Positions 1-64,000 of a stretch of DNA of 64,000 bases are shown piece after piece (position 1 is the first letter of the stretch; each line of letters begins with the position of its first letter). Source of the stretch: an uncultured Planktomarina sp. (GTDB lineage Bacteria > Pseudomonadota > Alphaproteobacteria > Rhodobacterales > Rhodobacteraceae). Below the pieces are notes generated by a model, which searched no databases, had not been told where the DNA came from, and saw only the letters and a program-made list of their open reading frames with translations. Position numbers and translations under genes: made by a program. The DNA lies in the NCBI GenBank assembly GCA_905182455.1, contig CAJJBJ010000002.1, forward strand, positions 620,001-684,000, given 5' to 3'.

Positions 1-259
1 GCAATTCACCCGACTCAGCATCCCAACTATGTAACGCGACAACAGTTTTGGGCAGTATTTCAGAGACAATATCATTTTCGACCGAGCGGAAAAGCATAGA
101 TGCTATAGGAAAAAGAAAAGTGAATAAAACAAATATAAGTAGCGGTGATATCAGGAGCAGAGCCCGAACTTTTTGCCGCCTTAACGCTATTGCCAAGCTT
201 CTTTTAAGGGGCTTTCCGTCCATAGTCATCATTGGGCCGTTGTCGTCAGTATAGCTCAT
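1..259 (-). CDS. ABC transporter permease, N-terminal part (PotB-like), cut by the window edge
   Basis: Partial inner-membrane permease of a polyamine-type ABC importer. Reading the minus strand from the ATG at 257-259 gives an open frame to the window edge: a hydrophilic N-terminus of about 30 residues (MSYTDDNG...), then a strongly hydrophobic first membrane segment (ALLLISPLLIFVLFTFLFPI) followed by the RSVEND-type periplasmic stretch usual in PotB-like subunits. It is the third gene of the minus-strand set after the ATPase and the binding protein, so it would be the membrane channel. The gap to the binding-protein gene holds a terminator-like hairpin, which would lower its expression relative to the binding protein. 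The family assignment rests on about 86 residues plus context. Confidence 0.8.
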   Translation of the reverse strand, partial: MSYTDDNGPMMTMDGKPLKRSLAIALRRQKVRALLLISPLLIFVLFTFLFPIASMLFRSVENDIVSEILPKTVVALHSWDAESGEL

Positions 260-307
260 ATTGCCCCCATAGTCGGCTTAACGTCCAAAATAGCTAAAAA
301 AATTAAG

Positions 308-329
308 AAAAGGGCCAAAAGGCCCTTTT
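308..329 (-). terminator. Hairpin with T-run between binding protein and permease genes
   Basis: A perfect 9-bp stem (AAAAGGGCC / GGCCCTTTT) with a 4-base loop lies just downstream of the binding-protein stop codon. On the minus strand it is followed by CTTAATTTTTTT. This is a Rho-independent terminator form. As the permease gene continues on the same strand 49 bases beyond it, it probably works as a partial terminator that gives more binding protein than permease (inference). Confidence 0.75.
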
Positions 330-343
330 CAATATTAAGTGTA

Positions 344-1435
344 TTATTGAGCAAGCCAAGCTTGGAACTTAGACTCTATGTCGTCTTTATAATCCGCCCA
401 GAAAGCGTAGTTCATAAGGAACGTATTTGTCGAGTTTGCAGGATCAGTTGGCATGTGAGGCGCCATGTCGATACCTAGTTCCGCATGCTTATCGACCAAA
501 AGGGCTGACGAAGCGCGTGTCGGGCCATAGCTGATCCATTTAGACTGATCGGCAAGACGCTGTGTGTCAGTTGCAAATCGCACATAGTGCAGCGCACGTG
601 CTTGACGCTCTGGGCTAAGACCGGTTGGGATAATCCAGCCGTCAAGATCATAAATTTGACCGTCCCAAAGCATTGAAACTGGCTGATTTTGCTCTTCTAT
701 CAAGGCAAATAAGCGGCCATTGAAAGTAGAACCCATGACGACTTCGCCATCGGCAAGCAATTGTGGTGTATCGGCACCAGCTGACCACCAGATCACGTCA
801 TCTTTGATGGTATCAAGTTTAGCAAGAGCTTGATCCTGACCAGCGGCAGTTTCCAACATCGGATAAATGTCTGCTTTAGCTACGCCATCACACAATAGCG
901 CCCACTCCATGTTGGAAAGAGCACCCTTTTTTAACGAACGCTTGCCAGGATACGTTTCGGTATCAAAAAGTGCACAAATGCTTGTTGGAGGCGTACTGCC
1001 AACCATATCGTTACGATAGCCCACTGTGTATGAATAAACGATCTGTGGAATAAAGCAGTCTGATACGATAAAATCACCAAAATCGACTGAAGCAAGAGTT
1101 CCATCGGGTGCGTCGGCCAACATGAAATCATGATCGATTTCCATTGCAAGACCTTCGTCGCAAAGTTGCATCGCAGGACCAGCTTCAACGTCGACAACAT
1201 CCCAAGTTAGATTGCCCGCTTCATTCATAGCACGCAATTTTGGCACTGCCGTACCGGCACTTTCATCATTAATGATAGTGACGCCGGTATTTGCTGTATA
1301 GGGCTCATGATAAGCTTTAAGTTGTGATTTTGAATAAGCCCCACCCCAAGAAACGATAGTCATTTCCTCGGCAAGTGCTAATCCTGCAAATAGCGAAAGT
1401 GCCGCCGTTGCAAAAACAGTTTTTGTAAATTTCAT
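344..1435 (-). CDS. ABC transporter substrate-binding protein (spermidine/putrescine-like)
   Basis: Periplasmic solute receptor of the importer encoded with its neighbours; 363 residues. The N-terminus (MKFTKTVFATAALSLFAGLALA) is a clear signal peptide with an ALA cleavage site, followed directly by the EEMTIVSWGGAYSKSQ start typical of the PotD/extracellular solute-binding family 1 fold. I chose the ATG at 1433-1435 because it starts the signal peptide and has GGAGA seven bases upstream; the frame is open further up but that extension is not signal-like. The ATPase gene ends 111 bases upstream on the same strand. The substrate cannot be read from the sequence; PotD-like proteins of this kind in Rhodobacterales are usually named putative polyamine receptors without proof. 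Confidence 0.88.
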   Translation of the reverse strand: MKFTKTVFATAALSLFAGLALAEEMTIVSWGGAYSKSQLKAYHEPYTANTGVTIINDESAGTAVPKLRAMNEAGNLTWDVVDVEAGPAMQLCDEGLAMEIDHDFMLADAPDGTLASVDFGDFIVSDCFIPQIVYSYTVGYRNDMVGSTPPTSICALFDTETYPGKRSLKKGALSNMEWALLCDGVAKADIYPMLETAAGQDQALAKLDTIKDDVIWWSAGADTPQLLADGEVVMGSTFNGRLFALIEEQNQPVSMLWDGQIYDLDGWIIPTGLSPERQARALHYVRFATDTQRLADQSKWISYGPTRASSALLVDKHAELGIDMAPHMPTDPANSTNTFLMNYAFWADYKDDIESKFQAWLAQ

Positions 1436-1546
1436 TACATTCTCCCACACGTCCCGTTCTTTATGAAAAAAAATTGCGTTACGGGTTAAACAGCAAATTT
1501 TTTTATATTCATCTGCAATCAAAGCAGATGATATGGCTTGCATCAC

Positions 1547-2668
1547 CTATGCGTCTAACGCGTGACAATCAGATGGCAACCACCCGATCTCAATCTGGGC
1601 GCCAGGCTCCAAACGCACCTGATCAGGCGCGTTACGAGTCTTAACTATAAAATCATCATTGCCGGCTACTCGCAGGCGGGTGCGAAAAATATCGCCCATG
1701 TAAATAAATTCCAGAACTTCTGCGGTCAGCGTATGCGCACCGGGTTGCAAACGTTCTTTTTTAAACTCTACCCGTTCCGGCCTGATTGAAACCCTAGTAC
1801 GTTCGCCGGCTTTGGAGACATTGACTGGATTGCAATCAATTAATCCCCCGCCGTCAAGCTGTACCAAAGCAACACCGTTGGCAATCTCTTTGACGACGCC
1901 CTCCAGTGTGTTGTTCTCACCAATAAACTGGGCAACAAAGCTGTTTTGCGGAGACTCATATAACTCATCTGGCGGGGCTAACTGCTGAATACGGCCATCA
2001 TCGAAAACAGCAACACGATCTGACATGGTTAGCGCCTCTGTCTGGTCATGAGTTACATAAACTACGGTAATTCCCAAATTATTAGCAATTCTCTTAATTT
2101 CGAACTGCATATGCTCACGTAATTGCTTGTCGAGTGCTCCTAGCGGCTCATCCATCAACACTAGCTCAGCCTCAAATACTAACGCTCGAGCAAGAGCTAC
2201 GCGCTGTTGTTGGCCACCTGACAACTGGGCAGGCCTGCGTCCGCCAAACTGCCCCATTTGCACCATCTCAAGAACCCGCTTCACTTTAGCCTCGCGTTCA
2301 GATTTTGGAATTTTACGAACTTCAAGTGGAAAAGCCAAGTTTTCGGCGACGGTCATGTGGGGAAATAACGCATAATTCTGGAAAACCATTCCAATTCCGC
2401 GTTTGTGGGGAGGTATATTATTAATAGAAATGCCATCCAACATGATATCACCATGTGTCGCTGTTTCAAATCCAGCCAACATCATTAAGCAAGTTGTCTT
2501 ACCTGAGCCAGATGGCCCGAGAAGGGTTAAAAACTCACCGCGCGGCATGGCTAAATTAAGATCTTTAACAACCAAAATTTCGCCGTCGTAACTCTTCTGC
2601 ACACGTTGAAATTCAACGAATGCCTTCGCTTGTGCCTCAGCCAAAAGGTATTCCCCGTATTGTTCCAC
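1547..2668 (-). CDS. ABC transporter ATP-binding protein (PotA-like)
   Basis: Cytoplasmic ATPase that drives the importer, 373 residues. Walker A (GPSGSGKTT) is near residues 51-59, followed by a Q-loop (VFQNYALFPHMTV), the ABC signature LSGGQQQR and Walker B (LVLMDEP), all intact. The C-terminal 120 residues form the TOBE domain typical of PotA/FbpC proteins (SIRPERV motif). The N-terminus is about 15 residues longer than many homologues (MEQYGEYLLAEAQ), so a later start is possible. It is the first gene of the minus-strand operon ATPase, binding protein, permease. Confidence 0.9.
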   Translation of the reverse strand: MEQYGEYLLAEAQAKAFVEFQRVQKSYDGEILVVKDLNLAMPRGEFLTLLGPSGSGKTTCLMMLAGFETATHGDIMLDGISINNIPPHKRGIGMVFQNYALFPHMTVAENLAFPLEVRKIPKSEREAKVKRVLEMVQMGQFGGRRPAQLSGGQQQRVALARALVFEAELVLMDEPLGALDKQLREHMQFEIKRIANNLGITVVYVTHDQTEALTMSDRVAVFDDGRIQQLAPPDELYESPQNSFVAQFIGENNTLEGVVKEIANGVALVQLDGGGLIDCNPVNVSKAGERTRVSIRPERVEFKKERLQPGAHTLTAEVLEFIYMGDIFRTRLRVAGNDDFIVKTRNAPDQVRLEPGAQIEIGWLPSDCHALDA

Positions 2669-3174
2669 CCCAACAGGATGCTATTTTGTCATCTATTAGT
2701 GGGCAAAGCCCCCTATGACGCAAGTCAAAATCAAATAATAAACCTGATTCTCACTCTGGACATTGGAGGCGTCATGCAGGAGCGCGGCTAAATGGCCACT
2801 TTGCGACAAACTGCAGATAAAGTATGCACCAATTAGATATTTTTATAGACATTTTTAAAATTAAAATTGCGAATCATTCAAATTCACAGGGGTTCAGGAG
2901 GCTTCAAAATTCGCCTCATCGCCTCTTTTGGCGTCCCTGCCCTCTCTTTTTAATGCACCTTCATAGATATTTCAAAAGTAGCAACCAGGGGCCCAACCGA
3001 ACTCACAGGATATCAGCGCAGGGCAAAAAATGTAATTTTCAAGCTTTGCCATTGACCCTTCCTCCAGCAACGTCAAAACTGATTTCACGTGAAAAGCCAT
3101 GTCCTGGTATTGAATTGTTTGTCAAAGACGGTATGGCTGCGCCCTCGAGACAGAGCCCGAGTAGGACAGAGCAA
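2669..3174. other. Intergenic region without a recognised gene
   Basis: About 500 bases between the divergent ABC operon and the flavin reductase gene. A frame stays open from 2824 into the flavin reductase, but its first 117 residues look like non-coding AT-rich sequence and match no family I know. The promoter of the ABC operon should lie at the left end; a small GGGCAAAGCCC hairpin sits near 2703. I see no RNA gene or repeat. Confidence 0.5.
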
Positions 3175-3669
3175 ATGGTTGATCGCACATTATTCATTGA
3201 AGCCATGCGCCATGTTGCGCAATCGGTCACAGTTGTGACGACGATCGGTGAAAATGGGGCGACTGGGGCAACTGTGAGCGCATTTTCTTCCCTCTCCGCA
3301 GATCCACCTTCCGTTTTGGTTTGTCTGCGCTCCGATAGCCGTATTGGCTTGGCCGTGGCACGCAATCAGGTATTCTGCGTGAATGTCTTGCCCGAAGGTG
3401 CAGCCGCATTGGCAGAACGTTTTTCCGGCCGGTTTGATGTCGAACAACCAGACCGCTTTGGTGCAATCGACCATGTTGAGGGACCAACGGGACCACTTCT
3501 GTCCGGCGCCACAGCCTTTGAATGTACTTTGGATAAAGTTATCACCCATGGCAGCCATGACATTTGTATAGGTAATGTCACAAAAGTCACAAAGCGCGGT
3601 ACCAGCCCCTTGGCCTATATGGACGGCGGCTTTAAGGTCATACGGCCACAGGCAAAACTTGAAGAGTAA
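3175..3669 (+). CDS. Flavin reductase domain protein (HpaC-like)
   Basis: Small NAD(P)H:flavin oxidoreductase-type protein, 164 residues, one flavin reductase-like FMN-binding split-barrel domain. The stretch VAQSVTVVTTIGENGATGATVSAFSS and the later PPSVLVCLRSDSRI and FCVNVLPEG are hallmark positions of the family. Such enzymes give reduced FMN or FAD to a separate monooxygenase; no monooxygenase partner is adjacent. I chose the ATG at 3175 because it gives the usual family length and has AGGACA about nine bases upstream; the frame is open up to 2824 but the extra residues are not family-like. Immediately downstream is the decayed znuB end. Confidence 0.82.
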   Translation: MVDRTLFIEAMRHVAQSVTVVTTIGENGATGATVSAFSSLSADPPSVLVCLRSDSRIGLAVARNQVFCVNVLPEGAAALAERFSGRFDVEQPDRFGAIDHVEGPTGPLLSGATAFECTLDKVITHGSHDICIGNVTKVTKRGTSPLAYMDGGFKVIRPQAKLEE

Positions 3670-3682
3670 TTACTCTCACGGA

Positions 3683-3865
3683 TCACCCGCGCCCAAATAT
3701 GGACCGCAGAGCAAATGATAAAGCAAACATCAGTGCTGCAGTACAAACAATAGACGGGCCGGTCGGGGTTTCGAACCACAGGCTTGCTTGTAAGCCCCCC
3801 AATGCAGCCACCACAGCTGCAGATGTGGCCCAAAGCACCATGGCTTCAGGGCTCCGCGCCCGACT
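3683..3865 (-). pseudogene. znuB: znuB remnant: C-terminal end of a zinc ABC transporter permease
   Basis: On the minus strand a frame ending at the TGA 3683-3685 reads RARSPEAMVLWATSAA, then GGLQASLWFETPTGPSIV and a final hydrophobic helix. This matches the C-terminal end of ZnuB/metal ABC permeases (ARSPE...ASLxFDTPTGPSIV). A TAG occurs 11 codons before the internal ATG and nothing ZnuB-like is found upstream. Only about 60 of some 260 codons survive, so this is a 3' remnant. It stands back to back with the znuA remnant, as in the usual divergent znuA / zur-znuC-znuB layout with the middle removed. Confidence 0.72.
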
Positions 3866-3869
3866 TGAA

Positions 3870-4212
3870 TCTCTCTAAGCTGCCACCAATGCTAGCAGAA
3901 CACGACGGATTACCCTATTTTGCCCATCACACTGGACTGCGAATTGCACAGACCGTTCACAAATCCCATGACACCACCCCAAGCATCAGGGATATTCGCG
4001 ACCTGCAAACCAGCGTCGAACAAGAGGCAATCACATGTGTTCTGTCTGATCCCGGCTCAGATGGGAGATTGTTGAGCACAATTTTCGGAGCCAAAGGTTT
4101 TAGCGCTGTGCCCGTAGTTATCCTGGGGGATGGTCAAGACCTTGGCCCTGCCTATTATAACCGCTTGCTCACGGGGCTTGCAGCGGCAATTCAAAGTTGC
4201 ACCAACGGCTAA
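3870..4212 (+). pseudogene. znuA: znuA remnant: C-terminal part of a zinc-binding ABC receptor
   Basis: The plus-strand frame ending at TAA 4210-4212 reads LPYFAHHTGLRIA, then SIRDIRDLQTSVEQEAITCV, and ends GDGQDLGPAYYNRLLTGLA. These correspond to the C-terminal half of ZnuA (YFExRFGL..., PSPARLAEIR...ITCVFAEPQ, and DPLGxDLEPGPxLYxxLLxxLA). Signal peptide, His-rich loop and the N-terminal metal ligands are absent. The open frame back to 3784 enters znuB sequence antisense and is not coding. No obvious start codon with a ribosome site exists, so I call it a pseudogene. Confidence 0.7.
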
Positions 4213-4233
4213 GACATGAGAACCGCGCAAGCA

Positions 4234-4256
4234 AAAGGGGCCAAGCTGGCCCCTTT
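4234..4256. terminator. Bidirectional terminator between znuA remnant and yebC
   Basis: Stem AAAGGGGCC / GGCCCCTTT with loop AAGCT, flanked by A-rich sequence on the left and TTTAT on the right. It lies between convergent genes and could stop transcription from both sides; after yebC on the minus strand it is followed by TTTTGC. Confidence 0.65.
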
Positions 4257-4283
4257 ATATCGTTCAAAGTGATCGCTGCAGGG

Positions 4284-5024
4284 CTACATCGCAGCCATGA
4301 CCTCGTCGCTCACTTCAAAGTTTGCTGTGACCCTTTGGACGTCGTCGTCGTCTTCCAAAGTATCAATCAGCTTCATTAACTTTTCCATACCCTCAAGATC
4401 CAACTCCGTGGTCGTTTGAGGCAGCCAAATCAATTTCGCACTTTCTGGTTCACCCAATTGGGCTTCCAGCGCAGAGGAGACCTCATTCAAATCAGTATCA
4501 GCACAGAAAATTGCGTGCCCATCTTCGCTTGACTCCACGTCTTCAGCTCCGGCCTCAAGTGCGGCCATCATCACCGTGTCTTCATCGCCAACAGACACAT
4601 AATAAGTCACCTGACCTTTGCGCTCAAACATGAAAGACACAGAGCCGGTTTCACCCAAATTACCGCCGCATTTGGCAAATGTACTGCGCACGGTTGAGGC
4701 GGTGCGGTTGCGGTTGTCAGTCATCGCTTCCACGATCACAGCCACGCCGCCCGGCCCATAGCCCTCATAACGGATTTCGTCATAGGAATCTGCATCCCCG
4801 CCTTGGGATTTTTTAATCGCTCGATCAATCACGTCTTTTGGGACTGAGACTGATTTTGCTTCTTTAACAGCCATCCGCAGCCGTGGGTTTTTCTCTGGAT
4901 CCGGGTCGCCCATTTTGGCAGCCACAGTGATCTCTTTGGCCAGTTTCGAAAAAAGTTTCGACCGCACTGCATCCTGGCGACCTTTACGGTGCTGGATATT
5001 TGCCCATTTTGAATGGCCTGCCAT
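4284..5024 (-). CDS. yebC: YebC/PmpR family protein
   Basis: 246-residue member of the YebC/TACO1 family, the normal length. The N-terminus [18 protein letters not shown] is diagnostic. Family members were long annotated as DNA-binding regulators; several are now known to act on the ribosome and ease translation of proline-rich stretches, so the annotation as transcription factor is uncertain. The chosen ATG at 5022-5024 begins the conserved N-terminus and is preceded by a GGGGG-rich ribosome site; the frame extends 20 codons upstream without similarity. In other Rhodobacterales yebC often lies near ruvC; here it is alone, between the znu remnants and an SLC13 permease. Confidence 0.93.
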
Positions 5025-5196
5025 GAGAGCCCCCTGATCTACTAGATGTCGCAGAGTTTTAGGCCCGGTCGCATCGCAATTCAACCCATGTAAAGGCGCA
5101 ATTTAGACCTTAACCAGGTTTGTTTGGTTTCGCCTATTTATATCGCAGGCCGCCTGTGGAAGATTGGACGCGTCTCGCAACACAAGGAGCAAAGCC

Positions 5197-6975
5197 ATGA
5201 CGTTAAACCAAATCATCTTATTTTCGCTATTTGGCCTGGTGTTTGTGATGCTGATTTGGGGGCGGTTTCGCTATGATATCGTTGCTTTTTCCGCGCTCTT
5301 GGTCGCAGTTGTTTTAGGAGTGATCCCCAGCTCAGAGGCCTTTGCGGGCTTTGGGCATCCGGCCACGTTGGTGGTGGCGCTGGTCTTGGTGGTGTCTGCG
5401 GGACTGGTGCGCTCGGGGGCCGTGTTTTTAATCACGCGCACGTTGATCAATGCCAGCCGCAGTTTGGGCGGCCATATCGCGTTGATGGGTTTTGTAGGCG
5501 GGGTACTGTCTGCATTCATGAACAATGTTGCGGCTTTGGCTCTCTTAATGCCTGTGGATATTCAAACCGCGCACAAAGCCAAGCGGGCCGTGGGCCTCTC
5601 TTTGATGCCGCTGTCCTTTGCCACAATCCTTGGAGGGATGGTGACCCTAATTGGAACGCCCCCCAACATCATCATCGCCGCCATCCGCGAGCAAGAACTG
5701 GGCGAGCCTTTCAAAATGTTTGACTTCGCACCTGTGGGCGGTGTGGCGGCCCTAGCGGGGCTGCTGTTTGTCTCACTGGTAGGCTGGAGGTTGATCCCGC
5801 AGCGTGATGCAAAGACCAAGTCCGAGGGCTTTGGCGACATTGGCCAATTCATTGCAGAATTGACCGTGCCCGAAGGATCTAAATACATCGACCAACGTTT
5901 ACAAAGCCTTTATGGGACCGCTGAGAAGAATGACGTCGCAATCCTTGGGCTGCTCAGAGATGGTAAAAAGCGCTATGGCACTGCGGCAACTACCGAGCTG
6001 AAAGCAGGCGATGCTTTGATCCTCGAAGCCACACCAGAAGCTTTAGATGAGTTTCGCACCGCGGTGCAGTTGGATTTTTCAGACACCGCGCGTCAAGACA
6101 TTCTTACCACGGACAGCGATGGGCTGACCATGCTCGAGTGTGTTGTGAGTGATACGGCCCGGGTGAATGGCCGCTCAGCTCAGGCCGTAGGCCTCGCATG
6201 GCGGCAACGGTCGGTGCTTATGGGCATCTCGCGCCAAGGCAAGCGGATCACCAAACAGCTGCGCAAAACCATCCTACGGCCCGGGGATATCCTTTTGATC
6301 CTCGTCCCACAAGAAACCGCCGATGATGTGATCAGCTGGCTGGGCTGTCTGCCTTTGGCAGATCGCGGCCTGCAAGTGACCGCAGATCATAAGGTCTGGC
6401 TGGCCATTGGTTTATTTGCGGTGGCCGTCTTTGCGGCTAGTGTTGGGTTGGTTTATCTCCCGATTGCCCTGGGCTTTGTTGTCATTGCCTATGTCTTGAC
6501 AGGCATCATCCCGCTGCACCAACTCTACAGTCACATCGAATGGCCTGTTGTGGTGCTCTTGGGCTCTATGATCCCCTTAGGGGCCGCACTGCAAAGTAGC
6601 GGTGGTACAGAGTTGATCGCCAGGACCTTAGTGGATTTAACCCAGGGCATGGCCCCTTGGACGATCCTCACAATTTTGATGGTGACCACAATGACCCTTT
6701 CGGACGTGCTCAACAACACCGCCACAACCATTGTAGCCGCCCCAATTTCCATTCAAATGGCCCAATCTTTGGGCGTGAACCCAGATCCGTTTTTGATGGC
6801 GGTGGCCATTTCTGCCTCTGCCGCCTTCCTCACACCGATTGGCCACAAAAATAACACGTTGATTCTGGGGCCTGGCGGATATTCCTTCGGCGACTACTGG
6901 CGTTTAGGACTGCCTTTGGAGATCTTAATCGTTGCAGTTTCAATTCCTGCGATATTGGTGTTTTGGCCGCTCTAG
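5197..6975 (+). CDS. SLC13-family anion permease with TrkA-C domains
   Basis: Membrane transporter of 592 residues of the divalent anion:Na+ symporter (SLC13/DASS) group, the type often linked to sulfate, dicarboxylates or other organic anions. The N-terminal half has about five membrane segments and the family signature region NNVAALALLMPV plus GGMVTLIGTPPNIIIAA. A cytoplasmic middle part (about residues 205-390) carries two RCK-C/TrkA-C regulatory domains. The C-terminal half repeats the membrane fold with LNNTATTIVAAPI and the conserved TPIGHKNNTLI. Start chosen at ATG 5197 with AAGGAG eight bases upstream. The gene ends one base before a truncated homologue on the opposite strand. Substrate unknown. 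Confidence 0.88.
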   Translation: MTLNQIILFSLFGLVFVMLIWGRFRYDIVAFSALLVAVVLGVIPSSEAFAGFGHPATLVVALVLVVSAGLVRSGAVFLITRTLINASRSLGGHIALMGFVGGVLSAFMNNVAALALLMPVDIQTAHKAKRAVGLSLMPLSFATILGGMVTLIGTPPNIIIAAIREQELGEPFKMFDFAPVGGVAALAGLLFVSLVGWRLIPQRDAKTKSEGFGDIGQFIAELTVPEGSKYIDQRLQSLYGTAEKNDVAILGLLRDGKKRYGTAATTELKAGDALILEATPEALDEFRTAVQLDFSDTARQDILTTDSDGLTMLECVVSDTARVNGRSAQAVGLAWRQRSVLMGISRQGKRITKQLRKTILRPGDILLILVPQETADDVISWLGCLPLADRGLQVTADHKVWLAIGLFAVAVFAASVGLVYLPIALGFVVIAYVLTGIIPLHQLYSHIEWPVVVLLGSMIPLGAALQSSGGTELIARTLVDLTQGMAPWTILTILMVTTMTLSDVLNNTATTIVAAPISIQMAQSLGVNPDPFLMAVAISASAAFLTPIGHKNNTLILGPGGYSFGDYWRLGLPLEILIVAVSIPAILVFWPL

Positions 6976-6976
6976 C

Positions 6977-7438
6977 CTAGCTGGGGTACAACGGCCAAAG
7001 CCACGGGATGCGGAGCGACGCAATCAAGGTGAGCGTACCGCCCAGAATTGCAGCGTAATACAGCGGGATTAAAAGCTTACTGGCCGGCATCTCCAAGGTT
7101 TTGGCCAATTGTACAAAAACCGGAATCATCACAACAATCACAGGCGTATTGCTCACCACAGCAGAGGCCAAGACCACAAAGCCAATCATAAGCCCCAAAC
7201 CCAAAGCGGGGCTATAGCGCGCTGCACGGTCTGCTAATTTGGTGAAAGCCACCAGGCTGTTGGTGCGCACCAAAGCGCCCATTACCAAAAACATTGCCGC
7301 AATGGTCCAAGGCGCCGGGTTTGACAGCACCTCAAGTGCCGCCGCATAGGGCAATAATCCGGTCACCAACAGCAAGGCCACGCCCAAGATAGCCACAACC
7401 TCTGTGGGCAACGACTCGCGCGGAAACAAAACGAACAT
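6977..7438 (-). pseudogene. Truncated SLC13-family permease (N-terminal quarter only)
   Basis: 153 residues covering the first membrane segments of a second SLC13-type permease: MFVLFPRESLPTEVVAILG at the N-terminus, then ASAVVSNTPVIVVMIPVF (the SNT anion-binding region) and AAILGGTLTLIAS. Intact proteins continue for a further 400 or more residues with TrkA-C domains and a second SNT motif. Here the frame leaves the family right after GGTLTLI and stops 11 residues later, one base from the stop of the complete SLC13 gene on the other strand. A deletion removing the rest and abutting the neighbour gene explains this best. The protein cannot be a working transporter. Confidence 0.78.
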
Positions 7439-7479
7439 GATGGCCTACAACACTCGACGCCAATGGCGCTTGGCAAGTG

Positions 7480-8391
7480 TCACCTAGACTGAGACTCTCC
7501 ATCGTTTTTTTTGCCCTTTAGGTCAGGACTGACCAAATAAATTCCAACAAACATCACCGCCAAGGCCAACCAAATTGGCCCCGAATAGCGTTCCCCAAGA
7601 ATGAGCATCGCCCAACCTAGACCAGAGGCTGTGACCACATAGCTGACTTGCACCGAGAATACCGGCCCATAGTTGCGCACAATCATAACATATAGGGTAT
7701 ATACAAGGGTATGGATCAAAGCAGAGGCAATCAATGCAAAATCGGCAATGTCCCACACATGGATTGGATTTATCCACTGCCCCGTCCCAACAGCAATCGG
7801 CCCAGTGATCACAACGCCCGCGATGGAAGCCCCTAGCAACAGCTGCAAAGGTCCAGCACCACCAGTCCCAAAACGGGCCACAAAATTGCCTTCAAACGCA
7901 TACATTAAACTGGGAATCAGCCCCAAAGGAATAAAAGCCAACATCGCAGCATTGGGCAAAGCATCAGGCACGCCGATGATCATAAGAATCGCAAAAAGTC
8001 CCAGCGACAGCCCTGCCATACGTTTGATGCTAAAGCGGTCCAGCCCCAAAATCAGTGCGATTGGAAAGGCCATCATCGGGATCAAAGACAGCAGCAGCGA
8101 CATAATTCCCGAGGGCAATACCGTATAGGCTTTATAAGAGGCCGCGTTGGGGATCACAGTACCTATCAAGGCAAAGGCTATATAAAACCCTATAACCCAC
8201 CAATCCAACGGAAACGGTCTGCGCCTTAACATATTGATGACGCCCAAAACTAGCACGCTGATCAACATCTGCCAAAAGATCATGCCCAAGGGTTGGTAGC
8301 CGCCGCTCACAGCAATCTTTGTCAGCGGCTGTGTCATCCCCCAGCTGACGCCAATAAACAGCAGCCAAGCAAAGGGGATCAGCCGGCTCAC
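7480..8391 (-). CDS. EamA/DMT-family membrane transporter
   Basis: 303 residues, very hydrophobic with about ten predicted membrane segments in two EamA repeats, the layout of drug/metabolite transporters such as RhtA- or YdcZ-like exporters. The first helix carries the family hallmark LLFIGVSWGMTQPLTKIA. The C-terminal tail KGKKNDGESQ is charged and cytoplasmic. The start is a GTG that overlaps the stop codon of the upstream metallophosphoesterase gene by four bases, which suggests translational coupling. The substrate is unknown; DMT members export amino acids, nucleotides and other metabolites. Confidence 0.85.
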   Translation of the reverse strand: MSRLIPFAWLLFIGVSWGMTQPLTKIAVSGGYQPLGMIFWQMLISVLVLGVINMLRRRPFPLDWWVIGFYIAFALIGTVIPNAASYKAYTVLPSGIMSLLLSLIPMMAFPIALILGLDRFSIKRMAGLSLGLFAILMIIGVPDALPNAAMLAFIPLGLIPSLMYAFEGNFVARFGTGGAGPLQLLLGASIAGVVITGPIAVGTGQWINPIHVWDIADFALIASALIHTLVYTLYVMIVRNYGPVFSVQVSYVVTASGLGWAMLILGERYSGPIWLALAVMFVGIYLVSPDLKGKKNDGESQSR

Positions 8392-9212
8392 TCTGGTTGG
8401 ATCTCAGGGCTTTGGCTCAACAGACCGCCATGCCGGATCATCTGAATTAATTTGGCCCGCCCTGAGGCATCGTCAGTTTCCACCATCAAGCCGCAAAGCG
8501 TCGCAGGGCCCAGCGCCGGTTCAAATCGAGCCTTAGGCATGCCCGTGATGAAACGCCGCAAAGGTTCTGCCTTTTGCATTCCAATCACCGAATTATAATC
8601 GCCACACATGCCCGCATCGCTTTGAAAGCCGGTGCCACGTTCTAATATCTGCGCGTCTGCTGTCGGCACATGGGTATGGCTGCCCACCACCATACTGGCC
8701 TTGCCGTCACAGAAATGACCCATGGCCATTTTCTCAGAAGTGGCTTCGCAGTGCACATCCACCACAATCGATGCAACCTGTCCGCCCAAAGGGTGACGCG
8801 ATAAGATGGCATCAATGGCAGAGAATGGATCATCAAAGGGACGCTTCATGAAGACCTGCCCCAAAACCTGCGCCACCAAAACCTTACGGCCACGGGTCGC
8901 TGTAAAAATCGCGGCGCCTCGCCCAGGAGCTGATTTAGAGAAGTTCAAAGGTCGAATTATACGCGGCTCCTGCTCGATGAATTGCAACATGTCTTTCTGG
9001 TCAAAAGCATGATCGCCAAGCGTGATGCAATCGGCACCCGCCTCTAAAATCGCCTGCGCATGTTTGCCCGAAAGTCCCATTCCACTGGTGGCATTTTCAC
9101 CATTCACAACTACGAAGTCCGCTTTAAGCCGCGCGCGCAGCGCTGGCAGCTCTTCTGAGATTGCTTGCCGCCCGGAGCGGCCCATCACATCGCCAAGATA
9201 AAGAATTTTCAT
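8388..9212 (-). CDS. YmdB-like metallophosphoesterase (TIGR00282 family)
   Basis: 274 residues of the YmdB family of calcineurin-like phosphoesterases. The start MKILYLGDVMGRSGR carries the first metal-binding Asp, followed by VVNGENATSGMGL, ITLGDHAFDQ, VDVHCEATSEK and VVGSHTHVPTADAQIL, which together form the complete dinuclear metal site of the family. Bacillus YmdB hydrolyses 2',3'-cyclic nucleotides; the alphaproteobacterial role is not established. It overlaps the DMT transporter gene by four bases and likely shares its transcript. Confidence 0.9.
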   Translation of the reverse strand: MKILYLGDVMGRSGRQAISEELPALRARLKADFVVVNGENATSGMGLSGKHAQAILEAGADCITLGDHAFDQKDMLQFIEQEPRIIRPLNFSKSAPGRGAAIFTATRGRKVLVAQVLGQVFMKRPFDDPFSAIDAILSRHPLGGQVASIVVDVHCEATSEKMAMGHFCDGKASMVVGSHTHVPTADAQILERGTGFQSDAGMCGDYNSVIGMQKAEPLRRFITGMPKARFEPALGPATLCGLMVETDDASGRAKLIQMIRHGGLLSQSPEIQPE

Positions 9213-9264
9213 ATAACGCCTTTAGGACGACACAGACTATAGTGCAAGATGTTGTCGCTTTGGC

Positions 9265-9735
9265 CTATCCGTGCAGATAACGCGCTTCATAGGCCACAGG
9301 GAAATTCACAGATTTTGCAATGAAGCAAACCTCATGGATCTTGCCGTGGACCGCATCAGCCGCTAGCGGATCCGTACCAATGGCCAGGGTGATCACAGGC
9401 CTGAGGGTCGCACCAACAAAACGCCCAGCGCCAGAGGCAACACTCTCACCGTGCCCCAGCGGCGCATCCTCATAATCCAAAACCACAATCCCCGCTTCAA
9501 ATGCCAAATGCAGATACCACAACATATGACAGGCACTCAGCGCATTGAGCAGCATGTCTTCAGGATTGTGAAGCGTAGGATCCCCCCCTAGCAACGGATC
9601 ATTGGAACATTCGATCACAGGCTTACCCGGTGTCACCACCTGCCAACGGCGCGCATAGCCTTTATAGGTTGCATTGCCTTGGCCTAAGTTGCCAGTCCAA
9701 CGAATATGAGAACAGAAATCATGGGCTTTGGGCAT
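9265..9735 (-). CDS. OsmC family peroxiredoxin-like protein
   Basis: 156 residues. Both catalytic cysteines of the OsmC/Ohr fold are present: LSACHMLW near residue 90 and HEVCFIAKSVNFPV near the end. OsmC proteins reduce organic or fatty-acid hydroperoxides using the cysteine pair. This version (with VRWTGNLGxG at the N-terminus) is the YhfA/OsmC-like form common in proteobacteria. It begins one base before the stop of the 5-formyltetrahydrofolate cyclo-ligase gene, so the two are probably co-transcribed. Confidence 0.88.
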   Translation of the reverse strand: MPKAHDFCSHIRWTGNLGQGNATYKGYARRWQVVTPGKPVIECSNDPLLGGDPTLHNPEDMLLNALSACHMLWYLHLAFEAGIVVLDYEDAPLGHGESVASGAGRFVGATLRPVITLAIGTDPLAADAVHGKIHEVCFIAKSVNFPVAYEARYLHG

Positions 9736-9736
9736 C

Positions 9737-10309
9737 TCAATCTCCTATGGTAAGCACTCGGTCTTCGGTCACAATCATATCCAGCGGTTGATCCGTGACC
9801 TCCAGTGGAAGATCATAAACCTGTTGCACGTTAAAGGCGAAACCAATAGCCAAAACAGGCCCGCGCGCGCGCAGACCCTCGAGCGTTCGATCGTAAAAGC
9901 CGCCGCCATAGCCCAAACGCCCACCGGTCTCATCCCAAGCGACCAAAGGCACAATCACAATCTCTGGGATCATCCACTCAATGTCAGCCGGAATATGCGC
10001 TTTGAACGCCCCTTCGACCATCACAACTCCCGGAGACCATCGGGCGAACTCCAAGGGCGTGGCGGCGGCTGTGATCACCGGCACACCAACCGCCCCATGG
10101 GCCGAAGCCTCTGCCATTGCAGGGCGTGGGTCAATTTCAGTGTTGATCGGCATAAAGCCTGCCAACGCTGCGCCGCGGTAACCGGCTAATATTTCCGACA
10201 ACAGGCCAGAAGCAGCACCATTTTGTGCCTCAAAAGCCAGTTTGCGTCGAGCGAAGGCTGCAGCACGGGCCGCTTGCTTTTGCGCCTCCAGCGTCACAGC
10301 AACATCCAA
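9737..10309 (-). CDS. fthC: 5-formyltetrahydrofolate cyclo-ligase
   Basis: 190 residues. Converts 5-formyl-THF to 5,10-methenyl-THF with ATP, recycling an inhibitory folate. The family signature [11 protein letters not shown] (ATP and Mg binding) lies near residue 132 and the N-terminus has the usual AAARAAFARRK pattern ([14 protein letters not shown] here). The length is typical. Its start overlaps the 3' end of mgtE by 16 bases. In many proteobacteria a 6S RNA lies directly upstream of this gene; there is no room for one here because of the overlap. Confidence 0.92.
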
Positions 10310-11669
10310 GCGGCCAAACCGAGAAAGGCAAAAAAGCCCACCACATCAGTGACCGTGGTCACAAAGGCGCCCGAGGCCAAAGCCGGATCAATCCCAATTT
10401 TCTCCAAGCAAGACCGGCACAACCGTCCCTGCCAGACCGGCAACTACCATGTTCAACACCATCGCCAATGCCAGCACCCAGCCGATGATCGATGAGCCGA
10501 ACCAGAAATACCCAACAAGCCCCAAAACCACTGCAAAGATGATCCCATTCAACAGTCCCACCAAAACCTCACGCCGGATCACCCGCCATACGTTGGAGGT
10601 GGTCAAATCCTTGGTGGCAATCGCACGCACGGCCACAGTAAGTGACTGCGTGCCTGCATTGCCCCCCATAGAGGCCACAATAGGCATCAACACCGCTAAA
10701 GCCACAAATTGTGCAATGGTGGCCTCAAACATCGAAATCACCATAGAAGCCACAATCGCCGTGCACAGGTTCACAGCCAACCAAGGAAACCGCCCCCGTG
10801 TGGTCTCAATCACCCGGTCAGACAGAGAGCCTTCGCCAACCCCAGCCAAACGCATCATGTCTTCTTCATATTCTTCGTCCAGCACGATCATCGCATCATC
10901 AATGGTGATCACCCCCACAAGACGGTCATCCACATCTACAACGGGTGCTGAGATCAAGTGATATTGATTGAATGCATAAGCCACATCTTTTTCCGGCTGA
11001 TCCACTGGGATGGTGCGGAAGCTGTCTTCCTACAATATCGTGCAACGGTACCGCGCGTTTGGCACCCAACAGCTTGCCCAGAGTGACATAACCCGTGGGG
11101 CGCATACGCGGATCAATCAAGATCATGTGGTAAAACTGTTCTGGCAAATTCTGATGGCGACGCAAATAATCAATCGCTTGGCCAACACTCCAATGCTCAG
11201 GCGCCATAACCACCTCACGTTGCATCAATCGGCCCGCGGAATTTTCCGGAAAAGACAGTGATTGCTCAACCACGATCCGCTCGGCATCATCCAACGCGTC
11301 AAGGATGGCCTCTTGCTGTGGCTCATCAAGATCTTCAAGCAGATCCACCACATCATCCGAATCGAGGTCGCGCACAGCATGCGCAAGCTCGGCTGAATTT
11401 AGCCCGTCAATAATGTCTTCACGGATGCTCTCATCCAGCTCTGACAGCACATCCCCATCGATTCCACCCTTCCAAAAGTGCAGCAATCGGGTTCTTAGAC
11501 CATCACTAATCTGCTCTAAAAGGTCGGCAATATCGGCAGGGTGGAGCGGGTCCAACAGCATATGCAGACGCGCCACATCTTCATGCTCCACAGCCAAACG
11601 CACATCCAACACACGTTGGGCGTCTAATACATCACTCAGCTCAGGCGGATTGTCATAAAGATCTGTCAT
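10294..11669 (-). pseudogene. mgtE: Magnesium transporter MgtE, interrupted by two +1 frameshifts
   Basis: MgtE is an inner-membrane Mg2+ channel/transporter with an N-domain, CBS pair and five membrane helices. All parts are here, in three frames. Frame 1 from ATG 11669 runs through the N-domain and first CBS to PLHDIV; frame 2 resumes at DSFRTIPVDQPEKD and holds the second CBS and most helices (SMGGNAGTQSL); frame 3 adds the end, from [15 protein letters not shown] to the TGA at 10294-10296. Both breaks fit one extra base in a CC pair on the plus strand, near 11029-11030 and 10403-10404. Removing both gives a normal 457-residue protein. There is no other decay, so sequence error is possible. 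Confidence 0.88.
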
Positions 11670-11741
11670 ACCTGCCTTTACGAACTTGCTAATGCTATGA
11701 CAAGGTGAAGGGTGACAAACCAATTTTTGGAAGGCATTTTA

Positions 11742-13028
11742 ATGGCGCTCAACTTGCTTATTGGCCAAACTCTCGGGTTCACTGGAGATCCCTTCCAACA
11801 GCCTTGGCAAGAGGTCACTCAGCACCGCCGTGATGGAGCAGTTTTGGTGGAGGATGGTCATATCAGAGCCGTCGGAACCCGCGCGAATTTAAGCGTCGAG
11901 TATCCGCAAGCCACTGTCACTGATTACGGCGAAGATCTGATTGTGCCAGGCTTTGTGGATGCTCATGTGCATTACCCGCAAACCGCCATCATCGCGAGCT
12001 GGGGCAAACGCCTTATTGACTGGCTCAACACCTATACATTCCCCGAAGAGATGCGCCTATCAGATCCCAACTATGCCGCTGAGATTGCCGAGCGCTATCT
12101 CGACATTGCTCTGAGCCATGGTACCACCACAATGGCCAGCTATTGCACAACCGCCCCCACCTCTGTCAGCGCTTATTTTGAGGCCGCAGCCCAGCGCGGC
12201 ATGCGCGTTGTGGGCGGCAAGACCTGTATGGATCGCAACGCACCAGAGGGTTTGATTGATACCACGCAAAGAGCCTATGACGAGAGCAAAGCCCTGATTG
12301 ATACCTGGCACAGCAAAGGACGTGCCGTCTATGCCATCACCCCTCGATTTTCCCCCACCTCCACCCCCGAACAGCTTGACGCGCTCGGCGCACTCTGGGC
12401 CGAGCGGCCAAACTGTCTGATGCAAACGCATCTGTCAGAGCAAACCGAGGAAATCACTTGGGTGCGCGAACTCTTCCCCACAGCGCGCGATTATCTCGAC
12501 ACCTATGCGCAACACGGGCTTTTGGGCGCGCGGGGCGTTTATGGCCATGCCATCCATCTTGAGCCTTGCGAAATAGATCAACTGGCCGAAGTCGGTGCCT
12601 CTGTCATCCATTGCCCTACCTCCAATATGTTTATCGGATCCGGCTTGTTCGATCTCATGGGCTTGGCAAAAGCCAAGGTCGGGCTTGGCCTCGCCTCTGA
12701 TATCGGCGGCGGGTCGAATTTTTCGATGCTGCGCACCATGGCTGCAGCCTATGAGGTGGCACAGCTGCGCGGCGCGGCACCTCATCCCGCCCAACTGATG
12801 TGGTTGGCCAGCGAAGGTTCGGCCCAAGCACTGCACCTGCAAGGCAAAGTGGGTCATTTGGGAGCGGGTGCGGAGGCGGATCTCTGCGTTCTCAACCTCA
12901 AATCAACGCAAGCCATTGAACAACGCAGCCATAATGCCAATGATTTTTGGGAAGCTCTGTTTCCTACAATCATGATGGGCGATGATCGAGCCATGCGCCA
13001 AGTCTGGGTGGCGGGGAAGCCTCTTTAG
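11742..13028 (+). CDS. guaD: Guanine deaminase
   Basis: 428-residue amidohydrolase that deaminates guanine to xanthine, feeding purine catabolism. Metal ligands and family motifs are intact: VPGFVDAHVHYPQT, MQTHLSEQTEEI, YGHAIHLEP, HCPTSN and ASDIGGGSNFSML. The SWGKRLIDWLNTYTFPEE stretch distinguishes GuaD from other COG0402 enzymes. I start at ATG 11742 (MALNLLIGQTLGF) because it has GGAAGG about eight bases upstream and fits homologues; the frame is open ten codons further. It ends one base before the convergent 8-oxoguanine deaminase-like gene. Xanthine dehydrogenase, the expected next step, is not in the window. Confidence 0.93.
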   Translation: MALNLLIGQTLGFTGDPFQQPWQEVTQHRRDGAVLVEDGHIRAVGTRANLSVEYPQATVTDYGEDLIVPGFVDAHVHYPQTAIIASWGKRLIDWLNTYTFPEEMRLSDPNYAAEIAERYLDIALSHGTTTMASYCTTAPTSVSAYFEAAAQRGMRVVGGKTCMDRNAPEGLIDTTQRAYDESKALIDTWHSKGRAVYAITPRFSPTSTPEQLDALGALWAERPNCLMQTHLSEQTEEITWVRELFPTARDYLDTYAQHGLLGARGVYGHAIHLEPCEIDQLAEVGASVIHCPTSNMFIGSGLFDLMGLAKAKVGLGLASDIGGGSNFSMLRTMAAAYEVAQLRGAAPHPAQLMWLASEGSAQALHLQGKVGHLGAGAEADLCVLNLKSTQAIEQRSHNANDFWEALFPTIMMGDDRAMRQVWVAGKPL

Positions 13029-13029
13029 G

Positions 13030-14337
13030 TTAAACCCGCTCTTGTAAGGCGCGCATCTGTTGATTTTGCCGCGCAGCAAGCGCCCGTTGATCTAGGGTGG
13101 TGATATGACCCTCAGCCACCACCTGCTTGCCATTCACAAACACATCTCGCGCCAAGCTGGGTCCGGCCAGCAAGATTGCAGCCGGGTCCCAATTGCCCGC
13201 AGCACTAACGTCCTCCATATCCCAGATCACCACATCTGCACATTTGCCAACTTCGAGGGACCCACAGTCATCACGCCCCAAAATCTGCGCTCCACCGCGG
13301 GTGGCAATCTCAAGCGCCTCTCCCGGGGACATGGCCCCAGCCCCGTAGGCCACCCGCTGGAGCAGCATAGTCTGACGGGCTTCGGCCATCAGATTGCCTG
13401 AATCGTTCGACGCAGACCCATCCACCCCCAACCCAACAGGAACCCCAGCATCGCGCATGGCACGCACCGGCGCAATGCCAGAGGCCAGACGGCAATTAGA
13501 ACATGGACAATGGGCCACCCCAGTTTGGGTGCGCGCAAACAATGCAATCTCTTGCGGGTTTAGCTTAACGCAATGGGCATGCCAAACGTCCGGGCCAGTC
13601 CAGCCCAGCTCCTCAGCATATTGGCCCGGGCGCATACCAAATCTTTCAAGACTATAAGCGATATCTTCATTATTTTCTGCCAAATGCGTGTGCATCATAA
13701 CGCTTTTGTCGCGCGCCAAAACAGCGGCGTCCCGCATCAACTCGCGGCTCACCGAAAAAGGTGAACACGGCGCCACGCCAACACGCAGCATTGAGCCATG
13801 GCTGGCATCATGAAACGCATCGATGACTCTGATCATATCGTCCAAGATCGCCGCCTCACGCTCGACCAAGTGATCCGGCGGTAGCCCACCATCACTTTCC
13901 CCAATGCTCATCGCGCCACGGGTAGGATGAAACCGCATGCCGATCTCTTGTGCGGCGTGAATGGTATCTTCAAGCCGCGCGCCATTGGGGTAGAGGTATA
14001 GATGATCCGCCGTGGTGGTGCAGCCCGATAGCAAAAGCTCCACCATGCCCACCTGTGCGGATGTAAAAAAATCATCCGGCCGCATTGCAGCCCAGATAGG
14101 GTAAAGCGTTTGCAACCAACCAAACAGCGCCGCATCCTGTGCGCCAGGCACCGCGCGGGTCATGGTTTGATACAGGTGATGGTGCGTATTGACCAAGCCC
14201 GGCGTAACCAAACAGCCCTCCGCATTAACCACGCGACAGCCGTCGGATGGAAAGTCCACCCCGACAGCCGCAATCACACCATCGCGTAACAGCACATCAC
14301 CCGCAGTAATAGCCCGGCGCGTGGCGTCCATCGTCAA
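13030..14337 (-). CDS. 8-oxoguanine deaminase-like amidohydrolase; 5' end frameshifted
   Basis: 435 residues of the COG0402 amidohydrolase group with all catalytic motifs: VNTHHHLYQT, MMHTHLAENNEDI, WHAHCVKL, HCPCSNCRLASG and GVDGSASND. It fits the 8-oxoguanine deaminase / hydroxyatrazine hydrolase type that often accompanies purine catabolism genes. In this frame the N-terminus begins abruptly at TMDATRR (TTG 14337). One base off, the upstream sequence reads MTDTLIQNARLV from a TTG at 14372 that overlaps the hisN stop and follows AGGTG. A missing T near 14336 would restore a continuous 447-residue protein, so the true start is probably 14372 with a frameshift or sequence error. Confidence 0.8.
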   Translation of the reverse strand: MTMDATRRAITAGDVLLRDGVIAAVGVDFPSDGCRVVNAEGCLVTPGLVNTHHHLYQTMTRAVPGAQDAALFGWLQTLYPIWAAMRPDDFFTSAQVGMVELLLSGCTTTADHLYLYPNGARLEDTIHAAQEIGMRFHPTRGAMSIGESDGGLPPDHLVEREAAILDDMIRVIDAFHDASHGSMLRVGVAPCSPFSVSRELMRDAAVLARDKSVMMHTHLAENNEDIAYSLERFGMRPGQYAEELGWTGPDVWHAHCVKLNPQEIALFARTQTGVAHCPCSNCRLASGIAPVRAMRDAGVPVGLGVDGSASNDSGNLMAEARQTMLLQRVAYGAGAMSPGEALEIATRGGAQILGRDDCGSLEVGKCADVVIWDMEDVSAAGNWDPAAILLAGPSLARDVFVNGKQVVAEGHITTLDQRALAARQNQQMRALQERV

Positions 14338-14364
14338 ACCAACCGGGCATTTTGAATAAGCGTA

Positions 14365-15174
14365 TCAGTCAAGAGGCACCTTTTGTAACATCTTTAGCGC
14401 TGCCGCATGCAGCTCGGGGGTGGCAGCACAAATGCACCTCCCCCCATTCATAGGGTTGCCCCCACGCCAATCACTCGCCACACCACCCGCCGCGCGGACC
14501 AGAGCCATCGGGGCTTGGATGTCATAGCTTTGCAACCCAGCCTCAATCACCAAATCAATTTGGCCAGAAGCCAATAGCGCATAGGCATAGCAATCCATCC
14601 CGTAACGGGTCAATTTACAAGCCTGCGCGACTTGATGGAAACCCGCGGCCTCCGAAGCGCTGCCAACTTCAGGGAAGGTCGTGAAAATTGTGGCCTCCGA
14701 CAGGTTCACTGTGTTGCGCGTGGCCAGAGGGGTTTTTATGCCACCGCGCTCCATAAATGCATGGCCCAGACCCCCGACAAAGCGCTCACCAGTATAAGGT
14801 TGATCAATAATGCCAAAAATTGGAGCCTCACCGTCATTCAGCGCAATCAGCGTGCCCCAAGTTGGAGTGCCACTGACATAGCCACGGGTGCCATCAATGG
14901 GATCAAGCACCCAAGCGAGGCCGGAGGTGCCAGTTTGATCCTGAGCCTCTTCACCGACAATCGCATCTTGCGGTCTATACTGCGCCAATACGGCACGCAT
15001 GGCCTGCTCTGCAGCCTTATCGGCCTGCGTAACGGGATCGAACCCGGCCTCTAGCTTATTTTCAGCCAGAAGTTCTGCGGTTCTAAACCATTGCAATGTC
15101 TCCACTGCCGCAGCATCAGCCAGCTTATAGGCCAGCGTCAAAATGGTGTCGGGGCTTGGGATCGGATCGGTCAT
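14365..15174 (-). CDS. hisN: Histidinol-phosphatase / inositol monophosphatase family protein
   Basis: 269 residues of the Mg-dependent IMPase fold. The metal-binding motifs GEEAQDQ and WVLDPIDGTRGYVSG (DPIDGT) near residues 70-95 and YDIQAPMALVRAAGG near the C-terminus are complete. In Rhodobacterales close relatives are annotated as HisN, the phosphatase of histidine synthesis, although substrate choice within this family is hard to read from sequence. I start at M(TDPIPSP), which matches family N-termini; nine more codons are open upstream. The following 8-oxoguanine deaminase gene probably starts within its stop region. Confidence 0.8.
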   Translation of the reverse strand: MTDPIPSPDTILTLAYKLADAAAVETLQWFRTAELLAENKLEAGFDPVTQADKAAEQAMRAVLAQYRPQDAIVGEEAQDQTGTSGLAWVLDPIDGTRGYVSGTPTWGTLIALNDGEAPIFGIIDQPYTGERFVGGLGHAFMERGGIKTPLATRNTVNLSEATIFTTFPEVGSASEAAGFHQVAQACKLTRYGMDCYAYALLASGQIDLVIEAGLQSYDIQAPMALVRAAGGVASDWRGGNPMNGGRCICAATPELHAAALKMLQKVPLD

Positions 15175-15237
15175 CGGGCATTCTTTCATAGTTCGGTCCA
15201 TCTAGGGGCAGCAGCCCCATTTGGTCAAGCAAGCCGC

Positions 15238-15593
15238 CTAAGCCGCGTTGCTCAACACACCCGCCATATCAAACAACGGTTTGCGTTGATTTCGTGGCAT
15301 GGCATAATAGGACCGCACCTGATCCAGGGCTTCCTTGTCTCCAAGCAAATCATTGGAGACAGACTTATCTGGGTTTGCCTATTTCAAGCCTTCAAAAAAA
15401 CTCACCGGGACATCCATTACTTAGAGATATTCCACAAACAGGACGCGCTGACCCGATTCATGCCAGTTTCATATTTTTGAATTTATTGGAATTTGATATC
15501 TACTTTTTCTGCCAATTGCTGCTGGTTCATTCCGACCAGCCACCGCCTTTGACAATCGCATTAACACGCATCCATGTTAACATGATTCTTCAT
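15238..15593 (-). pseudogene. XRE-family helix-turn-helix regulator, heavily mutated
   Basis: Pieces of one short DNA-binding regulator appear in order but in several frames. ATG 15593 has a strong GGAGG site and starts MKNHVNMDAC, then meets TAA. Another frame gives GMNQQQLAEKVDIKFQ, a TAA where Gln is conserved, then IQKYETGMNRVSAS, which is the recognition-helix region of roseobacter XRE proteins. After another frame change comes MDVPVSFFEGLK, a TAG, and finally KEALDQVRSYYAMPRNQR to the stop at 15238. At least two nonsense codons and two frameshifts make this true decay. It may once have controlled the neighbouring genes. Confidence 0.75.
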
Positions 15594-15895
15594 TTTAGCC
15601 TCCAATAAATTTTTTGATCCTGAAGACGTTCAACCTGAACGCGTCACCCTACGTCAATCTATGCAAATACATAGCAAAAAACGGCTCAGAAAAAAATACA
15701 AAAAACTAACTAAATATTAACCTTTTGTCAGATTCACATTTCATCCCAATTGCCTCCCACGACGAGAATTCCAATAAACGGATTATTTTTAGATATTATC
15801 TCTCACCTTTTGCGCCAAATATTTCTTGCTGGAATTCTTATGAGAAACAGCCTATTTATTTGCTAAATGGTTAACAAATAAGGTGAATTGCCTCG
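15594..15895. other. AT-rich intergenic region
   Basis: About 300 bases between the divergent regulator pseudogene and the quinone oxidoreductase gene. Markedly AT-rich compared with its surroundings. It should contain the promoters of both sides, but I see no convincing -35/-10 pair, RNA gene or repeat. GAATTCC/GGAATTC occurs twice (near 15765 and 15832). Confidence 0.45.
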
Positions 15896-16867
15896 ATGCT
15901 GACACTTCAAGTCCAAGATCACACTCAAGAACCTGTCTTTTTAGACAGGTCATTTCCGACAGTTGGCCCGACTGAAATCCTCATCCGCACCGCGGCCTGT
16001 GCCCTAAACTTCGCCGATCTTCTGATGATTCGCGGCACTTACCAAGAGACCCCTGCTCTGCCCTTCACCCTGGGCATGGAAGTTGCGGGCCATGTCTTGG
16101 CCATCGGAAGCGCGGTCACGGGTTTTAAAATTGGGGATCGTGTCGCAGCCTTCGCAGGGTCTGGCGGCCTCGCTGAGGCCATTGCGGTGGATTCCACGCG
16201 CTGCCTCATAATCTCAGACGACTTGCCCTTTGAAACCGCCGCCTCAGCCTTGGTCAGCTATGGCACGTCACATTTGGCCTTAACCCACCGCGCCAAAATC
16301 AAACCTGGAGATACTCTATTGGTGCTCGGGGCCGCGGGTGGCGTGGGGTTAACCGCGGTTGAGATCGGCGCTGCTTTGGGAGCTCGGGTTATTGCTGTGG
16401 CCAGAGGACAAGACAAACTAGAGGTCTGCCGCGCTCGCGGCGCTGATGTCACGATCGACAGTTCCAGCGAAGATATGATTGCGATGGTAAAAGCGCTCGG
16501 TGGAGTGGATGTGGTCTTTGACCCCGTGGGCGGTGATCCATTCGTGGCGGCGCTGAAATGCTGCAAGCCAGAGGCGCGCTATCTGACCATTGGCTTTGCC
16601 AGTGGCAATATCCCTCAAATCAAAGCCAATCATCTTCTGGTCAAAAACGTTGATGTCATGGGATTTTATTGGGGCGGCTATCTGAATTTCGCGCCACAGC
16701 TGTTATCCGACAGCCTCACGCAGGCTTTGAAGATGATCAGCGACGGCCTGCTCAAACCCCATATCAGCGCCGTCTATGATTTTGATCAGGCTCTGGAGGC
16801 TTTAGCCCACCTCAAGGCGCGAAAATCGATTGGGAAATTGGTGGTGCGTGGTCCCAAGACCACCTGA
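15896..16867 (+). CDS. NADPH:quinone oxidoreductase family protein (zinc-free MDR)
   Basis: 323 residues of the medium-chain dehydrogenase/reductase superfamily, quinone oxidoreductase branch. The N-terminal catalytic domain has ACALNFADLLMIRGTYQ and LGMEVAGHV; the structural and catalytic zinc cysteines of alcohol dehydrogenases are missing. The Rossmann motif GAAGGVGLTAVEIGAALGA lies near residue 145. Relatives reduce quinones or enones with NADPH; the true substrate is unknown. The gene stands alone with AGGTGAATTGCCTCG before the ATG. Confidence 0.88.
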   Translation: MLTLQVQDHTQEPVFLDRSFPTVGPTEILIRTAACALNFADLLMIRGTYQETPALPFTLGMEVAGHVLAIGSAVTGFKIGDRVAAFAGSGGLAEAIAVDSTRCLIISDDLPFETAASALVSYGTSHLALTHRAKIKPGDTLLVLGAAGGVGLTAVEIGAALGARVIAVARGQDKLEVCRARGADVTIDSSSEDMIAMVKALGGVDVVFDPVGGDPFVAALKCCKPEARYLTIGFASGNIPQIKANHLLVKNVDVMGFYWGGYLNFAPQLLSDSLTQALKMISDGLLKPHISAVYDFDQALEALAHLKARKSIGKLVVRGPKTT

Positions 16868-17010
16868 TGTACAAAAAATTGGTATTTTCGGAACAATCGA
16901 AAAATATCACTGTTAATGAGGCGAGTTTAACTTGAAATTGGCGGCCCGAACCCCCAATATCAGTGCAATAGCGTAATCAACGCTGCAGTCGTAGAAATTT
17001 GGAGAAAACC

Positions 17011-17790
17011 ATGGCAGATTATAATACGATACCCGCAAATGCCGGCAGTCGCACCGCAGCAATCGATGCGGGCCTTCGGGCACATATGAATAAAGTTTAC
17101 AGCACGATGTCCGTGGGCATGGTGATCACCGCTGTAGCCGCTTGGGCCATCGCGGGTCTGGCCACAACAACAGATGCCAATCTGGCCGCAGCACAATTGC
17201 CGAACGGCAAATTGCTTACCAACTTTGGCCTGATGATTTATGGCACATGGCTGAAATACGTGATCATGCTGGCACCTCTGGCGGTGTTGTTTCTGGGCAT
17301 GGGCGCTGTCATGCGCCGCGCCTCTGCGGCTGGGGCACAATTATTCTTCTTTGTGTTTGCAACGCTGATCGGCCTGTCCCTCAGCTCAATCTTCATTCGC
17401 TACACCGGGCACTCCATCACTCAAACCTTCTTGGTCACAGCCATCGCTTTCGCAGGCTTGTCACTGTTTGGCTATACAACAAAGAGCGATATCTCAGGTT
17501 GGGGCAGCTTTTTGATCATGGGCGTAATTGGTTTGGTTGTGGCGATGATCGTCAACATCTTCTTGCAATCTCCGGCCTTGCTCTTCGCAATCTCAGCCAT
17601 TGGCGTTTTGGTATTCGCAGGCCTCACAGCCTATGACACGCAAAACATCAAGAATGAGTATCTGGCACATGCGCATCACGGAGATCAAGAATGGTTGGCC
17701 AAATCCGCCATCTTCGGAGCGCTGAACCTGTATCTCGACTTCTTGAACATGTTCTCATTCTTGCTGATGTTGATGGGTAACAGAGAGTAA
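17011..17790 (+). CDS. Bax inhibitor-1/YccA family membrane protein
   Basis: 259 residues, seven predicted membrane helices after a 50-residue soluble N-terminus. The family pattern is clear: YSTMSVGMVITAVAAWAI, GLSLSSIF, FGYTTKSDISGWGSF and the final AYDTQNIKNEY. Bacterial members (YbhL, YccA, YetJ) include pH-sensitive calcium leak channels and an FtsH inhibitor; the role here is unknown. Start chosen at ATG 17011 with TTGGAG upstream. A strong terminator follows 28 bases after the stop. Confidence 0.92.
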   Translation: MADYNTIPANAGSRTAAIDAGLRAHMNKVYSTMSVGMVITAVAAWAIAGLATTTDANLAAAQLPNGKLLTNFGLMIYGTWLKYVIMLAPLAVLFLGMGAVMRRASAAGAQLFFFVFATLIGLSLSSIFIRYTGHSITQTFLVTAIAFAGLSLFGYTTKSDISGWGSFLIMGVIGLVVAMIVNIFLQSPALLFAISAIGVLVFAGLTAYDTQNIKNEYLAHAHHGDQEWLAKSAIFGALNLYLDFLNMFSFLLMLMGNRE

Positions 17791-17818
17791 ACCGGCCTTA
17801 AAACAAACAAAAGACCCA

Positions 17819-17851
17819 ACGCCCTGCCAGAATTGGTGGGGCGTTTTTTTT
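17819..17851 (+). terminator. Rho-independent terminator after the Bax1-like gene
   Basis: Ten-base-pair stem ACGCCCTGCC / GGTGGGGCGT (two G-T pairs), six-base loop, then a run of eight T residues. Classic intrinsic terminator in the right place and direction. Confidence 0.9.
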
Positions 17852-17897
17852 GTCTGCCTGCACGATACATGCGGCCCCAGAGGCATGAGCCATAGAA

Positions 17898-17923
17898 AAA
17901 GGCCACGCAATTGCGTGGCCTTT
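17898..17923 (-). terminator. Rho-independent terminator after rpmG
   Basis: A perfect 26-base palindrome (AAAGGCCACGCAA and its complement) starts 22 bases beyond the rpmG stop codon on the minus strand and is followed by TTC after a TTTTT run. It can form a long hairpin and is the natural end of the rpmG transcript. Confidence 0.85.
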
Positions 17924-17945
17924 CAAAACAGAAGTTGGCGTTTGC

Positions 17946-18113
17946 CTACTTAATTTTGCCTTCTTTATATTCAACATGCTTACGTACAACCGGGTCATAT
18001 TTTCGTGTGACCATTTTCTCGGTCATGGTGCGTGCATTTTTCTTGGTCACGTAAAAGTGGCCGGTGCCCGCGCTGGAATTCAGGCGGATCTTGATTGTGG
18101 TTGGCTTCGCCAT
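17946..18113 (-). CDS. rpmG: 50S ribosomal protein L33
   Basis: 55-residue ribosomal protein of the large subunit, the exact normal length. [20 protein letters not shown] followed by [13 protein letters not shown] and a C-terminal [11 protein letters not shown] are diagnostic. It lacks the CxxC zinc pairs, so it is the zinc-independent form. ATG 18113 has AGGAG nine bases upstream; the longer open frame (12 codons) is not family-like. It has its own promoter candidate and terminator, so it is probably monocistronic. Confidence 0.97.
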
Positions 18114-18166
18114 GGTAATTCTCCTACGGGCGCAGCCTCTTGGCCGCATTTATCCTGATCTCCCGG

Positions 18167-18194
18167 CTTTTAACGCTCTGAACAGCGCTGTCAA
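18167..18194 (-). promoter_or_regulatory. Candidate sigma-70 promoter for rpmG
   Basis: On the minus strand TTGACA (18189-18194) is followed after 16 bases by TAAAAG (18167-18172), about 54 bases upstream of the rpmG start codon. The -35 box is a perfect consensus match; the -10 box is weak. No other good candidate lies between rnpB and rpmG. Confidence 0.45.
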
Positions 18195-18221
18195 CCGATT
18201 CACGCTGCCTAAGCGTGTCAA

Positions 18222-18598
18222 AAGTGCGCGGGGGGCCTATAAGCCGGATTTTGTCCAGAATAACGTAGTTTCCCACGCCACCTTGGGCAATCATTCATCT
18301 CGTGGGCCTGTTACCAGACCCCTCTAGCTGCCAACCCGAACCTGCGGGGCTGAAACGGCCCATATGCGGCTCCTATTTGGCATTGCTCCCGGTGGGGCTT
18401 GCCGTGCCACGGCTGTTGCCAGCCGCGCGGTGGGCTTTACCCCACCGTTTCACCATTACCTTGCATGCAAGGCTGTCTCTTCTCTGTGGCGCTGTCCCTG
18501 GGGTTGCCCCCGCCGGGCGTTACCCGGCACCGTTGTTTCAGGGAGTCCGGACTTTCCTCGAAGGTTGCCCCTCGCGATTGCCCAGCCCCCCGCGCAGG
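18222..18598 (-). ncRNA. rnpB: RNase P RNA (class A)
   Basis: RNA subunit of RNase P, which matures tRNA 5' ends. On the minus strand the RNA begins GCGCGGGGGGCTGGGC and soon has the universal GAGGAAAGTCCGGACTCC core (18542-18559), then the GGTGCCGGGTAACGCCCGG arm typical of alphaproteobacteria, CAGAGAAGAGACAG, and near the 3' end ACAAAATCCGGCTTATAGGCC. The first bases pair with the last (GCGCGGGGGGC with GCCCCCCGCGC), giving helix P1 and fixing both ends to within a few bases; about 377 nt, the usual size. It lies between the amidase gene and rpmG on the same strand. ORFs drawn across it are not real. Confidence 0.95.
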
Positions 18599-18627
18599 GT
18601 TGCTGTTAGGCGGCCAAGCCCCTGCGG

Positions 18628-19365
18628 TCAAGTCTCTGAGACGGCTGGGTAGGTTTGAGCCAAATCTGAGAGGAGCCGCATATCCTCATCCTCGAGCGGC
18701 CCTTGAGCCTGAGGGCGAAATCTCTGTCGGAAAGCCTCCAGAATCGCTGCCCGCCCCCCATCATCAACGCTGCCTGCTTCCGGTATAGCATAGCCAAACT
18801 GACGCGCGGCCTCCAAAAATGGAAAAATTTGCGCTTGGGGCTGTCCCCGAAATACCGCCACGCCTCCAGCTTCCAACGCCTGCCAGTCAAACAAACGCCC
18901 TGGATCTTGTTTGCGCGCGGGGGCCATATCCGAATGGCCAATCACCTTATCCGCTGAAATTCCCCAACGCTGCATCATCTCACGCAATAGCGATATCAGA
19001 GCCTGCATTTGAGCGGCCGGGAATATGTGATTGCCTGCATTGCACAGCTCCACACCAATTGACGCTGAATTAACGTCATCACAGCCGCCCCATGCCCCGA
19101 CTCCTGCATGCCAAGCCCGCTGTGCCTCCGCTACAAGCTGAGTCGTGGCGCCCTTCTGGTCTATTAGATAATGTGCCGAAACTTCATGCTGCGGGTCGCA
19201 CAGACGCTCCAGTGCCGCCTCAGGGCTTGCCATCGCGGTGTAATGCAGCACAATCATGCTGGGGCGCGTCACAGCGTGGCGTGGGCCAAAATTTGGCGAT
19301 GGGCGCCGGTCTATGGGGATATGGCTCAGTTTTGCACCGCAGCCCGGAAGGGCCGTGGATCCCAA
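18628..19365 (-). CDS. N-acetylmuramoyl-L-alanine amidase (AmiD/amidase_2 type)
   Basis: Peptidoglycan amidase that cuts between muramic acid and the stem peptide, used in wall recycling or remodelling. The zinc ligands are in VLHYTAM, GVELCNAGNH and GHSDMAPARKQDPG, spread as in the amidase_2 family; the protein lacks a signal peptide, so a cytoplasmic (AmpD-like) role is likely. The start is unclear: TTG 19365 is the first possible codon, but homologues begin nearer RRPSPNFGPRH, where a CTG at 19329 overlaps the stop of the upstream gene. No ATG precedes the conserved region. It ends 29 bases before the 5' end of rnpB. Confidence 0.85.
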   Translation of the reverse strand: MGSTALPGCGAKLSHIPIDRRPSPNFGPRHAVTRPSMIVLHYTAMASPEAALERLCDPQHEVSAHYLIDQKGATTQLVAEAQRAWHAGVGAWGGCDDVNSASIGVELCNAGNHIFPAAQMQALISLLREMMQRWGISADKVIGHSDMAPARKQDPGRLFDWQALEAGGVAVFRGQPQAQIFPFLEAARQFGYAIPEAGSVDDGGRAAILEAFRQRFRPQAQGPLEDEDMRLLSDLAQTYPAVSET

Positions 19366-19883
19366 CGGCAGGCGAAACCATCACCATCCGGATCGAGTCC
19401 AAGAATATCACGCTCGGGCCCGCCACGCGATAAAAACGCCTGTTGGGCCGCGTCGGTTGAGCTGTATTTTCCACAGCCACCAAAGCTCAGGGTTTTGAGT
19501 TCCGTGCCAAACCGACTATAAAGCTGCACGCCGACCGGATTTTTGGTGCGGATCGCATATTCCACCACATTCGGCAGGTTGTCGATCCGCATCGGCAAGG
19601 CCTGCACATCAATCACAATGTATTTGGCGCGATTGGTCCGCAATCCGCTCCGCATCACTTTCAACAGTTTGCTCAGTGGCAACCGCATCAAAATCTTGCT
19701 CGTTAGAAATCGTGCCAGTGCGTATATCAGATTGTCGCATCAACTTGCAGCTGCATCTGCGCCGTCTGCTGGAAGCGTCTCTACCTGAGGTGCGTTGTAG
19801 CCCGCAAGGGTCACATCATTGGGCATCGCGCGTTCGCAGGCCACCAACGTTAGCCCCATGGCTATCATCACAAAATACTTCAT
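19326..19883 (-). pseudogene. Excalibur-like lipoprotein gene with two frameshifts
   Basis: The first frame from ATG 19883 (GGGGAAG site) reads a lipoprotein signal ending LTLVAC, then stops at TGA. A second frame continues with ISNEQDFDAVATEQTVESDAER and a third with NRAKYIVIDVQALP through SRGGPERDILGLDPDGDGF to the stop at 19326. Together they spell a known Rhodobacterales secreted protein whose end has an excalibur-like DxDxDG calcium-binding motif. One missing base near 19755 and one extra base near 19635 would restore a 185-residue protein. Function unknown. The pair of compensating indels could be decay or sequence error. Confidence 0.68.
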
Positions 19884-20025
19884 CGGCTTCCCCGTTTTTG
19901 ACATCCCAGACGAAAAGGTCGGAACAGCTTCACATCACTTTATCACTTTTATGCCGCAAAATGCTACAAAATCTGTAATTTGAGAGCCAAACCGCCTCTA
20001 AAGCCACCACTGATTTGGTTTAGCA

Positions 20026-21483
20026 TTAAAGCCCATAGCTTTTTCCAAGGCGAAAGGCGGTGTTGAGCAAATCGCCCTCTTCCCAAGGTCGGCCAATCAA
20101 TTGCAGCCCCAAAGGCAAGCCTTTGGAATCAAGCCCAGCCGGCACAGATATGCCCGGAAGTCCCGCCAAATTAACTGTGACCGTGAACACATCAAACAAA
20201 TACATTTGCACCGGATCAGCATCCGCCATCTCACCTAAGCCAAAAGCGGCCGAGGGGGTGGACGGCGTCAAAATAGCGTCAACGCCAGAGGCAAAAGCAT
20301 CATCAAAGTCTTTCTTGATCAAGGCCCGGACACGGCGCGCACGGTTGTAATAGGCATCATAGAACCCAGCGGACAGAACATAGGTCCCCACCATCACCCG
20401 CCGTTGAACCTCAGCACCAAATCCTTCGGCACGCGTTTTTTCATACATCTCAGTGATACCATCGCCAGCCTCAAGCTTGGCGCGGTGGCCAAAGCGCACG
20501 CCATCATAGCGTGCAAGGTTGGACGAGGCTTCAGCTGGTGCAATCACGTAATAGGCCGGAAGGGCGTATTTGGTATGTGGCAGGCTAATGTCTCTCACAG
20601 TCGCACCGGCATCCCGCAGCATCGCCGTGCCTTCAGACCAAAGAGTTTCTAACGCGTCAGGCATGCCGTCAACCCGGTATTCCTTTGGAATACCTATGGT
20701 TTTACCACGAATATCACCCGTCAATGCCGCTTCAAAATTAGGCACGGGCAAGTTCATTGAGGTGCTGTCTTTGGGATCAAAGCCACACATGGCTTCAAGC
20801 ATAATCGCCGCATCCCGCACGTCTTTGGTGATCGGGCCGGCTTGATCCAAAGAGGACGCAAAAGCCACGATGCCCCAGCGCGAGCACCGACCATATGTGG
20901 GTTTAATGCCGGTAATGCCCGTAAAGGCTGCTGGCTGGCGGATGGAGCCGCCGGTATCGGTGCCCGTGGCCGCCAAACAAGTTTCAGCCGCAACCGCCGA
21001 CGCAGAGCCACCAGAGGATCCGCCCGGGGTCAACTCACGACCATCAACTTTCCAAGGGTTCACAGCATTGCCGTAGGTCGAAGTTTCATTTGACGAGCCC
21101 ATGGCAAATTCGTCCATGTTCAACTTGCCAACCATAACCGCACCAGCATCGAACAGCTTTTGCGATACGGTGGATTCATATTCAGGTTTGAACCCTTTCA
21201 AAATTGCCGAGGCCGCTTGAGTGGCCACGCCCTTGGTGCAAAACAAATCTTTCATGCCAATGGGAAGGCCACACATATCAGGTGCATCCCCAGCTTGCAG
21301 ACGCAGATCTGCTGCCACAGCTTGGGCGCGGGCAATGTCAGATGTGTCATGCACAAAAGCGTTCAAAGGCTTGGAGGCTTCAACGGCGGCCAATGAGGCC
21401 TCGGTCAGTTCAACCGCAGTGGTTTGTCCAGAGCGTAGCGCATCGCGCGCGCCGGCCAAAGTGAGCTTCATCAGATCAGACAT
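20026..21483 (-). CDS. gatA: Asp-tRNA(Asn)/Glu-tRNA(Gln) amidotransferase subunit A
   Basis: 485-residue amidase subunit of GatCAB. It releases ammonia from glutamine and, with GatB and GatC, converts mischarged Glu-tRNA(Gln) or Asp-tRNA(Asn). The amidase signature [23 protein letters not shown] and the catalytic Ser-cisSer-Lys elements ([15 protein letters not shown]) are intact. It starts one base inside the gatC stop (TAATG arrangement), so the two are coupled. gatB is not in the window, as is common in alphaproteobacteria. Confidence 0.97.
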
Positions 21484-21770
21484 TATTCAACCACCATTGG
21501 AACAGCAAAAAACCCTTCGCGTGAATCTGGCGCATTGGCGAGAACGGCAGCTTGTTGATTGCCGTCATTCACAACGTCTTCGCGCCGGAACAAGCGTTGT
21601 GGCGTGACAGAAGTCATCGGCTCAACACCCTCTACATCAACCTCATTCAACTGCTCAATAAAGCCCAAAATATTGGTAAATTCCTGCGCCAAAGCGGAAA
21701 GATCCGCCTCATCCACTTTGATCCGGGCTAGCTTGGCAACACGAGCGGCCGTTTGTGTGTCGATCGACAT
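21483..21770 (-). CDS. gatC: Asp-tRNA(Asn)/Glu-tRNA(Gln) amidotransferase subunit C
   Basis: 95-residue structural subunit that wraps around GatA and Gat[21 protein letters not shown], then [25 protein letters not shown], are characteristic. Normal length; overlaps gatA by one base and is the first gene of the pair. Confidence 0.95.
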
Positions 21771-21851
21771 AGGTGATCCTTCACTTCTGCAGTTGATTTT
21801 TAAGCTTACTAACTTGGGATTTGCAGGTTGCCAAGGGCCCGAGCAGCAAGC

Positions 21852-22310
21852 TTAGTGTTTGGCACGCTGTTGGGCAAAAAAATCGACCAAAAGCGCGGCA
21901 CAGTCAGATTCAGAAATGCCCCCGATCACTTCGGGCCGGTGATGGCTTTGCGCATGGGAAAATACCCGCGAACCATGATCCGTACCGCCAGATTTAGGAT
22001 CCGCCGCCCCATAGATCACCCGTGCCACCCGCGCATGAGCCAAGGCACCCGCACACATTGCACACGGTTCAAGCGTGACATAAAGTGTACACCCCACCAA
22101 ACGGTCCTGCCCCAACGCGGCGGCGGCCTGTCTTATGGCCAGAATCTCGGCATGGGCGGTAGGATCACAATCGCGGCGCGTGCGGTTGCCAGCGGCGCCC
22201 AAAACTTGCCCGCCTGCATCCACAATAACGGCGCCCACCGGAACCTCCCCCGCCAAGGCGGCTTTTTGCGCCTCATTTAAGGCTAAATCCATCTGGCTGG
22301 TAAAACGCAT
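21852..22310 (-). CDS. tadA: tRNA adenosine(34) deaminase
   Basis: 152-residue zinc deaminase that makes inosine at the wobble position of tRNA-Arg(ACG). The catalytic HAEILAI and zinc ligands PCAMCAGALAHARV are present, as is the substrate-loop motif GNRTRRDCDPTAHAE. Normally essential. It is divergent from the rluB-like gene, with only 45 bases between the two start codons. Confidence 0.94.
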   Translation of the reverse strand: MRFTSQMDLALNEAQKAALAGEVPVGAVIVDAGGQVLGAAGNRTRRDCDPTAHAEILAIRQAAAALGQDRLVGCTLYVTLEPCAMCAGALAHARVARVIYGAADPKSGGTDHGSRVFSHAQSHHRPEVIGGISESDCAALLVDFFAQQRAKH

Positions 22311-22355
22311 TCATCCCCGCTTGGCTTTACATTAAACACAGTCTAAGTCCGACCC

Positions 22356-23138
22356 ATGGCAGATGAAACACCAAAGGGCGATCGGATCGCAAAAGTTTTG
22401 GCACGTGCAGGCGTGGCAAGTCGGCGCGACTCAGAGAAACTGGTCGAGGCAGGACGCGTAAAAGTGAACGGGAAGAAGATTTTTAGCCCGGCGCTTAACG
22501 TGCAACCCAGTGACAAAATTGAATTTGACGGCGAGCCAATTGAGCCACCGGATGAGCCGCGGCTATGGCTGTATCACAAGCCCATCGGCTTGGTGACCAG
22601 TGCGCGCGATGAAAAAGGTCGAGAGACTGTGTTTGACAGCCTACCGGAAACTTTACCGCGTGTGGTCTCGGTGGGGCGCCTGGACATGAGTTCCGAAGGC
22701 CTGCTGCTGCTGACCAATGATGGTGGTTTGAAGCGCACGCTTGAGCTGCCCAGCACAGGTTGGACCCGCCGCTACCGGGTGCGTATTAAAGGCTATCCCC
22801 GTGAAGGTGCTTTTGAGCCCCTGACCCAAGGCATCACAGTTGAAGGTGAACGCTTTCAGCCCATGACCGTCCAAATGGACCGCCAAACCGGCGCCAACTT
22901 CTGGCTAACCATCGGCTTGAAAGAAGGCAAAAACCGCGAAATTCGCCGCGCGATGGAGTTTCTTGGCTTCACCGTAAACCGCTTGATCCGTATTTCTTAT
23001 GGACCGTTCCAGCTGCGTGAATTAAAACCCGGTGAGGTTGAAGAAGTGAAACGGCGCGTGTTAGCCGATCAATTGGGTTGGTCCACCAAGCCCAAGGTTT
23101 TGCCCCGTAAAACCAAAACCTCAACACGCAACAAATAA
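22356..23138 (+). CDS. Pseudouridine synthase, RsuA/RluB family
   Basis: 260 residues. An N-terminal S4 RNA-binding domain (RIAKVLARAGVASRRDSEKLVEAGRV) is followed by the catalytic domain with VGRLDMSSEGLLLLTNDG, which carries the catalytic Asp, and EGKNREIRRAMEFLG. The form fits RluB (23S rRNA U2605) or RluE/RsuA; the basic C-terminal tail (LPRKTKTSTRNK) is typical of RluB-type proteins in alphaproteobacteria. Modification site not provable here. Confidence 0.9.
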   Translation: MADETPKGDRIAKVLARAGVASRRDSEKLVEAGRVKVNGKKIFSPALNVQPSDKIEFDGEPIEPPDEPRLWLYHKPIGLVTSARDEKGRETVFDSLPETLPRVVSVGRLDMSSEGLLLLTNDGGLKRTLELPSTGWTRRYRVRIKGYPREGAFEPLTQGITVEGERFQPMTVQMDRQTGANFWLTIGLKEGKNREIRRAMEFLGFTVNRLIRISYGPFQLRELKPGEVEEVKRRVLADQLGWSTKPKVLPRKTKTSTRNK

Positions 23139-23175
23139 GCAGTGAGGCGGTCAATCCACCTGCCTCTGGTAAAAC

Positions 23176-24243
23176 TTAGGTGCCAATGCCCGCTGGGTCG
23201 AAGGCGCTAGCTTTTACAATGGCAAAAACTCTTTGCCCCAAGACCAGCCCCATTTGCGCTGCTGAATATTGGGTGACTCGCGCCAAAAACAGAGTTCTAC
23301 CCACTTTAAATTGCACCATAACACCCGGGCCTTGGCCTTGATGAAGATCGCTTATAACGCCTTCAAGGATGTTGAGTGCCGAGAGGCCTTTTGGCATTTC
23401 ACTGGCCAAAACAATATCCTGAGCCGCGATGCGAATGCGAATTTTACGCCCCTCCGGCTGGGCCAATTCAGGTAAGATCAACTGCCCTCCGTCAAAGCCC
23501 ATGACCGCAAGCCCGGTGACAGGATCAGGCGACATCACCCGCCCCGCAACCACCGTACCTGCCGCACGCACACCTAAAAATGGCACGGCCGCCGGATCGG
23601 CAAGCACCTCAGTTGCAGGGCCCGACAAAACACTCCGCCCCGCATGCATCAACACGATATGATCAGCCAATCGTGCCATTTCAGCTGCATCATGGGTGAC
23701 ATAAAGTATTGGAATCTTAGTTTGATCGCGCAGCCGCTCAAGATAGGGGAATATGCGTTGCTTCAAACCATGATCAAGCGCAGACAATGGCTCATCCAAA
23801 CACAGGCACTTGGGCGCGCTTAACAAAGCTCGTCCCAACGCCACCCGCTGCGCTTCGCCCCCCGACAAAGCTGCGGGGTAGCGCTCTAATAAGGGGCGCA
23901 ATGCCAGTAAGTCGGTCACCTCATTAAAGCTTTGCCCCGCCCCAACGCGCCCCATCTTCTGGGCAAATTTGAGATTTGCCATCACCGTGAGATGCGGGAG
24001 TAGTCGTGGTTCCTGAAAAACATATCCAACCGCCCGATGATGCGGCGGCACCCCCGACATATCCGCCCCTTCAATGGAGACATGGCCCTGATCTATAGGC
24101 TCCAAGCCCGCAAAAGCGCGCAGCAGGGTTGTTTTTCCACTGCCCGAGGGGCCGAAGATCACTGTCACTCCCGCAGGAGCAGACAGTTGCGCATCAAGAT
24201 GAAAACCACCCCGCTTCAGTTGGATATCAAGTTTAACAGTCAT
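23176..24243 (-). CDS. modC: Molybdate ABC transporter ATP-binding protein
   Basis: 355-residue ATPase of the molybdate importer. Walker A GPSGSGKTTLL near residues 31-41, signature LSGGEAQRVALGRAL and Walker B CLCLDEPLSALD are intact. The C-terminal part (RIAAQDIVLASEMPKGLSALNIL) is a mop/TOBE domain, which binds molybdate and regulates the transporter. It overlaps modB by four bases and is the last gene of modABC. Confidence 0.93.
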   Translation of the reverse strand: MTVKLDIQLKRGGFHLDAQLSAPAGVTVIFGPSGSGKTTLLRAFAGLEPIDQGHVSIEGADMSGVPPHHRAVGYVFQEPRLLPHLTVMANLKFAQKMGRVGAGQSFNEVTDLLALRPLLERYPAALSGGEAQRVALGRALLSAPKCLCLDEPLSALDHGLKQRIFPYLERLRDQTKIPILYVTHDAAEMARLADHIVLMHAGRSVLSGPATEVLADPAAVPFLGVRAAGTVVAGRVMSPDPVTGLAVMGFDGGQLILPELAQPEGRKIRIRIAAQDIVLASEMPKGLSALNILEGVISDLHQGQGPGVMVQFKVGRTLFLARVTQYSAAQMGLVLGQRVFAIVKASAFDPAGIGT

Positions 24244-24926
24244 CGGCGCACCATCCTGCGAGCCAAAACCTCAGACAATAGGAGCGCACCAAAGGACAAC
24301 AAAATCGAAAAACCAATCATCCGCCCCACAGCGGCCTCCTGGCCGGGAACTTGTAATAAGGCGTAAATGGCAGAGGCGATGGTTTGCGTTTCACCAGGAA
24401 TATTGGACACAAATGTAATCGTCGCGCCAAATTCCCCCAAAGCCTTTGCAAAACCTACAACAGCCCCCGCCAAGATCCCCGGAAGGCTCAATGGTAAGGT
24501 CACAAAAACAAACACCTTCACCGATGACGCACCCAAAGTGCTGGCAGCTTCCTCCAGCTTGGGATCAACCGCCTCCAAGGCCAAGCGAATAGCTCGGACA
24601 ATCAAAGGGAAGGCCATCACAGCCGCCGCCAATGCAGCCCCTGCGGAGGTAAACGCCAATTGCAGCCCGAGGGCTTCCAGCGGTGGGCCGAAGATACCTC
24701 TGCGCCCAAAGGCCATTAGCAAAAGATATCCCGTCACCACTGGTGGCAAGACCAAGGGGAGATGCACCAGCGCGTTGAGCAGACCATGGCCCCAAAACCG
24801 ACGGCGAGCCAAAATATAGGCTACAGCAGTCGCAAAAGGTAGGCTCACAACGACCGACACCATTGCCACCCAAAGTGACAGCGTAAGAGCTTGAAATTCA
24901 ACCGGGCTGAGGCTGAGCCAACTCAT
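24240..24926 (-). CDS. modB: Molybdate ABC transporter permease
   Basis: 228-residue inner-membrane permease with about five membrane helices. The EAA loop that docks to ModC is visible as EEAASTLGASSVKVFVFVTLPLS, and AKALGEFGATITFVSNIPGETQT is the ModB signature. It overlaps modA and modC by four bases each (ATGA), so the three proteins are translationally coupled. Confidence 0.94.
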   Translation of the reverse strand: MSWLSLSPVEFQALTLSLWVAMVSVVVSLPFATAVAYILARRRFWGHGLLNALVHLPLVLPPVVTGYLLLMAFGRRGIFGPPLEALGLQLAFTSAGAALAAAVMAFPLIVRAIRLALEAVDPKLEEAASTLGASSVKVFVFVTLPLSLPGILAGAVVGFAKALGEFGATITFVSNIPGETQTIASAIYALLQVPGQEAAVGRMIGFSILLSFGALLLSEVLARRMVRR

Positions 24927-25699
24927 CGCACCAAAAGCCCGTATGTCGCAAACACAGCCTGAGCATGGGGCAATGATAGATAATCCAAAAACTCTGTCCC
25001 CCGTAGCGATATTGATGCGGCTTGATACGTCACCGGATCATGCAGCTGCGCTGGGATTTCAGCAACGGTAAACACTCCCGGCACGCTTTGCACATCGCTG
25101 GCATATAGAATGCCCAAGGCAACCTCTCCGCGCAAAACAGAGATTAAACTGCTGCGGGCATTGTCTTGCTGGGCCAAAAAGGGGGCTAAAACTGTCAAAA
25201 AATCCATATTGTCCAACGCCTGCGCTGCATATTGTCCGAGGGGAACCGAGGCAATCAACGGCACGGCCAACCGCCCGCCATCCAAACGCGTGAGAATGTC
25301 CGGCAGCTCCAGCTGCAAAGACTCAGATGAGGCAGAGGCAAACACCAAGCGATTAGATGCGATCACAGTCGCGGGATGCGCCAGCAAGCCGGCCTCATGC
25401 AGATATTGCATCCAGCCCGCATTGGCCGAGACATAAACATCCGCCGGAGCACCCTGCTCAATTTGCCGCGCCAACACGCTGGATGCGGCATAGGACAGTC
25501 GCGGGGTCTGCCCTGTTTGCGCTTCAAAATCCATCGCTATTTCATCAAGCGCAGGCTTTAAACTGGCGGCCGCAAAGACATCCAATGTCTGCGCCAGGCC
25601 CAGGCTTGCACTGGTCATCAAGCTGGCCATAGCAAGACCCATCGCAATAAACCGAATATTGCGCGTTACACTTCGAGAAATATTGATAAAATTCATCAC
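24923..25699 (-). CDS. modA: Molybdate ABC transporter substrate-binding protein
   Basis: 258-residue periplasmic receptor with a signal peptide of about 36 residues (ending SASLGLAQ). The conserved VFAAASLKPALDEIA and GAPADVYVSANAGWM segments form the oxyanion site of ModA. First gene of modABC. The start could be either of two adjacent ATGs at 25699 or 25696. No ModE-type palindrome is evident in the 76 bases between this gene and the divergent NUDIX gene. Molybdenum is needed for xanthine dehydrogenase in purine breakdown, which fits the purine genes in this window (inference). Confidence 0.92.
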   Translation of the reverse strand: MMNFINISRSVTRNIRFIAMGLAMASLMTSASLGLAQTLDVFAAASLKPALDEIAMDFEAQTGQTPRLSYAASSVLARQIEQGAPADVYVSANAGWMQYLHEAGLLAHPATVIASNRLVFASASSESLQLELPDILTRLDGGRLAVPLIASVPLGQYAAQALDNMDFLTVLAPFLAQQDNARSSLISVLRGEVALGILYASDVQSVPGVFTVAEIPAQLHDPVTYQAASISLRGTEFLDYLSLPHAQAVFATYGLLVR

Positions 25700-25775
25700 T
25701 CATTCAGCGCTTTTTTTGTATTTTTCTGTCACCTATGGTATCAGTAATGAACAACAATGAAAACAACGCCACACG

Positions 25776-26237
25776 ATGAGCATTCCAAAGCCAACTCAAC
25801 TCCCGCTTTCGATAGAACCGAAGCAAAAACGCCATGCTCGGTCCCAATTCGGGGCCTTGTGCTACCGTGTCAGTGACGGCAAAATTCAAATTCTGTTGAT
25901 CACCTCCCGCCGCACCAAGCGTTGGATCATCCCCAAGGGTTGGCCGGAAAACGATATGACGCCGGGTGAGAGTGCGGCCAATGAAGCGGTGGAAGAAGCC
26001 GGGGTATCGGGCAAGCTCAGGGAACGGCCCTTCGGAGTTTACTGCTACGAAAAAACCGTTGAGGATGGCGAGAACTATCCCTGTATTGTGACCGTATACG
26101 CTATAAAGGTGAAAACGATTCTGACGGATTACCCAGAGAAATCCGAGCGGCGGCGCAAATGGTTTAGCCGTAAGGACGCTGCAAAGCGGGTGTTTGAGCC
26201 AGATTTGGCGCGCTTGCTTAAATCTTTTGATCCATAG
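25776..26237 (+). CDS. NUDIX hydrolase
   Basis: 153 residues with a NUDIX domain of the diphosphoinositol/diadenosine polyphosphate type: FGALCYRVSDGKIQILLITSRRTKRWIIPKGWPE leads into the NUDIX box. In the box the usual RE..EE.G is read as NEAVEEAGV, so the first Arg is Asn here while the metal-binding glutamates are kept. Hydrolyses some nucleoside diphosphate linked to X; substrate unknown. Divergent from modA. Confidence 0.88.
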   Translation: MSIPKPTQLPLSIEPKQKRHARSQFGALCYRVSDGKIQILLITSRRTKRWIIPKGWPENDMTPGESAANEAVEEAGVSGKLRERPFGVYCYEKTVEDGENYPCIVTVYAIKVKTILTDYPEKSERRRKWFSRKDAAKRVFEPDLARLLKSFDP

Positions 26238-26343
26238 GGTTGATCCACAGATGCGCAGATACCGCCCACCCCAGCGTACAGACCCTTGATTTATGCCTGG
26301 CAATCACACTAAGACATTGTGAATGAACATAGGAGCATGCGGC

Positions 26344-26766
26344 ATGATCCGCTTTTCGTTAAAATGTAATAGAAACCATAGCTTTGAAAGCTGGTTTCAA
26401 TCCTCTGGGGCCTATGAAAAATTGGCGGCTGCAGGATTACTCAGTTGTGTCGAATGCGGCGATGGTCAGATCATGAAATCGCTGATGGCACCCAAAGTCA
26501 GCACTAGCAAGGCCAAAGCCGAAACCTCCCTAACCACCCCCATGAGCGACGCAGAAAAAGCGCTGGCCAAACTAAAAACAGAAATAGAAGCCAATTCTGA
26601 ATATGTGGGGATGAATTTCGCGATCGAAGCGCGCGCGATGCATGACGGCGAACAGCCAGCACGCTCGATCTATGGCGAGGCCAAGCCGGAGGAGGCAAAA
26701 GCCCTCATCGAAGACGGGATTCGCGTCGCTCCCCTGCCCTTCATGCCAACCCGGCAAATAAATTAA
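26344..26766 (+). CDS. DUF1178 family protein
   Basis: 140 residues. The N-terminus IRFSLKCNRNHSFESWFQSS and CVECGDGQIMKSLMAPKV form a small zinc-ribbon-like domain (two Cys pairs), followed by a charged helix and the conserved C-terminus ARSIYGEAKPEEAKALIEDG. This is the widespread alphaproteobacterial DUF1178 family of unknown function. I chose ATG 26344 because of AGGAG about ten bases upstream and family length. It lies between a NUDIX gene and lysC, a common order in Rhodobacterales. Confidence 0.88.
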   Translation: MIRFSLKCNRNHSFESWFQSSGAYEKLAAAGLLSCVECGDGQIMKSLMAPKVSTSKAKAETSLTTPMSDAEKALAKLKTEIEANSEYVGMNFAIEARAMHDGEQPARSIYGEAKPEEAKALIEDGIRVAPLPFMPTRQIN

Positions 26767-26852
26767 TTGCACGCGCTGCACCCCGCGCACCCTTGCTCTT
26801 GGCCACTCAACAGCCTAACAAATCGCCGAAACTGCAAAAAATTGGACATACC

Positions 26853-28092
26853 ATGCCTCGTTTGGTGATGAAATTTGGAGGCACATCCGTTGCCAACCTA
26901 GACCGTATCCGCAACGCCGCTGAACGCGTTCGTTTGGAAGTGGACAAGGGTTGTGATGTGATCGTGATCGTCTCGGCAATGTCGGGCAAAACCAATGAGA
27001 TGGTGGAATGGGTCAATGAGACTTCTGCGTTGTATGATGCACGCGAATATGATGCGGTTGTGTCCTCTGGTGAAAACGTCACCGCTGGCCTGATGGCATT
27101 AACCTTACAGGAAATGAACATTCCGGCGCGCAGCTGGCAAGGTTGGCAAGTGCCGGTCAAAACCACAAATTCCTCATGCAAATGCACGCATTCAAGAAAT
27201 TCCGAGCGCAAACCTAGATGCCAAATTTGCCGACGGCATGCGGGTGGCTGTGGTTGCAGGATTTCAGGGAATCAGCACCGAGGGTCGTATCACCACGCTT
27301 GGCCGTGGCGGATCCGACACCACTGCGGTCGCCTTTGCCGCCGCTTTTGGGGCAGAACGTTGTGACATTTATACCGATGTGGATGGGGTCTATACCACCG
27401 ATCCCCGCATCTCAGACAAAGCGCGAAAACTCGATAAAATCGCCTTTGAAGAAATGCTGGAATTGGCTTCACTTGGAGCCAAAGTCTTGCAAACCCGCTC
27501 AGTCGAATTGGCGATGCGGTTTAATGTGCGCCTTCGGGTGCTAAGCTCTTTCGAAGACCCATCAGACACAGCTGGCACATTGGTATGTGCCGAGGAGGAA
27601 ATCATGGAATCAAATGTTGTTGCAGGCGTGGCTTATAGCCGTGACGAAGCTAAAATGACCCTTATTTCCGTGGCCGACAGGCCCGGCATCGCCGCCGCGA
27701 TCTTCGGCCCATTGTCCGAGGCCGGCGTCAACGTTGATATGATCGTGCAAAACATCAGCGAAGATGGCCGTACCGACATGACCTTTTCTTGCCCCACCAA
27801 CCAAGTGTTGCGCGCCGAAAAAGCCATGCAGGATGCCAAGGATGCCGGCAATATCAACTATCATGATTTAGTGGCCGATGAAGACGTAGCCAAAGTGTCG
27901 GTGGTTGGCATTGGTATGCGCAGCCATGCCGGCGTTGCCGCAAAGATGTTTCAGGCGCTCCACAAAGAGGGGATCAACATTAAAGTGATTACAACCTCCG
28001 AAATAAAGATTTCCGTCCTAATTGAGCGAAAATATATGGAACTAGCGGTCCAGACCCTGCATGATGCTTTTGAATTGGAAAAAGCAGCCTAG
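26853..28092 (+). pseudogene. lysC: Aspartate kinase, split by one frameshift
   Basis: Aspartokinase phosphorylates aspartate, the first step to lysine, threonine and methionine. The first frame (MPRLVMKFGGTSVANL...) runs to QGWQVPVKTTN; the second frame carries NARIQEIPSANLDAKFADGM, GRGGSDTTAVAFAAA, DVDGVYTTDPRI and two C-terminal ACT domains that bind feedback inhibitors. One extra base near 27172 (TTCCTC for TTCTC) explains the break; removing it gives a 412-residue protein, the normal length. The enzyme is normally needed for growth, and everything else is conserved, so a sequence error is at least as likely as a real mutation. Followed by ptsP as in related genomes. Confidence 0.9.
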
Positions 28093-28106
28093 GGGCACCG
28101 TTTTAA

Positions 28107-30350
28107 ATGGTCCAAACTTCAGAGAGTGAAAGCCGCAAGCTTCTTGGAGCGTTGCGTGATGCTATGGCTGAAGACTCAGCTGGGCAAGCGCGGCTTGATA
28201 AAATCGTGCAGCTTACAGCCGGTTCGATGCGGTCACAGGTTTGCTCAATCTATCTGTTCCGCGACAGCGAAACATTAGAGCTTTGTGCAACCGAAGGCTT
28301 GAACGCGGCGGCGGTTCACCAAACTCGCATGCGTATTGGCGAGGGGCTTGTGGGGCGCGTTGCCCGCTTTAACCGCATCATCAACACCGCAGATGCTCCC
28401 TCAGCCAAGGGTTTTCGCTTCATGCCGGAAACGGGTGAGGAAATTTACTCCTCCTTTCTAGGCGTCCCCATCCAAAGATTGGGCGACTCGCTAGGGGTCT
28501 TGGTGGTGCAATCCAAAGAAGCCCGCGAATTCTCCGCTGATGAAATCTATGCGCTTGAAGTAGTTGCGATGGTTTTGGCCGAAATGACAGAGCTTGGCGC
28601 TTTTGTGGGTGACGGTGATGCCTTATCGGCGCGCCACCAAAAGCCTGTGACCTTTCAAGGTCGCAGTGGCCAAGAGGGTGTCGCCGAGGGCGTGGTCTAC
28701 TTGCATGAACCGCGGGTTGTGGTGACCAACCCCATAGCCGATGATCCAGAGGTTGAACAGAATAGGCTGGAAGATGCTCTGGACCGTCTAAGGGTCTCAG
28801 TAGACCAAATGCTCGCCGATGCGCGCAGCGGTGACGCCGAACAATTGGAAGTGCTAGAAGCTTACCGCCTATTCGCCCATTCTAAAGGCTGGCGCCGCAG
28901 GATGGAAGAAGACATCCAACGCGGCCTATCGGCCGAAGCAGCCGTCGAGAAAGAGCAATCCACCGCCCGAAGCCGCATAGGGCAATCCAAAGATGCCTAT
29001 CTGCGCGAACGCCTGCATGATCTGGACGACTTGTCCAACCGGCTGTTACGCCTGCTCACAGGACAGGGCAGCGATACCGGCGCGGAAGTGCCTCACAATC
29101 CAATATTGGTGGCGCGCAATATCGGCCCCGGTGAACTGCTTGATTATGGCCGCAACCTGCGCGGAATCGTGTTGGAAGAAGGTTCCGTAGGCTCGCATGC
29201 CGCAATTGTGGCCCGCGCTTTGGCCATTCCTTTGGTAATACACGCCAAGGGCATCGTCACGGAAGCACTCAATGGCGACCCGATCATGGTAGATGGTGAT
29301 CAAGGCACAGTGCACCTGCGCCCAGATGAGGGCGTGCAAAAAGCGGTTCAAGATAAGATTGCGATGATGCGCCAAGCGGCGGATCGCTATGTGGAATTAC
29401 GCGACAAACCCGCTCAGGCCAAATGTGGCACAGTAGTGGAACTCTTGATGAATGCAGGCCTCATGGCCAACTTGCCATCCCTGGCCAGCTCAGGTGCGGA
29501 AGGAGTGGGGTTGTTTCGCACAGAACTTCAGTTTCTATCTCAAAACAAAATGCCCAAACGCGGCGAGCTGGTGGCGCAATATACCCGCGTCATGGATGCT
29601 GCCGAAGGCCGTAAGGTGGTGTTTCGCACACTTGATATCGGCTCAGATAAAGTGCTGCCCTATATGGCACCACAGGACGAACCCAATCCGGCAATGGGCT
29701 GGCGCGCCATTCGCGTGGGGTTGGATAAACCCGGAATTTTACGTATGCAGCTTCAGGCTTTGCTGCGGGCCACAGCCGGGCAAGAATTGTCAGTGATGTT
29801 TCCTTTTGTTGCCCAATATGACGAGTTTCACGGTGCTAAGGCAGAATTGGAACGCGCCAAAGCCCGCGAAGCCAAATTGGGCCATACGCCGCCCAGAAAT
29901 ATCCGTGTGGGCGCCATGTTAGAAACACCGTCTTTGGCCTTTGCCCCCAATCAATTTTTTAAGGAAGTAGATTTCCTGTCCATTGGCGGCAATGATCTCA
30001 AGCAATTCTTTTTCGCAGCAGACCGAGAGAACGAACGGGTGCGAAAACGTTATGACACGCTAAACACCAGCTTCCTGAATTTCTTAGAGCAGATTGTGGA
30101 GCGTGCCCGAACCAGCAACACGCAATTGTCCTTTTGTGGCGAAGATGCAGGGCGCCCACTAGAAGCCGCCTGCTTTGCTGCTTTAGGCATCCATACGCTC
30201 TCCATGCGCCCCGCATCTATTGCCCCGGTTAAACATTTGATCCGGCGTATTGATCTAAAAAAACTCAAGTTGGTGATTGATAATGCCCGCAACGAGGGGC
30301 ATCAATCAGTGCGCGGCCCGGTTCTAGAGTGGGTCAGGCTTAACAGTTAA
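28107..30350 (+). CDS. ptsP: Phosphoenolpyruvate-protein phosphotransferase PtsP (enzyme I-Ntr)
   Basis: 747 residues. N-terminal GAF domain (about residues 15-165) followed by enzyme I: the phosphorylated His lies in GSVGSHAAIVARALAIP, and GVGLFRTELQFL plus CGEDAGRPLEAACF belong to the PEP-binding barrel. It passes phosphate from PEP to NPr and on to EIIA-Ntr, linking nitrogen and carbon state to regulation rather than sugar uptake. The NPr and EIIA partners are not in this window. It starts 14 bases after lysC, so the two may share a transcript, and overlaps the opposite-strand acetyltransferase by 11 bases. Confidence 0.95.
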   Translation: MVQTSESESRKLLGALRDAMAEDSAGQARLDKIVQLTAGSMRSQVCSIYLFRDSETLELCATEGLNAAAVHQTRMRIGEGLVGRVARFNRIINTADAPSAKGFRFMPETGEEIYSSFLGVPIQRLGDSLGVLVVQSKEAREFSADEIYALEVVAMVLAEMTELGAFVGDGDALSARHQKPVTFQGRSGQEGVAEGVVYLHEPRVVVTNPIADDPEVEQNRLEDALDRLRVSVDQMLADARSGDAEQLEVLEAYRLFAHSKGWRRRMEEDIQRGLSAEAAVEKEQSTARSRIGQSKDAYLRERLHDLDDLSNRLLRLLTGQGSDTGAEVPHNPILVARNIGPGELLDYGRNLRGIVLEEGSVGSHAAIVARALAIPLVIHAKGIVTEALNGDPIMVDGDQGTVHLRPDEGVQKAVQDKIAMMRQAADRYVELRDKPAQAKCGTVVELLMNAGLMANLPSLASSGAEGVGLFRTELQFLSQNKMPKRGELVAQYTRVMDAAEGRKVVFRTLDIGSDKVLPYMAPQDEPNPAMGWRAIRVGLDKPGILRMQLQALLRATAGQELSVMFPFVAQYDEFHGAKAELERAKAREAKLGHTPPRNIRVGAMLETPSLAFAPNQFFKEVDFLSIGGNDLKQFFFAADRENERVRKRYDTLNTSFLNFLEQIVERARTSNTQLSFCGEDAGRPLEAACFAALGIHTLSMRPASIAPVKHLIRRIDLKKLKLVIDNARNEGHQSVRGPVLEWVRLNS

Positions 30351-30828
30351 TCCCAGTTACTTTACCAGTCACCCCATCCCAAGCACCGGGTTCAAGCGCC
30401 GTGCCCAACACGCGGTTGGGGTTTGTGGGTGGCGGCATATGCACGTCTGACAAATACCTAAAACCAAAGCGTTTATAGTAAGGCTCGTCCCCCACCAGCA
30501 TGACCCGGCTCCATCCCAAGGGCGGAGCAACTGCAAGGCTTTCACGAATCAAGTAGCCACCCAGCCCCTCGCCCTGACGCGTTGGGTGTACGCCGATAGG
30601 ACCCAGCAGCAAAGCAGGCGCGGCCCCAACCAAAACAGGCCAATAGCGAATCGCTCCCGCCAATATTCCATCTGAATCGCGCGCCACGTGGGACAGCGCA
30701 CTCAACGGTGCGATACCATCGCGAAGACGATACGAGGACAAAGCTTCTCTGCCGGGTGCAAAGCACAAATCATAGAGCGCTTCAACTTCCCACCAATCAT
30801 CTTCTACCTCGCGGTTTAAATGAAACAC
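30340..30828 (-). CDS. GNAT family N-acetyltransferase
   Basis: 162 residues of the YhbS-like GNAT group. LLGPIGVHPTRQGEGLGGYLI is the acetyl-CoA-binding motif A with its R/Q-x-x-G-x-G/A signature; the C-terminus YYKRFGFRYLSDVHMPPP is typical of the subgroup. I choose GTG 30828 (VFHLNREVEDDWWE) because AAGGACA precedes it at good distance; the frame is open to a TTG at 30885, but the extra residues are basic and not family-like. Substrate unknown. Tail-to-tail overlap with ptsP. Confidence 0.84.
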   Translation of the reverse strand: MFHLNREVEDDWWEVEALYDLCFAPGREALSSYRLRDGIAPLSALSHVARDSDGILAGAIRYWPVLVGAAPALLLGPIGVHPTRQGEGLGGYLIRESLAVAPPLGWSRVMLVGDEPYYKRFGFRYLSDVHMPPPTNPNRVLGTALEPGAWDGVTGKVTGINC

Positions 30829-30901
30829 CGCCCTGTCCTTCTTTCCTTTTGCAACTGGCCTAGCACGGGGATACCCTCTGCGCAAACCTAGAGGAGAGCT
30901 G

Positions 30902-31507
30902 ATGTTTTACCGCCCCGAAGATGGCCACGGTCTGCCATATAATCCGTTCAATGCCATCGTAACACCCCGCCCAATCGGCTGGATATCCACGCAAGACAGT
31001 GCGGGAAACCGCAATTTGGCACCCTATTCCTTTTTCAATGCTGTCGCCTATGTGCCTCCGCAGGTGATGTTTTCCTCAACGGGTATGAAATCCGATCAAG
31101 ACGGAACTAAAGACAGCGTGAGCAACATTCGCGAAACCGGCGTGTTTTGCGTCAATATTGTGGAATACTCCATGCGCGACGCGATGAACGCTTCTTCTGC
31201 GGCCTTCGCAAAAAGTGAAGATGAGTTCATCAAAGCCGGATTGGAAGCCGTGGCCTGTGACACTATTTCAGGTTTTCGCGTGGCCGGCGCGCCCGCCAGT
31301 TTGGAATGCAAGCTGACTCAAATACTCCAACTGCCCGGTGAAGCCAATTTTGTAGTCTTCGGAGAGGTCACCGGCGTGCATATGCGCGATGATTGTATGG
31401 TCGATGACCGGTTTGACGTCACCAAATTTAGACCTTTGGCACGCTTGGGTTATAAAGATTACTCGGTTGTGGATAATATATTTTCGCTTAGCCGCCCGGA
31501 CGAATAA
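30902..31507 (+). CDS. Flavin reductase family protein (FMN-binding split barrel)
   Basis: 201 residues, flavin reductase-like domain of the DIM6/NTAB group: YNPFNAIVTPRPIGWISTQD and SFFNAVAYVPPQVMFSS are typical of the FMN-binding split barrel in this long form. It begins with GAGGAGAGCTG before ATG. The physiological partner is unknown; close relatives in alphaproteobacteria are widespread and lie next to various genes. The second flavin reductase-type gene of the window (the other is at 3175-3669). Confidence 0.88.
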   Translation: MFYRPEDGHGLPYNPFNAIVTPRPIGWISTQDSAGNRNLAPYSFFNAVAYVPPQVMFSSTGMKSDQDGTKDSVSNIRETGVFCVNIVEYSMRDAMNASSAAFAKSEDEFIKAGLEAVACDTISGFRVAGAPASLECKLTQILQLPGEANFVVFGEVTGVHMRDDCMVDDRFDVTKFRPLARLGYKDYSVVDNIFSLSRPDE

Positions 31508-31529
31508 TCCGAGCAGCTGACGGTAAGTT

Positions 31530-33194
31530 TTAGTGGCCAGCAGCTAAAATGCCAGTACGCACACCATAATCAACAGCGATCTCGTAATCGGGATCGTCGT
31601 CACTATCGACAATCAAATGCCCAGCCTTGCTGAGCAGATAGTGACAATCTTTACTCAGATGACGCAATTGAATGCGCTTTCCAGATTCTTCATATTTCAA
31701 GGCCACAGCTTCAATCGCCTGCAACGCTGATTGATCTGCAACCCGGCTGTCAGCAAAATCAACAATCACCTTGTCGGGATCCCCATTCGGTGTGAATAGC
31801 TCTGAAAACCCTTCTGAAGAACCAAAAAACAGCGGACCGCGGATCTTATACACTTTGGTGCCATCGGCCTCTATAGAGCGGTTTGCATGGATGCGCGTGG
31901 CGTTCTGCCAAGCATAGGCCAATGCGGAGACAATCACCCCCACCACGACAGCAATCGCAAGGTCGGTCATCACAGTCACAACTGTTACCAAGATGATCAC
32001 AAAGGCATCCGTCAGCGGCACCCTACGCATGATTTTAAAGCTGTTCCAAGCAAAGGTGCCGATCACAACCATAAACATAACACCCACCAAAGCAGCTAGT
32101 GGAATTTGCTCTATCCAAGACGATGCTACCACAATAAACAACAGTAAAAACAAAGCAGCTGCAATGCCTGCTATCCGCGTACGGCCACCAGATTTCACGT
32201 TGATCATCGATTGCCCGATCATAGCACACCCGCCCATGCCACCAAAAAATCCAGTCACGGTATTGGCTATTCCTTGGGCTATACTTTCCTGGCTTGCTCC
32301 ACCACGTTTGTTAGTCATGTCACCAACAAGATTGAGTGTAAGTAAGCTCTCAATTAATCCAATAGCAGCAAGAATGCCTGCATAAGGCAATACGATATAA
32401 AATGTGGTCAGGTTGAAAGGAGCCATGGGCGTACCATAGATTCCGGTTCCAGTTCCAAAAGGATTGTGAAAGCTTGGTAATCCGCCCTTGATGCTTTCTA
32501 AATCCCCAACTCGTGGCACATCAATACCAAGCGCAATAACTAAAATGGCAACGATGCCAATCCCAGCCAAAGGTGCAGGGATTATTTTAGTAACTTTGGG
32601 CATCAACCAAACAATACCCATTGTCAGCGCCACGAGCGCAAACATTGTTATCATTGGAACTCCAGACAACCACTCACCACCAGACATCCCATGACCACTA
32701 TTCACAATGGTACCAGGAACTTTGAACTGACTCATCTGAGCCAAGAAAATTACAATTGCCAAGCCATTTACAAAACCCAACATAACAGGATGCGGAACAA
32801 GGCGAATAAATTTAGCCCAACGCATGATCCCTACAAAAACTTGAATTAGCCCCATCAACACCACAGTCGCGAACAAATATTCCACCCCGTGCTGAGCGAC
32901 CAACGCCACCATAACCACGGCCAAAGCGCCTGTGGCCCCGGAGATCATGCCAGGACGACCCCCGATCAAAGCGGTGATGAGACCCACGATAAAAGCTGCG
33001 TATAGCCCTACCAAAGGATGCACCCCAGCAACAAAGGCAAAAGCAACCGCTTCAGGCACCAATGCCAAAGCAACGGTTAGGCCAGCCAAAAGCTCAATCC
33101 GAATGCGGCCAACGGTGATGGGTTCACCGGCGCTGAGGTTGAAATCGGCAAAAGAGGGTCGGGCCGCCAATGCAGCCAACAAGACACGAGACAT
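31530..33194 (-). CDS. SulP-family anion permease with STAS domain
   Basis: 554 residues, about eleven membrane segments, then a cytoplasmic STAS domain at the C-terminus (about residues 440-535). GLTVALALVPEAVAFAFVAGV is the SulP signature helix, and GGMGGCAMIGQSMINVKSGG is the second conserved element. SulP proteins transport sulfate, bicarbonate or other anions; this form, with a long STAS and KIRGPLFFGSSEGF, resembles the proteobacterial group often annotated as sulfate transporters. Lone gene with its own upstream region. Confidence 0.9.
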   Translation of the reverse strand: MSRVLLAALAARPSFADFNLSAGEPITVGRIRIELLAGLTVALALVPEAVAFAFVAGVHPLVGLYAAFIVGLITALIGGRPGMISGATGALAVVMVALVAQHGVEYLFATVVLMGLIQVFVGIMRWAKFIRLVPHPVMLGFVNGLAIVIFLAQMSQFKVPGTIVNSGHGMSGGEWLSGVPMITMFALVALTMGIVWLMPKVTKIIPAPLAGIGIVAILVIALGIDVPRVGDLESIKGGLPSFHNPFGTGTGIYGTPMAPFNLTTFYIVLPYAGILAAIGLIESLLTLNLVGDMTNKRGGASQESIAQGIANTVTGFFGGMGGCAMIGQSMINVKSGGRTRIAGIAAALFLLLFIVVASSWIEQIPLAALVGVMFMVVIGTFAWNSFKIMRRVPLTDAFVIILVTVVTVMTDLAIAVVVGVIVSALAYAWQNATRIHANRSIEADGTKVYKIRGPLFFGSSEGFSELFTPNGDPDKVIVDFADSRVADQSALQAIEAVALKYEESGKRIQLRHLSKDCHYLLSKAGHLIVDSDDDPDYEIAVDYGVRTGILAAGH

Positions 33195-33359
33195 AATGGG
33201 GAACCTTTTTTAGTCGAAAAATTTTTGAGTTGGGACCTCATAACATATATTTCGCTGAGGTCACGGTATTCTTACTAACCGCACGATTGGGTGGCTGGCA
33301 CAGATCGCGAAAATATGCGATAGTTTTGTTAAATTTGGTATTTATTGGGGATGATGCTT

Positions 33360-34232
33360 ATGCTCAAAACTAAAATTGGGGTCATTGGTGGATCAGGTCT
33401 TTATGATATCGATGGATTGCAAAACTCCAAATGGCAGCCAGTCGACAGCCCATGGGGCGCACCTTCCGATGAGCTACTCATCGGGACGCTGGACGGTGTG
33501 GAGATAGTATTTCTCCCCCGCCACGGGCGCGGTCATGTGCATTCCCCCAGCAGTGTACCGTACCGCGCCAATATTGATGCGCTCAAACGGCTTGGCGTCA
33601 CCGATGTGATCAGTGTCAGTGCCTGCGGTTCGTTTCAAGAACACATGGCACCGGGACATTTCGTGATCGTGGATCAATTTATTGACCGCACCACCGCGCG
33701 GGAAAATTCCTTTTTTGGCACGGGATGCGTGGCCCACGTGAGTGTTGCGCATCCCACCTGCCCGCGCCTATCACAGGCCTGCCAAGACGCCGCTGAAGCC
33801 CAAGAAATCACCGTGCACCGTGGTGGCACATATCTGGCGATGGAGGGTCCACAATTTTCCTCGCTGGCAGAAAGCCGGATGTACCGTGAGGTTTGGGGCT
33901 GTGATGTGATCGGAATGACCAATATGCCGGAGGCCAGATTGGCCCGTGAGGCTGAGCTATGTTACGCCTCTGTCGCGATGATTACTGATTATGACAGCTG
34001 GCATCCAGATCATGGTGAGGTTGATGTGACCGCGATCATCAAAACTCTTATGGGCAACTCCGCTCAGGCCAAAGGCATGATAGCGCGCCTGCCCGCCTTA
34101 CTCGGCCTGGAGCGTTACGATTGTCCGCATGGCTGTGACAAGTCCCTCGAGTTTGCCATCATGACGGCCCCAGAAATGCGCAACCCCGCGTTGTTGGCCA
34201 AATTGGATGCGGTGGCGGGACGGGTGCTCTGA
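33360..34232 (+). CDS. mtnP: S-methyl-5'-thioadenosine phosphorylase
   Basis: 290 residues. Cleaves methylthioadenosine with phosphate to adenine and methylthioribose 1-phosphate. GVIGGSGLYDIDG (phosphate loop), FLPRHGRGH, SVPYRANI, MEGPQFSSLAESRMYR and GMTNMPEARLAREAELCY are all diagnostic and intact. I choose the ATG at 33360, which starts the conserved N-terminus and lies about nine bases from GGGG; earlier ATGs at 33351 and 33354 are also possible. Followed by a DUF218 gene and apt, which salvages the released adenine. Confidence 0.95.
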   Translation: MLKTKIGVIGGSGLYDIDGLQNSKWQPVDSPWGAPSDELLIGTLDGVEIVFLPRHGRGHVHSPSSVPYRANIDALKRLGVTDVISVSACGSFQEHMAPGHFVIVDQFIDRTTARENSFFGTGCVAHVSVAHPTCPRLSQACQDAAEAQEITVHRGGTYLAMEGPQFSSLAESRMYREVWGCDVIGMTNMPEARLAREAELCYASVAMITDYDSWHPDHGEVDVTAIIKTLMGNSAQAKGMIARLPALLGLERYDCPHGCDKSLEFAIMTAPEMRNPALLAKLDAVAGRVL

Positions 34233-34288
34233 TCGGTCCCCTGTCGCCCATAAGCACCCTGCGACGTCTCGCGTTCCTAGCACTTGCG

Positions 34289-34828
34289 GTGTTTTTCGCC
34301 CCGTCGCTCTGGATGCAGGCCACAACGCCGACGCTCGACCTCCAAGAGGCGCAGCCAGCCGATGCAGCATTAGTATTTGGTGCGGTTGTGCGCAATGGGG
34401 TGATATCACCGCTGCATGCAGAACGATTGGATGCCGCCAGCGCCCTTTATGAGCGAGGCATCATCCCTGAAATTGTGGTTTCAAATCAACAGCTGGCTGC
34501 AAAATTTATGCGTGACTACCTGATCACCAAGAACGTGCCAGGACATGCGATCAGACTCGACGGGCGCGCGGAACGCACACCCGATACCTGCCGTGCCGAG
34601 GCACGCCGAGCACAGCCCCGCCGGGTGATCATGATTTCTCAGCGCTTCCACCTGCCGCGCCTTGCCTTGCAATGCCGCAATCTTGGTGTCCAAGGCCAAT
34701 ATCTGATGGCCGACAGCAGCACCCGGGCACCGGCTAGTTTTTGGACTCGTCTCAAAGTACGTAGTACCAGAACAGCACGAGAAGCGGCGCTCATTTGGGC
34801 TGAACTTCTCGGGCTTTACCCGCATTAA
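34289..34828 (+). CDS. YdcF/SanA-like DUF218 membrane-anchored protein
   Basis: 179 residues as given from the GTG at 34289. A DUF218 domain follows an N-terminal membrane anchor: [40 protein letters not shown] and [19 protein letters not shown] are the family's conserved blocks. E. coli SanA and ElyC act in envelope integrity; the molecular function is unknown. The anchor helix ([18 protein letters not shown]) begins upstream of the GTG, in the same open frame that starts with CTG at 34229, overlapping the mtnP stop. The real start is therefore probably there, an unusual codon. Sits between mtnP and apt. Confidence 0.78.
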
Positions 34829-34874
34829 CCTATTGAGGAACTGTCGCCACAGGCCTAGGATAGGAGCGATCCAA

Positions 34875-35417
34875 ATGAGGCCCATGATGAAAACCATCGA
34901 AGATTATATCCGCACAATTCCTGACTTCCCCCGTGAAGGCATCATGTTTCGAGATGTCACCACATTATTTGCCGATCCGCGTGGTTTGCGCCTCGCAATT
35001 GACCAAATGCTGCACCCCTATGCAGGTGTGGCCGTGGACAAAATCATTGGGCTCGAAGCGCGCGGCTTTATCCTCGGCGGTGCGATTGCGCATCAACTGG
35101 GCAAAGGCTTCATTCCTATTCGCAAACAAGGCAAACTACCCGGCAAAACTATATCGCAGGCCTATACGCTGGAATATGGTGAGGCGGTGATGGAAATTCA
35201 CGAAGACGCCATCCAACCTGGGGAAAAGGTCTTGGTCGTTGATGATCTGTTGGCCACCGGCGGCACGGCCCAAGCGGGTTTGCAGCTGCTCGAAAAATTG
35301 GGTGCCGATGTGATCGGCTGTTCTTTTGTGATTGATCTTCCTGATTTGGGTGGGCGTCAATTGCTCGAAGGCATGGGCATGGAGGTCCACAGCCTCTGCG
35401 CTTTCGCAGGCGATTAA
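34875..35417 (+). CDS. apt: Adenine phosphoribosyltransferase
   Basis: 180 residues. Makes AMP from adenine and PRPP. The N-terminus [25 protein letters not shown], the RKQGKLPG loop and the PRPP motif [17 protein letters not shown] are all present. ATG 34875 has AGGAG eight bases upstream; ATGs at 34884 and 34887 are less well placed. With mtnP two genes upstream it forms a salvage route for adenine from methylthioadenosine. Its stop overlaps the convergent acetyltransferase by four bases. Confidence 0.95.
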
Positions 35418-35998
35418 CCCGCTTCAGTTTTGCCGCGCCGGTCGTGGCGGATGGCTGCATAAAGTACATGGGTGCGCCAACGCCCAGCTATTTGTAGATA
35501 ACTTTGCGCCACACCTTCATATTTGAAGCGACAGCTTTCCAACAGCCCGCGTGAGGGTTGGTTTTCAGGCAAGCAGGCCGCTTCGACCCGGCTGAGATCC
35601 AACTTGCGAAACGCATGTAAAACCACACACTCGACCGCTTCACGCATAAAGCCTTGGCGGGCAAAGGCCTGCCCGGTCCAATAGCCTAGCGTACCAGCCT
35701 GCGCAGGACCGCGACGAATATTGTCGAGCGTGATAGCCCCTATCAAAGCCTGATCTGTTTTACGGATCAAAAACAATGGGCAGCCATTGCCGTTTTTGAT
35801 GGCCCGCTGCGCCCAATAAACTCGGTTTGTAAAGTTCTTGCGAGTCAGATGCTCATCTGACCACACCGGATCCCAGGGCGACAAAAAATCACGACTGTCA
35901 CTGCGCAACTGCACCCAATTACGAAAGTCATTATGATGCGGTGGCCGCAAGATCAGCCGCTCGGTTTCAATTATAAGTTTTCTAGGTAGCCCAAACAT
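35414..35998 (-). CDS. rimJ: GNAT acetyltransferase, RimJ/RimL type
   Basis: 194 residues similar to ribosomal-protein N-acetyltransferases: [23 protein letters not shown] at the N-terminus, [19 protein letters not shown] with the acetyl-CoA site, and [19 protein letters not shown]. RimJ acetylates the N-terminus of S5, but many relatives act on other targets, so the symbol is tentative. Last gene of the cox-thrC-peptidase run; it overlaps the M16 stop codon by one base. Confidence 0.85.
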
Positions 35999-37260
35999 TA
36001 CGCCACCAATCGGGCCTGCAGTTCGTCGATCGTGGGCGCATCGACCACCGGACCATAAAGCGCCATCGCCGCTGGAGCACCGCCTGCCATGGATCCAGCA
36101 AAATTACGCACGTCTTCGGCGGTCACTCCGTCAATCTGCGCCACAACCTCGTCCAAGGATGGGATACGGTCCCAGATTGCAATCATCCGTGCCAAGCGTT
36201 CTGCACGAGACGATGGGCTTTCCAGCCCCATCAACAACCCTGCTTTCATCTGCGCACGTGCGCGGGCCACTTCGACCTCACTCATATCATCCGCTGCTCG
36301 CTTCACCTCATCCATGGTGATATTTGCCAGTTCAGTCACCTTATCGCCAGATGTGCCAGCATAGAGCGTCATAGTGCCGGTATCGCAATAGGCTCCAGCA
36401 CTGGCGAAAATCGAGTAACACAGCCCACGTTTTTCACGCACTTCTTGAAACAGCCGCGAAGACATGCCACCACCAAAAGCAGTTGAAAAAATTTGTGCAG
36501 TATAAATATCGGGATTTTTATAGTCGGGGCTTTCGAAGGCCAAAGCAAAATGGGCCTGTTCCAAGTCTTTAACCTGACGCAGTTCACCACCCTGGAAACG
36601 CGCTTGCAGGACCGGTGATTGCTTGCGCGCGACCAAGTCCCCAAAAATTTCTTCGCATTGCCGCACGATTGCGTGATGATCCACAGCGCCCGCGGCCGCT
36701 AGTACCATCTGATCGGTGCTGTAGTTTTCGGACACAAAAGTCGACAGATCCTGCCTTTGGAAATTGGAAACCCGCTCCTCAGGGCCAAGAATCGAGCGGC
36801 CCAAAGGTTGATCTGGATAAGACACCTCTTGCAGCCAATCGAAGATGATATCGTCAGGCGTGTCGAGTGCTTGGCCTATCTCAGATAGGATCACGCCACG
36901 TTCCACCTCAATCTCCGCCGGATCAAGAATCGAGTTGAGCACGATGTCAGAAACCACATCTAAGGCCAAAGCCACATCATCCGCCAAAACCCGCGCGTAA
37001 TAGGCTGTCATCTCGCGGCTGGTATAGGCGTTGATATAGCCGCCCACATCTTCAATCGCTTCAGCAATCTGCACAGAGCTGCGGCGATACGTGCCCTTAA
37101 ATGCCATATGCTCGAGAAAATGTGCAATCCCATTTTGCTCAATCCTCTCATGTCGCCCACCGGCATTCACCCATATGCCCACAGAGGCAGATTTCAGCCC
37201 CGGCATATTCTCAGTTACGATGCGGAAGCCGTTTTTCAGGCGATGGGTTTGTACAGTCAA
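35998..37260 (-). CDS. M16 family metallopeptidase (processing-peptidase-like)
   Basis: 420 residues. The inverted zinc motif HFLEH in NGIAHFLEHMAFKGT near residue 50, with the further Glu in VERGVILSEI about 75 residues on, marks an active M16B protease. The start VQTHRLKNGFRIVTENMPGLKSASVGIWV and the glycine-rich AFGGGMSSRLFQEVREKRGLCYS are typical of the alphaproteobacterial protein related to mitochondrial processing peptidase. In vivo substrates are unknown. Overlaps thrC by four bases and the RimJ-like gene by one. Confidence 0.93.
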   Translation of the reverse strand: MTVQTHRLKNGFRIVTENMPGLKSASVGIWVNAGGRHERIEQNGIAHFLEHMAFKGTYRRSSVQIAEAIEDVGGYINAYTSREMTAYYARVLADDVALALDVVSDIVLNSILDPAEIEVERGVILSEIGQALDTPDDIIFDWLQEVSYPDQPLGRSILGPEERVSNFQRQDLSTFVSENYSTDQMVLAAAGAVDHHAIVRQCEEIFGDLVARKQSPVLQARFQGGELRQVKDLEQAHFALAFESPDYKNPDIYTAQIFSTAFGGGMSSRLFQEVREKRGLCYSIFASAGAYCDTGTMTLYAGTSGDKVTELANITMDEVKRAADDMSEVEVARARAQMKAGLLMGLESPSSRAERLARMIAIWDRIPSLDEVVAQIDGVTAEDVRNFAGSMAGGAPAAMALYGPVVDAPTIDELQARLVA

Positions 37261-38642
37261 AGGGCAATACGCTCGCGAATAAGAGATTTCATATGTTGCA
37301 GATCATTGGGCATTTCAGTGAGACGCTCAGGGAGGTCAAACAGATCCGCCAACCAACGCGGCAAAACTGGACGCACTCCCATAGCGGCTTCAACCGCATC
37401 GGGGAATTTCGCAGGATGCGCAGTGGCCAAGGTGATCATGGGGCTGCCACCCAAGTGATCAAGAGCCACTTTCACACCCACGGCAGAATGCGGGCAAAGC
37501 ACTTCGCCTGTGGTTTCGAACATGGTTTTCATGGTGGCGCTGGTCGCTTCTTCCGCGCTGCATCCACTGTCAAAATGGCTCCGCAACACTCCCAAGGCCC
37601 CTTGGCTGATGCCAAAGCCGCCCTGTTTCATCTCACCCATCAATTGCGCCACAGCACCCCCATCACGGTCATAGGCATAAAACAAGGCCCGTTCGAAGTT
37701 GGAAGAGACTTGGATATCCATGGAAGGTGTGATCGTTGGAAAAACAGTGTCCATATCATAGCGGCCCGTGCTGATAGCCCGGTGTAGAATGTCGTTGCGG
37801 TTGGTCGCGATGACCAAACGGTCAATCGGCAAACCCATCCGCTTGGCAATATAGCCCGCAAAAATATCACCAAAATTGCCTGTTGGCACAGTGAAAGACA
37901 CCTTGCGATGTGGCGCACCCAGAGAGGTGGCAGAGCTGAAGTAATAGACAACCTGCGCCAAAACCCGCGCCCAGTTGATCGAGTTCACCCCTGCCAGTTT
38001 AACGCCATCGCGAAATTCGAAGTCATTAAACATGTCTTTCAACATCGCTTGGCAGGTGTCGAATGTGCCTTCCATAGCGATAGCATGCACATTGGATTCA
38101 GTGGGCGTGGTCATCTGCCTGCGCTGCACGTCTGACACGCGGCCATTGGGAAACAAAATAAACACATTAGCAGCATCCAGACCGCGAAAAGCTTCAATCG
38201 CAGCGGAGCCAGTGTCGCCAGAAGTGGCGCCCACAATCGTGACTTGTTCACCGCGCCGGCCCAATGCTTTTTGGAACAATTGGCCAATCAACTGCATGGC
38301 AAAATCTTTGAAGGCCAAAGTCGGGCCATGGAACAGTTCCAACAAGTGATGATTGGGGCCCAATTGCACCAAGGGCGCACGGGCTGCGTGACCAAAGCCT
38401 GAATAGGCTGCGGTGATCGCATCCATCAGCTCAGCTTCAGAAAAACTATCGCCCACAAACGGCTGCATCACCCGAAAGGCAATTTCCTCATAAGGCAATC
38501 CAGCCATCGCCGCAATATCGGCATGGCTCAGCTGCGGTATGGTTTCAGGCAAATAAAGACCACCGTCACGGGCCAACCCGGTCAGCATTGCGTCTTCGAA
38601 TGACAAAACAGGAGCATTTCCGCGAGTCGAGATGTATTTCAT
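37257..38642 (-). CDS. thrC: Threonine synthase
   Basis: 461 residues. PLP enzyme that turns O-phosphohomoserine into threonine. The N-terminus MKYISTRGNAPVLSFEDAMLTGLARDGGLYLP, the PLP-lysine region HGPTLAFKDFAMQLIGQLF and the phosphate loop TSGDTGSAAIEAFRG are all intact. Long (proteobacterial/fungal) form. Start at ATG 38642 begins the conserved N-terminus; 17 more codons are open upstream. Fixed position between SURF1 and the M16 protease in Rhodobacterales. Confidence 0.95.
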   Translation of the reverse strand: MKYISTRGNAPVLSFEDAMLTGLARDGGLYLPETIPQLSHADIAAMAGLPYEEIAFRVMQPFVGDSFSEAELMDAITAAYSGFGHAARAPLVQLGPNHHLLELFHGPTLAFKDFAMQLIGQLFQKALGRRGEQVTIVGATSGDTGSAAIEAFRGLDAANVFILFPNGRVSDVQRRQMTTPTESNVHAIAMEGTFDTCQAMLKDMFNDFEFRDGVKLAGVNSINWARVLAQVVYYFSSATSLGAPHRKVSFTVPTGNFGDIFAGYIAKRMGLPIDRLVIATNRNDILHRAISTGRYDMDTVFPTITPSMDIQVSSNFERALFYAYDRDGGAVAQLMGEMKQGGFGISQGALGVLRSHFDSGCSAEEATSATMKTMFETTGEVLCPHSAVGVKVALDHLGGSPMITLATAHPAKFPDAVEAAMGVRPVLPRWLADLFDLPERLTEMPNDLQHMKSLIRERIAL

Positions 38643-38652
38643 TGCCTTGGCC

Positions 38653-39324
38653 TTACGATTGGGGGTCACGGGATCGGTAAAGGAAATATCCACTCATTCC
38701 AAGCCAGATAAGTGCCAAGGAGAACCAAGTGATCGCATAATTCATATGATCATTGGGAATATTGGCGGTCATTTTGGGCAAAGGCGTGGCGGCTTCAGTC
38801 TCAAAGCTGCTGTCACGCAGCACTAGCAAGACCGGCTCAGCCTTTAGGTGGTCCGCCAAACGGGCCACATCGCGCGCAAACCAAATATTGGCGGCCAGAT
38901 CATTCTCGGGGGTGAAACTGTCGATTTCTTGCGGCCATTGCAGGTTTCCGATCACTTGGCCCCTTCCCTCGGGCGTGCTGGGCATCTCCAAGCGTACGGA
39001 GGTGAAGCCACGATCCAACATGATGGTACGGCCATCTACAAGTTCAAAGGCCGTGATCAGCCTGTATCCAGCGCCGTATATCTTTTGAGAGACCAGAACC
39101 CTGACTGTGTCGCCCTTATAGCGCCCCTCCGCCCGGACCGGCAGCAAAGAATGGGCGTCAGGTAAAACGGTTTGTGGAATCTCAACAGCTGGAGCCAAAA
39201 TTTTGCTTTCAATCGCTCGCAGCACTTCTTGCTTCCACGCTAAACGCTGCAATTGCCATATTCCAAGGCTCAGCAAAATAGCTGTCCCCAACACACCAAA
39301 CACGACCATTCCCCAAAACCGCAT
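38653..39324 (-). CDS. SURF1 family cytochrome oxidase assembly protein
   Basis: 223 residues, with one membrane helix at each end (VVFGVLGTAILLSLGIWQLQRL and MNYAITWFSLALIWLGM). The GIWQLQRLAWKQEVL segment and FTPENDLAANIWFARD plus NDHMNYAITWF are diagnostic for Surf1/Shy1, which helps insert heme a into subunit I of aa3 oxidases. ATG 39324 has AGGGG six bases before it; a TTG at 39345 is less likely. Part of the ctaC-to-rimJ minus-strand run. Confidence 0.92.
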   Translation of the reverse strand: MRFWGMVVFGVLGTAILLSLGIWQLQRLAWKQEVLRAIESKILAPAVEIPQTVLPDAHSLLPVRAEGRYKGDTVRVLVSQKIYGAGYRLITAFELVDGRTIMLDRGFTSVRLEMPSTPEGRGQVIGNLQWPQEIDSFTPENDLAANIWFARDVARLADHLKAEPVLLVLRDSSFETEAATPLPKMTANIPNDHMNYAITWFSLALIWLGMSGYFLYRSRDPQS

Positions 39325-39407
39325 ATTTTCCCCTTCAAATTGCAAAAGGGCAGCTTACCGCCGCCCTTTATAAACTTTATCTTCTGCGCATTGCCAAAGG
39401 CGTGGCG

Positions 39408-40211
39408 CTAACCGGCCCAGAGATAGACAGCGGCGAACAGGAACAGCCATACCACATCTACGAAGTGCCAATACCAAGCTGCAGCCTCAAAACCGATATG
39501 GTTCTTCGGCGTGAAATGTCCCTTAGTCACACGAACTAGGCAGACAAAAAGAAAGATTGTACCAATCAAAACATGCATGCCGTGAAAGCCTGTCGCCATG
39601 AAGAAGTTCGCGAAGGTGACAGATCCTGAGAAGGTCCAGCCGTCCACAACAACCAATTCGCGATACTCATAAACCTGGAAGGCTGTGAATACGGCACCAA
39701 AAACAATGGCAAGCATCAAGCCCATACGCAGATCTTTACGGTTATTGTCATGCACCAACGCGTGGTGGGCCCAAGTGGCCGCACAACCGGAGATCAGCAG
39801 CAACAATGTGTTGATCAGCGGCAATTCAAAAGCGTTGATATGGTGGTATTCAGGCTTCAGATACTCTGTGCCTGCATATTCATACATCGGATACAACTGG
39901 TGTTTAAAGAAACTCCAAAACCAAGCCGAAAAAAACATTATTTCAGACATGATAAACAGGATGAAACCATAACGCAGGCCAATCTGAACGACTGGAGTAT
40001 GATCGCCAACATGGCTTTCTGTGACAACTTCACTCCACCATGCGTACATGATGTAAAGCACGCCAACGAAGCCTGCCAAAAAGAGGTAGGGCCCACTGCC
40101 ATGCATCCACAGGATAGCACCCGTCAGCATAATCAAAGCAGCTAATGAGCCTAACAGCGGGTTAACAGAAGGCGGTAGAATGTGATAATCGTGGTTCTTT
40201 TCATGTGCCAT
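39408..40211 (-). CDS. ctaE: Cytochrome c oxidase subunit III
   Basis: 267 residues, seven membrane helices. MAHEKNHDYHILPPSVNPLL, SEIMFFSAWFWSFF and GFHGMHVLIGTIFLF, with WHFVDVVWLFLFAAVY at the end, are typical of subunit III of the mitochondrial-type aa3 oxidase. It stabilises the catalytic core. Follows ctaG by 18 bases. Subunit I (ctaD) is not in the window, as is common in Rhodobacterales, where it lies elsewhere. Confidence 0.96.
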   Translation of the reverse strand: MAHEKNHDYHILPPSVNPLLGSLAALIMLTGAILWMHGSGPYLFLAGFVGVLYIMYAWWSEVVTESHVGDHTPVVQIGLRYGFILFIMSEIMFFSAWFWSFFKHQLYPMYEYAGTEYLKPEYHHINAFELPLINTLLLLISGCAATWAHHALVHDNNRKDLRMGLMLAIVFGAVFTAFQVYEYRELVVVDGWTFSGSVTFANFFMATGFHGMHVLIGTIFLFVCLVRVTKGHFTPKNHIGFEAAAWYWHFVDVVWLFLFAAVYLWAG

Positions 40212-40229
40212 AGTTGGGCCTCGTCGAAC

Positions 40230-40799
40230 TTAGTTTCGTTGTATGGGTGTATCGAGCTGCAACGCGGCTTGCGCCTCGGGCAGATCAATTTCGTAGAATG
40301 TATACGACAAAGTAATCGTATTAATATATTTACCTTCGCTGTCATCCACAATTTCTGGATCAACATAGAAAGTAACCGGCATTTGTACCCGCTCACCGGG
40401 CATCAAGAATTGTTCTTCAAAGCAGAAGCAGTCAATCTTGGTGAAAAAGCCACCCGCTTGGTACGGAGTGACGTTATAGCTTGCAGATCCGGCAATGGGT
40501 CGATCTGTTGGGTTATATGCTTCATAAAACGCCAGACCAGTCTCACCGATCTTCAATTCCATGGTGCGGGCCACCGGCTTGAAGGTCCATTCCATGTCAC
40601 TATCGACTGAGGCGTCAAAGCGGATCATGATGGTTTTGTTCAAAACCGTATCGCTGCCTATCTCGGCAGTGTTGGTCACGCCACCAAACCCGGTGACACG
40701 GCAGAACCAGTCATAGAATGGGACACTTGCCCAAGCCAAACTGCCCATAACCACCACAACGGCGAGTGTTTGCGTTAATGTTTTATTCTGTGGCGTCAC
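40230..40799 (-). CDS. ctaG: Cytochrome c oxidase assembly protein CtaG (Cox11)
   Basis: 189 residues with one N-terminal membrane anchor. Delivers copper to the CuB centre of subunit I. The copper-binding CFCF motif sits in KIDCFCFEEQFLMPGE, and FYDWFCRVTGFGG with the extra Cys is conserved. The start is GTG 40799, overlapping the stop of the small upstream ORF; MTPQNKTLTQTLAVVVVMG is the normal N-terminus. Confidence 0.94.
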   Translation of the reverse strand: MTPQNKTLTQTLAVVVVMGSLAWASVPFYDWFCRVTGFGGVTNTAEIGSDTVLNKTIMIRFDASVDSDMEWTFKPVARTMELKIGETGLAFYEAYNPTDRPIAGSASYNVTPYQAGGFFTKIDCFCFEEQFLMPGERVQMPVTFYVDPEIVDDSEGKYINTITLSYTFYEIDLPEAQAALQLDTPIQRN

Positions 40800-40983
40800 T
40801 GTGACACCTCATCTGCAAGCGCTGGACGTGGGGCATGGTCATAGCCTTCCACAGGGCCCGAGTTGGTGATCTTGACCAGGCTCAACACCATGACCAGACC
40901 GATAAACAAAACCAGCACACGGCCACACCAATATTCTGGCTGCGACGACGTCTGTGCATGTCACTCTCAACGCGAATACTCAT
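40796..40983 (-). pseudogene. Small single-helix membrane protein of the cox cluster (CoxF-like), one frameshift
   Basis: Between ctaB and ctaG, Rhodobacterales have a short ORF for a roughly 60-residue membrane protein. Here it starts at ATG 40983, inside the ctaB stop, as MSIRVESDMHRRRRSQNIGVAV. It then shifts, and the proper helix LVLFIGLVMVLSLVKI and tail EGYDHAPRPALADEVSQ follow in another frame, ending within the ctaG start. One missing base near 40915-40921 accounts for it; with it restored the protein has 62 residues. Function unknown, presumably oxidase assembly. May be a sequence error. Confidence 0.75.
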
Positions 40984-41915
40984 GACCAACCTCCAAAACC
41001 GTAGGGCGCCAGCAGCGCTTCGGCTAAAATTGCAAGAAAATGCACGAAAAGATACAGCAAGGAAAACCGAAAGAATGCCCGCTCAGCTCTGAAGTTGTCC
41101 GCTTCCGCGTCTATTTCATCACGGCGCCAAATGCGTAGAGCGTCTTTCAACACGATCACGTTGCAGATCAAAGCCACGGCGAGATAAATCAACCCGCCCA
41201 CCGAAGTAAACGCCAGCCCTACAGCCAAAGCAGCTTGGAGTACCGCATATGCCAAAATATGGCGACGGGTGCTGGGGCGACCGTGGGTTACAGTCAGCAT
41301 CGGCACTTTGGCATCGTCATAATCAGATCGCATAAACAAAGCCAAGGCCCAGAAATGCGGTGGGGTCCACATGAAAATCAAAGCAAACATCAAGAACCGC
41401 TTCAATTGATACCGATCCCGTCGCCGCAACCCAACCGATCAGAGGAGGAAAGGCACCAGCCGCCCCCCCGATCACGATATTCTGCGGCGTCGCGCGCTTG
41501 AGCCACATAGTATAAACCACAGCGTAAAAGAAAATGGTAAAAGCCAGCCAGCCAGCCGCATGCCAATTGGCGCGAGGCCAAGCATCAAAACAGACAGGCC
41601 AGACAATGCCACGCCAAGACCCAAGGCGGCATCGGGCGTGGTCCGGCCCGATGGAATGGGGCGCGCTTTGGTGCGGCGCATGATCGCGTCAATATCCGCA
41701 TCCCACCACATATTCAGCGACCCAGAAGCCCCGGCCCCAATCGCGATAAACAAGATCGCGCAGAACGATTCAACCGGGTGTAACGAAACAGGAGCGGCCA
41801 TCAGCCCAACAAAGGCTGTGAACACCACCAGCGACATCACACGCGGCTTCAAAAGGGCAACATAATCGCCAAACACCGGATCGTAGTCTGAGTTATGATG
41901 TGACACGTCAGCCAT
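40980..41915 (-). pseudogene. ctaB: Heme o synthase (protoheme IX farnesyltransferase), two compensating frameshifts
   Basis: Multi-helix prenyltransferase that farnesylates heme b to heme o for the aa3 oxidase. Frame 1 holds [20 protein letters not shown] and [20 protein letters not shown] (the allylic diphosphate site). Frame 2 holds [15 protein letters not shown] and [20 protein letters not shown]. Frame 3 holds [34 protein letters not shown] and the rest. A missing base near 41570 (GCG-ACC to GCGCC) and an extra base near 41391 explain the shifts. Restored, the protein has 311 residues, as usual. All motifs are perfect outside the breaks, and the oxidase needs this enzyme, so I suspect sequence errors or a recent event. 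Confidence 0.87.
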
Positions 41916-41937
41916 CTACCTTGCTCTCAGCTTGAAC

Positions 41938-42786
41938 TTAATTGGAGGCCAATTGAACAGATTGCGGAATGCCCGCATATTCTTCAATCGCACCGTTTAA
42001 CCAAGCATCATATTGCGCTTGGCTCACAACTTTAACTGTGATCGGCATGTAAGCGTGGGCTTGACCGCAAAGCTCGGAACATTGACCAAAGTAAATACCC
42101 TCTTTTTCGGCGGAGAACCAAAGCTCAGCCAAACGACCAGGAACCGCATCTTGCTTCACACCAAAGGCGGGAATGGTCCAAGAGTGGATCACATCAGCAC
42201 CAGTCAATTGCATCACGATTGTGGTATTTACAGGCACGACAACAGCCGTATCTGTGGCGAGCAAATACTCATCGGGTGCATACCCATAATCAGCTAATTC
42301 ATCCTTTTGCAGCATAACACTATCAAAGCCGAAACCGTGGTCTACGTATTCGTAACCCCAATACCATTGGTTCCCGGTAACTTTGATTGTGATATCCGCT
42401 TCAGGAATTTCTTGCTGCTTGAACAAAATCGGCAGCGAGAAGACCCCGATCACAACCAAGATAAACACCGGCACGACTGTCCAAAGCACCTCAACCACCG
42501 AGTTATGAGTGAAAGTACCCGGGTTTTGATTGCGACTTTTGTGAAATTTGAACGCAGCATAAGCCAGCAAAAGCGTCACAAAAACGGAAATTGCTGTGAT
42601 GATGATCAACAAAAAGTTGTCAAGCCAGACAACGTCGCGCATGAGCTCGGTTGCCGGGAATTGGAACCCAATGCCCATAGGCTTTGGCTTCCCAATGGTT
42701 TCCAAACCTTGGAAATTTTCTTGTGCTTGAGCAACTCCACCCAACGTGACCAGTGCTGCACTTAACAGAGACGTAAGAATTCGCAT
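41938..42786 (-). CDS. ctaC: Cytochrome c oxidase subunit II
   Basis: 282 residues. Signal peptide (ALVTLGGVAQAQE), two membrane helices, then the periplasmic CuA domain: HSWTIPAFGVKQDAVPGR and GQCSELCGQAHAYMPI carry the two Cys, two His and Met copper ligands. GNQWYWGYEYVD is the aromatic electron-entry patch that accepts electrons from cytochrome c. First gene of the minus-strand cox run; divergent from tldD with 187 bases between, where its promoter should be. Confidence 0.96.
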   Translation of the reverse strand: MRILTSLLSAALVTLGGVAQAQENFQGLETIGKPKPMGIGFQFPATELMRDVVWLDNFLLIIITAISVFVTLLLAYAAFKFHKSRNQNPGTFTHNSVVEVLWTVVPVFILVVIGVFSLPILFKQQEIPEADITIKVTGNQWYWGYEYVDHGFGFDSVMLQKDELADYGYAPDEYLLATDTAVVVPVNTTIVMQLTGADVIHSWTIPAFGVKQDAVPGRLAELWFSAEKEGIYFGQCSELCGQAHAYMPITVKVVSQAQYDAWLNGAIEEYAGIPQSVQLASN

Positions 42787-42973
42787 GTTCTACCCTATGT
42801 CTTTAGCGCCTTCGCGCTTTCCGTCGTACGAATGCACGACGCATGATTGTAATTTATCCAGCATCAATCATATCATTGCTCCACACGCAATTGGTTGATC
42901 CGCGTCAAAGGGACGCCAGTGGCATAATTCACCCGCGAAACCTGGTTTTCGCCAAAACATCGCAAGGAATTTC

Positions 42974-44395
42974 ATGACCGATTCTCCATTTCGCCCGTTT
43001 GAGACCCATCTCGACAGGGATGCAGCCGTTGAGATTCTCAGAAATACGCTCATTGGGGCCGATGATGGGGAGTTATTTTTCGAACGGTGCCGCTCCGAAG
43101 TGCTGTCATTTGATGATGGACGCCTGCGCACCTCCAGCTTTGATGCGTCCGAAGGCTTTGGCCTGCGCGCCGTGCAGGGTGAAACTATAGGTTATGCCCA
43201 TTCCACCGAAATTTCAGAACAAGCCATGCGCCGCGCCACCGGCACGGTGCGTTTGGCCATTGGTGCGGGGGGCGGGACGCTGGCCGCAGCGCCACAAGCG
43301 ACCAATCAAAAATTATATAGTGACCATAATCCTCTGAGTGATTCTACCTTCCGGGCCAAAATTGATATACTACGCGAAATGGATGCCTATGCCCGCGGCT
43401 TGGACCAACGGGTGGTGCAGGTCTCCGCAACCATCGCCGCCTCACATCAAGAGGTGGTGATTCTGCGCGCCGATGGCCCTGACGTCTCCGACAGCCGCCC
43501 AATGGTGCGCATGAATGTTTCTGTCATCGTAGAGCAAGATGGCCAGCGCCAAACCGGCTATGTCGGCGGCGGCGGGCGGTATGGCCTCAACGGCATGCTA
43601 GAACCCACCCATTGGCAACCGCTGATCCACGAGGCCCTGCGCATCGCCGTGGTGAACCTCTCCGCAATCCCAGCCCCCGCCGGGGTCATGGACGTGGCCC
43701 TTGGCGCCGGTTGGCCGGGGATCTTGCTGCATGAGGCCATTGGGCATGGGCTAGAGGGTGATTTCAACCGCAAGGGCACTTCCGCCTTTGCCGGGCTTAT
43801 GGGCCAAAGAATAGCCGCACCCGGCGTGACAGTGCTCGATGATGGCACCATCCCAGACCGTCGAGGATCCATCACCATAGATGATGAGGGCACCCCCAGC
43901 GGTAAAAATACCCTTATAGAAGACGGGGTTTTGGTGGGTTTCATGCAAGACCGGCAAAACGCAAGGCTGATGGGCGTGGCACCGACCGGCAATGGCCGCC
44001 GGCAAAGCTTTGCCCATGCGCCGATGCCAAGGATGACCAACACTTATATGTTGGGCGGCAGCGTCGATCCCAAGGATATGGTCGCCGACATCAAAAACGG
44101 TATCTATGCGGTGGGGTTCGGTGGCGGTCAGGTCGATATCACCAATGGGAAATTCGTATTTTCCTGCACAGAAGCCTATTTGGTCAAAGATGGGAAAGTC
44201 GGCGCACCTGTCAAAGGTGCCACCCTAATCGGAGACGGTGCTACGGCTCTGCGTCAAATAAGGGCCATCGGCAATGATATGCGGCTTGACGACGGCATGG
44301 GCAATTGCGGCAAACAAGGCCAGTGGGTCCCTGTTGGGGTGGGGCAGCCCTCTTTGTTGATCGGTGGTCTCACAGTTGGCGGATCCGCGACCTAA
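42974..44395 (+). CDS. tldD: Metalloprotease TldD
   Basis: 473 residues, normal length. TldD pairs with TldE/PmbA to cut unfolded peptides such as antitoxins or microcin precursors. The active-site HEAIGHGLEGD (HExxxH) lies near residue 256, and GGGQVDITNGKFVFSCTEAYLV near the C-terminus supplies the third zinc ligand Cys. Classic position upstream of the cox genes in Rhodobacterales. tldE is not in the window. Confidence 0.94.
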   Translation: MTDSPFRPFETHLDRDAAVEILRNTLIGADDGELFFERCRSEVLSFDDGRLRTSSFDASEGFGLRAVQGETIGYAHSTEISEQAMRRATGTVRLAIGAGGGTLAAAPQATNQKLYSDHNPLSDSTFRAKIDILREMDAYARGLDQRVVQVSATIAASHQEVVILRADGPDVSDSRPMVRMNVSVIVEQDGQRQTGYVGGGGRYGLNGMLEPTHWQPLIHEALRIAVVNLSAIPAPAGVMDVALGAGWPGILLHEAIGHGLEGDFNRKGTSAFAGLMGQRIAAPGVTVLDDGTIPDRRGSITIDDEGTPSGKNTLIEDGVLVGFMQDRQNARLMGVAPTGNGRRQSFAHAPMPRMTNTYMLGGSVDPKDMVADIKNGIYAVGFGGGQVDITNGKFVFSCTEAYLVKDGKVGAPVKGATLIGDGATALRQIRAIGNDMRLDDGMGNCGKQGQWVPVGVGQPSLLIGGLTVGGSAT

Positions 44396-44475
44396 CGCGA
44401 AGATTCGGCCCCTATTTACCCTCTGTTAACCATCCCTGCCCTAGGCTTGATTAAACGCAAACCGGCGAGGCAGAA

Positions 44476-45671
44476 ATGGCACAGCACAAAGGTACATCGG
44501 TACAAACGGCCCAAAGTCCTATCAGTGAAGATGACCGGATCACACGATTGCGATTGTTGCGCTAGCACCGGGTCGGACCTGCCACCTATGCCCGGTTGAT
44601 CGAGGAACATGGCAGCGCGACCAAAGCTTTGGAGGCCTTGCCCTAATTGGCGCGCAGCAAAGGTGTTAAAGGCTATAGCGTTTTAAGTGATCATGCCGCG
44701 CAGCGGGGATTTTTCAGCGGCAAAAATAAACTTGGCGCAAAGCTGATCTTCGCCGAAGAACCAGGCTATCCTAGTCTTTTGGCCGAAATCACCGATGCGC
44801 CACCCTTTCTATGGGTTTTGGGCAATCCAGAGTGGCTCAACCGACCAGAGATTGCTGTGGTGGGCGCGCGCAACGCGTCGTCTTTGGGCACGCCTATGGC
44901 CCATCGTTTGGCCGCAGGCTTGATGGAATCCAGACTCATCGTTGTGTCTGGTTTGGCACGCAGCATTGATGCCGCAGCCCATGCAGCCAGTCTTGATCAC
45001 GGCACCGTGGCGGTGCATGCGGGTGGTGTCAACATTGTGTATCCTGCGGAAAATACAACACTCGCCAAATCCATTTTGACCCAAGGCGCCCGCCTCTCGG
45101 AGCAACCTATTGGCGTTAGCACGACAGCAAAGTTTTTTCAAAACCCAACCGCCTGATCTCGGGCCTGTGTCAAGCGGTGATGGTTATGGAAGCTGCGGCA
45201 AAATTGGGCACCTTCATCACCGCCCGCCAAGCCCTCGACCAAGGTTGCGAGGTGCTGGCTGTACCCGGCCATCCGATTAATGTCCAAGCCTCCGGCTGCA
45301 ACATGCTGATCCGTGATAGGGCCTGCTCGGTGCGCAGCGTCGATGATATCATACAAACCCTCTACTTCGCTTCATCGCACCCACCGCCTGACCACCGCAT
45401 GAGAAAGGACCAGCAAGGAGGCCTGACCAACCAAATTTGCCTCTTCCCCAGAGCCAATACGCGCCCAATCGCGCGCGCAGCCGGCAAGAAGTCCAAGCTT
45501 TGCTCCGCCAAATTCTCAACCGCCTGAGCCTACCCCAATGGACGAAGATCAGCTGATCCGTGATCTGAAAATACCCACCGCACATGTAGCCCCAGCATCA
45601 CAAAACTGGAGTTCTCAGGCAGCATAGATCGGCAACCAGGAGGGTTGTTGGCCAGAATATCTACGCATTAA
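44476..45671 (+). pseudogene. dprA: DNA-processing protein DprA, multiply disrupted
   Basis: DprA protects incoming single-stranded DNA and loads RecA during transformation. The frame from ATG 44476 meets a TAG after RLRLLR, resumes HRVGPATYARLIEEHGS, then meets TAA after LEALP. The Rossmann core IAVVGARNASSLGTPMAHRLA and VVSGLARSIDAAAHAASL follows in the same frame. A frameshift near 45140 moves on to KPNRLISGLCQAVMV and ITARQALDQGCEVLAVPGHP. Further shifts lead to the C-terminal winged helix (MDEDQLIRDLKIPTAHV, then SGSIDRQPGGLLARIS, TAA 45669). Two nonsense codons and three or more frameshifts: a true pseudogene. The arginine of SGLARGID is also read as S in place of G. Confidence 0.88.
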
Positions 45672-45761
45672 TTTTTTCTTTTTTGTCGAACCTCCATTGA
45701 CAAATTGACCATGCACCCCCTTTTTGACCCGAATATTTCTCTTAATTTACAGGGTGTCCCC

Positions 45762-48353
45762 ATGGCTGTTGTTGTTGTAGAATCTCCTGCTAAGGCTAAG
45801 ACAATAAACAAATATCTTGGTCCGGGATTTACGGTATTGGCCTCTTATGGGCACGTGCGTGATTTACCTCCGAAAGACGGATCTGTTGATCCAGACAATG
45901 ATTTTGAGATGCTTTGGGAGGTTGGAGCAGCAAGTAAAAAGCATGTGAAGGCTATTGCCGACGCACTAAAAGACGACAACGAACTGATCCTCGCGACCGA
46001 CCCGGATCGCGAAGGCGAAGCCATCAGTTGGCACCTACAAGAGACCCTCACTAAACGCCGCGCGATTAAAAAAGATACGCCAGTCAGTCGAGTAGTTTTC
46101 AACGCGATCACCAAGGCCGCTGTCACCGAGGCGATGAAAAATCCCCGCCAAGTCGATATGGAACTGGTTGAGGCCTATTTGGCCCGGCGCGCCTTGGATT
46201 ATTTGGTTGGATTTAAGCTGTCGCCAGTCCTATGGCGCCGCCTGCCGGGTGCTAAATCCGCAGGGCGCGTGCAGTCTGTCTGCCTGCGTCTGATTGTTGA
46301 CCGTGAGATGGAAATTGAGGCGTTTAATGCGCGTGAATATTGGTCCGTGGGCGCCTCTTTGAGCACCCCACGCGGTCAGATTTTTGATGCGCGCCTCACA
46401 ACTTTGGGCGGCAAACGCCTCGACAAATTTGACATCGCTAATGCGACCGAGGCAGAACTGGCCGTACAGGCGGTGACTAGCCGCGATTTGACCGCAACTT
46501 CCGTTGAGGCAAAACCCGCCAGCCGCAACCCTTCCGCGCCGTTCATGACCTCAACTTTGCAACAAGAAGCCAGCCGCAAATTTGGCATGGGCGCACGCCA
46601 AACCATGTCAGCGGCGCAGCGTTTGTATGAAGCAGGGCTGATCACCTATATGCGGACCGATGGCATCGATATGGCCCCCGAAGCCGTGCACGCCACCCGC
46701 GACGTGATTGCAGAGCGTTACGGCAAGCAATATGTGCCTGCCTCACCACGTATGTATAAAAACAAGGCTAAAAATGCGCAGGAAGCGCATGAATGTATTC
46801 GCCCAACAGAGCTGGATCAAGCGCCAGACAAGATCAATATCTCCGACAGCGATCAGAAAAAACTCTATGACCTGATCTGGAAGCGCACAATTTCTAGCCA
46901 AATGGAAGCCGCCCGGATGGAGCGCACCACGGTTGAAATTGGCAGCTCCGACGGCCAAGTAGGCCTGCGCGCCACAGGACAAGTTGTTTTGTTTGACGGG
47001 TTTATGCGGGTCTACGAAGAAGGCCGCGACGACTCCGTTGTGGATGACGACGACAAGCGCCTGCCTCAGATTTCTGCGCAAGATCCTCTTGTTAAGAAAT
47101 CTGTGGCCCCGGAACAGCACCACACCCAGCCGCCACCGCGATATACTGAGGCCAGCTTGGTCAAACGCATGGAAGAGCTGGGCATTGGCCGGCCATCAAC
47201 CTATGCTTCCGTTGTGACAACAATCCAAGATCGCGACTATGTACGTAAAGAGAAAAATCGCCTGATTCCGGAAGATAAAGGCCGTTTGGTCACCGTCTTT
47301 TTGAGCAGTTTTTTCCGCCAATACGTGGGCTATGAATTTACTGCCAATCTGGAAAATGAGCTCGATGATGTCTCCGCTGGGGAGCGGCAATATCGCACCG
47401 TTTTGACCCGATTTTGGAAGGATTTCAAAGTCGCCATTGATGAGGCGATGGACCAATCAATCACGGAAGTTCTTGAAAAAATTAATGATGTTCTCGAACC
47501 GCATCTCTTTCCTGTTGAGGAACCTGGTGTGGACCCAAGGGTGTGCAAAAACTGTGGCGAGGGCCGTTTGTCGATGCGCACCGCGCGCTCTGGCGGGGCC
47601 TTCATTGGCTGTTCAAACTATCCTGAATGTCGGTTTACCCGCCCCTTTGGCCCTCCGGGCACCGAGAGCAGTGCTATTGGGCCAGACGGCAAGCTTTTAG
47701 GCCATGACGGCGAGGATTCAATTAGTCTGCGTGACGGGCGCTATGGCCCCTATGTGCAGCGCGGAACCTTGACGGAAGAGAATCCCAAGCCTCAACGCAT
47801 GTCAATTCCCAAAACTTGGCCAATTGACGAATTAACCCTTGAAAAAGCCGTGCAATTGCTGTCCCTACCCCGTGAAATTGGCGCCCATCCCCAAGATGGG
47901 GTTATGATCGAGTCTTCCATTGGCCGCTTTGGTCCCTATGTGAAGCATGGGACAATATACGCCAATATTGGTGATATTGACGAAGTTTGGAGCATTGGCA
48001 TGAACCGGGCTGTTGAGGAGCTGGCCAAGAAAGCCGCCCGCGGCGGACGCGGGGCTGCGGCCACACCATTGCTAGAATTGGGCGAACATCCATCTGAGGG
48101 CGGCGCTGTACAAGTGATGCCCGGTCGCTATGGTCCCTACGTAAAATGGGCTAAGGTCAATGCGACAGTCCCAAAAGATGTAGAGCCAGAAAAGATGACG
48201 ATGGAGATGGCTATTGCCTTGATCGCAGAGAAAGCTCCTGCGAAGAAAAAACCAGCGGTCAAAAAGAAACCTGCTGTGAAAAAGAAACCTGCTGTGAAAA
48301 AAACCGCCGGTAAAAAACCTGCGACGAAGAAAAAAGCGGGGCCCGAGGCCTAA
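45762..48353 (+). CDS. topA: DNA topoisomerase I
   Basis: 863-residue type IA topoisomerase that relaxes negative supercoils. MAVVVVESPAKAKTINKYLG (TOPRIM start), DPDREGEAISWHL and the active-site Tyr296 in ITYMRTDG are intact. One zinc-ribbon-like unit follows (VCKNCGEGRLSMRTARSGGAFIGCSNYPECRF), then several RYGPYV repeats, and finally a lysine-rich tail (KKKPAV repeats) of the kind that holds the enzyme on DNA. Start at ATG 45762 begins the TOPRIM domain; the frame is open 19 codons upstream. Follows dprA as in relatives, but the usual rnr gene downstream is replaced by inositol genes. Confidence 0.96.
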   Translation: MAVVVVESPAKAKTINKYLGPGFTVLASYGHVRDLPPKDGSVDPDNDFEMLWEVGAASKKHVKAIADALKDDNELILATDPDREGEAISWHLQETLTKRRAIKKDTPVSRVVFNAITKAAVTEAMKNPRQVDMELVEAYLARRALDYLVGFKLSPVLWRRLPGAKSAGRVQSVCLRLIVDREMEIEAFNAREYWSVGASLSTPRGQIFDARLTTLGGKRLDKFDIANATEAELAVQAVTSRDLTATSVEAKPASRNPSAPFMTSTLQQEASRKFGMGARQTMSAAQRLYEAGLITYMRTDGIDMAPEAVHATRDVIAERYGKQYVPASPRMYKNKAKNAQEAHECIRPTELDQAPDKINISDSDQKKLYDLIWKRTISSQMEAARMERTTVEIGSSDGQVGLRATGQVVLFDGFMRVYEEGRDDSVVDDDDKRLPQISAQDPLVKKSVAPEQHHTQPPPRYTEASLVKRMEELGIGRPSTYASVVTTIQDRDYVRKEKNRLIPEDKGRLVTVFLSSFFRQYVGYEFTANLENELDDVSAGERQYRTVLTRFWKDFKVAIDEAMDQSITEVLEKINDVLEPHLFPVEEPGVDPRVCKNCGEGRLSMRTARSGGAFIGCSNYPECRFTRPFGPPGTESSAIGPDGKLLGHDGEDSISLRDGRYGPYVQRGTLTEENPKPQRMSIPKTWPIDELTLEKAVQLLSLPREIGAHPQDGVMIESSIGRFGPYVKHGTIYANIGDIDEVWSIGMNRAVEELAKKAARGGRGAAATPLLELGEHPSEGGAVQVMPGRYGPYVKWAKVNATVPKDVEPEKMTMEMAIALIAEKAPAKKKPAVKKKPAVKKKPAVKKTAGKKPATKKKAGPEA
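48243..48296 (+). repeat. 18-bp tandem repeat encoding KKKPAV in the TopA tail
   Basis: Three consecutive 18-base units; the second and third (48261-48278 and 48279-48296) are identical, the first differs at a few third positions. Each encodes Lys-Lys-Lys-Pro-Ala-Val. Such runs expand and contract by slippage and vary between strains. Confidence 0.85.
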
Positions 48354-48383
48354 GTTTAGGCTTTAGGGTCGCCTATTCGCACA

Positions 48384-49223
48384 TTATCTCTGGGGCGGTG
48401 CCCCAAATGCCCTCAGCACGTGTTGAGCGGCCTGTTGAACCGGATCAATGGTATCACCCAACATCTGCACCCGGTCGAAACGATCGGGATCTGAGGCCAC
48501 CGCTGCTCGCAGCGCGACACCAAAGGCCATGCGCAGTTCGGTGCCGATGTTGAATTTACAAACGGACGTTTGAGCGGCCAAAGCGCTGCGCTGCGCCACA
48601 GGCACACCCGATCCACCGTGTATGACCAGAGGTACCGTCGTCAACGCTTGAATTTGCGCAATGCGAGCAAGATCCAAGCCGCCTTCTTTATCTTGTTGCA
48701 AATGCACATTGCCAACACTGATGGCCATCGCATCTACACCGCTGTCGCGAGCAAATTGCACGGCTTCCTCAGGATCGGTTCCATTAGAGTTTTCACCGCC
48801 AGAATATCCCACAAAGCCAATTTCACCTTCGCAAGATATTCCCGCAGCATGGGCCATTTCTGCAATTGCAGCTGTTTCATCGATATTTTGCCGCAGGGGC
48901 TTGCGCGAGCCATCAAACATTACAGAGGTAAAACCGCTGTCCAAGGCAATTTTGCAATCCTCAAAAGTGTAACCGTGATCCAGATGCGCAACCACAGGCA
49001 CAGAAGAGGCTTCGGCCAAATGTCGAAACATTTTACCAAGGACTGGCAAGGGCGTATGGGCCCGGCAGGAGGGACCGGCTTGTAAGATGACCGGGCAATT
49101 CTCAGCCTCAGCGGCAGCTACATAGGCACGCATATCTTCCCAGCCGAGCGTGACCAATCCACCAACAGCATAACCCTGCGCCAAAGCGGGTTGTAGGACC
49201 TGCGCCAAATTCACCAGTGTCAT
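48384..49223 (-). CDS. iolJ: Class II aldolase, probably 2-deoxy-5-keto-gluconate-6-phosphate aldolase (IolJ)
   Basis: 279-residue zinc-dependent class II ketose-bisphosphate aldolase. VPVVAHLDHGYTFEDC and VHGGSGVP (phosphate/zinc site, read as VIHGGSGVPVAQ) are hallmarks; KPLRQNIDETA and GEIGFVGYSGGEN fit the FbaA/IolJ group. By place in an iolD-iolC-iolB operon, it most likely splits 2-deoxy-5-keto-D-gluconate 6-phosphate into malonate semialdehyde and dihydroxyacetone phosphate, the last cleavage of inositol breakdown. Sequence alone does not exclude fructose-bisphosphate aldolase. Overlaps iolB by four bases. Confidence 0.85.
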   Translation of the reverse strand: MTLVNLAQVLQPALAQGYAVGGLVTLGWEDMRAYVAAAEAENCPVILQAGPSCRAHTPLPVLGKMFRHLAEASSVPVVAHLDHGYTFEDCKIALDSGFTSVMFDGSRKPLRQNIDETAAIAEMAHAAGISCEGEIGFVGYSGGENSNGTDPEEAVQFARDSGVDAMAISVGNVHLQQDKEGGLDLARIAQIQALTTVPLVIHGGSGVPVAQRSALAAQTSVCKFNIGTELRMAFGVALRAAVASDPDRFDRVQMLGDTIDPVQQAAQHVLRAFGAPPQR

Positions 49224-50062
49224 TTAAATTTCGCAATCATGTCTTTGATGCCAGGAATTGTCTCGATTTGATAGGCATGGGTGGGTTGAAAGTACTGAAC
49301 AAGTGACCGCTGGCTCAACCCTCCAAGAATGGTGAAATAATACATCTCATAGCCGGGCAGCACGCAACAAGGATGGTATCCGCTGTCAAGGCAAATGGTG
49401 GATCCATCCATGATGTGATAGGCTTCACCGGGCTTGTTATCTTCCCGCTGAAGCATCTGCACGCCCGAGCCCCAGTTGGGCTTAAAGCGAAAGTTATAGG
49501 TCTCATCATGACGGGTTTCAGTCGGCAATCGGTCCGTGTCATGCTTGTGGCTCGGAAATCCAGACCAGCCGCCCGCGCCCACAGTGAAGAGCTCGCTGAC
49601 CAACAAGCGACCCACTTTGCCATGTTGCTTTTGTCCCAGAATATGTTTGATTTTACGGTGGGTTTTGGTGTCATCAGAGCCGTATTGCACTAAATCAATC
49701 TCATCAGCCCGAACGGCAAATGGGTCAAGGACTTGATCAAATTTAGCGCCTGCGACAAACACTTCCGCCGTATCCGACAGGCACACCATAACCGCTTTGG
49801 CACCCGATGGAACATAGACGCCTTCCGGCTCGCCGCCCCAAACATCTTCAACGCGTCCCCCAAGAGAGGCCACCTTAAATCCTTCAATCTCGACATCTAC
49901 CGTGCCCGTGGCCGGAGCTATACAAGTTTCATAACCTGGCACTTGATATTCAAAAGCCTGCCCCTTGGTCAGCGTAACGATGTTGAAATAGTTCAAAGGC
50001 ACCGTATCATCTTCAATATCGACGATTGCGCAGTTTTGATTATCAAATGGGGCAATATGCAT
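49220..50062 (-). CDS. iolB: 5-deoxy-glucuronate isomerase
   Basis: 280-residue bicupin enzyme converting 5-deoxy-glucuronate to 2-deoxy-5-keto-gluconate. SGFPSHKHDTDRLPTETRHDETYNFR carries the metal-binding His/Glu residues (HKHD, E), and HPCCVLPGYEMYYFTILGG belongs to the second cupin. Third gene of iolD-iolC-iolB-iolJ; three bases separate it from iolC. Confidence 0.93.
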   Translation of the reverse strand: MHIAPFDNQNCAIVDIEDDTVPLNYFNIVTLTKGQAFEYQVPGYETCIAPATGTVDVEIEGFKVASLGGRVEDVWGGEPEGVYVPSGAKAVMVCLSDTAEVFVAGAKFDQVLDPFAVRADEIDLVQYGSDDTKTHRKIKHILGQKQHGKVGRLLVSELFTVGAGGWSGFPSHKHDTDRLPTETRHDETYNFRFKPNWGSGVQMLQREDNKPGEAYHIMDGSTICLDSGYHPCCVLPGYEMYYFTILGGLSQRSLVQYFQPTHAYQIETIPGIKDMIAKFK

Positions 50063-50065
50063 GGG

Positions 50066-51055
50066 TTATTCTTTCACCTCTGATGGGCCGGGATGTTGGG
50101 CCAAAAATGTTTCTAAATCATCTGGATAGGGCATGGCTGGCGCGCATCCAGGCTTGCCCACGACAATCGCCGCACAAGCAGATCCGCGCAGCACTGCTTC
50201 TTGCAAAAGCATTCCCTGCGACACACTTGCCAAAAAGCCAGCCATAAAGCTATCACCCGCACCAGTGGGTTTTAAAGCAGTTACAGGGTAAATGCCGGTG
50301 TGTAGCTCTTGATCATCGGCAAAGGTGATGGCGCCTTTTTCACCCATCTTATAAATTACGATTTTCGCGGTGCTTTTTGACAAAGAGCGAGCCTTGGCCA
50401 ATCCCTTATCGATGCCACCGGCCATGAAGCCGAATTCTTCATCGTTGCCCACAATGATATCAGACAATGCGCCTGCGCGCGATAACACCTCTTCGGCCAC
50501 CTGTGGCGAAGGCCAACTGTAAGGGCGGTAATCAACATCGAAAATGATAGGCAGGCCCGCAGCCTGGGCCAGATCGAACGCGTGGAAGGCCGCGGATCGG
50601 CTTGGTTCAGCCGCAAACACCGTACCCGCAGTGACCAAAGCGCCATATTGGCTGTAATCCACCTCTGCCGCATCTTGGGCCGTGAACTGAAAGTCTGCAG
50701 CTCCGTTGCGGTAAATTACGCTTTGATGCTCCTCAACCCGGGTTTCATAGACCGCCAAGGAATTTCGGAACTCACCGCCGACAGATTTCACATGCGCGCA
50801 GTCGACACCGTAGTTTTGCAACTGCCGAAGGCAATAGCGTCCAACACTGTCATCGCTGACCGAGGTGACCAAAGCCGCCTGCCCGCCCAGTTTGACCAAA
50901 CCCGCCGCGATATTTGCAGACGACCCGCCAAGTCCTGCTTTGAAGGTGTCTGCCTCTTCTGTTTTGGTGCCCGGGGGATCAGGGAAAAAATCCATCCCCG
51001 CGCGGCCCAACACCACGAAATTATTCTGCGCAATTCCTGCCAACACTCTTTGCAT
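50066..51055 (-). CDS. iolC: 5-dehydro-2-deoxygluconokinase
   Basis: 329-residue PfkB-family kinase phosphorylating 2-deoxy-5-keto-gluconate. NFVVLGRAGMDFFPDPPGTK, LGGSSANIAAGLVKLGG and the catalytic PTGAGDSFMAGFLAS motif are present. I choose ATG 51055, two bases after the iolD stop, over the upstream ATG at 51097, which lies inside iolD. Part of the inositol operon. Confidence 0.93.
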   Translation of the reverse strand: MQRVLAGIAQNNFVVLGRAGMDFFPDPPGTKTEEADTFKAGLGGSSANIAAGLVKLGGQAALVTSVSDDSVGRYCLRQLQNYGVDCAHVKSVGGEFRNSLAVYETRVEEHQSVIYRNGAADFQFTAQDAAEVDYSQYGALVTAGTVFAAEPSRSAAFHAFDLAQAAGLPIIFDVDYRPYSWPSPQVAEEVLSRAGALSDIIVGNDEEFGFMAGGIDKGLAKARSLSKSTAKIVIYKMGEKGAITFADDQELHTGIYPVTALKPTGAGDSFMAGFLASVSQGMLLQEAVLRGSACAAIVVGKPGCAPAMPYPDDLETFLAQHPGPSEVKE

Positions 51056-51057
51056 TG

Positions 51058-52929
51058 TTACACCCCACGCCGTTGTTTGGATCTGCTGCTTTCCCAATCC
51101 GCATGGGCATCACGAATAGATGCATGTTCGCTCACCTGCGGTGTGCCCACTTCCCACCAGGTATGCCCCTGTGCTGTCCAACCATTATGAGGATCCACAT
51201 CCATCACAATCACGGACGTTTTATCGGCCGCTTTGGCACGTTTAAATGCCTCTGCAAGCTCAGCCGGATTTGCAACCTTCTCAGAATGCGCTCCCATCGC
51301 CGCAGCATGGGCCACGAAATCCACCGAGAAAGGCGCATCCACGGTTGGGCAATCGGCAATCAAGTTGTTAAAGCTTACATTTCCAGTGTTATTTTGCAGT
51401 TTATTGATCACTGCAAAACCACCATTGTCCAGCACCAGAACAATCAGCTTCTTACCGGTGAGAACTGAGGAATAGATATCCGAATTCATCAGCATATAAC
51501 TGCCATCGCCGGTAAACACGATGGTGTCTTGGGCAGGCTCAACTTCGCTTTGGGCAATCCGGGCGCCCCAAGCGCCGGCAATCTCATAGCCCATGCAACT
51601 AAAACCAAACTCAACATCAACCGTGCCAATATCCAACGTACGCCAATTGGCTGTCACCTCCGCAGGCAAGCCACCTGCGGCAGCCACAACCCGATCACGT
51701 GGATCACATAGCGCATTCACAACACCAATAGCTTGCGCGTAGGAATTGGGGCGATTGCCTGGTTTAACGTTTTCGGCCACATAGGCATCCCATTTGCCAC
51801 GCTCCGCTTGCGCCTCAGAAGTCCAACCCGCAGGGGCCGTATAGTCACCCATCTCAGCCATAAGAGCCTGCAAGCCCAGCTTGGCGTCTCCTACCAATGG
51901 CAGGGCGCAATGTTTACCCGCATCATGGCGGGCTGTGTTCAAAGAGATGAACTGGGCATCTTGCGCGAAGGCGGTCCAAGAGCCCGTGGTGAAATCTTGC
52001 AAACGACTGCCAACCGAGAGGATCACATCCGCCCGCTCTGCCACCCAATTGCCGCTGTCTGAGCCCGTGACCCCAACCGGACCAATGTTCAACGCATGCT
52101 CATCCAACATATTGGCGCGGCCTGCGATGGTCTCAATCACCGGAATATTTGCAGCTTCAGAAAATTCTGTCAGCTCTTTTACGGCGCCGGCATATTGTAC
52201 GCCACCGCCTGCGATAATCGCCGGACGTTTGGCCGATTTAAGCGCTGCAATGGCATCCGTTAATTCGCGTGCATCAGGCATTTGTTGACGAATTCGGTGC
52301 ACTTTTGGTTCGAAAAATGACAACGGATAGTCATAGATCCAGCCCTGCACATCCTGCGGCAAGGCAATGAAGGCCGGGCCACAATCGGCCGGGTCCAGCA
52401 AAGTGGCCAAAGCCGCCGGTAAAGATTGTATCACCTGCGCGGGATGAGTGATCCGGTCCCAATAGCGGCTCACCGCTTGGAACCCATCATTCAAACCCAA
52501 GGCTGGATTGCCGAAATGCTCTAACTGCTGCAACACAGGATCCGGAAGCCTCGTCAAAAACGTATCACCACAGAGCATCAACATCGGCAAGCGATTGGCA
52601 TGGCACAGAGCCGCAGCCGTAAGTAGGTTCGCCGTCCCCGGCCCAGCCGAGGCCGTGCAAAACATAAATTTCCGGCGCAAATGGTATTTTGCATAGGCCG
52701 CGGCTGCAAAGCCCATGCCCTGCTCATTCTGCCCACGATATAGCGGCAAGACATCTTTGTGGTCATAAAGCGCTTCTCCCAAACACGGCACATTGCCATG
52801 CCCGAAGATGCCAAAGCCTCCCCCACAGACGCGAATTTTCACGCCATCGATCTCAGTATATTGCGCCACCAAATAGCGGATCATGGCCTGAGCCGTTGTC
52901 AGGCGAATGGTTGTGTCTGCTATGTCCAC
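51058..52929 (-). CDS. iolD: 3D-(3,5/4)-trihydroxycyclohexane-1,2-dione hydrolase
   Basis: 623-residue thiamin diphosphate enzyme that opens the ring of the inositol intermediate to 5-deoxy-glucuronate. TIRLTTAQAMIRYLVAQYTEIDGVKIRV is the IolD start; the ThDP site is in FTGDGSYMLMNSDIYSSVLTG followed by VLDNGGFAVIN. The start codon is GTG 52929 with GGAG nine bases upstream. First gene of the operon; 73 bases upstream lies a LacI-type palindrome within a plausible promoter. Confidence 0.95.
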   Translation of the reverse strand: MDIADTTIRLTTAQAMIRYLVAQYTEIDGVKIRVCGGGFGIFGHGNVPCLGEALYDHKDVLPLYRGQNEQGMGFAAAAYAKYHLRRKFMFCTASAGPGTANLLTAAALCHANRLPMLMLCGDTFLTRLPDPVLQQLEHFGNPALGLNDGFQAVSRYWDRITHPAQVIQSLPAALATLLDPADCGPAFIALPQDVQGWIYDYPLSFFEPKVHRIRQQMPDARELTDAIAALKSAKRPAIIAGGGVQYAGAVKELTEFSEAANIPVIETIAGRANMLDEHALNIGPVGVTGSDSGNWVAERADVILSVGSRLQDFTTGSWTAFAQDAQFISLNTARHDAGKHCALPLVGDAKLGLQALMAEMGDYTAPAGWTSEAQAERGKWDAYVAENVKPGNRPNSYAQAIGVVNALCDPRDRVVAAAGGLPAEVTANWRTLDIGTVDVEFGFSCMGYEIAGAWGARIAQSEVEPAQDTIVFTGDGSYMLMNSDIYSSVLTGKKLIVLVLDNGGFAVINKLQNNTGNVSFNNLIADCPTVDAPFSVDFVAHAAAMGAHSEKVANPAELAEAFKRAKAADKTSVIVMDVDPHNGWTAQGHTWWEVGTPQVSEHASIRDAHADWESSRSKQRRGV

Positions 52930-52989
52930 AGAAAAAACTCCGAAATGAATGCGATAAGAGCCGCAAAAGTCTGCGGCTAGGGTTGTCCT

Positions 52990-53017
52990 AAGATACTACC
53001 TTTGCAACCGGTTGCAA
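52990..53017 (-). promoter_or_regulatory. Candidate iolD promoter overlapped by a perfect LacI-type operator
   Basis: The 16-base sequence TTGCAACCGGTTGCAA (53002-53017) is a perfect palindrome with a central CG, the typical look of a LacI-family operator. On the minus strand its first six bases TTGCAA can act as -35 and TATCTT (52990-52995), 16 bases on, as -10, so a bound repressor would block the promoter. The GTG of iolD is about 60-70 bases downstream. No LacI-family gene is in the window. Confidence 0.65.
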
Positions 53018-53071
53018 CAGGCTAAGTGCCTGTGCCACAATTTTGCTCAAATTCGACTTTTTGAGCGCAAT

Positions 53072-54295
53072 TTAGTTGGCCGAGCGGTACCATGCAGCCA
53101 AAATGGCGCGGTCTTCAGCTGCAATACCGGTGATATTGGCCGGTGGCATGGCATGGCTCACGCCTGCATGTAGAAAAATGGCACGGGCGTTTCGGGCAAT
53201 ATCAGCGCGGGTTTCCAGCAATATCCCCTTTGGCGCCCAGCGCACCCTTTCCCAGACCGGCGCGCGCGCGTGGCACATGGCACATCGCCCCTGCACGATG
53301 TCATGGGCCTGCTCAAAGCCGTCCGCCTGCGCATAGCGTTGCTCATAAGCGGTCAGTGGGGCGGCTTCTGCGGTCTCCACATCGCCATCAAAATGAGGCA
53401 CAGACGACAGCCATGCGATAACGACAAACAAGATCACCGTCATCCCCCAAGTCCAATTAGGACGCCCTGAGCGTGCGTGCATCGAGTTAAAGTAATGGCG
53501 AATGGTCACCCCCATCAGGAACACCAAACAAGCAATAATCCAGGCGTAGGGCGTGCCGAAAGACAGCGGATAATGATTTGATAGCATCAGGAAGATGACC
53601 GGCAAAGTCAGGTAGTTATTGTGGGTGGAGCGCAGTTTGGCAATCTTGCCATATTTTGCATCCGGCACCCGGCCCGCTTTAAGATCGGCCACCACAATGC
53701 GCTGGTTTGGCATAATAATCATCGCCACATTGGCCGTCATAATCGTGGCGGTAAAGGCGCCCAGATGCAACAACGCCGCCCGGCCCGTGAACACTTGGTT
53801 GTACCCCCAAGACATCACCACCAAGACTGCAAACAACAAGACCATCAGCAAGGTTGGATGTTCGCCCAGTTTGGATTTGCACAATCCATCATAGATGGCC
53901 CAACCCACCGCCAAAGAGCCCGCTGAAATTCCAATCGCCTGCCAAGTCGACAAATCCATCTTAGCCGGATCAATCAAGTAAAGCTCGGACCCAGCCCAAT
54001 AGACCACCATGAGCATCGCCACGCCAGACAGCCATGTCGTGTAGCTCTCCCATTTAAACCAAGTCAAATGCTCCGGCATTGTAGCAGGAGCCACAAGATA
54101 TTTTTGCACATGGTAAAACCCACCGCCGTGCACCTGCCACTCTTCTCCATCCGCCGGCCCTTCGATATTACGGTTCAGCCCGAGATCAAGAGCAATGAAA
54201 TAGAACGATGACCCAATCCATGCCATGGCCGTGATCACATGTAACCACCGCACTGCAAAGCTGACCCAGTCCCAAAAAATTGCAATATCATACAT
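53072..54295 (-). CDS. puuD: Urate hydroxylase PuuD (membrane, cytochrome c domain)
   Basis: 407 residues. Oxidises urate to 5-hydroxyisourate. The N-terminal 290 residues are the eight-helix urate oxidase N domain (FAVRWLHVITAMAWIGSSFYF, CKSKLGEHPTLLMVLLFAVLV, ALLHLGAFTATIMTANVAM); the C-terminal 90 residues form a cytochrome c with the heme motif CAMCH and a late Met in SHAMPP. Electrons therefore go to the respiratory chain rather than to H2O2, which makes it unlike uricase. Twelve bases after uraH on the same strand. Confidence 0.93.
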   Translation of the reverse strand: MYDIAIFWDWVSFAVRWLHVITAMAWIGSSFYFIALDLGLNRNIEGPADGEEWQVHGGGFYHVQKYLVAPATMPEHLTWFKWESYTTWLSGVAMLMVVYWAGSELYLIDPAKMDLSTWQAIGISAGSLAVGWAIYDGLCKSKLGEHPTLLMVLLFAVLVVMSWGYNQVFTGRAALLHLGAFTATIMTANVAMIIMPNQRIVVADLKAGRVPDAKYGKIAKLRSTHNNYLTLPVIFLMLSNHYPLSFGTPYAWIIACLVFLMGVTIRHYFNSMHARSGRPNWTWGMTVILFVVIAWLSSVPHFDGDVETAEAAPLTAYEQRYAQADGFEQAHDIVQGRCAMCHARAPVWERVRWAPKGILLETRADIARNARAIFLHAGVSHAMPPANITGIAAEDRAILAAWYRSAN

Positions 54296-54306
54296 GATTT
54301 AAATCC

Positions 54307-54660
54307 TCAGCTGCCGCGGTAGGTGGAGTAGCCATGCGCCGATAGCAGCAAAGGCACATGGTAGTGATCATCTTGTGACATGCCAAAACGCAAGGGCACC
54401 TGATCTAAAAACATTGGCTCTGCCGCCGCTTGCCCCGTGGCGCGCAGATAGTCGCCCGCATGAAACACCAGCATATACTGTCCAATCTCAAAGGCATCGC
54501 TCGGTAATATGGGGCTATCGGTGCGTCCATCTGCATTGGTCACCATCTCACACAGCTTGCGCGCAACGACGTCTTTGTAACGAAACAGCTCAATCTTAAG
54601 TCCCGGCGCTGGACACCCTTTCGCAGTATCCAAAACATGTGTGGTCAAAAAACCGGTCAT
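54307..54660 (-). CDS. uraH: Hydroxyisourate hydrolase
   Basis: 117-residue transthyretin-like enzyme that hydrolyses 5-hydroxyisourate to OHCU. The N-terminal LTTHVLDTAKGCPAPGL and the C-terminal YSTYRGS are the catalytic signatures (His, Arg and the YRGS tetrapeptide). Normal length, no signal peptide. It precedes puuD, and its start is only 75 bases from that of the divergent puuE gene; the shared gap should hold control sites for both. Confidence 0.95.
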   Translation of the reverse strand: MTGFLTTHVLDTAKGCPAPGLKIELFRYKDVVARKLCEMVTNADGRTDSPILPSDAFEIGQYMLVFHAGDYLRATGQAAAEPMFLDQVPLRFGMSQDDHYHVPLLLSAHGYSTYRGS

Positions 54661-54735
54661 AGCCTATTCCTTTTTTACTTTCTTTATCTCTGCGCAATAA
54701 TTAGGCAAAGGGAAAGCCCCCGTTGGAGAAAAATT

Positions 54736-56136
54736 ATGAACCGTTACCCTCGCGATATGACTGGTTATGGCCCAACCCCGCCAGAAGCCCAATGGCCAGG
54801 CGGCGCGCGCATCGCTGTGCAACTGGTGTTGAATTACGAAGAAGGTGGCGAAAATAACATCCTACACGGTGATGCGGCCTCTGAGGCCTTCCTGTCCGAA
54901 ATCGTCGGCGCCGCGGCTTGGCCCAATCAACGCCATTGGAATATGGAAAGCATCTATGAATACGGCGCAAGGGCTGGATTTTGGCGGTTGCACCGGATGA
55001 TGAAAGGTCTACCTGTCACTGTATACGGTGTGGCTACAGCCTTGGCTCGCGCCCCCGAGCAGGTGGCCGCCATGTTGTCCACCGGATGGGAGATAGCCAG
55101 CCATGGATTGAAGTGGGTTGAATATAAAGATGCCAACCCCGAGGATGAGGCCGCAGATATGGCCGAGGCCATCCGCCTACACACAGAGGTCGTAGGCCAC
55201 CCACCCCACGGTTGGTACACCGGCCGCTGCTCAGAAAATACCGTGCGCCTCGCCGCTGAGACCGGCCAATTCAAATATGTGTCCGACACCTATGCCGATG
55301 ATCTACCTTATTGGATGGAGTGCGGCGAGACCGATCAATTGATCATCCCCTACACGCTCGATGCCAATGATATGCGTTTTGCCACGCCACAGGGCTTCAA
55401 TTCCGGCGATCAATTCTACAGCTACCTGAAAGACAGTTTTGACGTGCTCTACGCGGAAGGGGGACGCATGATGTCCATCGGCCTTCATTGCCGCCTGATC
55501 GGACGCCCAGGACGCGCCGCCGCCCTGCAGCGCTTCATCGATTACGCCAATAGCCACGACGGCGTATGGTTTGCCACCCGTGAGCAAATTGCAGATCACT
55601 GGAACGCCACCCACCCGCACAAACGCTTCGCCCGCCCCAGTGCCATGACCCGTGAAGATTTTGTCGCAGCCTTTGGCGGGGTGTTTGAACATTCCGCTTG
55701 GGTGGCAGAGCGCGCACATCGGTTGGAACTTGGCCCCATGCACGACAGCGCCACCGGTCTACACAATGCCCTATGTCGGGTGTTTCGCTCAGCGGATGCA
55801 AACAAGCGTTTGGGCGTGCTCACCGCCCACCCTGACCTTGCAGGCAAACTGGCGGCAGCCAAACGACTAACCGCCTCCAGCACCGCCGAGCAAGCCAGTG
55901 CGGGGCTCGATGCCCTCACAGATGCCCAGCGTGAGAGCTTCACCACCCTCAACACTGCATATGTGACAAAACACGGGTTCCCCTTCATCATCGCTGCACG
56001 CGATCACACCAAAGACAGCATCCTTGCGGCCTTTGGTGCACGACTCAACAATGATCGCGCCACAGAGTTGGAAGAGGCCTGCCGTCAGGTCGAACGCATC
56101 GCCGAGTTTCGCCTGCTCGATTTGCTAGCCAATTAA
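54736..56136 (+). CDS. puuE: Allantoinase PuuE fused to OHCU decarboxylase
   Basis: 466 residues, two enzymes in one chain. Residues 1-310 are a polysaccharide-deacetylase-fold allantoinase of the PuuE type (YPRDMTGYGPTPPEAQWPGGARIAVQ, GWEIASHGLKWVEY, GWYTGRCSENTVRLAAETG, SIGLHCRLIGRPGR). Residues 315-466 are OHCU decarboxylase (TREDFVAAFGGVFEHSAWVAERA, TAHPDLAGKLAAAKRLTASSTAEQ, HGFPFIIAARD) with the catalytic His in FEHS. It thus makes (S)-allantoin and opens it to allantoate. ATG 54736 has TTGGAG upstream; the frame is open 33 codons further. Such fusions occur in several proteobacteria. Confidence 0.93.
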   Translation: MNRYPRDMTGYGPTPPEAQWPGGARIAVQLVLNYEEGGENNILHGDAASEAFLSEIVGAAAWPNQRHWNMESIYEYGARAGFWRLHRMMKGLPVTVYGVATALARAPEQVAAMLSTGWEIASHGLKWVEYKDANPEDEAADMAEAIRLHTEVVGHPPHGWYTGRCSENTVRLAAETGQFKYVSDTYADDLPYWMECGETDQLIIPYTLDANDMRFATPQGFNSGDQFYSYLKDSFDVLYAEGGRMMSIGLHCRLIGRPGRAAALQRFIDYANSHDGVWFATREQIADHWNATHPHKRFARPSAMTREDFVAAFGGVFEHSAWVAERAHRLELGPMHDSATGLHNALCRVFRSADANKRLGVLTAHPDLAGKLAAAKRLTASSTAEQASAGLDALTDAQRESFTTLNTAYVTKHGFPFIIAARDHTKDSILAAFGARLNNDRATELEEACRQVERIAEFRLLDLLAN

Positions 56137-56166
56137 CACCCCGCCTAGGTCCTCAGTTTCTTCTGG

Positions 56167-56189
56167 CGAAAAATACTCCTGCCGGAGGC
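56167..56189 (-). terminator. Hairpin plus T-run after the ureidoglycine aminohydrolase gene
   Basis: On the minus strand CTCC-GGCA-GGAG is followed by TATTTTTCG just after the stop codon. Short stem but strong loop and T-run. The sequence GCGAAAAATACTCCTGCCGGAGGC is also reminiscent of a gene-end motif I recall in Rhodobacterales; only one copy is visible here. Confidence 0.6.
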
Positions 56190-57014
56190 CTAGAGACTCA
56201 GCGGCATATGCCGATTGACGTCTTTGTAAAGAAGATAGCGGAATGGCCCCGGCCCCCCGGCATAACAGGCCTGCGGACAAAAGGCGCGCAGCCACATAAA
56301 ATCACCGGCCTCAACCTCAACCCAATCTTGGTTCAGCTTATAAACGGCCTTCCCTTCCAGCACATAAAGCCCATGCTCCATAACATGGGTTTCTTCAAAG
56401 GGGATCACCCCCCCTGGTTGAAAGGTCACAATATTCACATGCATGTCATGGCGCAAATCATCAGGCTCCACAAAACGGGTCGTGCCCCAAGCGCCGTTGG
56501 TGTCAGGCATCAGTTTGGGAGCATGGTTCTCTTCATGGGTGACAAAAGCCTCAGGGGCTTCAATGCCCTCGACCGCGACGTATAGCTTACGGATCCAATG
56601 AAAGCGCAATGTCTCAGTACTGGTTTCTAACACCCACTCCGCGCCACTCGGAATGTAGGCATAACTGCCGGTCCGCAACGCATGCTCTTGCCCGTTGAGG
56701 CGTAACAATCCCTGCCCATCAGTCACAAATAAGACCGATTGCGCGCCCACCTCGGGATCAGGTTTGCTGCTGCCACCACCCGGGGAGACTTCCATGATAT
56801 ACTGCGAGAATGTCTCAGCAAAGCCGCTCAAGGGCCGCGCCAAAACCCAAGCGCGGGTCTTGTGCCAATGGGGCAAAAAGCTGGTCACAATATCGCGCAT
56901 CGTGCCTTTTGGGATCACCGCATAGGCCGCGGTGAACACGGCCCTTTGGGTCATCATGTCCTTTTGGCTGGGCAATCCGCCGGTTGGGAAATAGTATTTT
57001 TGATCCACGCTCAT
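56190..57014 (-). CDS. (S)-ureidoglycine aminohydrolase (bicupin)
   Basis: 274 residues with two cupin domains. Converts (S)-ureidoglycine to (S)-ureidoglycolate and ammonia, the step after allantoate cleavage. The metal site is in the second cupin: PFEETHVMEHGLYVLEGKAVYKLN. GSYAYIPSGAEWVLE is in the first. Relatives in Rhodobacterales are often labelled bifunctional allantoicase/ureidoglycine aminohydrolase; allantoicase activity is not evident from the sequence. Convergent with puuE, so it is transcribed separately. Confidence 0.88.
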   Translation of the reverse strand: MSVDQKYYFPTGGLPSQKDMMTQRAVFTAAYAVIPKGTMRDIVTSFLPHWHKTRAWVLARPLSGFAETFSQYIMEVSPGGGSSKPDPEVGAQSVLFVTDGQGLLRLNGQEHALRTGSYAYIPSGAEWVLETSTETLRFHWIRKLYVAVEGIEAPEAFVTHEENHAPKLMPDTNGAWGTTRFVEPDDLRHDMHVNIVTFQPGGVIPFEETHVMEHGLYVLEGKAVYKLNQDWVEVEAGDFMWLRAFCPQACYAGGPGPFRYLLYKDVNRHMPLSL

Positions 57015-57109
57015 CGTGATGTCCTCTCAAAACATCCTATAAACTAGCGTGAAATTGCTTAAAGCAAAAGCCCAGTCTTAGCCACAGCATCGTTTTTAGG
57101 CAGATATAA

Positions 57110-59173
57110 TTATGCCATGCCCAAAGCGGCTTTTTTCTGATCGGCCCAAGTGTGAATCAAATGATCCACAGCCAGACCAATAAATGCCACGCAAAGCCCC
57201 AACATCAGGCCGTTTCCGATCCCATTTTTATCCGACAGAGCCTTCAATATATACTGGCCTAAATCATCCGTGCCAATCATTGCCCCGATAATCACCATGA
57301 ACAGCGCAAAGACCACCGTTTGGTTGACCCCCAGCATGATATGAGGAAATGCGAGCGGCATCTCGATCTTAACCCACCGCTGTAACTTATTCACCCCCGA
57401 CATGGATCCCGCATCTTGCAGGGTTGCCGGTACGCTGTTCAGGCCTTCAACCGTATAGCGCACGGCTGGAATAGTGGCGTAGACAATAACCGCAATCAAA
57501 ACAGAGGTGTCCGTAACGCCAAACAACATGATGACTGGGATCAAATAGATGAAAGATGGGAAAGTTTGTAGCGTATCGCAGACAATCAGAATGCCTTTAC
57601 TGGCAAAACTATTTTGCGCACAAAGTGAGCCCACGACGATGCCGATGAGCGCTGAGACCAAGACAGCAAAAGACGTCATATAAGCCGTGATCAGCGCTCT
57701 GTCCCACCATTCCGTAAAGGCGATAAACAGAAGAAACCCACCCACAATCAACGCAGAGCGCAGCCCGCCGATGATGAAACCAACCCCCATCACCAAGACG
57801 AAAGTCGCACTGACGGGCATGCCTAAATAAGCTGCTTTCATTGGCATCAGCACATCGATGATCAACCAATTATTGAAGGTCTGAAGACCGCGATACCAAT
57901 TCTCAACCATCCAATCGACGCCCGACTGCCAGAATGGCTCGGTGGTGATGCCCTGATTGTGGGGGATAAGGTAAAAATAGTTAATACCACCGGCAAAAAT
58001 GAGCTTCCCCAAGAAGCTGAGGATCACGCAGGTCGTCAGCAAAATCAGGAAGAAAATGCCATATTTGTGACGCTGCACAAAACTGTCATCAGCGAAGTAA
58101 TTTGTTTGTTTATTCGCCCAAGCCAAAGACAATTTATCCAAAACAACCGCGATCAACACGATGCATATGCCCAGCTCAAGCGCCTGACCAATACGCAACT
58201 GGTTCAAGGCCAGCAAAAGGTTAAAGCCCAAGCCCTTGGCCCCAATGAAAGAGGCAATAACAGCCATGGCCAAACACTGCATGATGACTTGGTTGGTGCC
58301 AATCAGAATATCGCGCCGCGCTGTCGGGATCAGAACCTTCAACATCATCTGGGCGTTGGTACAGCCGTTCATAGCGCCGGCTTCAACCACCTCTGGCGAT
58401 ACACGTTTTAGCCCCAGTAGCGTCAACCGGATCATCGGTGGAGTGGCAAAAATGATGGTGGCAATCGCACCGGCATGATCCCCCACACCAAAAAAGACCA
58501 TCACCGGGATAAGGTAGGAGAAATGCGGCATGGTTTGCGCCACATTCAGCAAGGGCATGAGAATTGTCTCTGTGGTTTTGCTCTTATAGGCAACCGCGCC
58601 CAAAAACAGGCCAAGCAAACAGGACACAGGAGCTGCAATCAAGACGAAAGACAAAGTCTCCATCGCCGGCTCCCACTGTCCAAATATCGCAATATAAGCC
58701 GTCGCAAGCCCGGCCAAAAGCGCCAGAGCCTTGCCGCGCAGCGCATAGCCAAGCAAGATGGCCCCACCAGACACAACAGTCCAAGGCAAAGCAGGCCAAA
58801 CCGCCCATTTATTATCACCTACAAAATCCCAACTTGTGAACGCCACAATGGTTTTCACACCACCCAGCAAAATTTCACGGACAAACTCGATGCAAAACAA
58901 CACTCCACGGGAGAAGCCTCTGGTCACTTCTCTAACGAGAGCTGAGGTTTCGTATTCCTCAAGTTCCGGGTCGAATATCTCAACCGGGAACCAATCATAC
59001 ATCAGGTGCTCGGCAAATCCATTGATTCCCCCCGGAACCCCTGCAAACAACGCAGGAAATCGCCAAAGTATATTAGTCTCACTCGGAGTGACCGTCAAAT
59101 ATAACGCAAAAAATACTGCTAATAACGCAATAAATTGCGCGTATTTAGGGTGATTTTTAAAAAATTTCATCAC
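57110..59173 (-). CDS. Glycine betaine/proline-type ABC permease, double-domain
   Basis: 687 residues, about twice the usual ProW. It holds two BPD-type permease modules in tandem, each with an EAA loop: EAGAMNGCTNAQMMLKVLIPTARRDIL in the first half and DAGSMSGVNKLQRWVKIEMPLAFPHIM in the second. Each module has ETILMPLLNVAQTMPHFSYLIPV or CDTLQTFPSFIYLIPV. Such fused permeases occur in roseobacter betaine/choline/carnitine-type transporters. It would form the whole membrane channel. Six bases after the ATPase gene. Confidence 0.9.
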   Translation of the reverse strand: MMKFFKNHPKYAQFIALLAVFFALYLTVTPSETNILWRFPALFAGVPGGINGFAEHLMYDWFPVEIFDPELEEYETSALVREVTRGFSRGVLFCIEFVREILLGGVKTIVAFTSWDFVGDNKWAVWPALPWTVVSGGAILLGYALRGKALALLAGLATAYIAIFGQWEPAMETLSFVLIAAPVSCLLGLFLGAVAYKSKTTETILMPLLNVAQTMPHFSYLIPVMVFFGVGDHAGAIATIIFATPPMIRLTLLGLKRVSPEVVEAGAMNGCTNAQMMLKVLIPTARRDILIGTNQVIMQCLAMAVIASFIGAKGLGFNLLLALNQLRIGQALELGICIVLIAVVLDKLSLAWANKQTNYFADDSFVQRHKYGIFFLILLTTCVILSFLGKLIFAGGINYFYLIPHNQGITTEPFWQSGVDWMVENWYRGLQTFNNWLIIDVLMPMKAAYLGMPVSATFVLVMGVGFIIGGLRSALIVGGFLLFIAFTEWWDRALITAYMTSFAVLVSALIGIVVGSLCAQNSFASKGILIVCDTLQTFPSFIYLIPVIMLFGVTDTSVLIAVIVYATIPAVRYTVEGLNSVPATLQDAGSMSGVNKLQRWVKIEMPLAFPHIMLGVNQTVVFALFMVIIGAMIGTDDLGQYILKALSDKNGIGNGLMLGLCVAFIGLAVDHLIHTWADQKKAALGMA

Positions 59174-59179
59174 GCCACC

Positions 59180-60250
59180 CTACGTTATATCATCGGTTGC
59201 ATCGGCTTGGCCAAACAACATATTGATGATTTTTGAGGCGTGAATAGAGCCGACGACCTCGCCAAGCGCGTTCACAACGGCCACATGTTTAGGTTCGGTC
59301 AAGACAGCCTCTGCCACAGTATAAATGATGGCATCTTTGGACACCTGCAATGGTCCAAGCAACGACGCATCGACAACAGGCTCCATTACAGACACAATCT
59401 TCAAGACTTTTTCGCGCGGCACTTCTTCTGTGAATTTGCGCACATATTCTGTGGCGGGACGCAGAACGATATTGGCTGGCGTGTCAAGTTGCTCAATCAC
59501 ACCATCCTTCATAATTGCGATCCGGTCAGCAAGGCGGAGTGCCTCGTTGAAATCATGTGTTACGAACAAAATAGTCTTATTCAAAACCCCTTGGAGACGC
59601 AGAAATTCATCCTGCATTTCTTTGCGGATCAAAGGATCCAGTGCAGAGAAAGGCTCGTCGAGGAACCAAATATCAGGCTCAACCGCGAGCGAGCGAGCAA
59701 TACCAACACGTTGTTGTTGCCCGCCAGACAATTGCCGCGGGAAGTAGTTTTCCCGGCCATCAAGCCCCACCAACTCCACCATTTCAAGAGCACGTTTCAT
59801 GCTGTCATCAGTAGATTTACCTTTGATTTGCAAAGGAAAGGCGATGTTTTCTAAGACTGTTTTATGCGGCAGCAATCCGAAATTCTGAAAGACCATTCCC
59901 ATCTTATTGCGGCGCACTTCGATAAGCTGTTTGGAGGTCATTGCCAGCAAATCTTGGCCGTCAATGAAGATATTTCCAGAGGTCGTATCTGTCAGCCGTG
60001 AAATGCAGCGCAACAGGGTTGATTTTCCAGAGCCAGATAGGCCCATAACAACGAGTATTTCACCTTCATACACTTCAAAAGAGGCGTTGTTCACTCCGAC
60101 AACACAGCCAGCATCTTTGAATGTTTTAGCGTCAACCAGCCCGTTGGACTGCGCTAGTAATTTCTTAGCATTCTCGCCAAAAACTTTGTAGACAGAAGAG
60201 CATTTTATAACGGGTTTTACCCGATTTTCGGCAGATATTTGCAAAGACAT
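59180..60250 (-). CDS. Glycine betaine/proline-type ABC ATPase (ProV-like)
   Basis: 356 residues. Walker A GLSGSGKSTLLRC near residue 70, signature LSGGQQQRVGIARSL and Walker B IWFLDEPFSALDP are intact. The N-terminal VYKVFGENAKKLLAQ and the long pre-Walker region are typical for ProV/OpuA. The C-terminus holds a CBS-like piece (DAIIYTVAEAVLTEPKHVAVVNALGEVVGSI), which senses osmotic or ionic state in OpuA-type proteins; only one recognisable CBS unit is present. Confidence 0.9.
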   Translation of the reverse strand: MSLQISAENRVKPVIKCSSVYKVFGENAKKLLAQSNGLVDAKTFKDAGCVVGVNNASFEVYEGEILVVMGLSGSGKSTLLRCISRLTDTTSGNIFIDGQDLLAMTSKQLIEVRRNKMGMVFQNFGLLPHKTVLENIAFPLQIKGKSTDDSMKRALEMVELVGLDGRENYFPRQLSGGQQQRVGIARSLAVEPDIWFLDEPFSALDPLIRKEMQDEFLRLQGVLNKTILFVTHDFNEALRLADRIAIMKDGVIEQLDTPANIVLRPATEYVRKFTEEVPREKVLKIVSVMEPVVDASLLGPLQVSKDAIIYTVAEAVLTEPKHVAVVNALGEVVGSIHASKIINMLFGQADATDDIT

Positions 60251-60378
60251 ATTGAGTTCCTAATGAGCGTCGGGGACTGCCAAATTGTGCATGATAAGAT
60301 CAGTTTTAAGCAAAAAAGTGATCATGGATCAACAAGCAAAACATATGAGGGAGGTGAGCCAGAACTCAAAGCATTGGA

Positions 60379-60406
60379 TCCTGCAACGCATTTCAACGTT
60401 GCAGGA
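60379..60406. other. Stem-loop in the gap between proX-like and proV-like genes
   Basis: Perfect 10-bp stem TCCTGCAACG / CGTTGCAGGA with an 8-base loop, just after the stop of the binding-protein gene. No T-run follows on the minus strand, so it looks like an mRNA-stabilising or processing structure rather than a terminator; it may favour the binding protein over the ATPase and permease. On the plus strand GTTTT follows. Confidence 0.6.
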
Positions 60407-60417
60407 CGTTTTAAACC

Positions 60418-61359
60418 TTACTCAGTGAAAGGCTTCCAAACATCTTCATGCGCAGCCAACCATGATTTTGCAGCATCTTGATGGCTCATCTTGTCTACAT
60501 CAACCAACGCGGCCATTTGACCAATGTCTGTTGAGGTGAACGAAATTTTGCTGAAAGCTGTGTAAGCAGCAGGGTGCGTTTTTGGGAACTTGTAGTTTGC
60601 AGCTTTTTTCAGCCAACCTTTTGGAGAACCACATGCGCCGTCACCACCATCACCAACGCGACAGCCTTGGAAGAACTCAGGAAATTCGATGAAGACAAAG
60701 CCCTCTGCATCCGTAAAGTTCGGTGTCCAATTAAATGTGATAACGCCGCGGCGTTCTTTTTTGGCAGACTCAAGCTCAGCCCAAAGCGCATCGGCTGAAC
60801 CAGCAAATTTTACCATGTATTTGTCATCAAGACCGAGACCCGCCAAACGCTGTGGCATTTGCTCGCCGTGCCAGCTTTGTGGGCCTTCCAACCAACGGCC
60901 TTTGCCGCCAGAATCAGCTGTTGCGAAAACTTCAGGACAGTTTGCCAAAGCTTCCCAGTTTGGCAGGCCTGGGCAAAGATTGTCGTCGATCACATACTGT
61001 GGAACGCCCATTTCTTCGAGGGTCATAGCGGCATGTGTGCCTGCGTCGATGATTCCGCCTTTGGCCATCGCATTGTAAAATGACGCACCGAAGGTTGACT
61101 GCCATACTTCGTGAGAGATGGTCACATCTCCGTTGCGAATGGCTTCGTAAACAGCTTGTGTGTCAGCAGGAACATATTCAACGTTGTTGCCCATGTTCTC
61201 AAAAATTCCGCCTATTACATAGGCCATCACAACTTGGCTGGACCAGTTGTGTGTTGGAATTACGATTGGTTTGCTCGAGTCTTCAGCGAAAGCTTGCCCC
61301 GATACAGAGGCGAGCGTCACCGATAAGGCAACAGCAAAATTACGTGTAAGGTTTTTCAT
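60418..61359 (-). CDS. Glycine betaine/proline-type substrate-binding protein (OpuAC-like)
   Basis: 313 residues. Signal peptide (VALSVTLASVSGQAFAE), then the OpuAC/ProX fold: IVIPTHNWSSQVVMAYVIGGI, YVPADTQAVYEAIRNGDVTISHEVW and VITFNWTPNFTDAEGF. Aromatic residues in such positions form the box that binds quaternary amines. First gene of binding protein, ATPase, permease; divergent from soxBDA. Betaine, choline, carnitine or similar; the exact ligand cannot be read. Neighbouring sarcosine oxidase fits a methylated-amine substrate. Confidence 0.9.
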   Translation of the reverse strand: MKNLTRNFAVALSVTLASVSGQAFAEDSSKPIVIPTHNWSSQVVMAYVIGGIFENMGNNVEYVPADTQAVYEAIRNGDVTISHEVWQSTFGASFYNAMAKGGIIDAGTHAAMTLEEMGVPQYVIDDNLCPGLPNWEALANCPEVFATADSGGKGRWLEGPQSWHGEQMPQRLAGLGLDDKYMVKFAGSADALWAELESAKKERRGVITFNWTPNFTDAEGFVFIEFPEFFQGCRVGDGGDGACGSPKGWLKKAANYKFPKTHPAAYTAFSKISFTSTDIGQMAALVDVDKMSHQDAAKSWLAAHEDVWKPFTE

Positions 61360-61728
61360 TTTTTTTCTCCATGTTGAAGCGACTTCATGGTCGCCCTTCT
61401 TGTGAATACTTTTGCATCATAGTGGACCTTTTTACATCAAAACCGGTGAAAATAGTCCCATAAAGCCAAACATAATAACACCTGCGATTCCTATCATTCG
61501 CAGGAATACCGTGGTGCACACTCTGCTCTAATTTTCCTTACAGTCAAGTTTTTTTCTTGGTAATAGCTACCAGGCCAAATTATGCGAGCGTCCAGCATGG
61601 TTGAATTGCTTCAAAAATCAATTAGCACTTCTAAATAGCTACAGAGTCGGAAACCGCCTAAACTTTGTCCGATTCTAAACTGTCAAACCCCTGTGAAAGC
61701 GCGACATTAAAATCAAGGAGCCATACTA
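61360..61728. other. Divergent intergenic region with an inverted repeat
   Basis: About 370 bases between the divergent binding-protein and soxB genes. An inverted repeat CCTGCGA...TCGCAGG (61481-61504) with a 10-base spacer lies about 120 bases from the transporter start codon and is a possible operator for both sides. A weaker pair GTCGGA / TCCGA lies near 61650-61675. The soxB start has AAGGAG upstream. I find no riboswitch pattern or gene. Confidence 0.5.
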
Positions 61729-62979
61729 ATGCGTTACTCAGGTCTACGTGTCATCAAAGAAGCACTCACCGGTCACAAAGGCTGGAAGCCCGCTTGGCGT
61801 GATGTCGCGCCGCAAGCTCAGTACGATTACATCGTCATAGGCGGCGGCGGTCATGGTCTGGCCACGGCTTATTATTTAGCCCGCAATCACGGTGCCAAAA
61901 AAGTAGCGGTTTTAGAAAAAGGCTGGATTGGTGGCGGCAACGTTGGGCGCAACACTACGATTGTGCGTTCAAACTACCTGCTCGACGGCAATGAACCTTT
62001 TTATGAACACTCTTTAAAGCTCTGGGAAGGTCTTGAACAAGATATCAATTATAACGCGATGATCAGCCAACGCGGTATCCTCAACTTGGTCCACTCCGAC
62101 GCGCAGCGCGACGCCTTCACCCGGCGTGGCAATGCTATGATTTTGAACGGTGCTGATGCGGATCTTTTAAGCACAGAAACCATTCAAAAGCGCTACCCAT
62201 TCTTGAACGTCCACAATGCACGCTTTCCCATAAAGGGAGGTTTGGCCCAACATCGTGGCGGCACAGTGCGCCATGATGCAGTCGCCTGGGGCTATGCTCG
62301 CGCCGCAGACCAACTGGGTGTCGATATCATTCAAAACTGTGAAGTCACCGGCTTTCGCATCGAGGGAGGCAAATGCCTCGGAGTGGAAACCAACCTTGGC
62401 TACATTGGCGGTGGCAAGATCGCCTCTTGCGTAGCCGGCTCATCGGGACGCCTTATGGCCAAAGCCAATATGCGACTGCCGATTGAAAGCCATGTTTTAC
62501 AGGCATTTGTGTCTGAAGGGCTCAAGCCTGTGTTGCCGGGTGTGATTACCTTTGGGGCAGGCCATTTCTATTGCAGCCAGTCTGACAAAGGCGGCTTGGT
62601 GTTTGGTGGCGACCTTGATGGGTATAACTCATATGCCCAACGCGGCAATCTGCCGGTGGTGGAAGATGTCTGCGAAGGCGCCATGGCCATTTTCCCAATG
62701 CTAGGCAGGGTGCGGCTGTTGCGCATGTGGGGCGGGATCATGGATATGTCGATGGATGGATCGCCCATTATTGACCGTACACATATTAAAAGCCTCTATT
62801 TCAACGGCGGCTGGTGCTATGGCGGCTTCAAAGCCACGCCCGCCTCGGGCTGGTGCTATGCCCACCTTTTGGCCACTGATACCCCCCATGAATTTGCGAA
62901 AGCCTACCGATTTGACCGCTTTGAAAAAGGCTGGATGATCGACGAAAAAGGCGTAGGCAATAACCCACAGCTGCATTGA
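61729..62979 (+). CDS. soxB: Sarcosine oxidase subunit beta
   Basis: 416-residue catalytic subunit of the heterotetrameric sarcosine oxidase, which demethylates N-methylglycine to glycine and forms 5,10-methylene-THF. N-terminal FAD motif YIVIGGGGHGLATAYYLA, GWIGGGNVGRNTTIVRSNYL and FNGGWCYGGFKATPASGW (flavin site) are diagnostic. First gene of soxB-soxD-soxA, 13 bases before soxD. Together with the betaine-type transporter it forms a methylated-amine use unit. Confidence 0.95.
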   Translation: MRYSGLRVIKEALTGHKGWKPAWRDVAPQAQYDYIVIGGGGHGLATAYYLARNHGAKKVAVLEKGWIGGGNVGRNTTIVRSNYLLDGNEPFYEHSLKLWEGLEQDINYNAMISQRGILNLVHSDAQRDAFTRRGNAMILNGADADLLSTETIQKRYPFLNVHNARFPIKGGLAQHRGGTVRHDAVAWGYARAADQLGVDIIQNCEVTGFRIEGGKCLGVETNLGYIGGGKIASCVAGSSGRLMAKANMRLPIESHVLQAFVSEGLKPVLPGVITFGAGHFYCSQSDKGGLVFGGDLDGYNSYAQRGNLPVVEDVCEGAMAIFPMLGRVRLLRMWGGIMDMSMDGSPIIDRTHIKSLYFNGGWCYGGFKATPASGWCYAHLLATDTPHEFAKAYRFDRFEKGWMIDEKGVGNNPQLH

Positions 62980-62992
62980 GAGGCGCACGGAT

Positions 62993-63280
62993 ATGATAAT
63001 TAATCACCCCATCCTTGGCCCACGTGACAGCGCCGAATTTACTTATATGGGCGATGCGGCCCTGTTGGACCGTCCTGACTGGCAGGCCAAAGATGCATTG
63101 GCGCAATTCATTAATTATGGTTATCTGCGCGACAATCCCGCCGGACCCCACCAAGAGCTTTGGTACCATGAGCAAGGGGACAGATCTTTTTTGGTCGTGA
63201 CGCGCGACACCACAACCCATGAAATTTCATCGGTTAAATTGGCAAACGATGTGGCACGCAGCCGGGGGCGCAGCACATGA
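62993..63280 (+). CDS. soxD: Sarcosine oxidase subunit delta
   Basis: 95-residue small subunit. Normal members have zinc-binding Cys residues near the N-terminus (INCPxCGxR); here the equivalent reads IINHPILGPRDSAEFTYMGD, without cysteines. The rest (FINYGYLRDNPAGPHQELWYHEQGDRSFLVVTRDT) is conserved. Overlaps soxA by four bases (ATGA). Confidence 0.92.
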   Translation: MIINHPILGPRDSAEFTYMGDAALLDRPDWQAKDALAQFINYGYLRDNPAGPHQELWYHEQGDRSFLVVTRDTTTHEISSVKLANDVARSRGRST

Positions 63281-64000
63281 GCCAGATCAATCGTCTCAAA
63301 GGTGGGCAAATTGACCGCAGCCAAACTCTAAACTTCACGTTTGATGGCAAGTTTTTTCAAGGCCATGCGGGCGACACACTCGCTAGTGCCCTTTTGGCCA
63401 ATGACGTTCGCCTTATGGGGCGTTCGTTCAAATACCACCGTCCCCGCGGCGTTTTAACAGCAGGCTCAGAGGAGCCCAACGCGATTATGGAGCTGCGCGA
63501 TGGCGCCCGCCAAGAACCCAACACCCGCGCCACCACGGCAGAGTTGTTTGACGGGCTCACTGCAAAATCACAAAATAAAATCGGATCTCTGCGCTTTGAC
63601 TTAATGGCGATCAATGACCGTTTTTCGAACTTTCTGACTGCTGGCTTTTATTACAAAACCTTTATGTGGCCTGCCGCATTTTGGGAAAAAGTCTATGAGC
63701 CAATCATTCGCAAAGCCGCAGGTCTGGGAAGCATCAGCTTTCAAGACGATCCAGATGACTATGACCGGGGCTTTTTGCACTGCGATCTGCTGATCATCGG
63801 GGCGGGTCCTGCGGGTCTGGCCGCTGCACTCACCGCCGGACGCGCAGGTGCACAGGTCATATTGGCAGATGAGGATTATACATTAGGCGGGCGCCTCAAT
63901 TCAGAGCGTTTCAGCCTCACAAATCAATCAGGTGCCGAATGGGCAGCCAAAACCGTGGCCGAATTAAACAGCCTACCAAATGTCAGGGTCATGGCACGGG
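63277..64000 (+). CDS. soxA: Sarcosine oxidase subunit alpha, N-terminal part, cut by the window edge
   Basis: First 241 residues of the large NAD- and folate-binding subunit (full length about 1000). It starts MSQINRLKGGQIDRSQTLNF; the 2Fe2S-like N-domain reads FFQGHAGDTLASALLANDVRLMGRSFKYHRPRG, then the NAD/FAD-binding motif LLIIGAGPAGLAAALTAGRAGA follows. The frame is open to the window end. Overlaps the soxD stop, so translation is coupled. Confidence 0.93.
   Translation, partial: MSQINRLKGGQIDRSQTLNFTFDGKFFQGHAGDTLASALLANDVRLMGRSFKYHRPRGVLTAGSEEPNAIMELRDGARQEPNTRATTAELFDGLTAKSQNKIGSLRFDLMAINDRFSNFLTAGFYYKTFMWPAAFWEKVYEPIIRKAAGLGSISFQDDPDDYDRGFLHCDLLIIGAGPAGLAAALTAGRAGAQVILADEDYTLGGRLNSERFSLTNQSGAEWAAKTVAELNSLPNVRVMAR

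Follow-up and report, generated by a model that had tools for sequence, protein, structure and literature searches.

Probable remnant of a divergent zinc-type ABC transporter locus flanked by yebC and a flavin reductase gene in a Planktomarina genome

A stretch of 64,000 nucleotides from an uncultured Planktomarina species (contig CAJJBJ010000002.1, positions 620,001 to 684,000; hereafter the window) carries the 3' ends of two genes of zinc-type ABC transport, with a flavin reductase gene on one side and yebC on the other. The two pieces are very probably a pseudogene leftover of a divergent zinc-type ABC locus after an internal deletion. The site comprises the following features:

3178–3669, plus strand: flavin reductase gene (PF01613, E 3.7e-31), a landmark common to this site in relatives
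3683–3868, minus strand: 3' end of a znuB-type permease gene, about 60 last codons, stop included (PF00950, NCBIfam ZnuB)
3857–3866, no strand: junction of both gene ends, the putative deletion scar, uncertain by about 10 bases
3865–4212, plus strand: 3' end of a ZnuA-type receptor gene, 115 final codons and stop (PF01297)
4284–5024, minus strand: yebC gene, the second landmark of the site, with proteins 84–95% identical in 16 genomes of the genus

In a Pfam profile search, the permease fragment matched positions 207–257 of the 258 of PF00950 (ABC-3) with 32.3 bits (E 9.5e-8; curated cut-off 20.1 bits), and the receptor fragment matched positions 161–261 of the 263 of PF01297 (ZnuA) with 36.7 bits (E 4.1e-9; curated cut-off 29 bits). 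These scores bear out the original prediction, which had named the fragments as the ends of znuB and znuA, and the lengths and coordinates given there were also correct. The first match is confined to the final 51 profile positions, with 1–206 missing and the membrane domain incomplete; the second is confined to the C-terminal 101 positions, with 1–160 missing, so that there is no complete two-lobe receptor, and the fragment has neither a signal peptide nor the N-terminal lobe. Among the NCBIfam models, ZnuB was the top match of the permease piece (E 4e-10) and AztC that of the receptor piece (E 6e-7), which also matched the ZnuA model (E 0.008) and MntC-type receptors; the scores of both pieces lie far under the full-length cut-offs, as expected of fragments. 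Sequence matches to PDB entries were weak (E 0.01–0.03), all of them to periplasmic zinc-binding proteins or ZnuA. Neither frame contains an internal stop, and each terminates at its own stop codon. The pieces meet head to head at about 3857–3866, where ZnuB similarity can be followed as far as about 3857 and the start of the ZnuA frame lies at or before about 3878, and the frames touch at 3865–3868.

In the remaining ZnuA lobe, the HDAY motif retains its HD. The Asp that the ZnuA of intact relatives conserves in the DPLG motif is replaced by Val in this genome (G000) and by Val or Ser in the sister species G017 and G018. Since the replacement is found in the remnants of all three, this version of the receptor may have been unusual already before the losses.

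G000 is a draft genome of 2.12 Mb in 11 contigs, 95.8% complete with 0.25% contamination, and the two fragments are its sole matches to PF01297 and PF00950. No match to the ZnuC of the relative G011 was found in G000 at E<=1e-20, the matches of most relatives being at E<=1e-90. No member of the ZIP family was found in G000, and the same method found one member, in just one of 20 genomes of the genus. Only two Fur-family genes are present in G000; in znu-bearing relatives an extra, low-scoring Fur gene adjoins znu, and G000 lacks this Zur-type third Fur. With no ZnuA, ZnuB, ZnuC, ZIP protein or third Fur elsewhere in the genome, the originally predicted loss of high-affinity zinc uptake through known importers is well supported within the limit of the approximately 4% of the genome that is missing. 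The cell probably lives without ZnuABC-type zinc import and uses lower-affinity or unrecognised uptake instead, a zinc phenotype that we infer from gene content. For the zinc-independent L33 that had been placed nearby, a crude motif scan of the window gave no L33-like frame.

The flavin reductase gene was found beside yebC in ten relatives of the genus by DNA matching. At this same site, three sister species (G018, G005 and G017) have pieces of these genes in a more advanced state of decay; the remnant is therefore not a trait of one strain, as had been supposed. The homologous pieces at the sister sites are riddled with stops and frameshifts, the frames of G000 being more intact. In G018, the ZnuB tail is frameshifted and is directly followed by the last approximately 32 residues of the same ZnuA; in G005, the ZnuB tail adjoins a run of N; in G017, the ZnuA piece contains stops and a frameshift, and there is no clear ZnuB tail. 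The ZnuA piece of G000 is 56% identical to the decayed G017 copy. On a tree of yebC and flavin reductase, G000, G017 and G018/G005 cluster with weak support.

The intact locus of the genus, in which znuA is divergent from zur-znuC-znuB, lies at a different genomic place. The remnant has in common with this ZnuABC/Zur locus the families PF01297 and PF00950 and the orientation of the gene ends, but it consists of 3' ends only, without znuC, zur, the receptor N-lobe and the permease core. Its back-to-back arrangement is what the proposed removal of the middle part would leave of a znuA / zur-znuC-znuB locus, a layout that is intact in relatives. In sequence, the remnant is far from the ordinary copies of the genus: its ZnuB is 42–48% identical to them over the intact C-termini and its ZnuA 24–27%, whereas the ordinary ZnuB proteins of G002, G004, G005, G008 and G015 are 85–89% identical to the G011 copy, and those of more distant members of the genus 55–72%. 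Moreover, G005 carries both the intact ordinary locus and the remnant at the flavin reductase–yebC site. Given its different position, its much greater similarity between close species, and its presence alongside the remnant in G005, the ordinary znu locus of the genus is probably not what collapsed at this site. The prediction of a collapsed znu locus thus holds as to the type of transporter, and probably not as to its being the ordinary one. In G000, the ordinary locus is entirely missing, and the simplest reading is that a second, divergent znu locus lies in ruins there and that the ordinary locus was lost separately. A tree of the short ZnuA piece is in line with this reading, though not decisively.

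It is improbable that the remnant is instead the ordinary locus, relocated and decayed at a fast rate. The gene order is identical, and the tree test is not firmly against this explanation: placing the ZnuA piece, which is short, within the ordinary clade of the genus gave an AU p of 0.09 without the aberrant copy of G010 and of 0.03 with it. Since this result hinges on the inclusion of G010, more weight was given to the co-occurrence in G005, which comes close to a relative with both loci intact. Relocation is also opposed by the open, third-position-biased frames and by the gap between the two ranges of ZnuB identity, which decay alone does not explain.

Relatives of the divergent version were sought more widely. 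A single-sequence scan of 84,980 species genomes revealed no intact relative of the remnant ZnuA, and an alignment scan of the same genomes found the decayed copy of G017, a MAG from Fram Strait, only. The top ZnuA match among 248 genomes of the family was 37% identical, and a scan of viral contigs with the YebC from beside the remnant gave no match.

The differences between the remnants bear on the timing of the losses. Between G000 and G017, the ZnuA pieces differ at 31, 28 and 67 of 113 first, second and third codon positions, respectively, and between G000 and G018 the ZnuB pieces differ at 13, 14 and 31 of about 58. Neutral decay has no three-base period, and the third-position excess thus shows that most of the divergence arose under selection, with the genes mostly constrained following the species split. 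Set against intact ZnuA C-termini of similar synonymous divergence, replacement divergence is about doubled (pN 0.256 versus 0.125), an excess consistent with late loss on each of the branches; by a very rough estimate, one tenth of the path would have been unconstrained, a value that is indicative only, with synonymous sites near saturation. Under simulated neutral change, the joint chance that both G000 frames remain stop-free, calculated as the product of the per-frame values, was about 0.45 at 0.05 substitutions per site and about 0.06 at 0.2, which indicates a fairly recent loss. Taken together, repeated, fairly recent and independent losses appear more likely than one old deletion.

A single ancestral collapse before the species split, after which the 3' pieces were selected as short expressed proteins, now in decay in the sisters and perhaps in use here, could also account for the two open frames in G000 and for differences from G017 and G018 mostly at third positions, and yet we regard it as improbable. 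A junction possibly common to G000 and G017 speaks for such a collapse in the restricted version of a shared-junction test, where 41 of 2000 shuffles reached the score, but the wider version, with 207 of 2000, gave no signal. Furthermore, the ends of the pieces differ by sister, from the short ZnuA stretch of G018 to the missing clear ZnuB tail of G017, and a promoter has no room between the two head-to-head starts. No function is known for an isolated C-lobe of the receptor or tail of the permease, and there is only a slight chance that a collapse predating the split left the ZnuA C-terminal lobe and the ZnuB C-terminal segment on their own under selection, maybe still in use in G000. An assembly artefact, with two contig ends misjoined over a real znu locus, is very improbable even for a draft of 11 contigs, given that collapsed remnants also occupy this site in genomes assembled separately, the position of the junction inside a 936 kb contig, and the failure to find ZnuA, ZnuB and ZnuC pieces or a third Fur gene elsewhere in the genome.

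According to the pseudogene account, which we prefer, the ancestor of the G000 species and its nearest sisters would have carried znuA facing zur-znuC-znuB between the flavin reductase gene and yebC. In the G000 lineage, an internal deletion would have taken out znuC and zur together with the 5' parts of znuB and znuA, leaving the two 3' ends, and the sister lineages would have lost the locus separately and late. The content of the deleted middle and its removal in a single event are deduced from the intact layout of relatives; the single deletion originally proposed is plausible, although the searches yielded no intact copy of this version. With the signal peptide and N-lobe of the receptor, most permease helices and the ATPase gone, neither piece should be able to act as a transporter, and transport is not expected. 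Several observations do not sit easily with this account: an intact copy of the divergent version was not found among the genomes searched, the G000 frames are more intact than those of the sisters, late loss in several sisters, none of which retains the locus, is a coincidence that needs explanation, and part of the G000 genome is missing. The process itself is ordinary reductive gene loss, repeated, and involves no new mechanism.

Phylogenetically similar roseobacters are known to differ in their metal uptake genes, and only half of the SAR11 genomes contain znuA (Hogle et al. 2016, PMC4771312). Compared with this patchy distribution, the present case adds a half-deleted locus together with further stages of decay in sister species. 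Zinc, metals and znu are not mentioned in the paper on RCA-cluster genomes (PMC10675870), nor are zinc, znu, trace metals and metal transport in that on 653 Roseobacter genomes (PMC12661815). Among ten well-completed genomes, intact ZnuA or ZnuB is absent in G000, G001 and G017. Repeated loss of high-affinity zinc import is thereby documented inside one genus of small-genome marine roseobacters; if it is real, the znu-less species should rely on other zinc sources or require less zinc. The locus is not a new system, and its value is that of a useful case of reductive evolution caught part-way.

Some features of the ordinary znu loci of the genus were also recorded. The ordinary ZnuA of G002 (G002:C17:2595-3480) is split into two frames matching profile positions 1–100 and 83–263, possibly by a frameshift or a sequencing error. 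The ZnuA of the znu locus in G010 (L139 4736–5998) is aberrant, its C-terminal part lying on a very long branch off the genus copies. In G008 (L135 8060–10804), three more genes adjoin the ordinary znu locus; the last matches cobW/COG0523, and the other two look, by eye, like a DUF1007 protein and a NicO-type permease. This group is possibly a zinc cluster that was lost along with znu.

The flavin reductase–yebC site has other contents elsewhere in the genus. In G014, G009 and G007, it is a mere short spacer. In G011, it holds a different gene (L063, about 830–1890), which is intact there and resembles a methyltransferase by eye only; copies of this gene are interrupted by stops in G001 (L065 815–1760) and G002 (L066 880–1980), and a short leftover is present in G004. 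Repeated gain and loss of genes seems to take place at this site.
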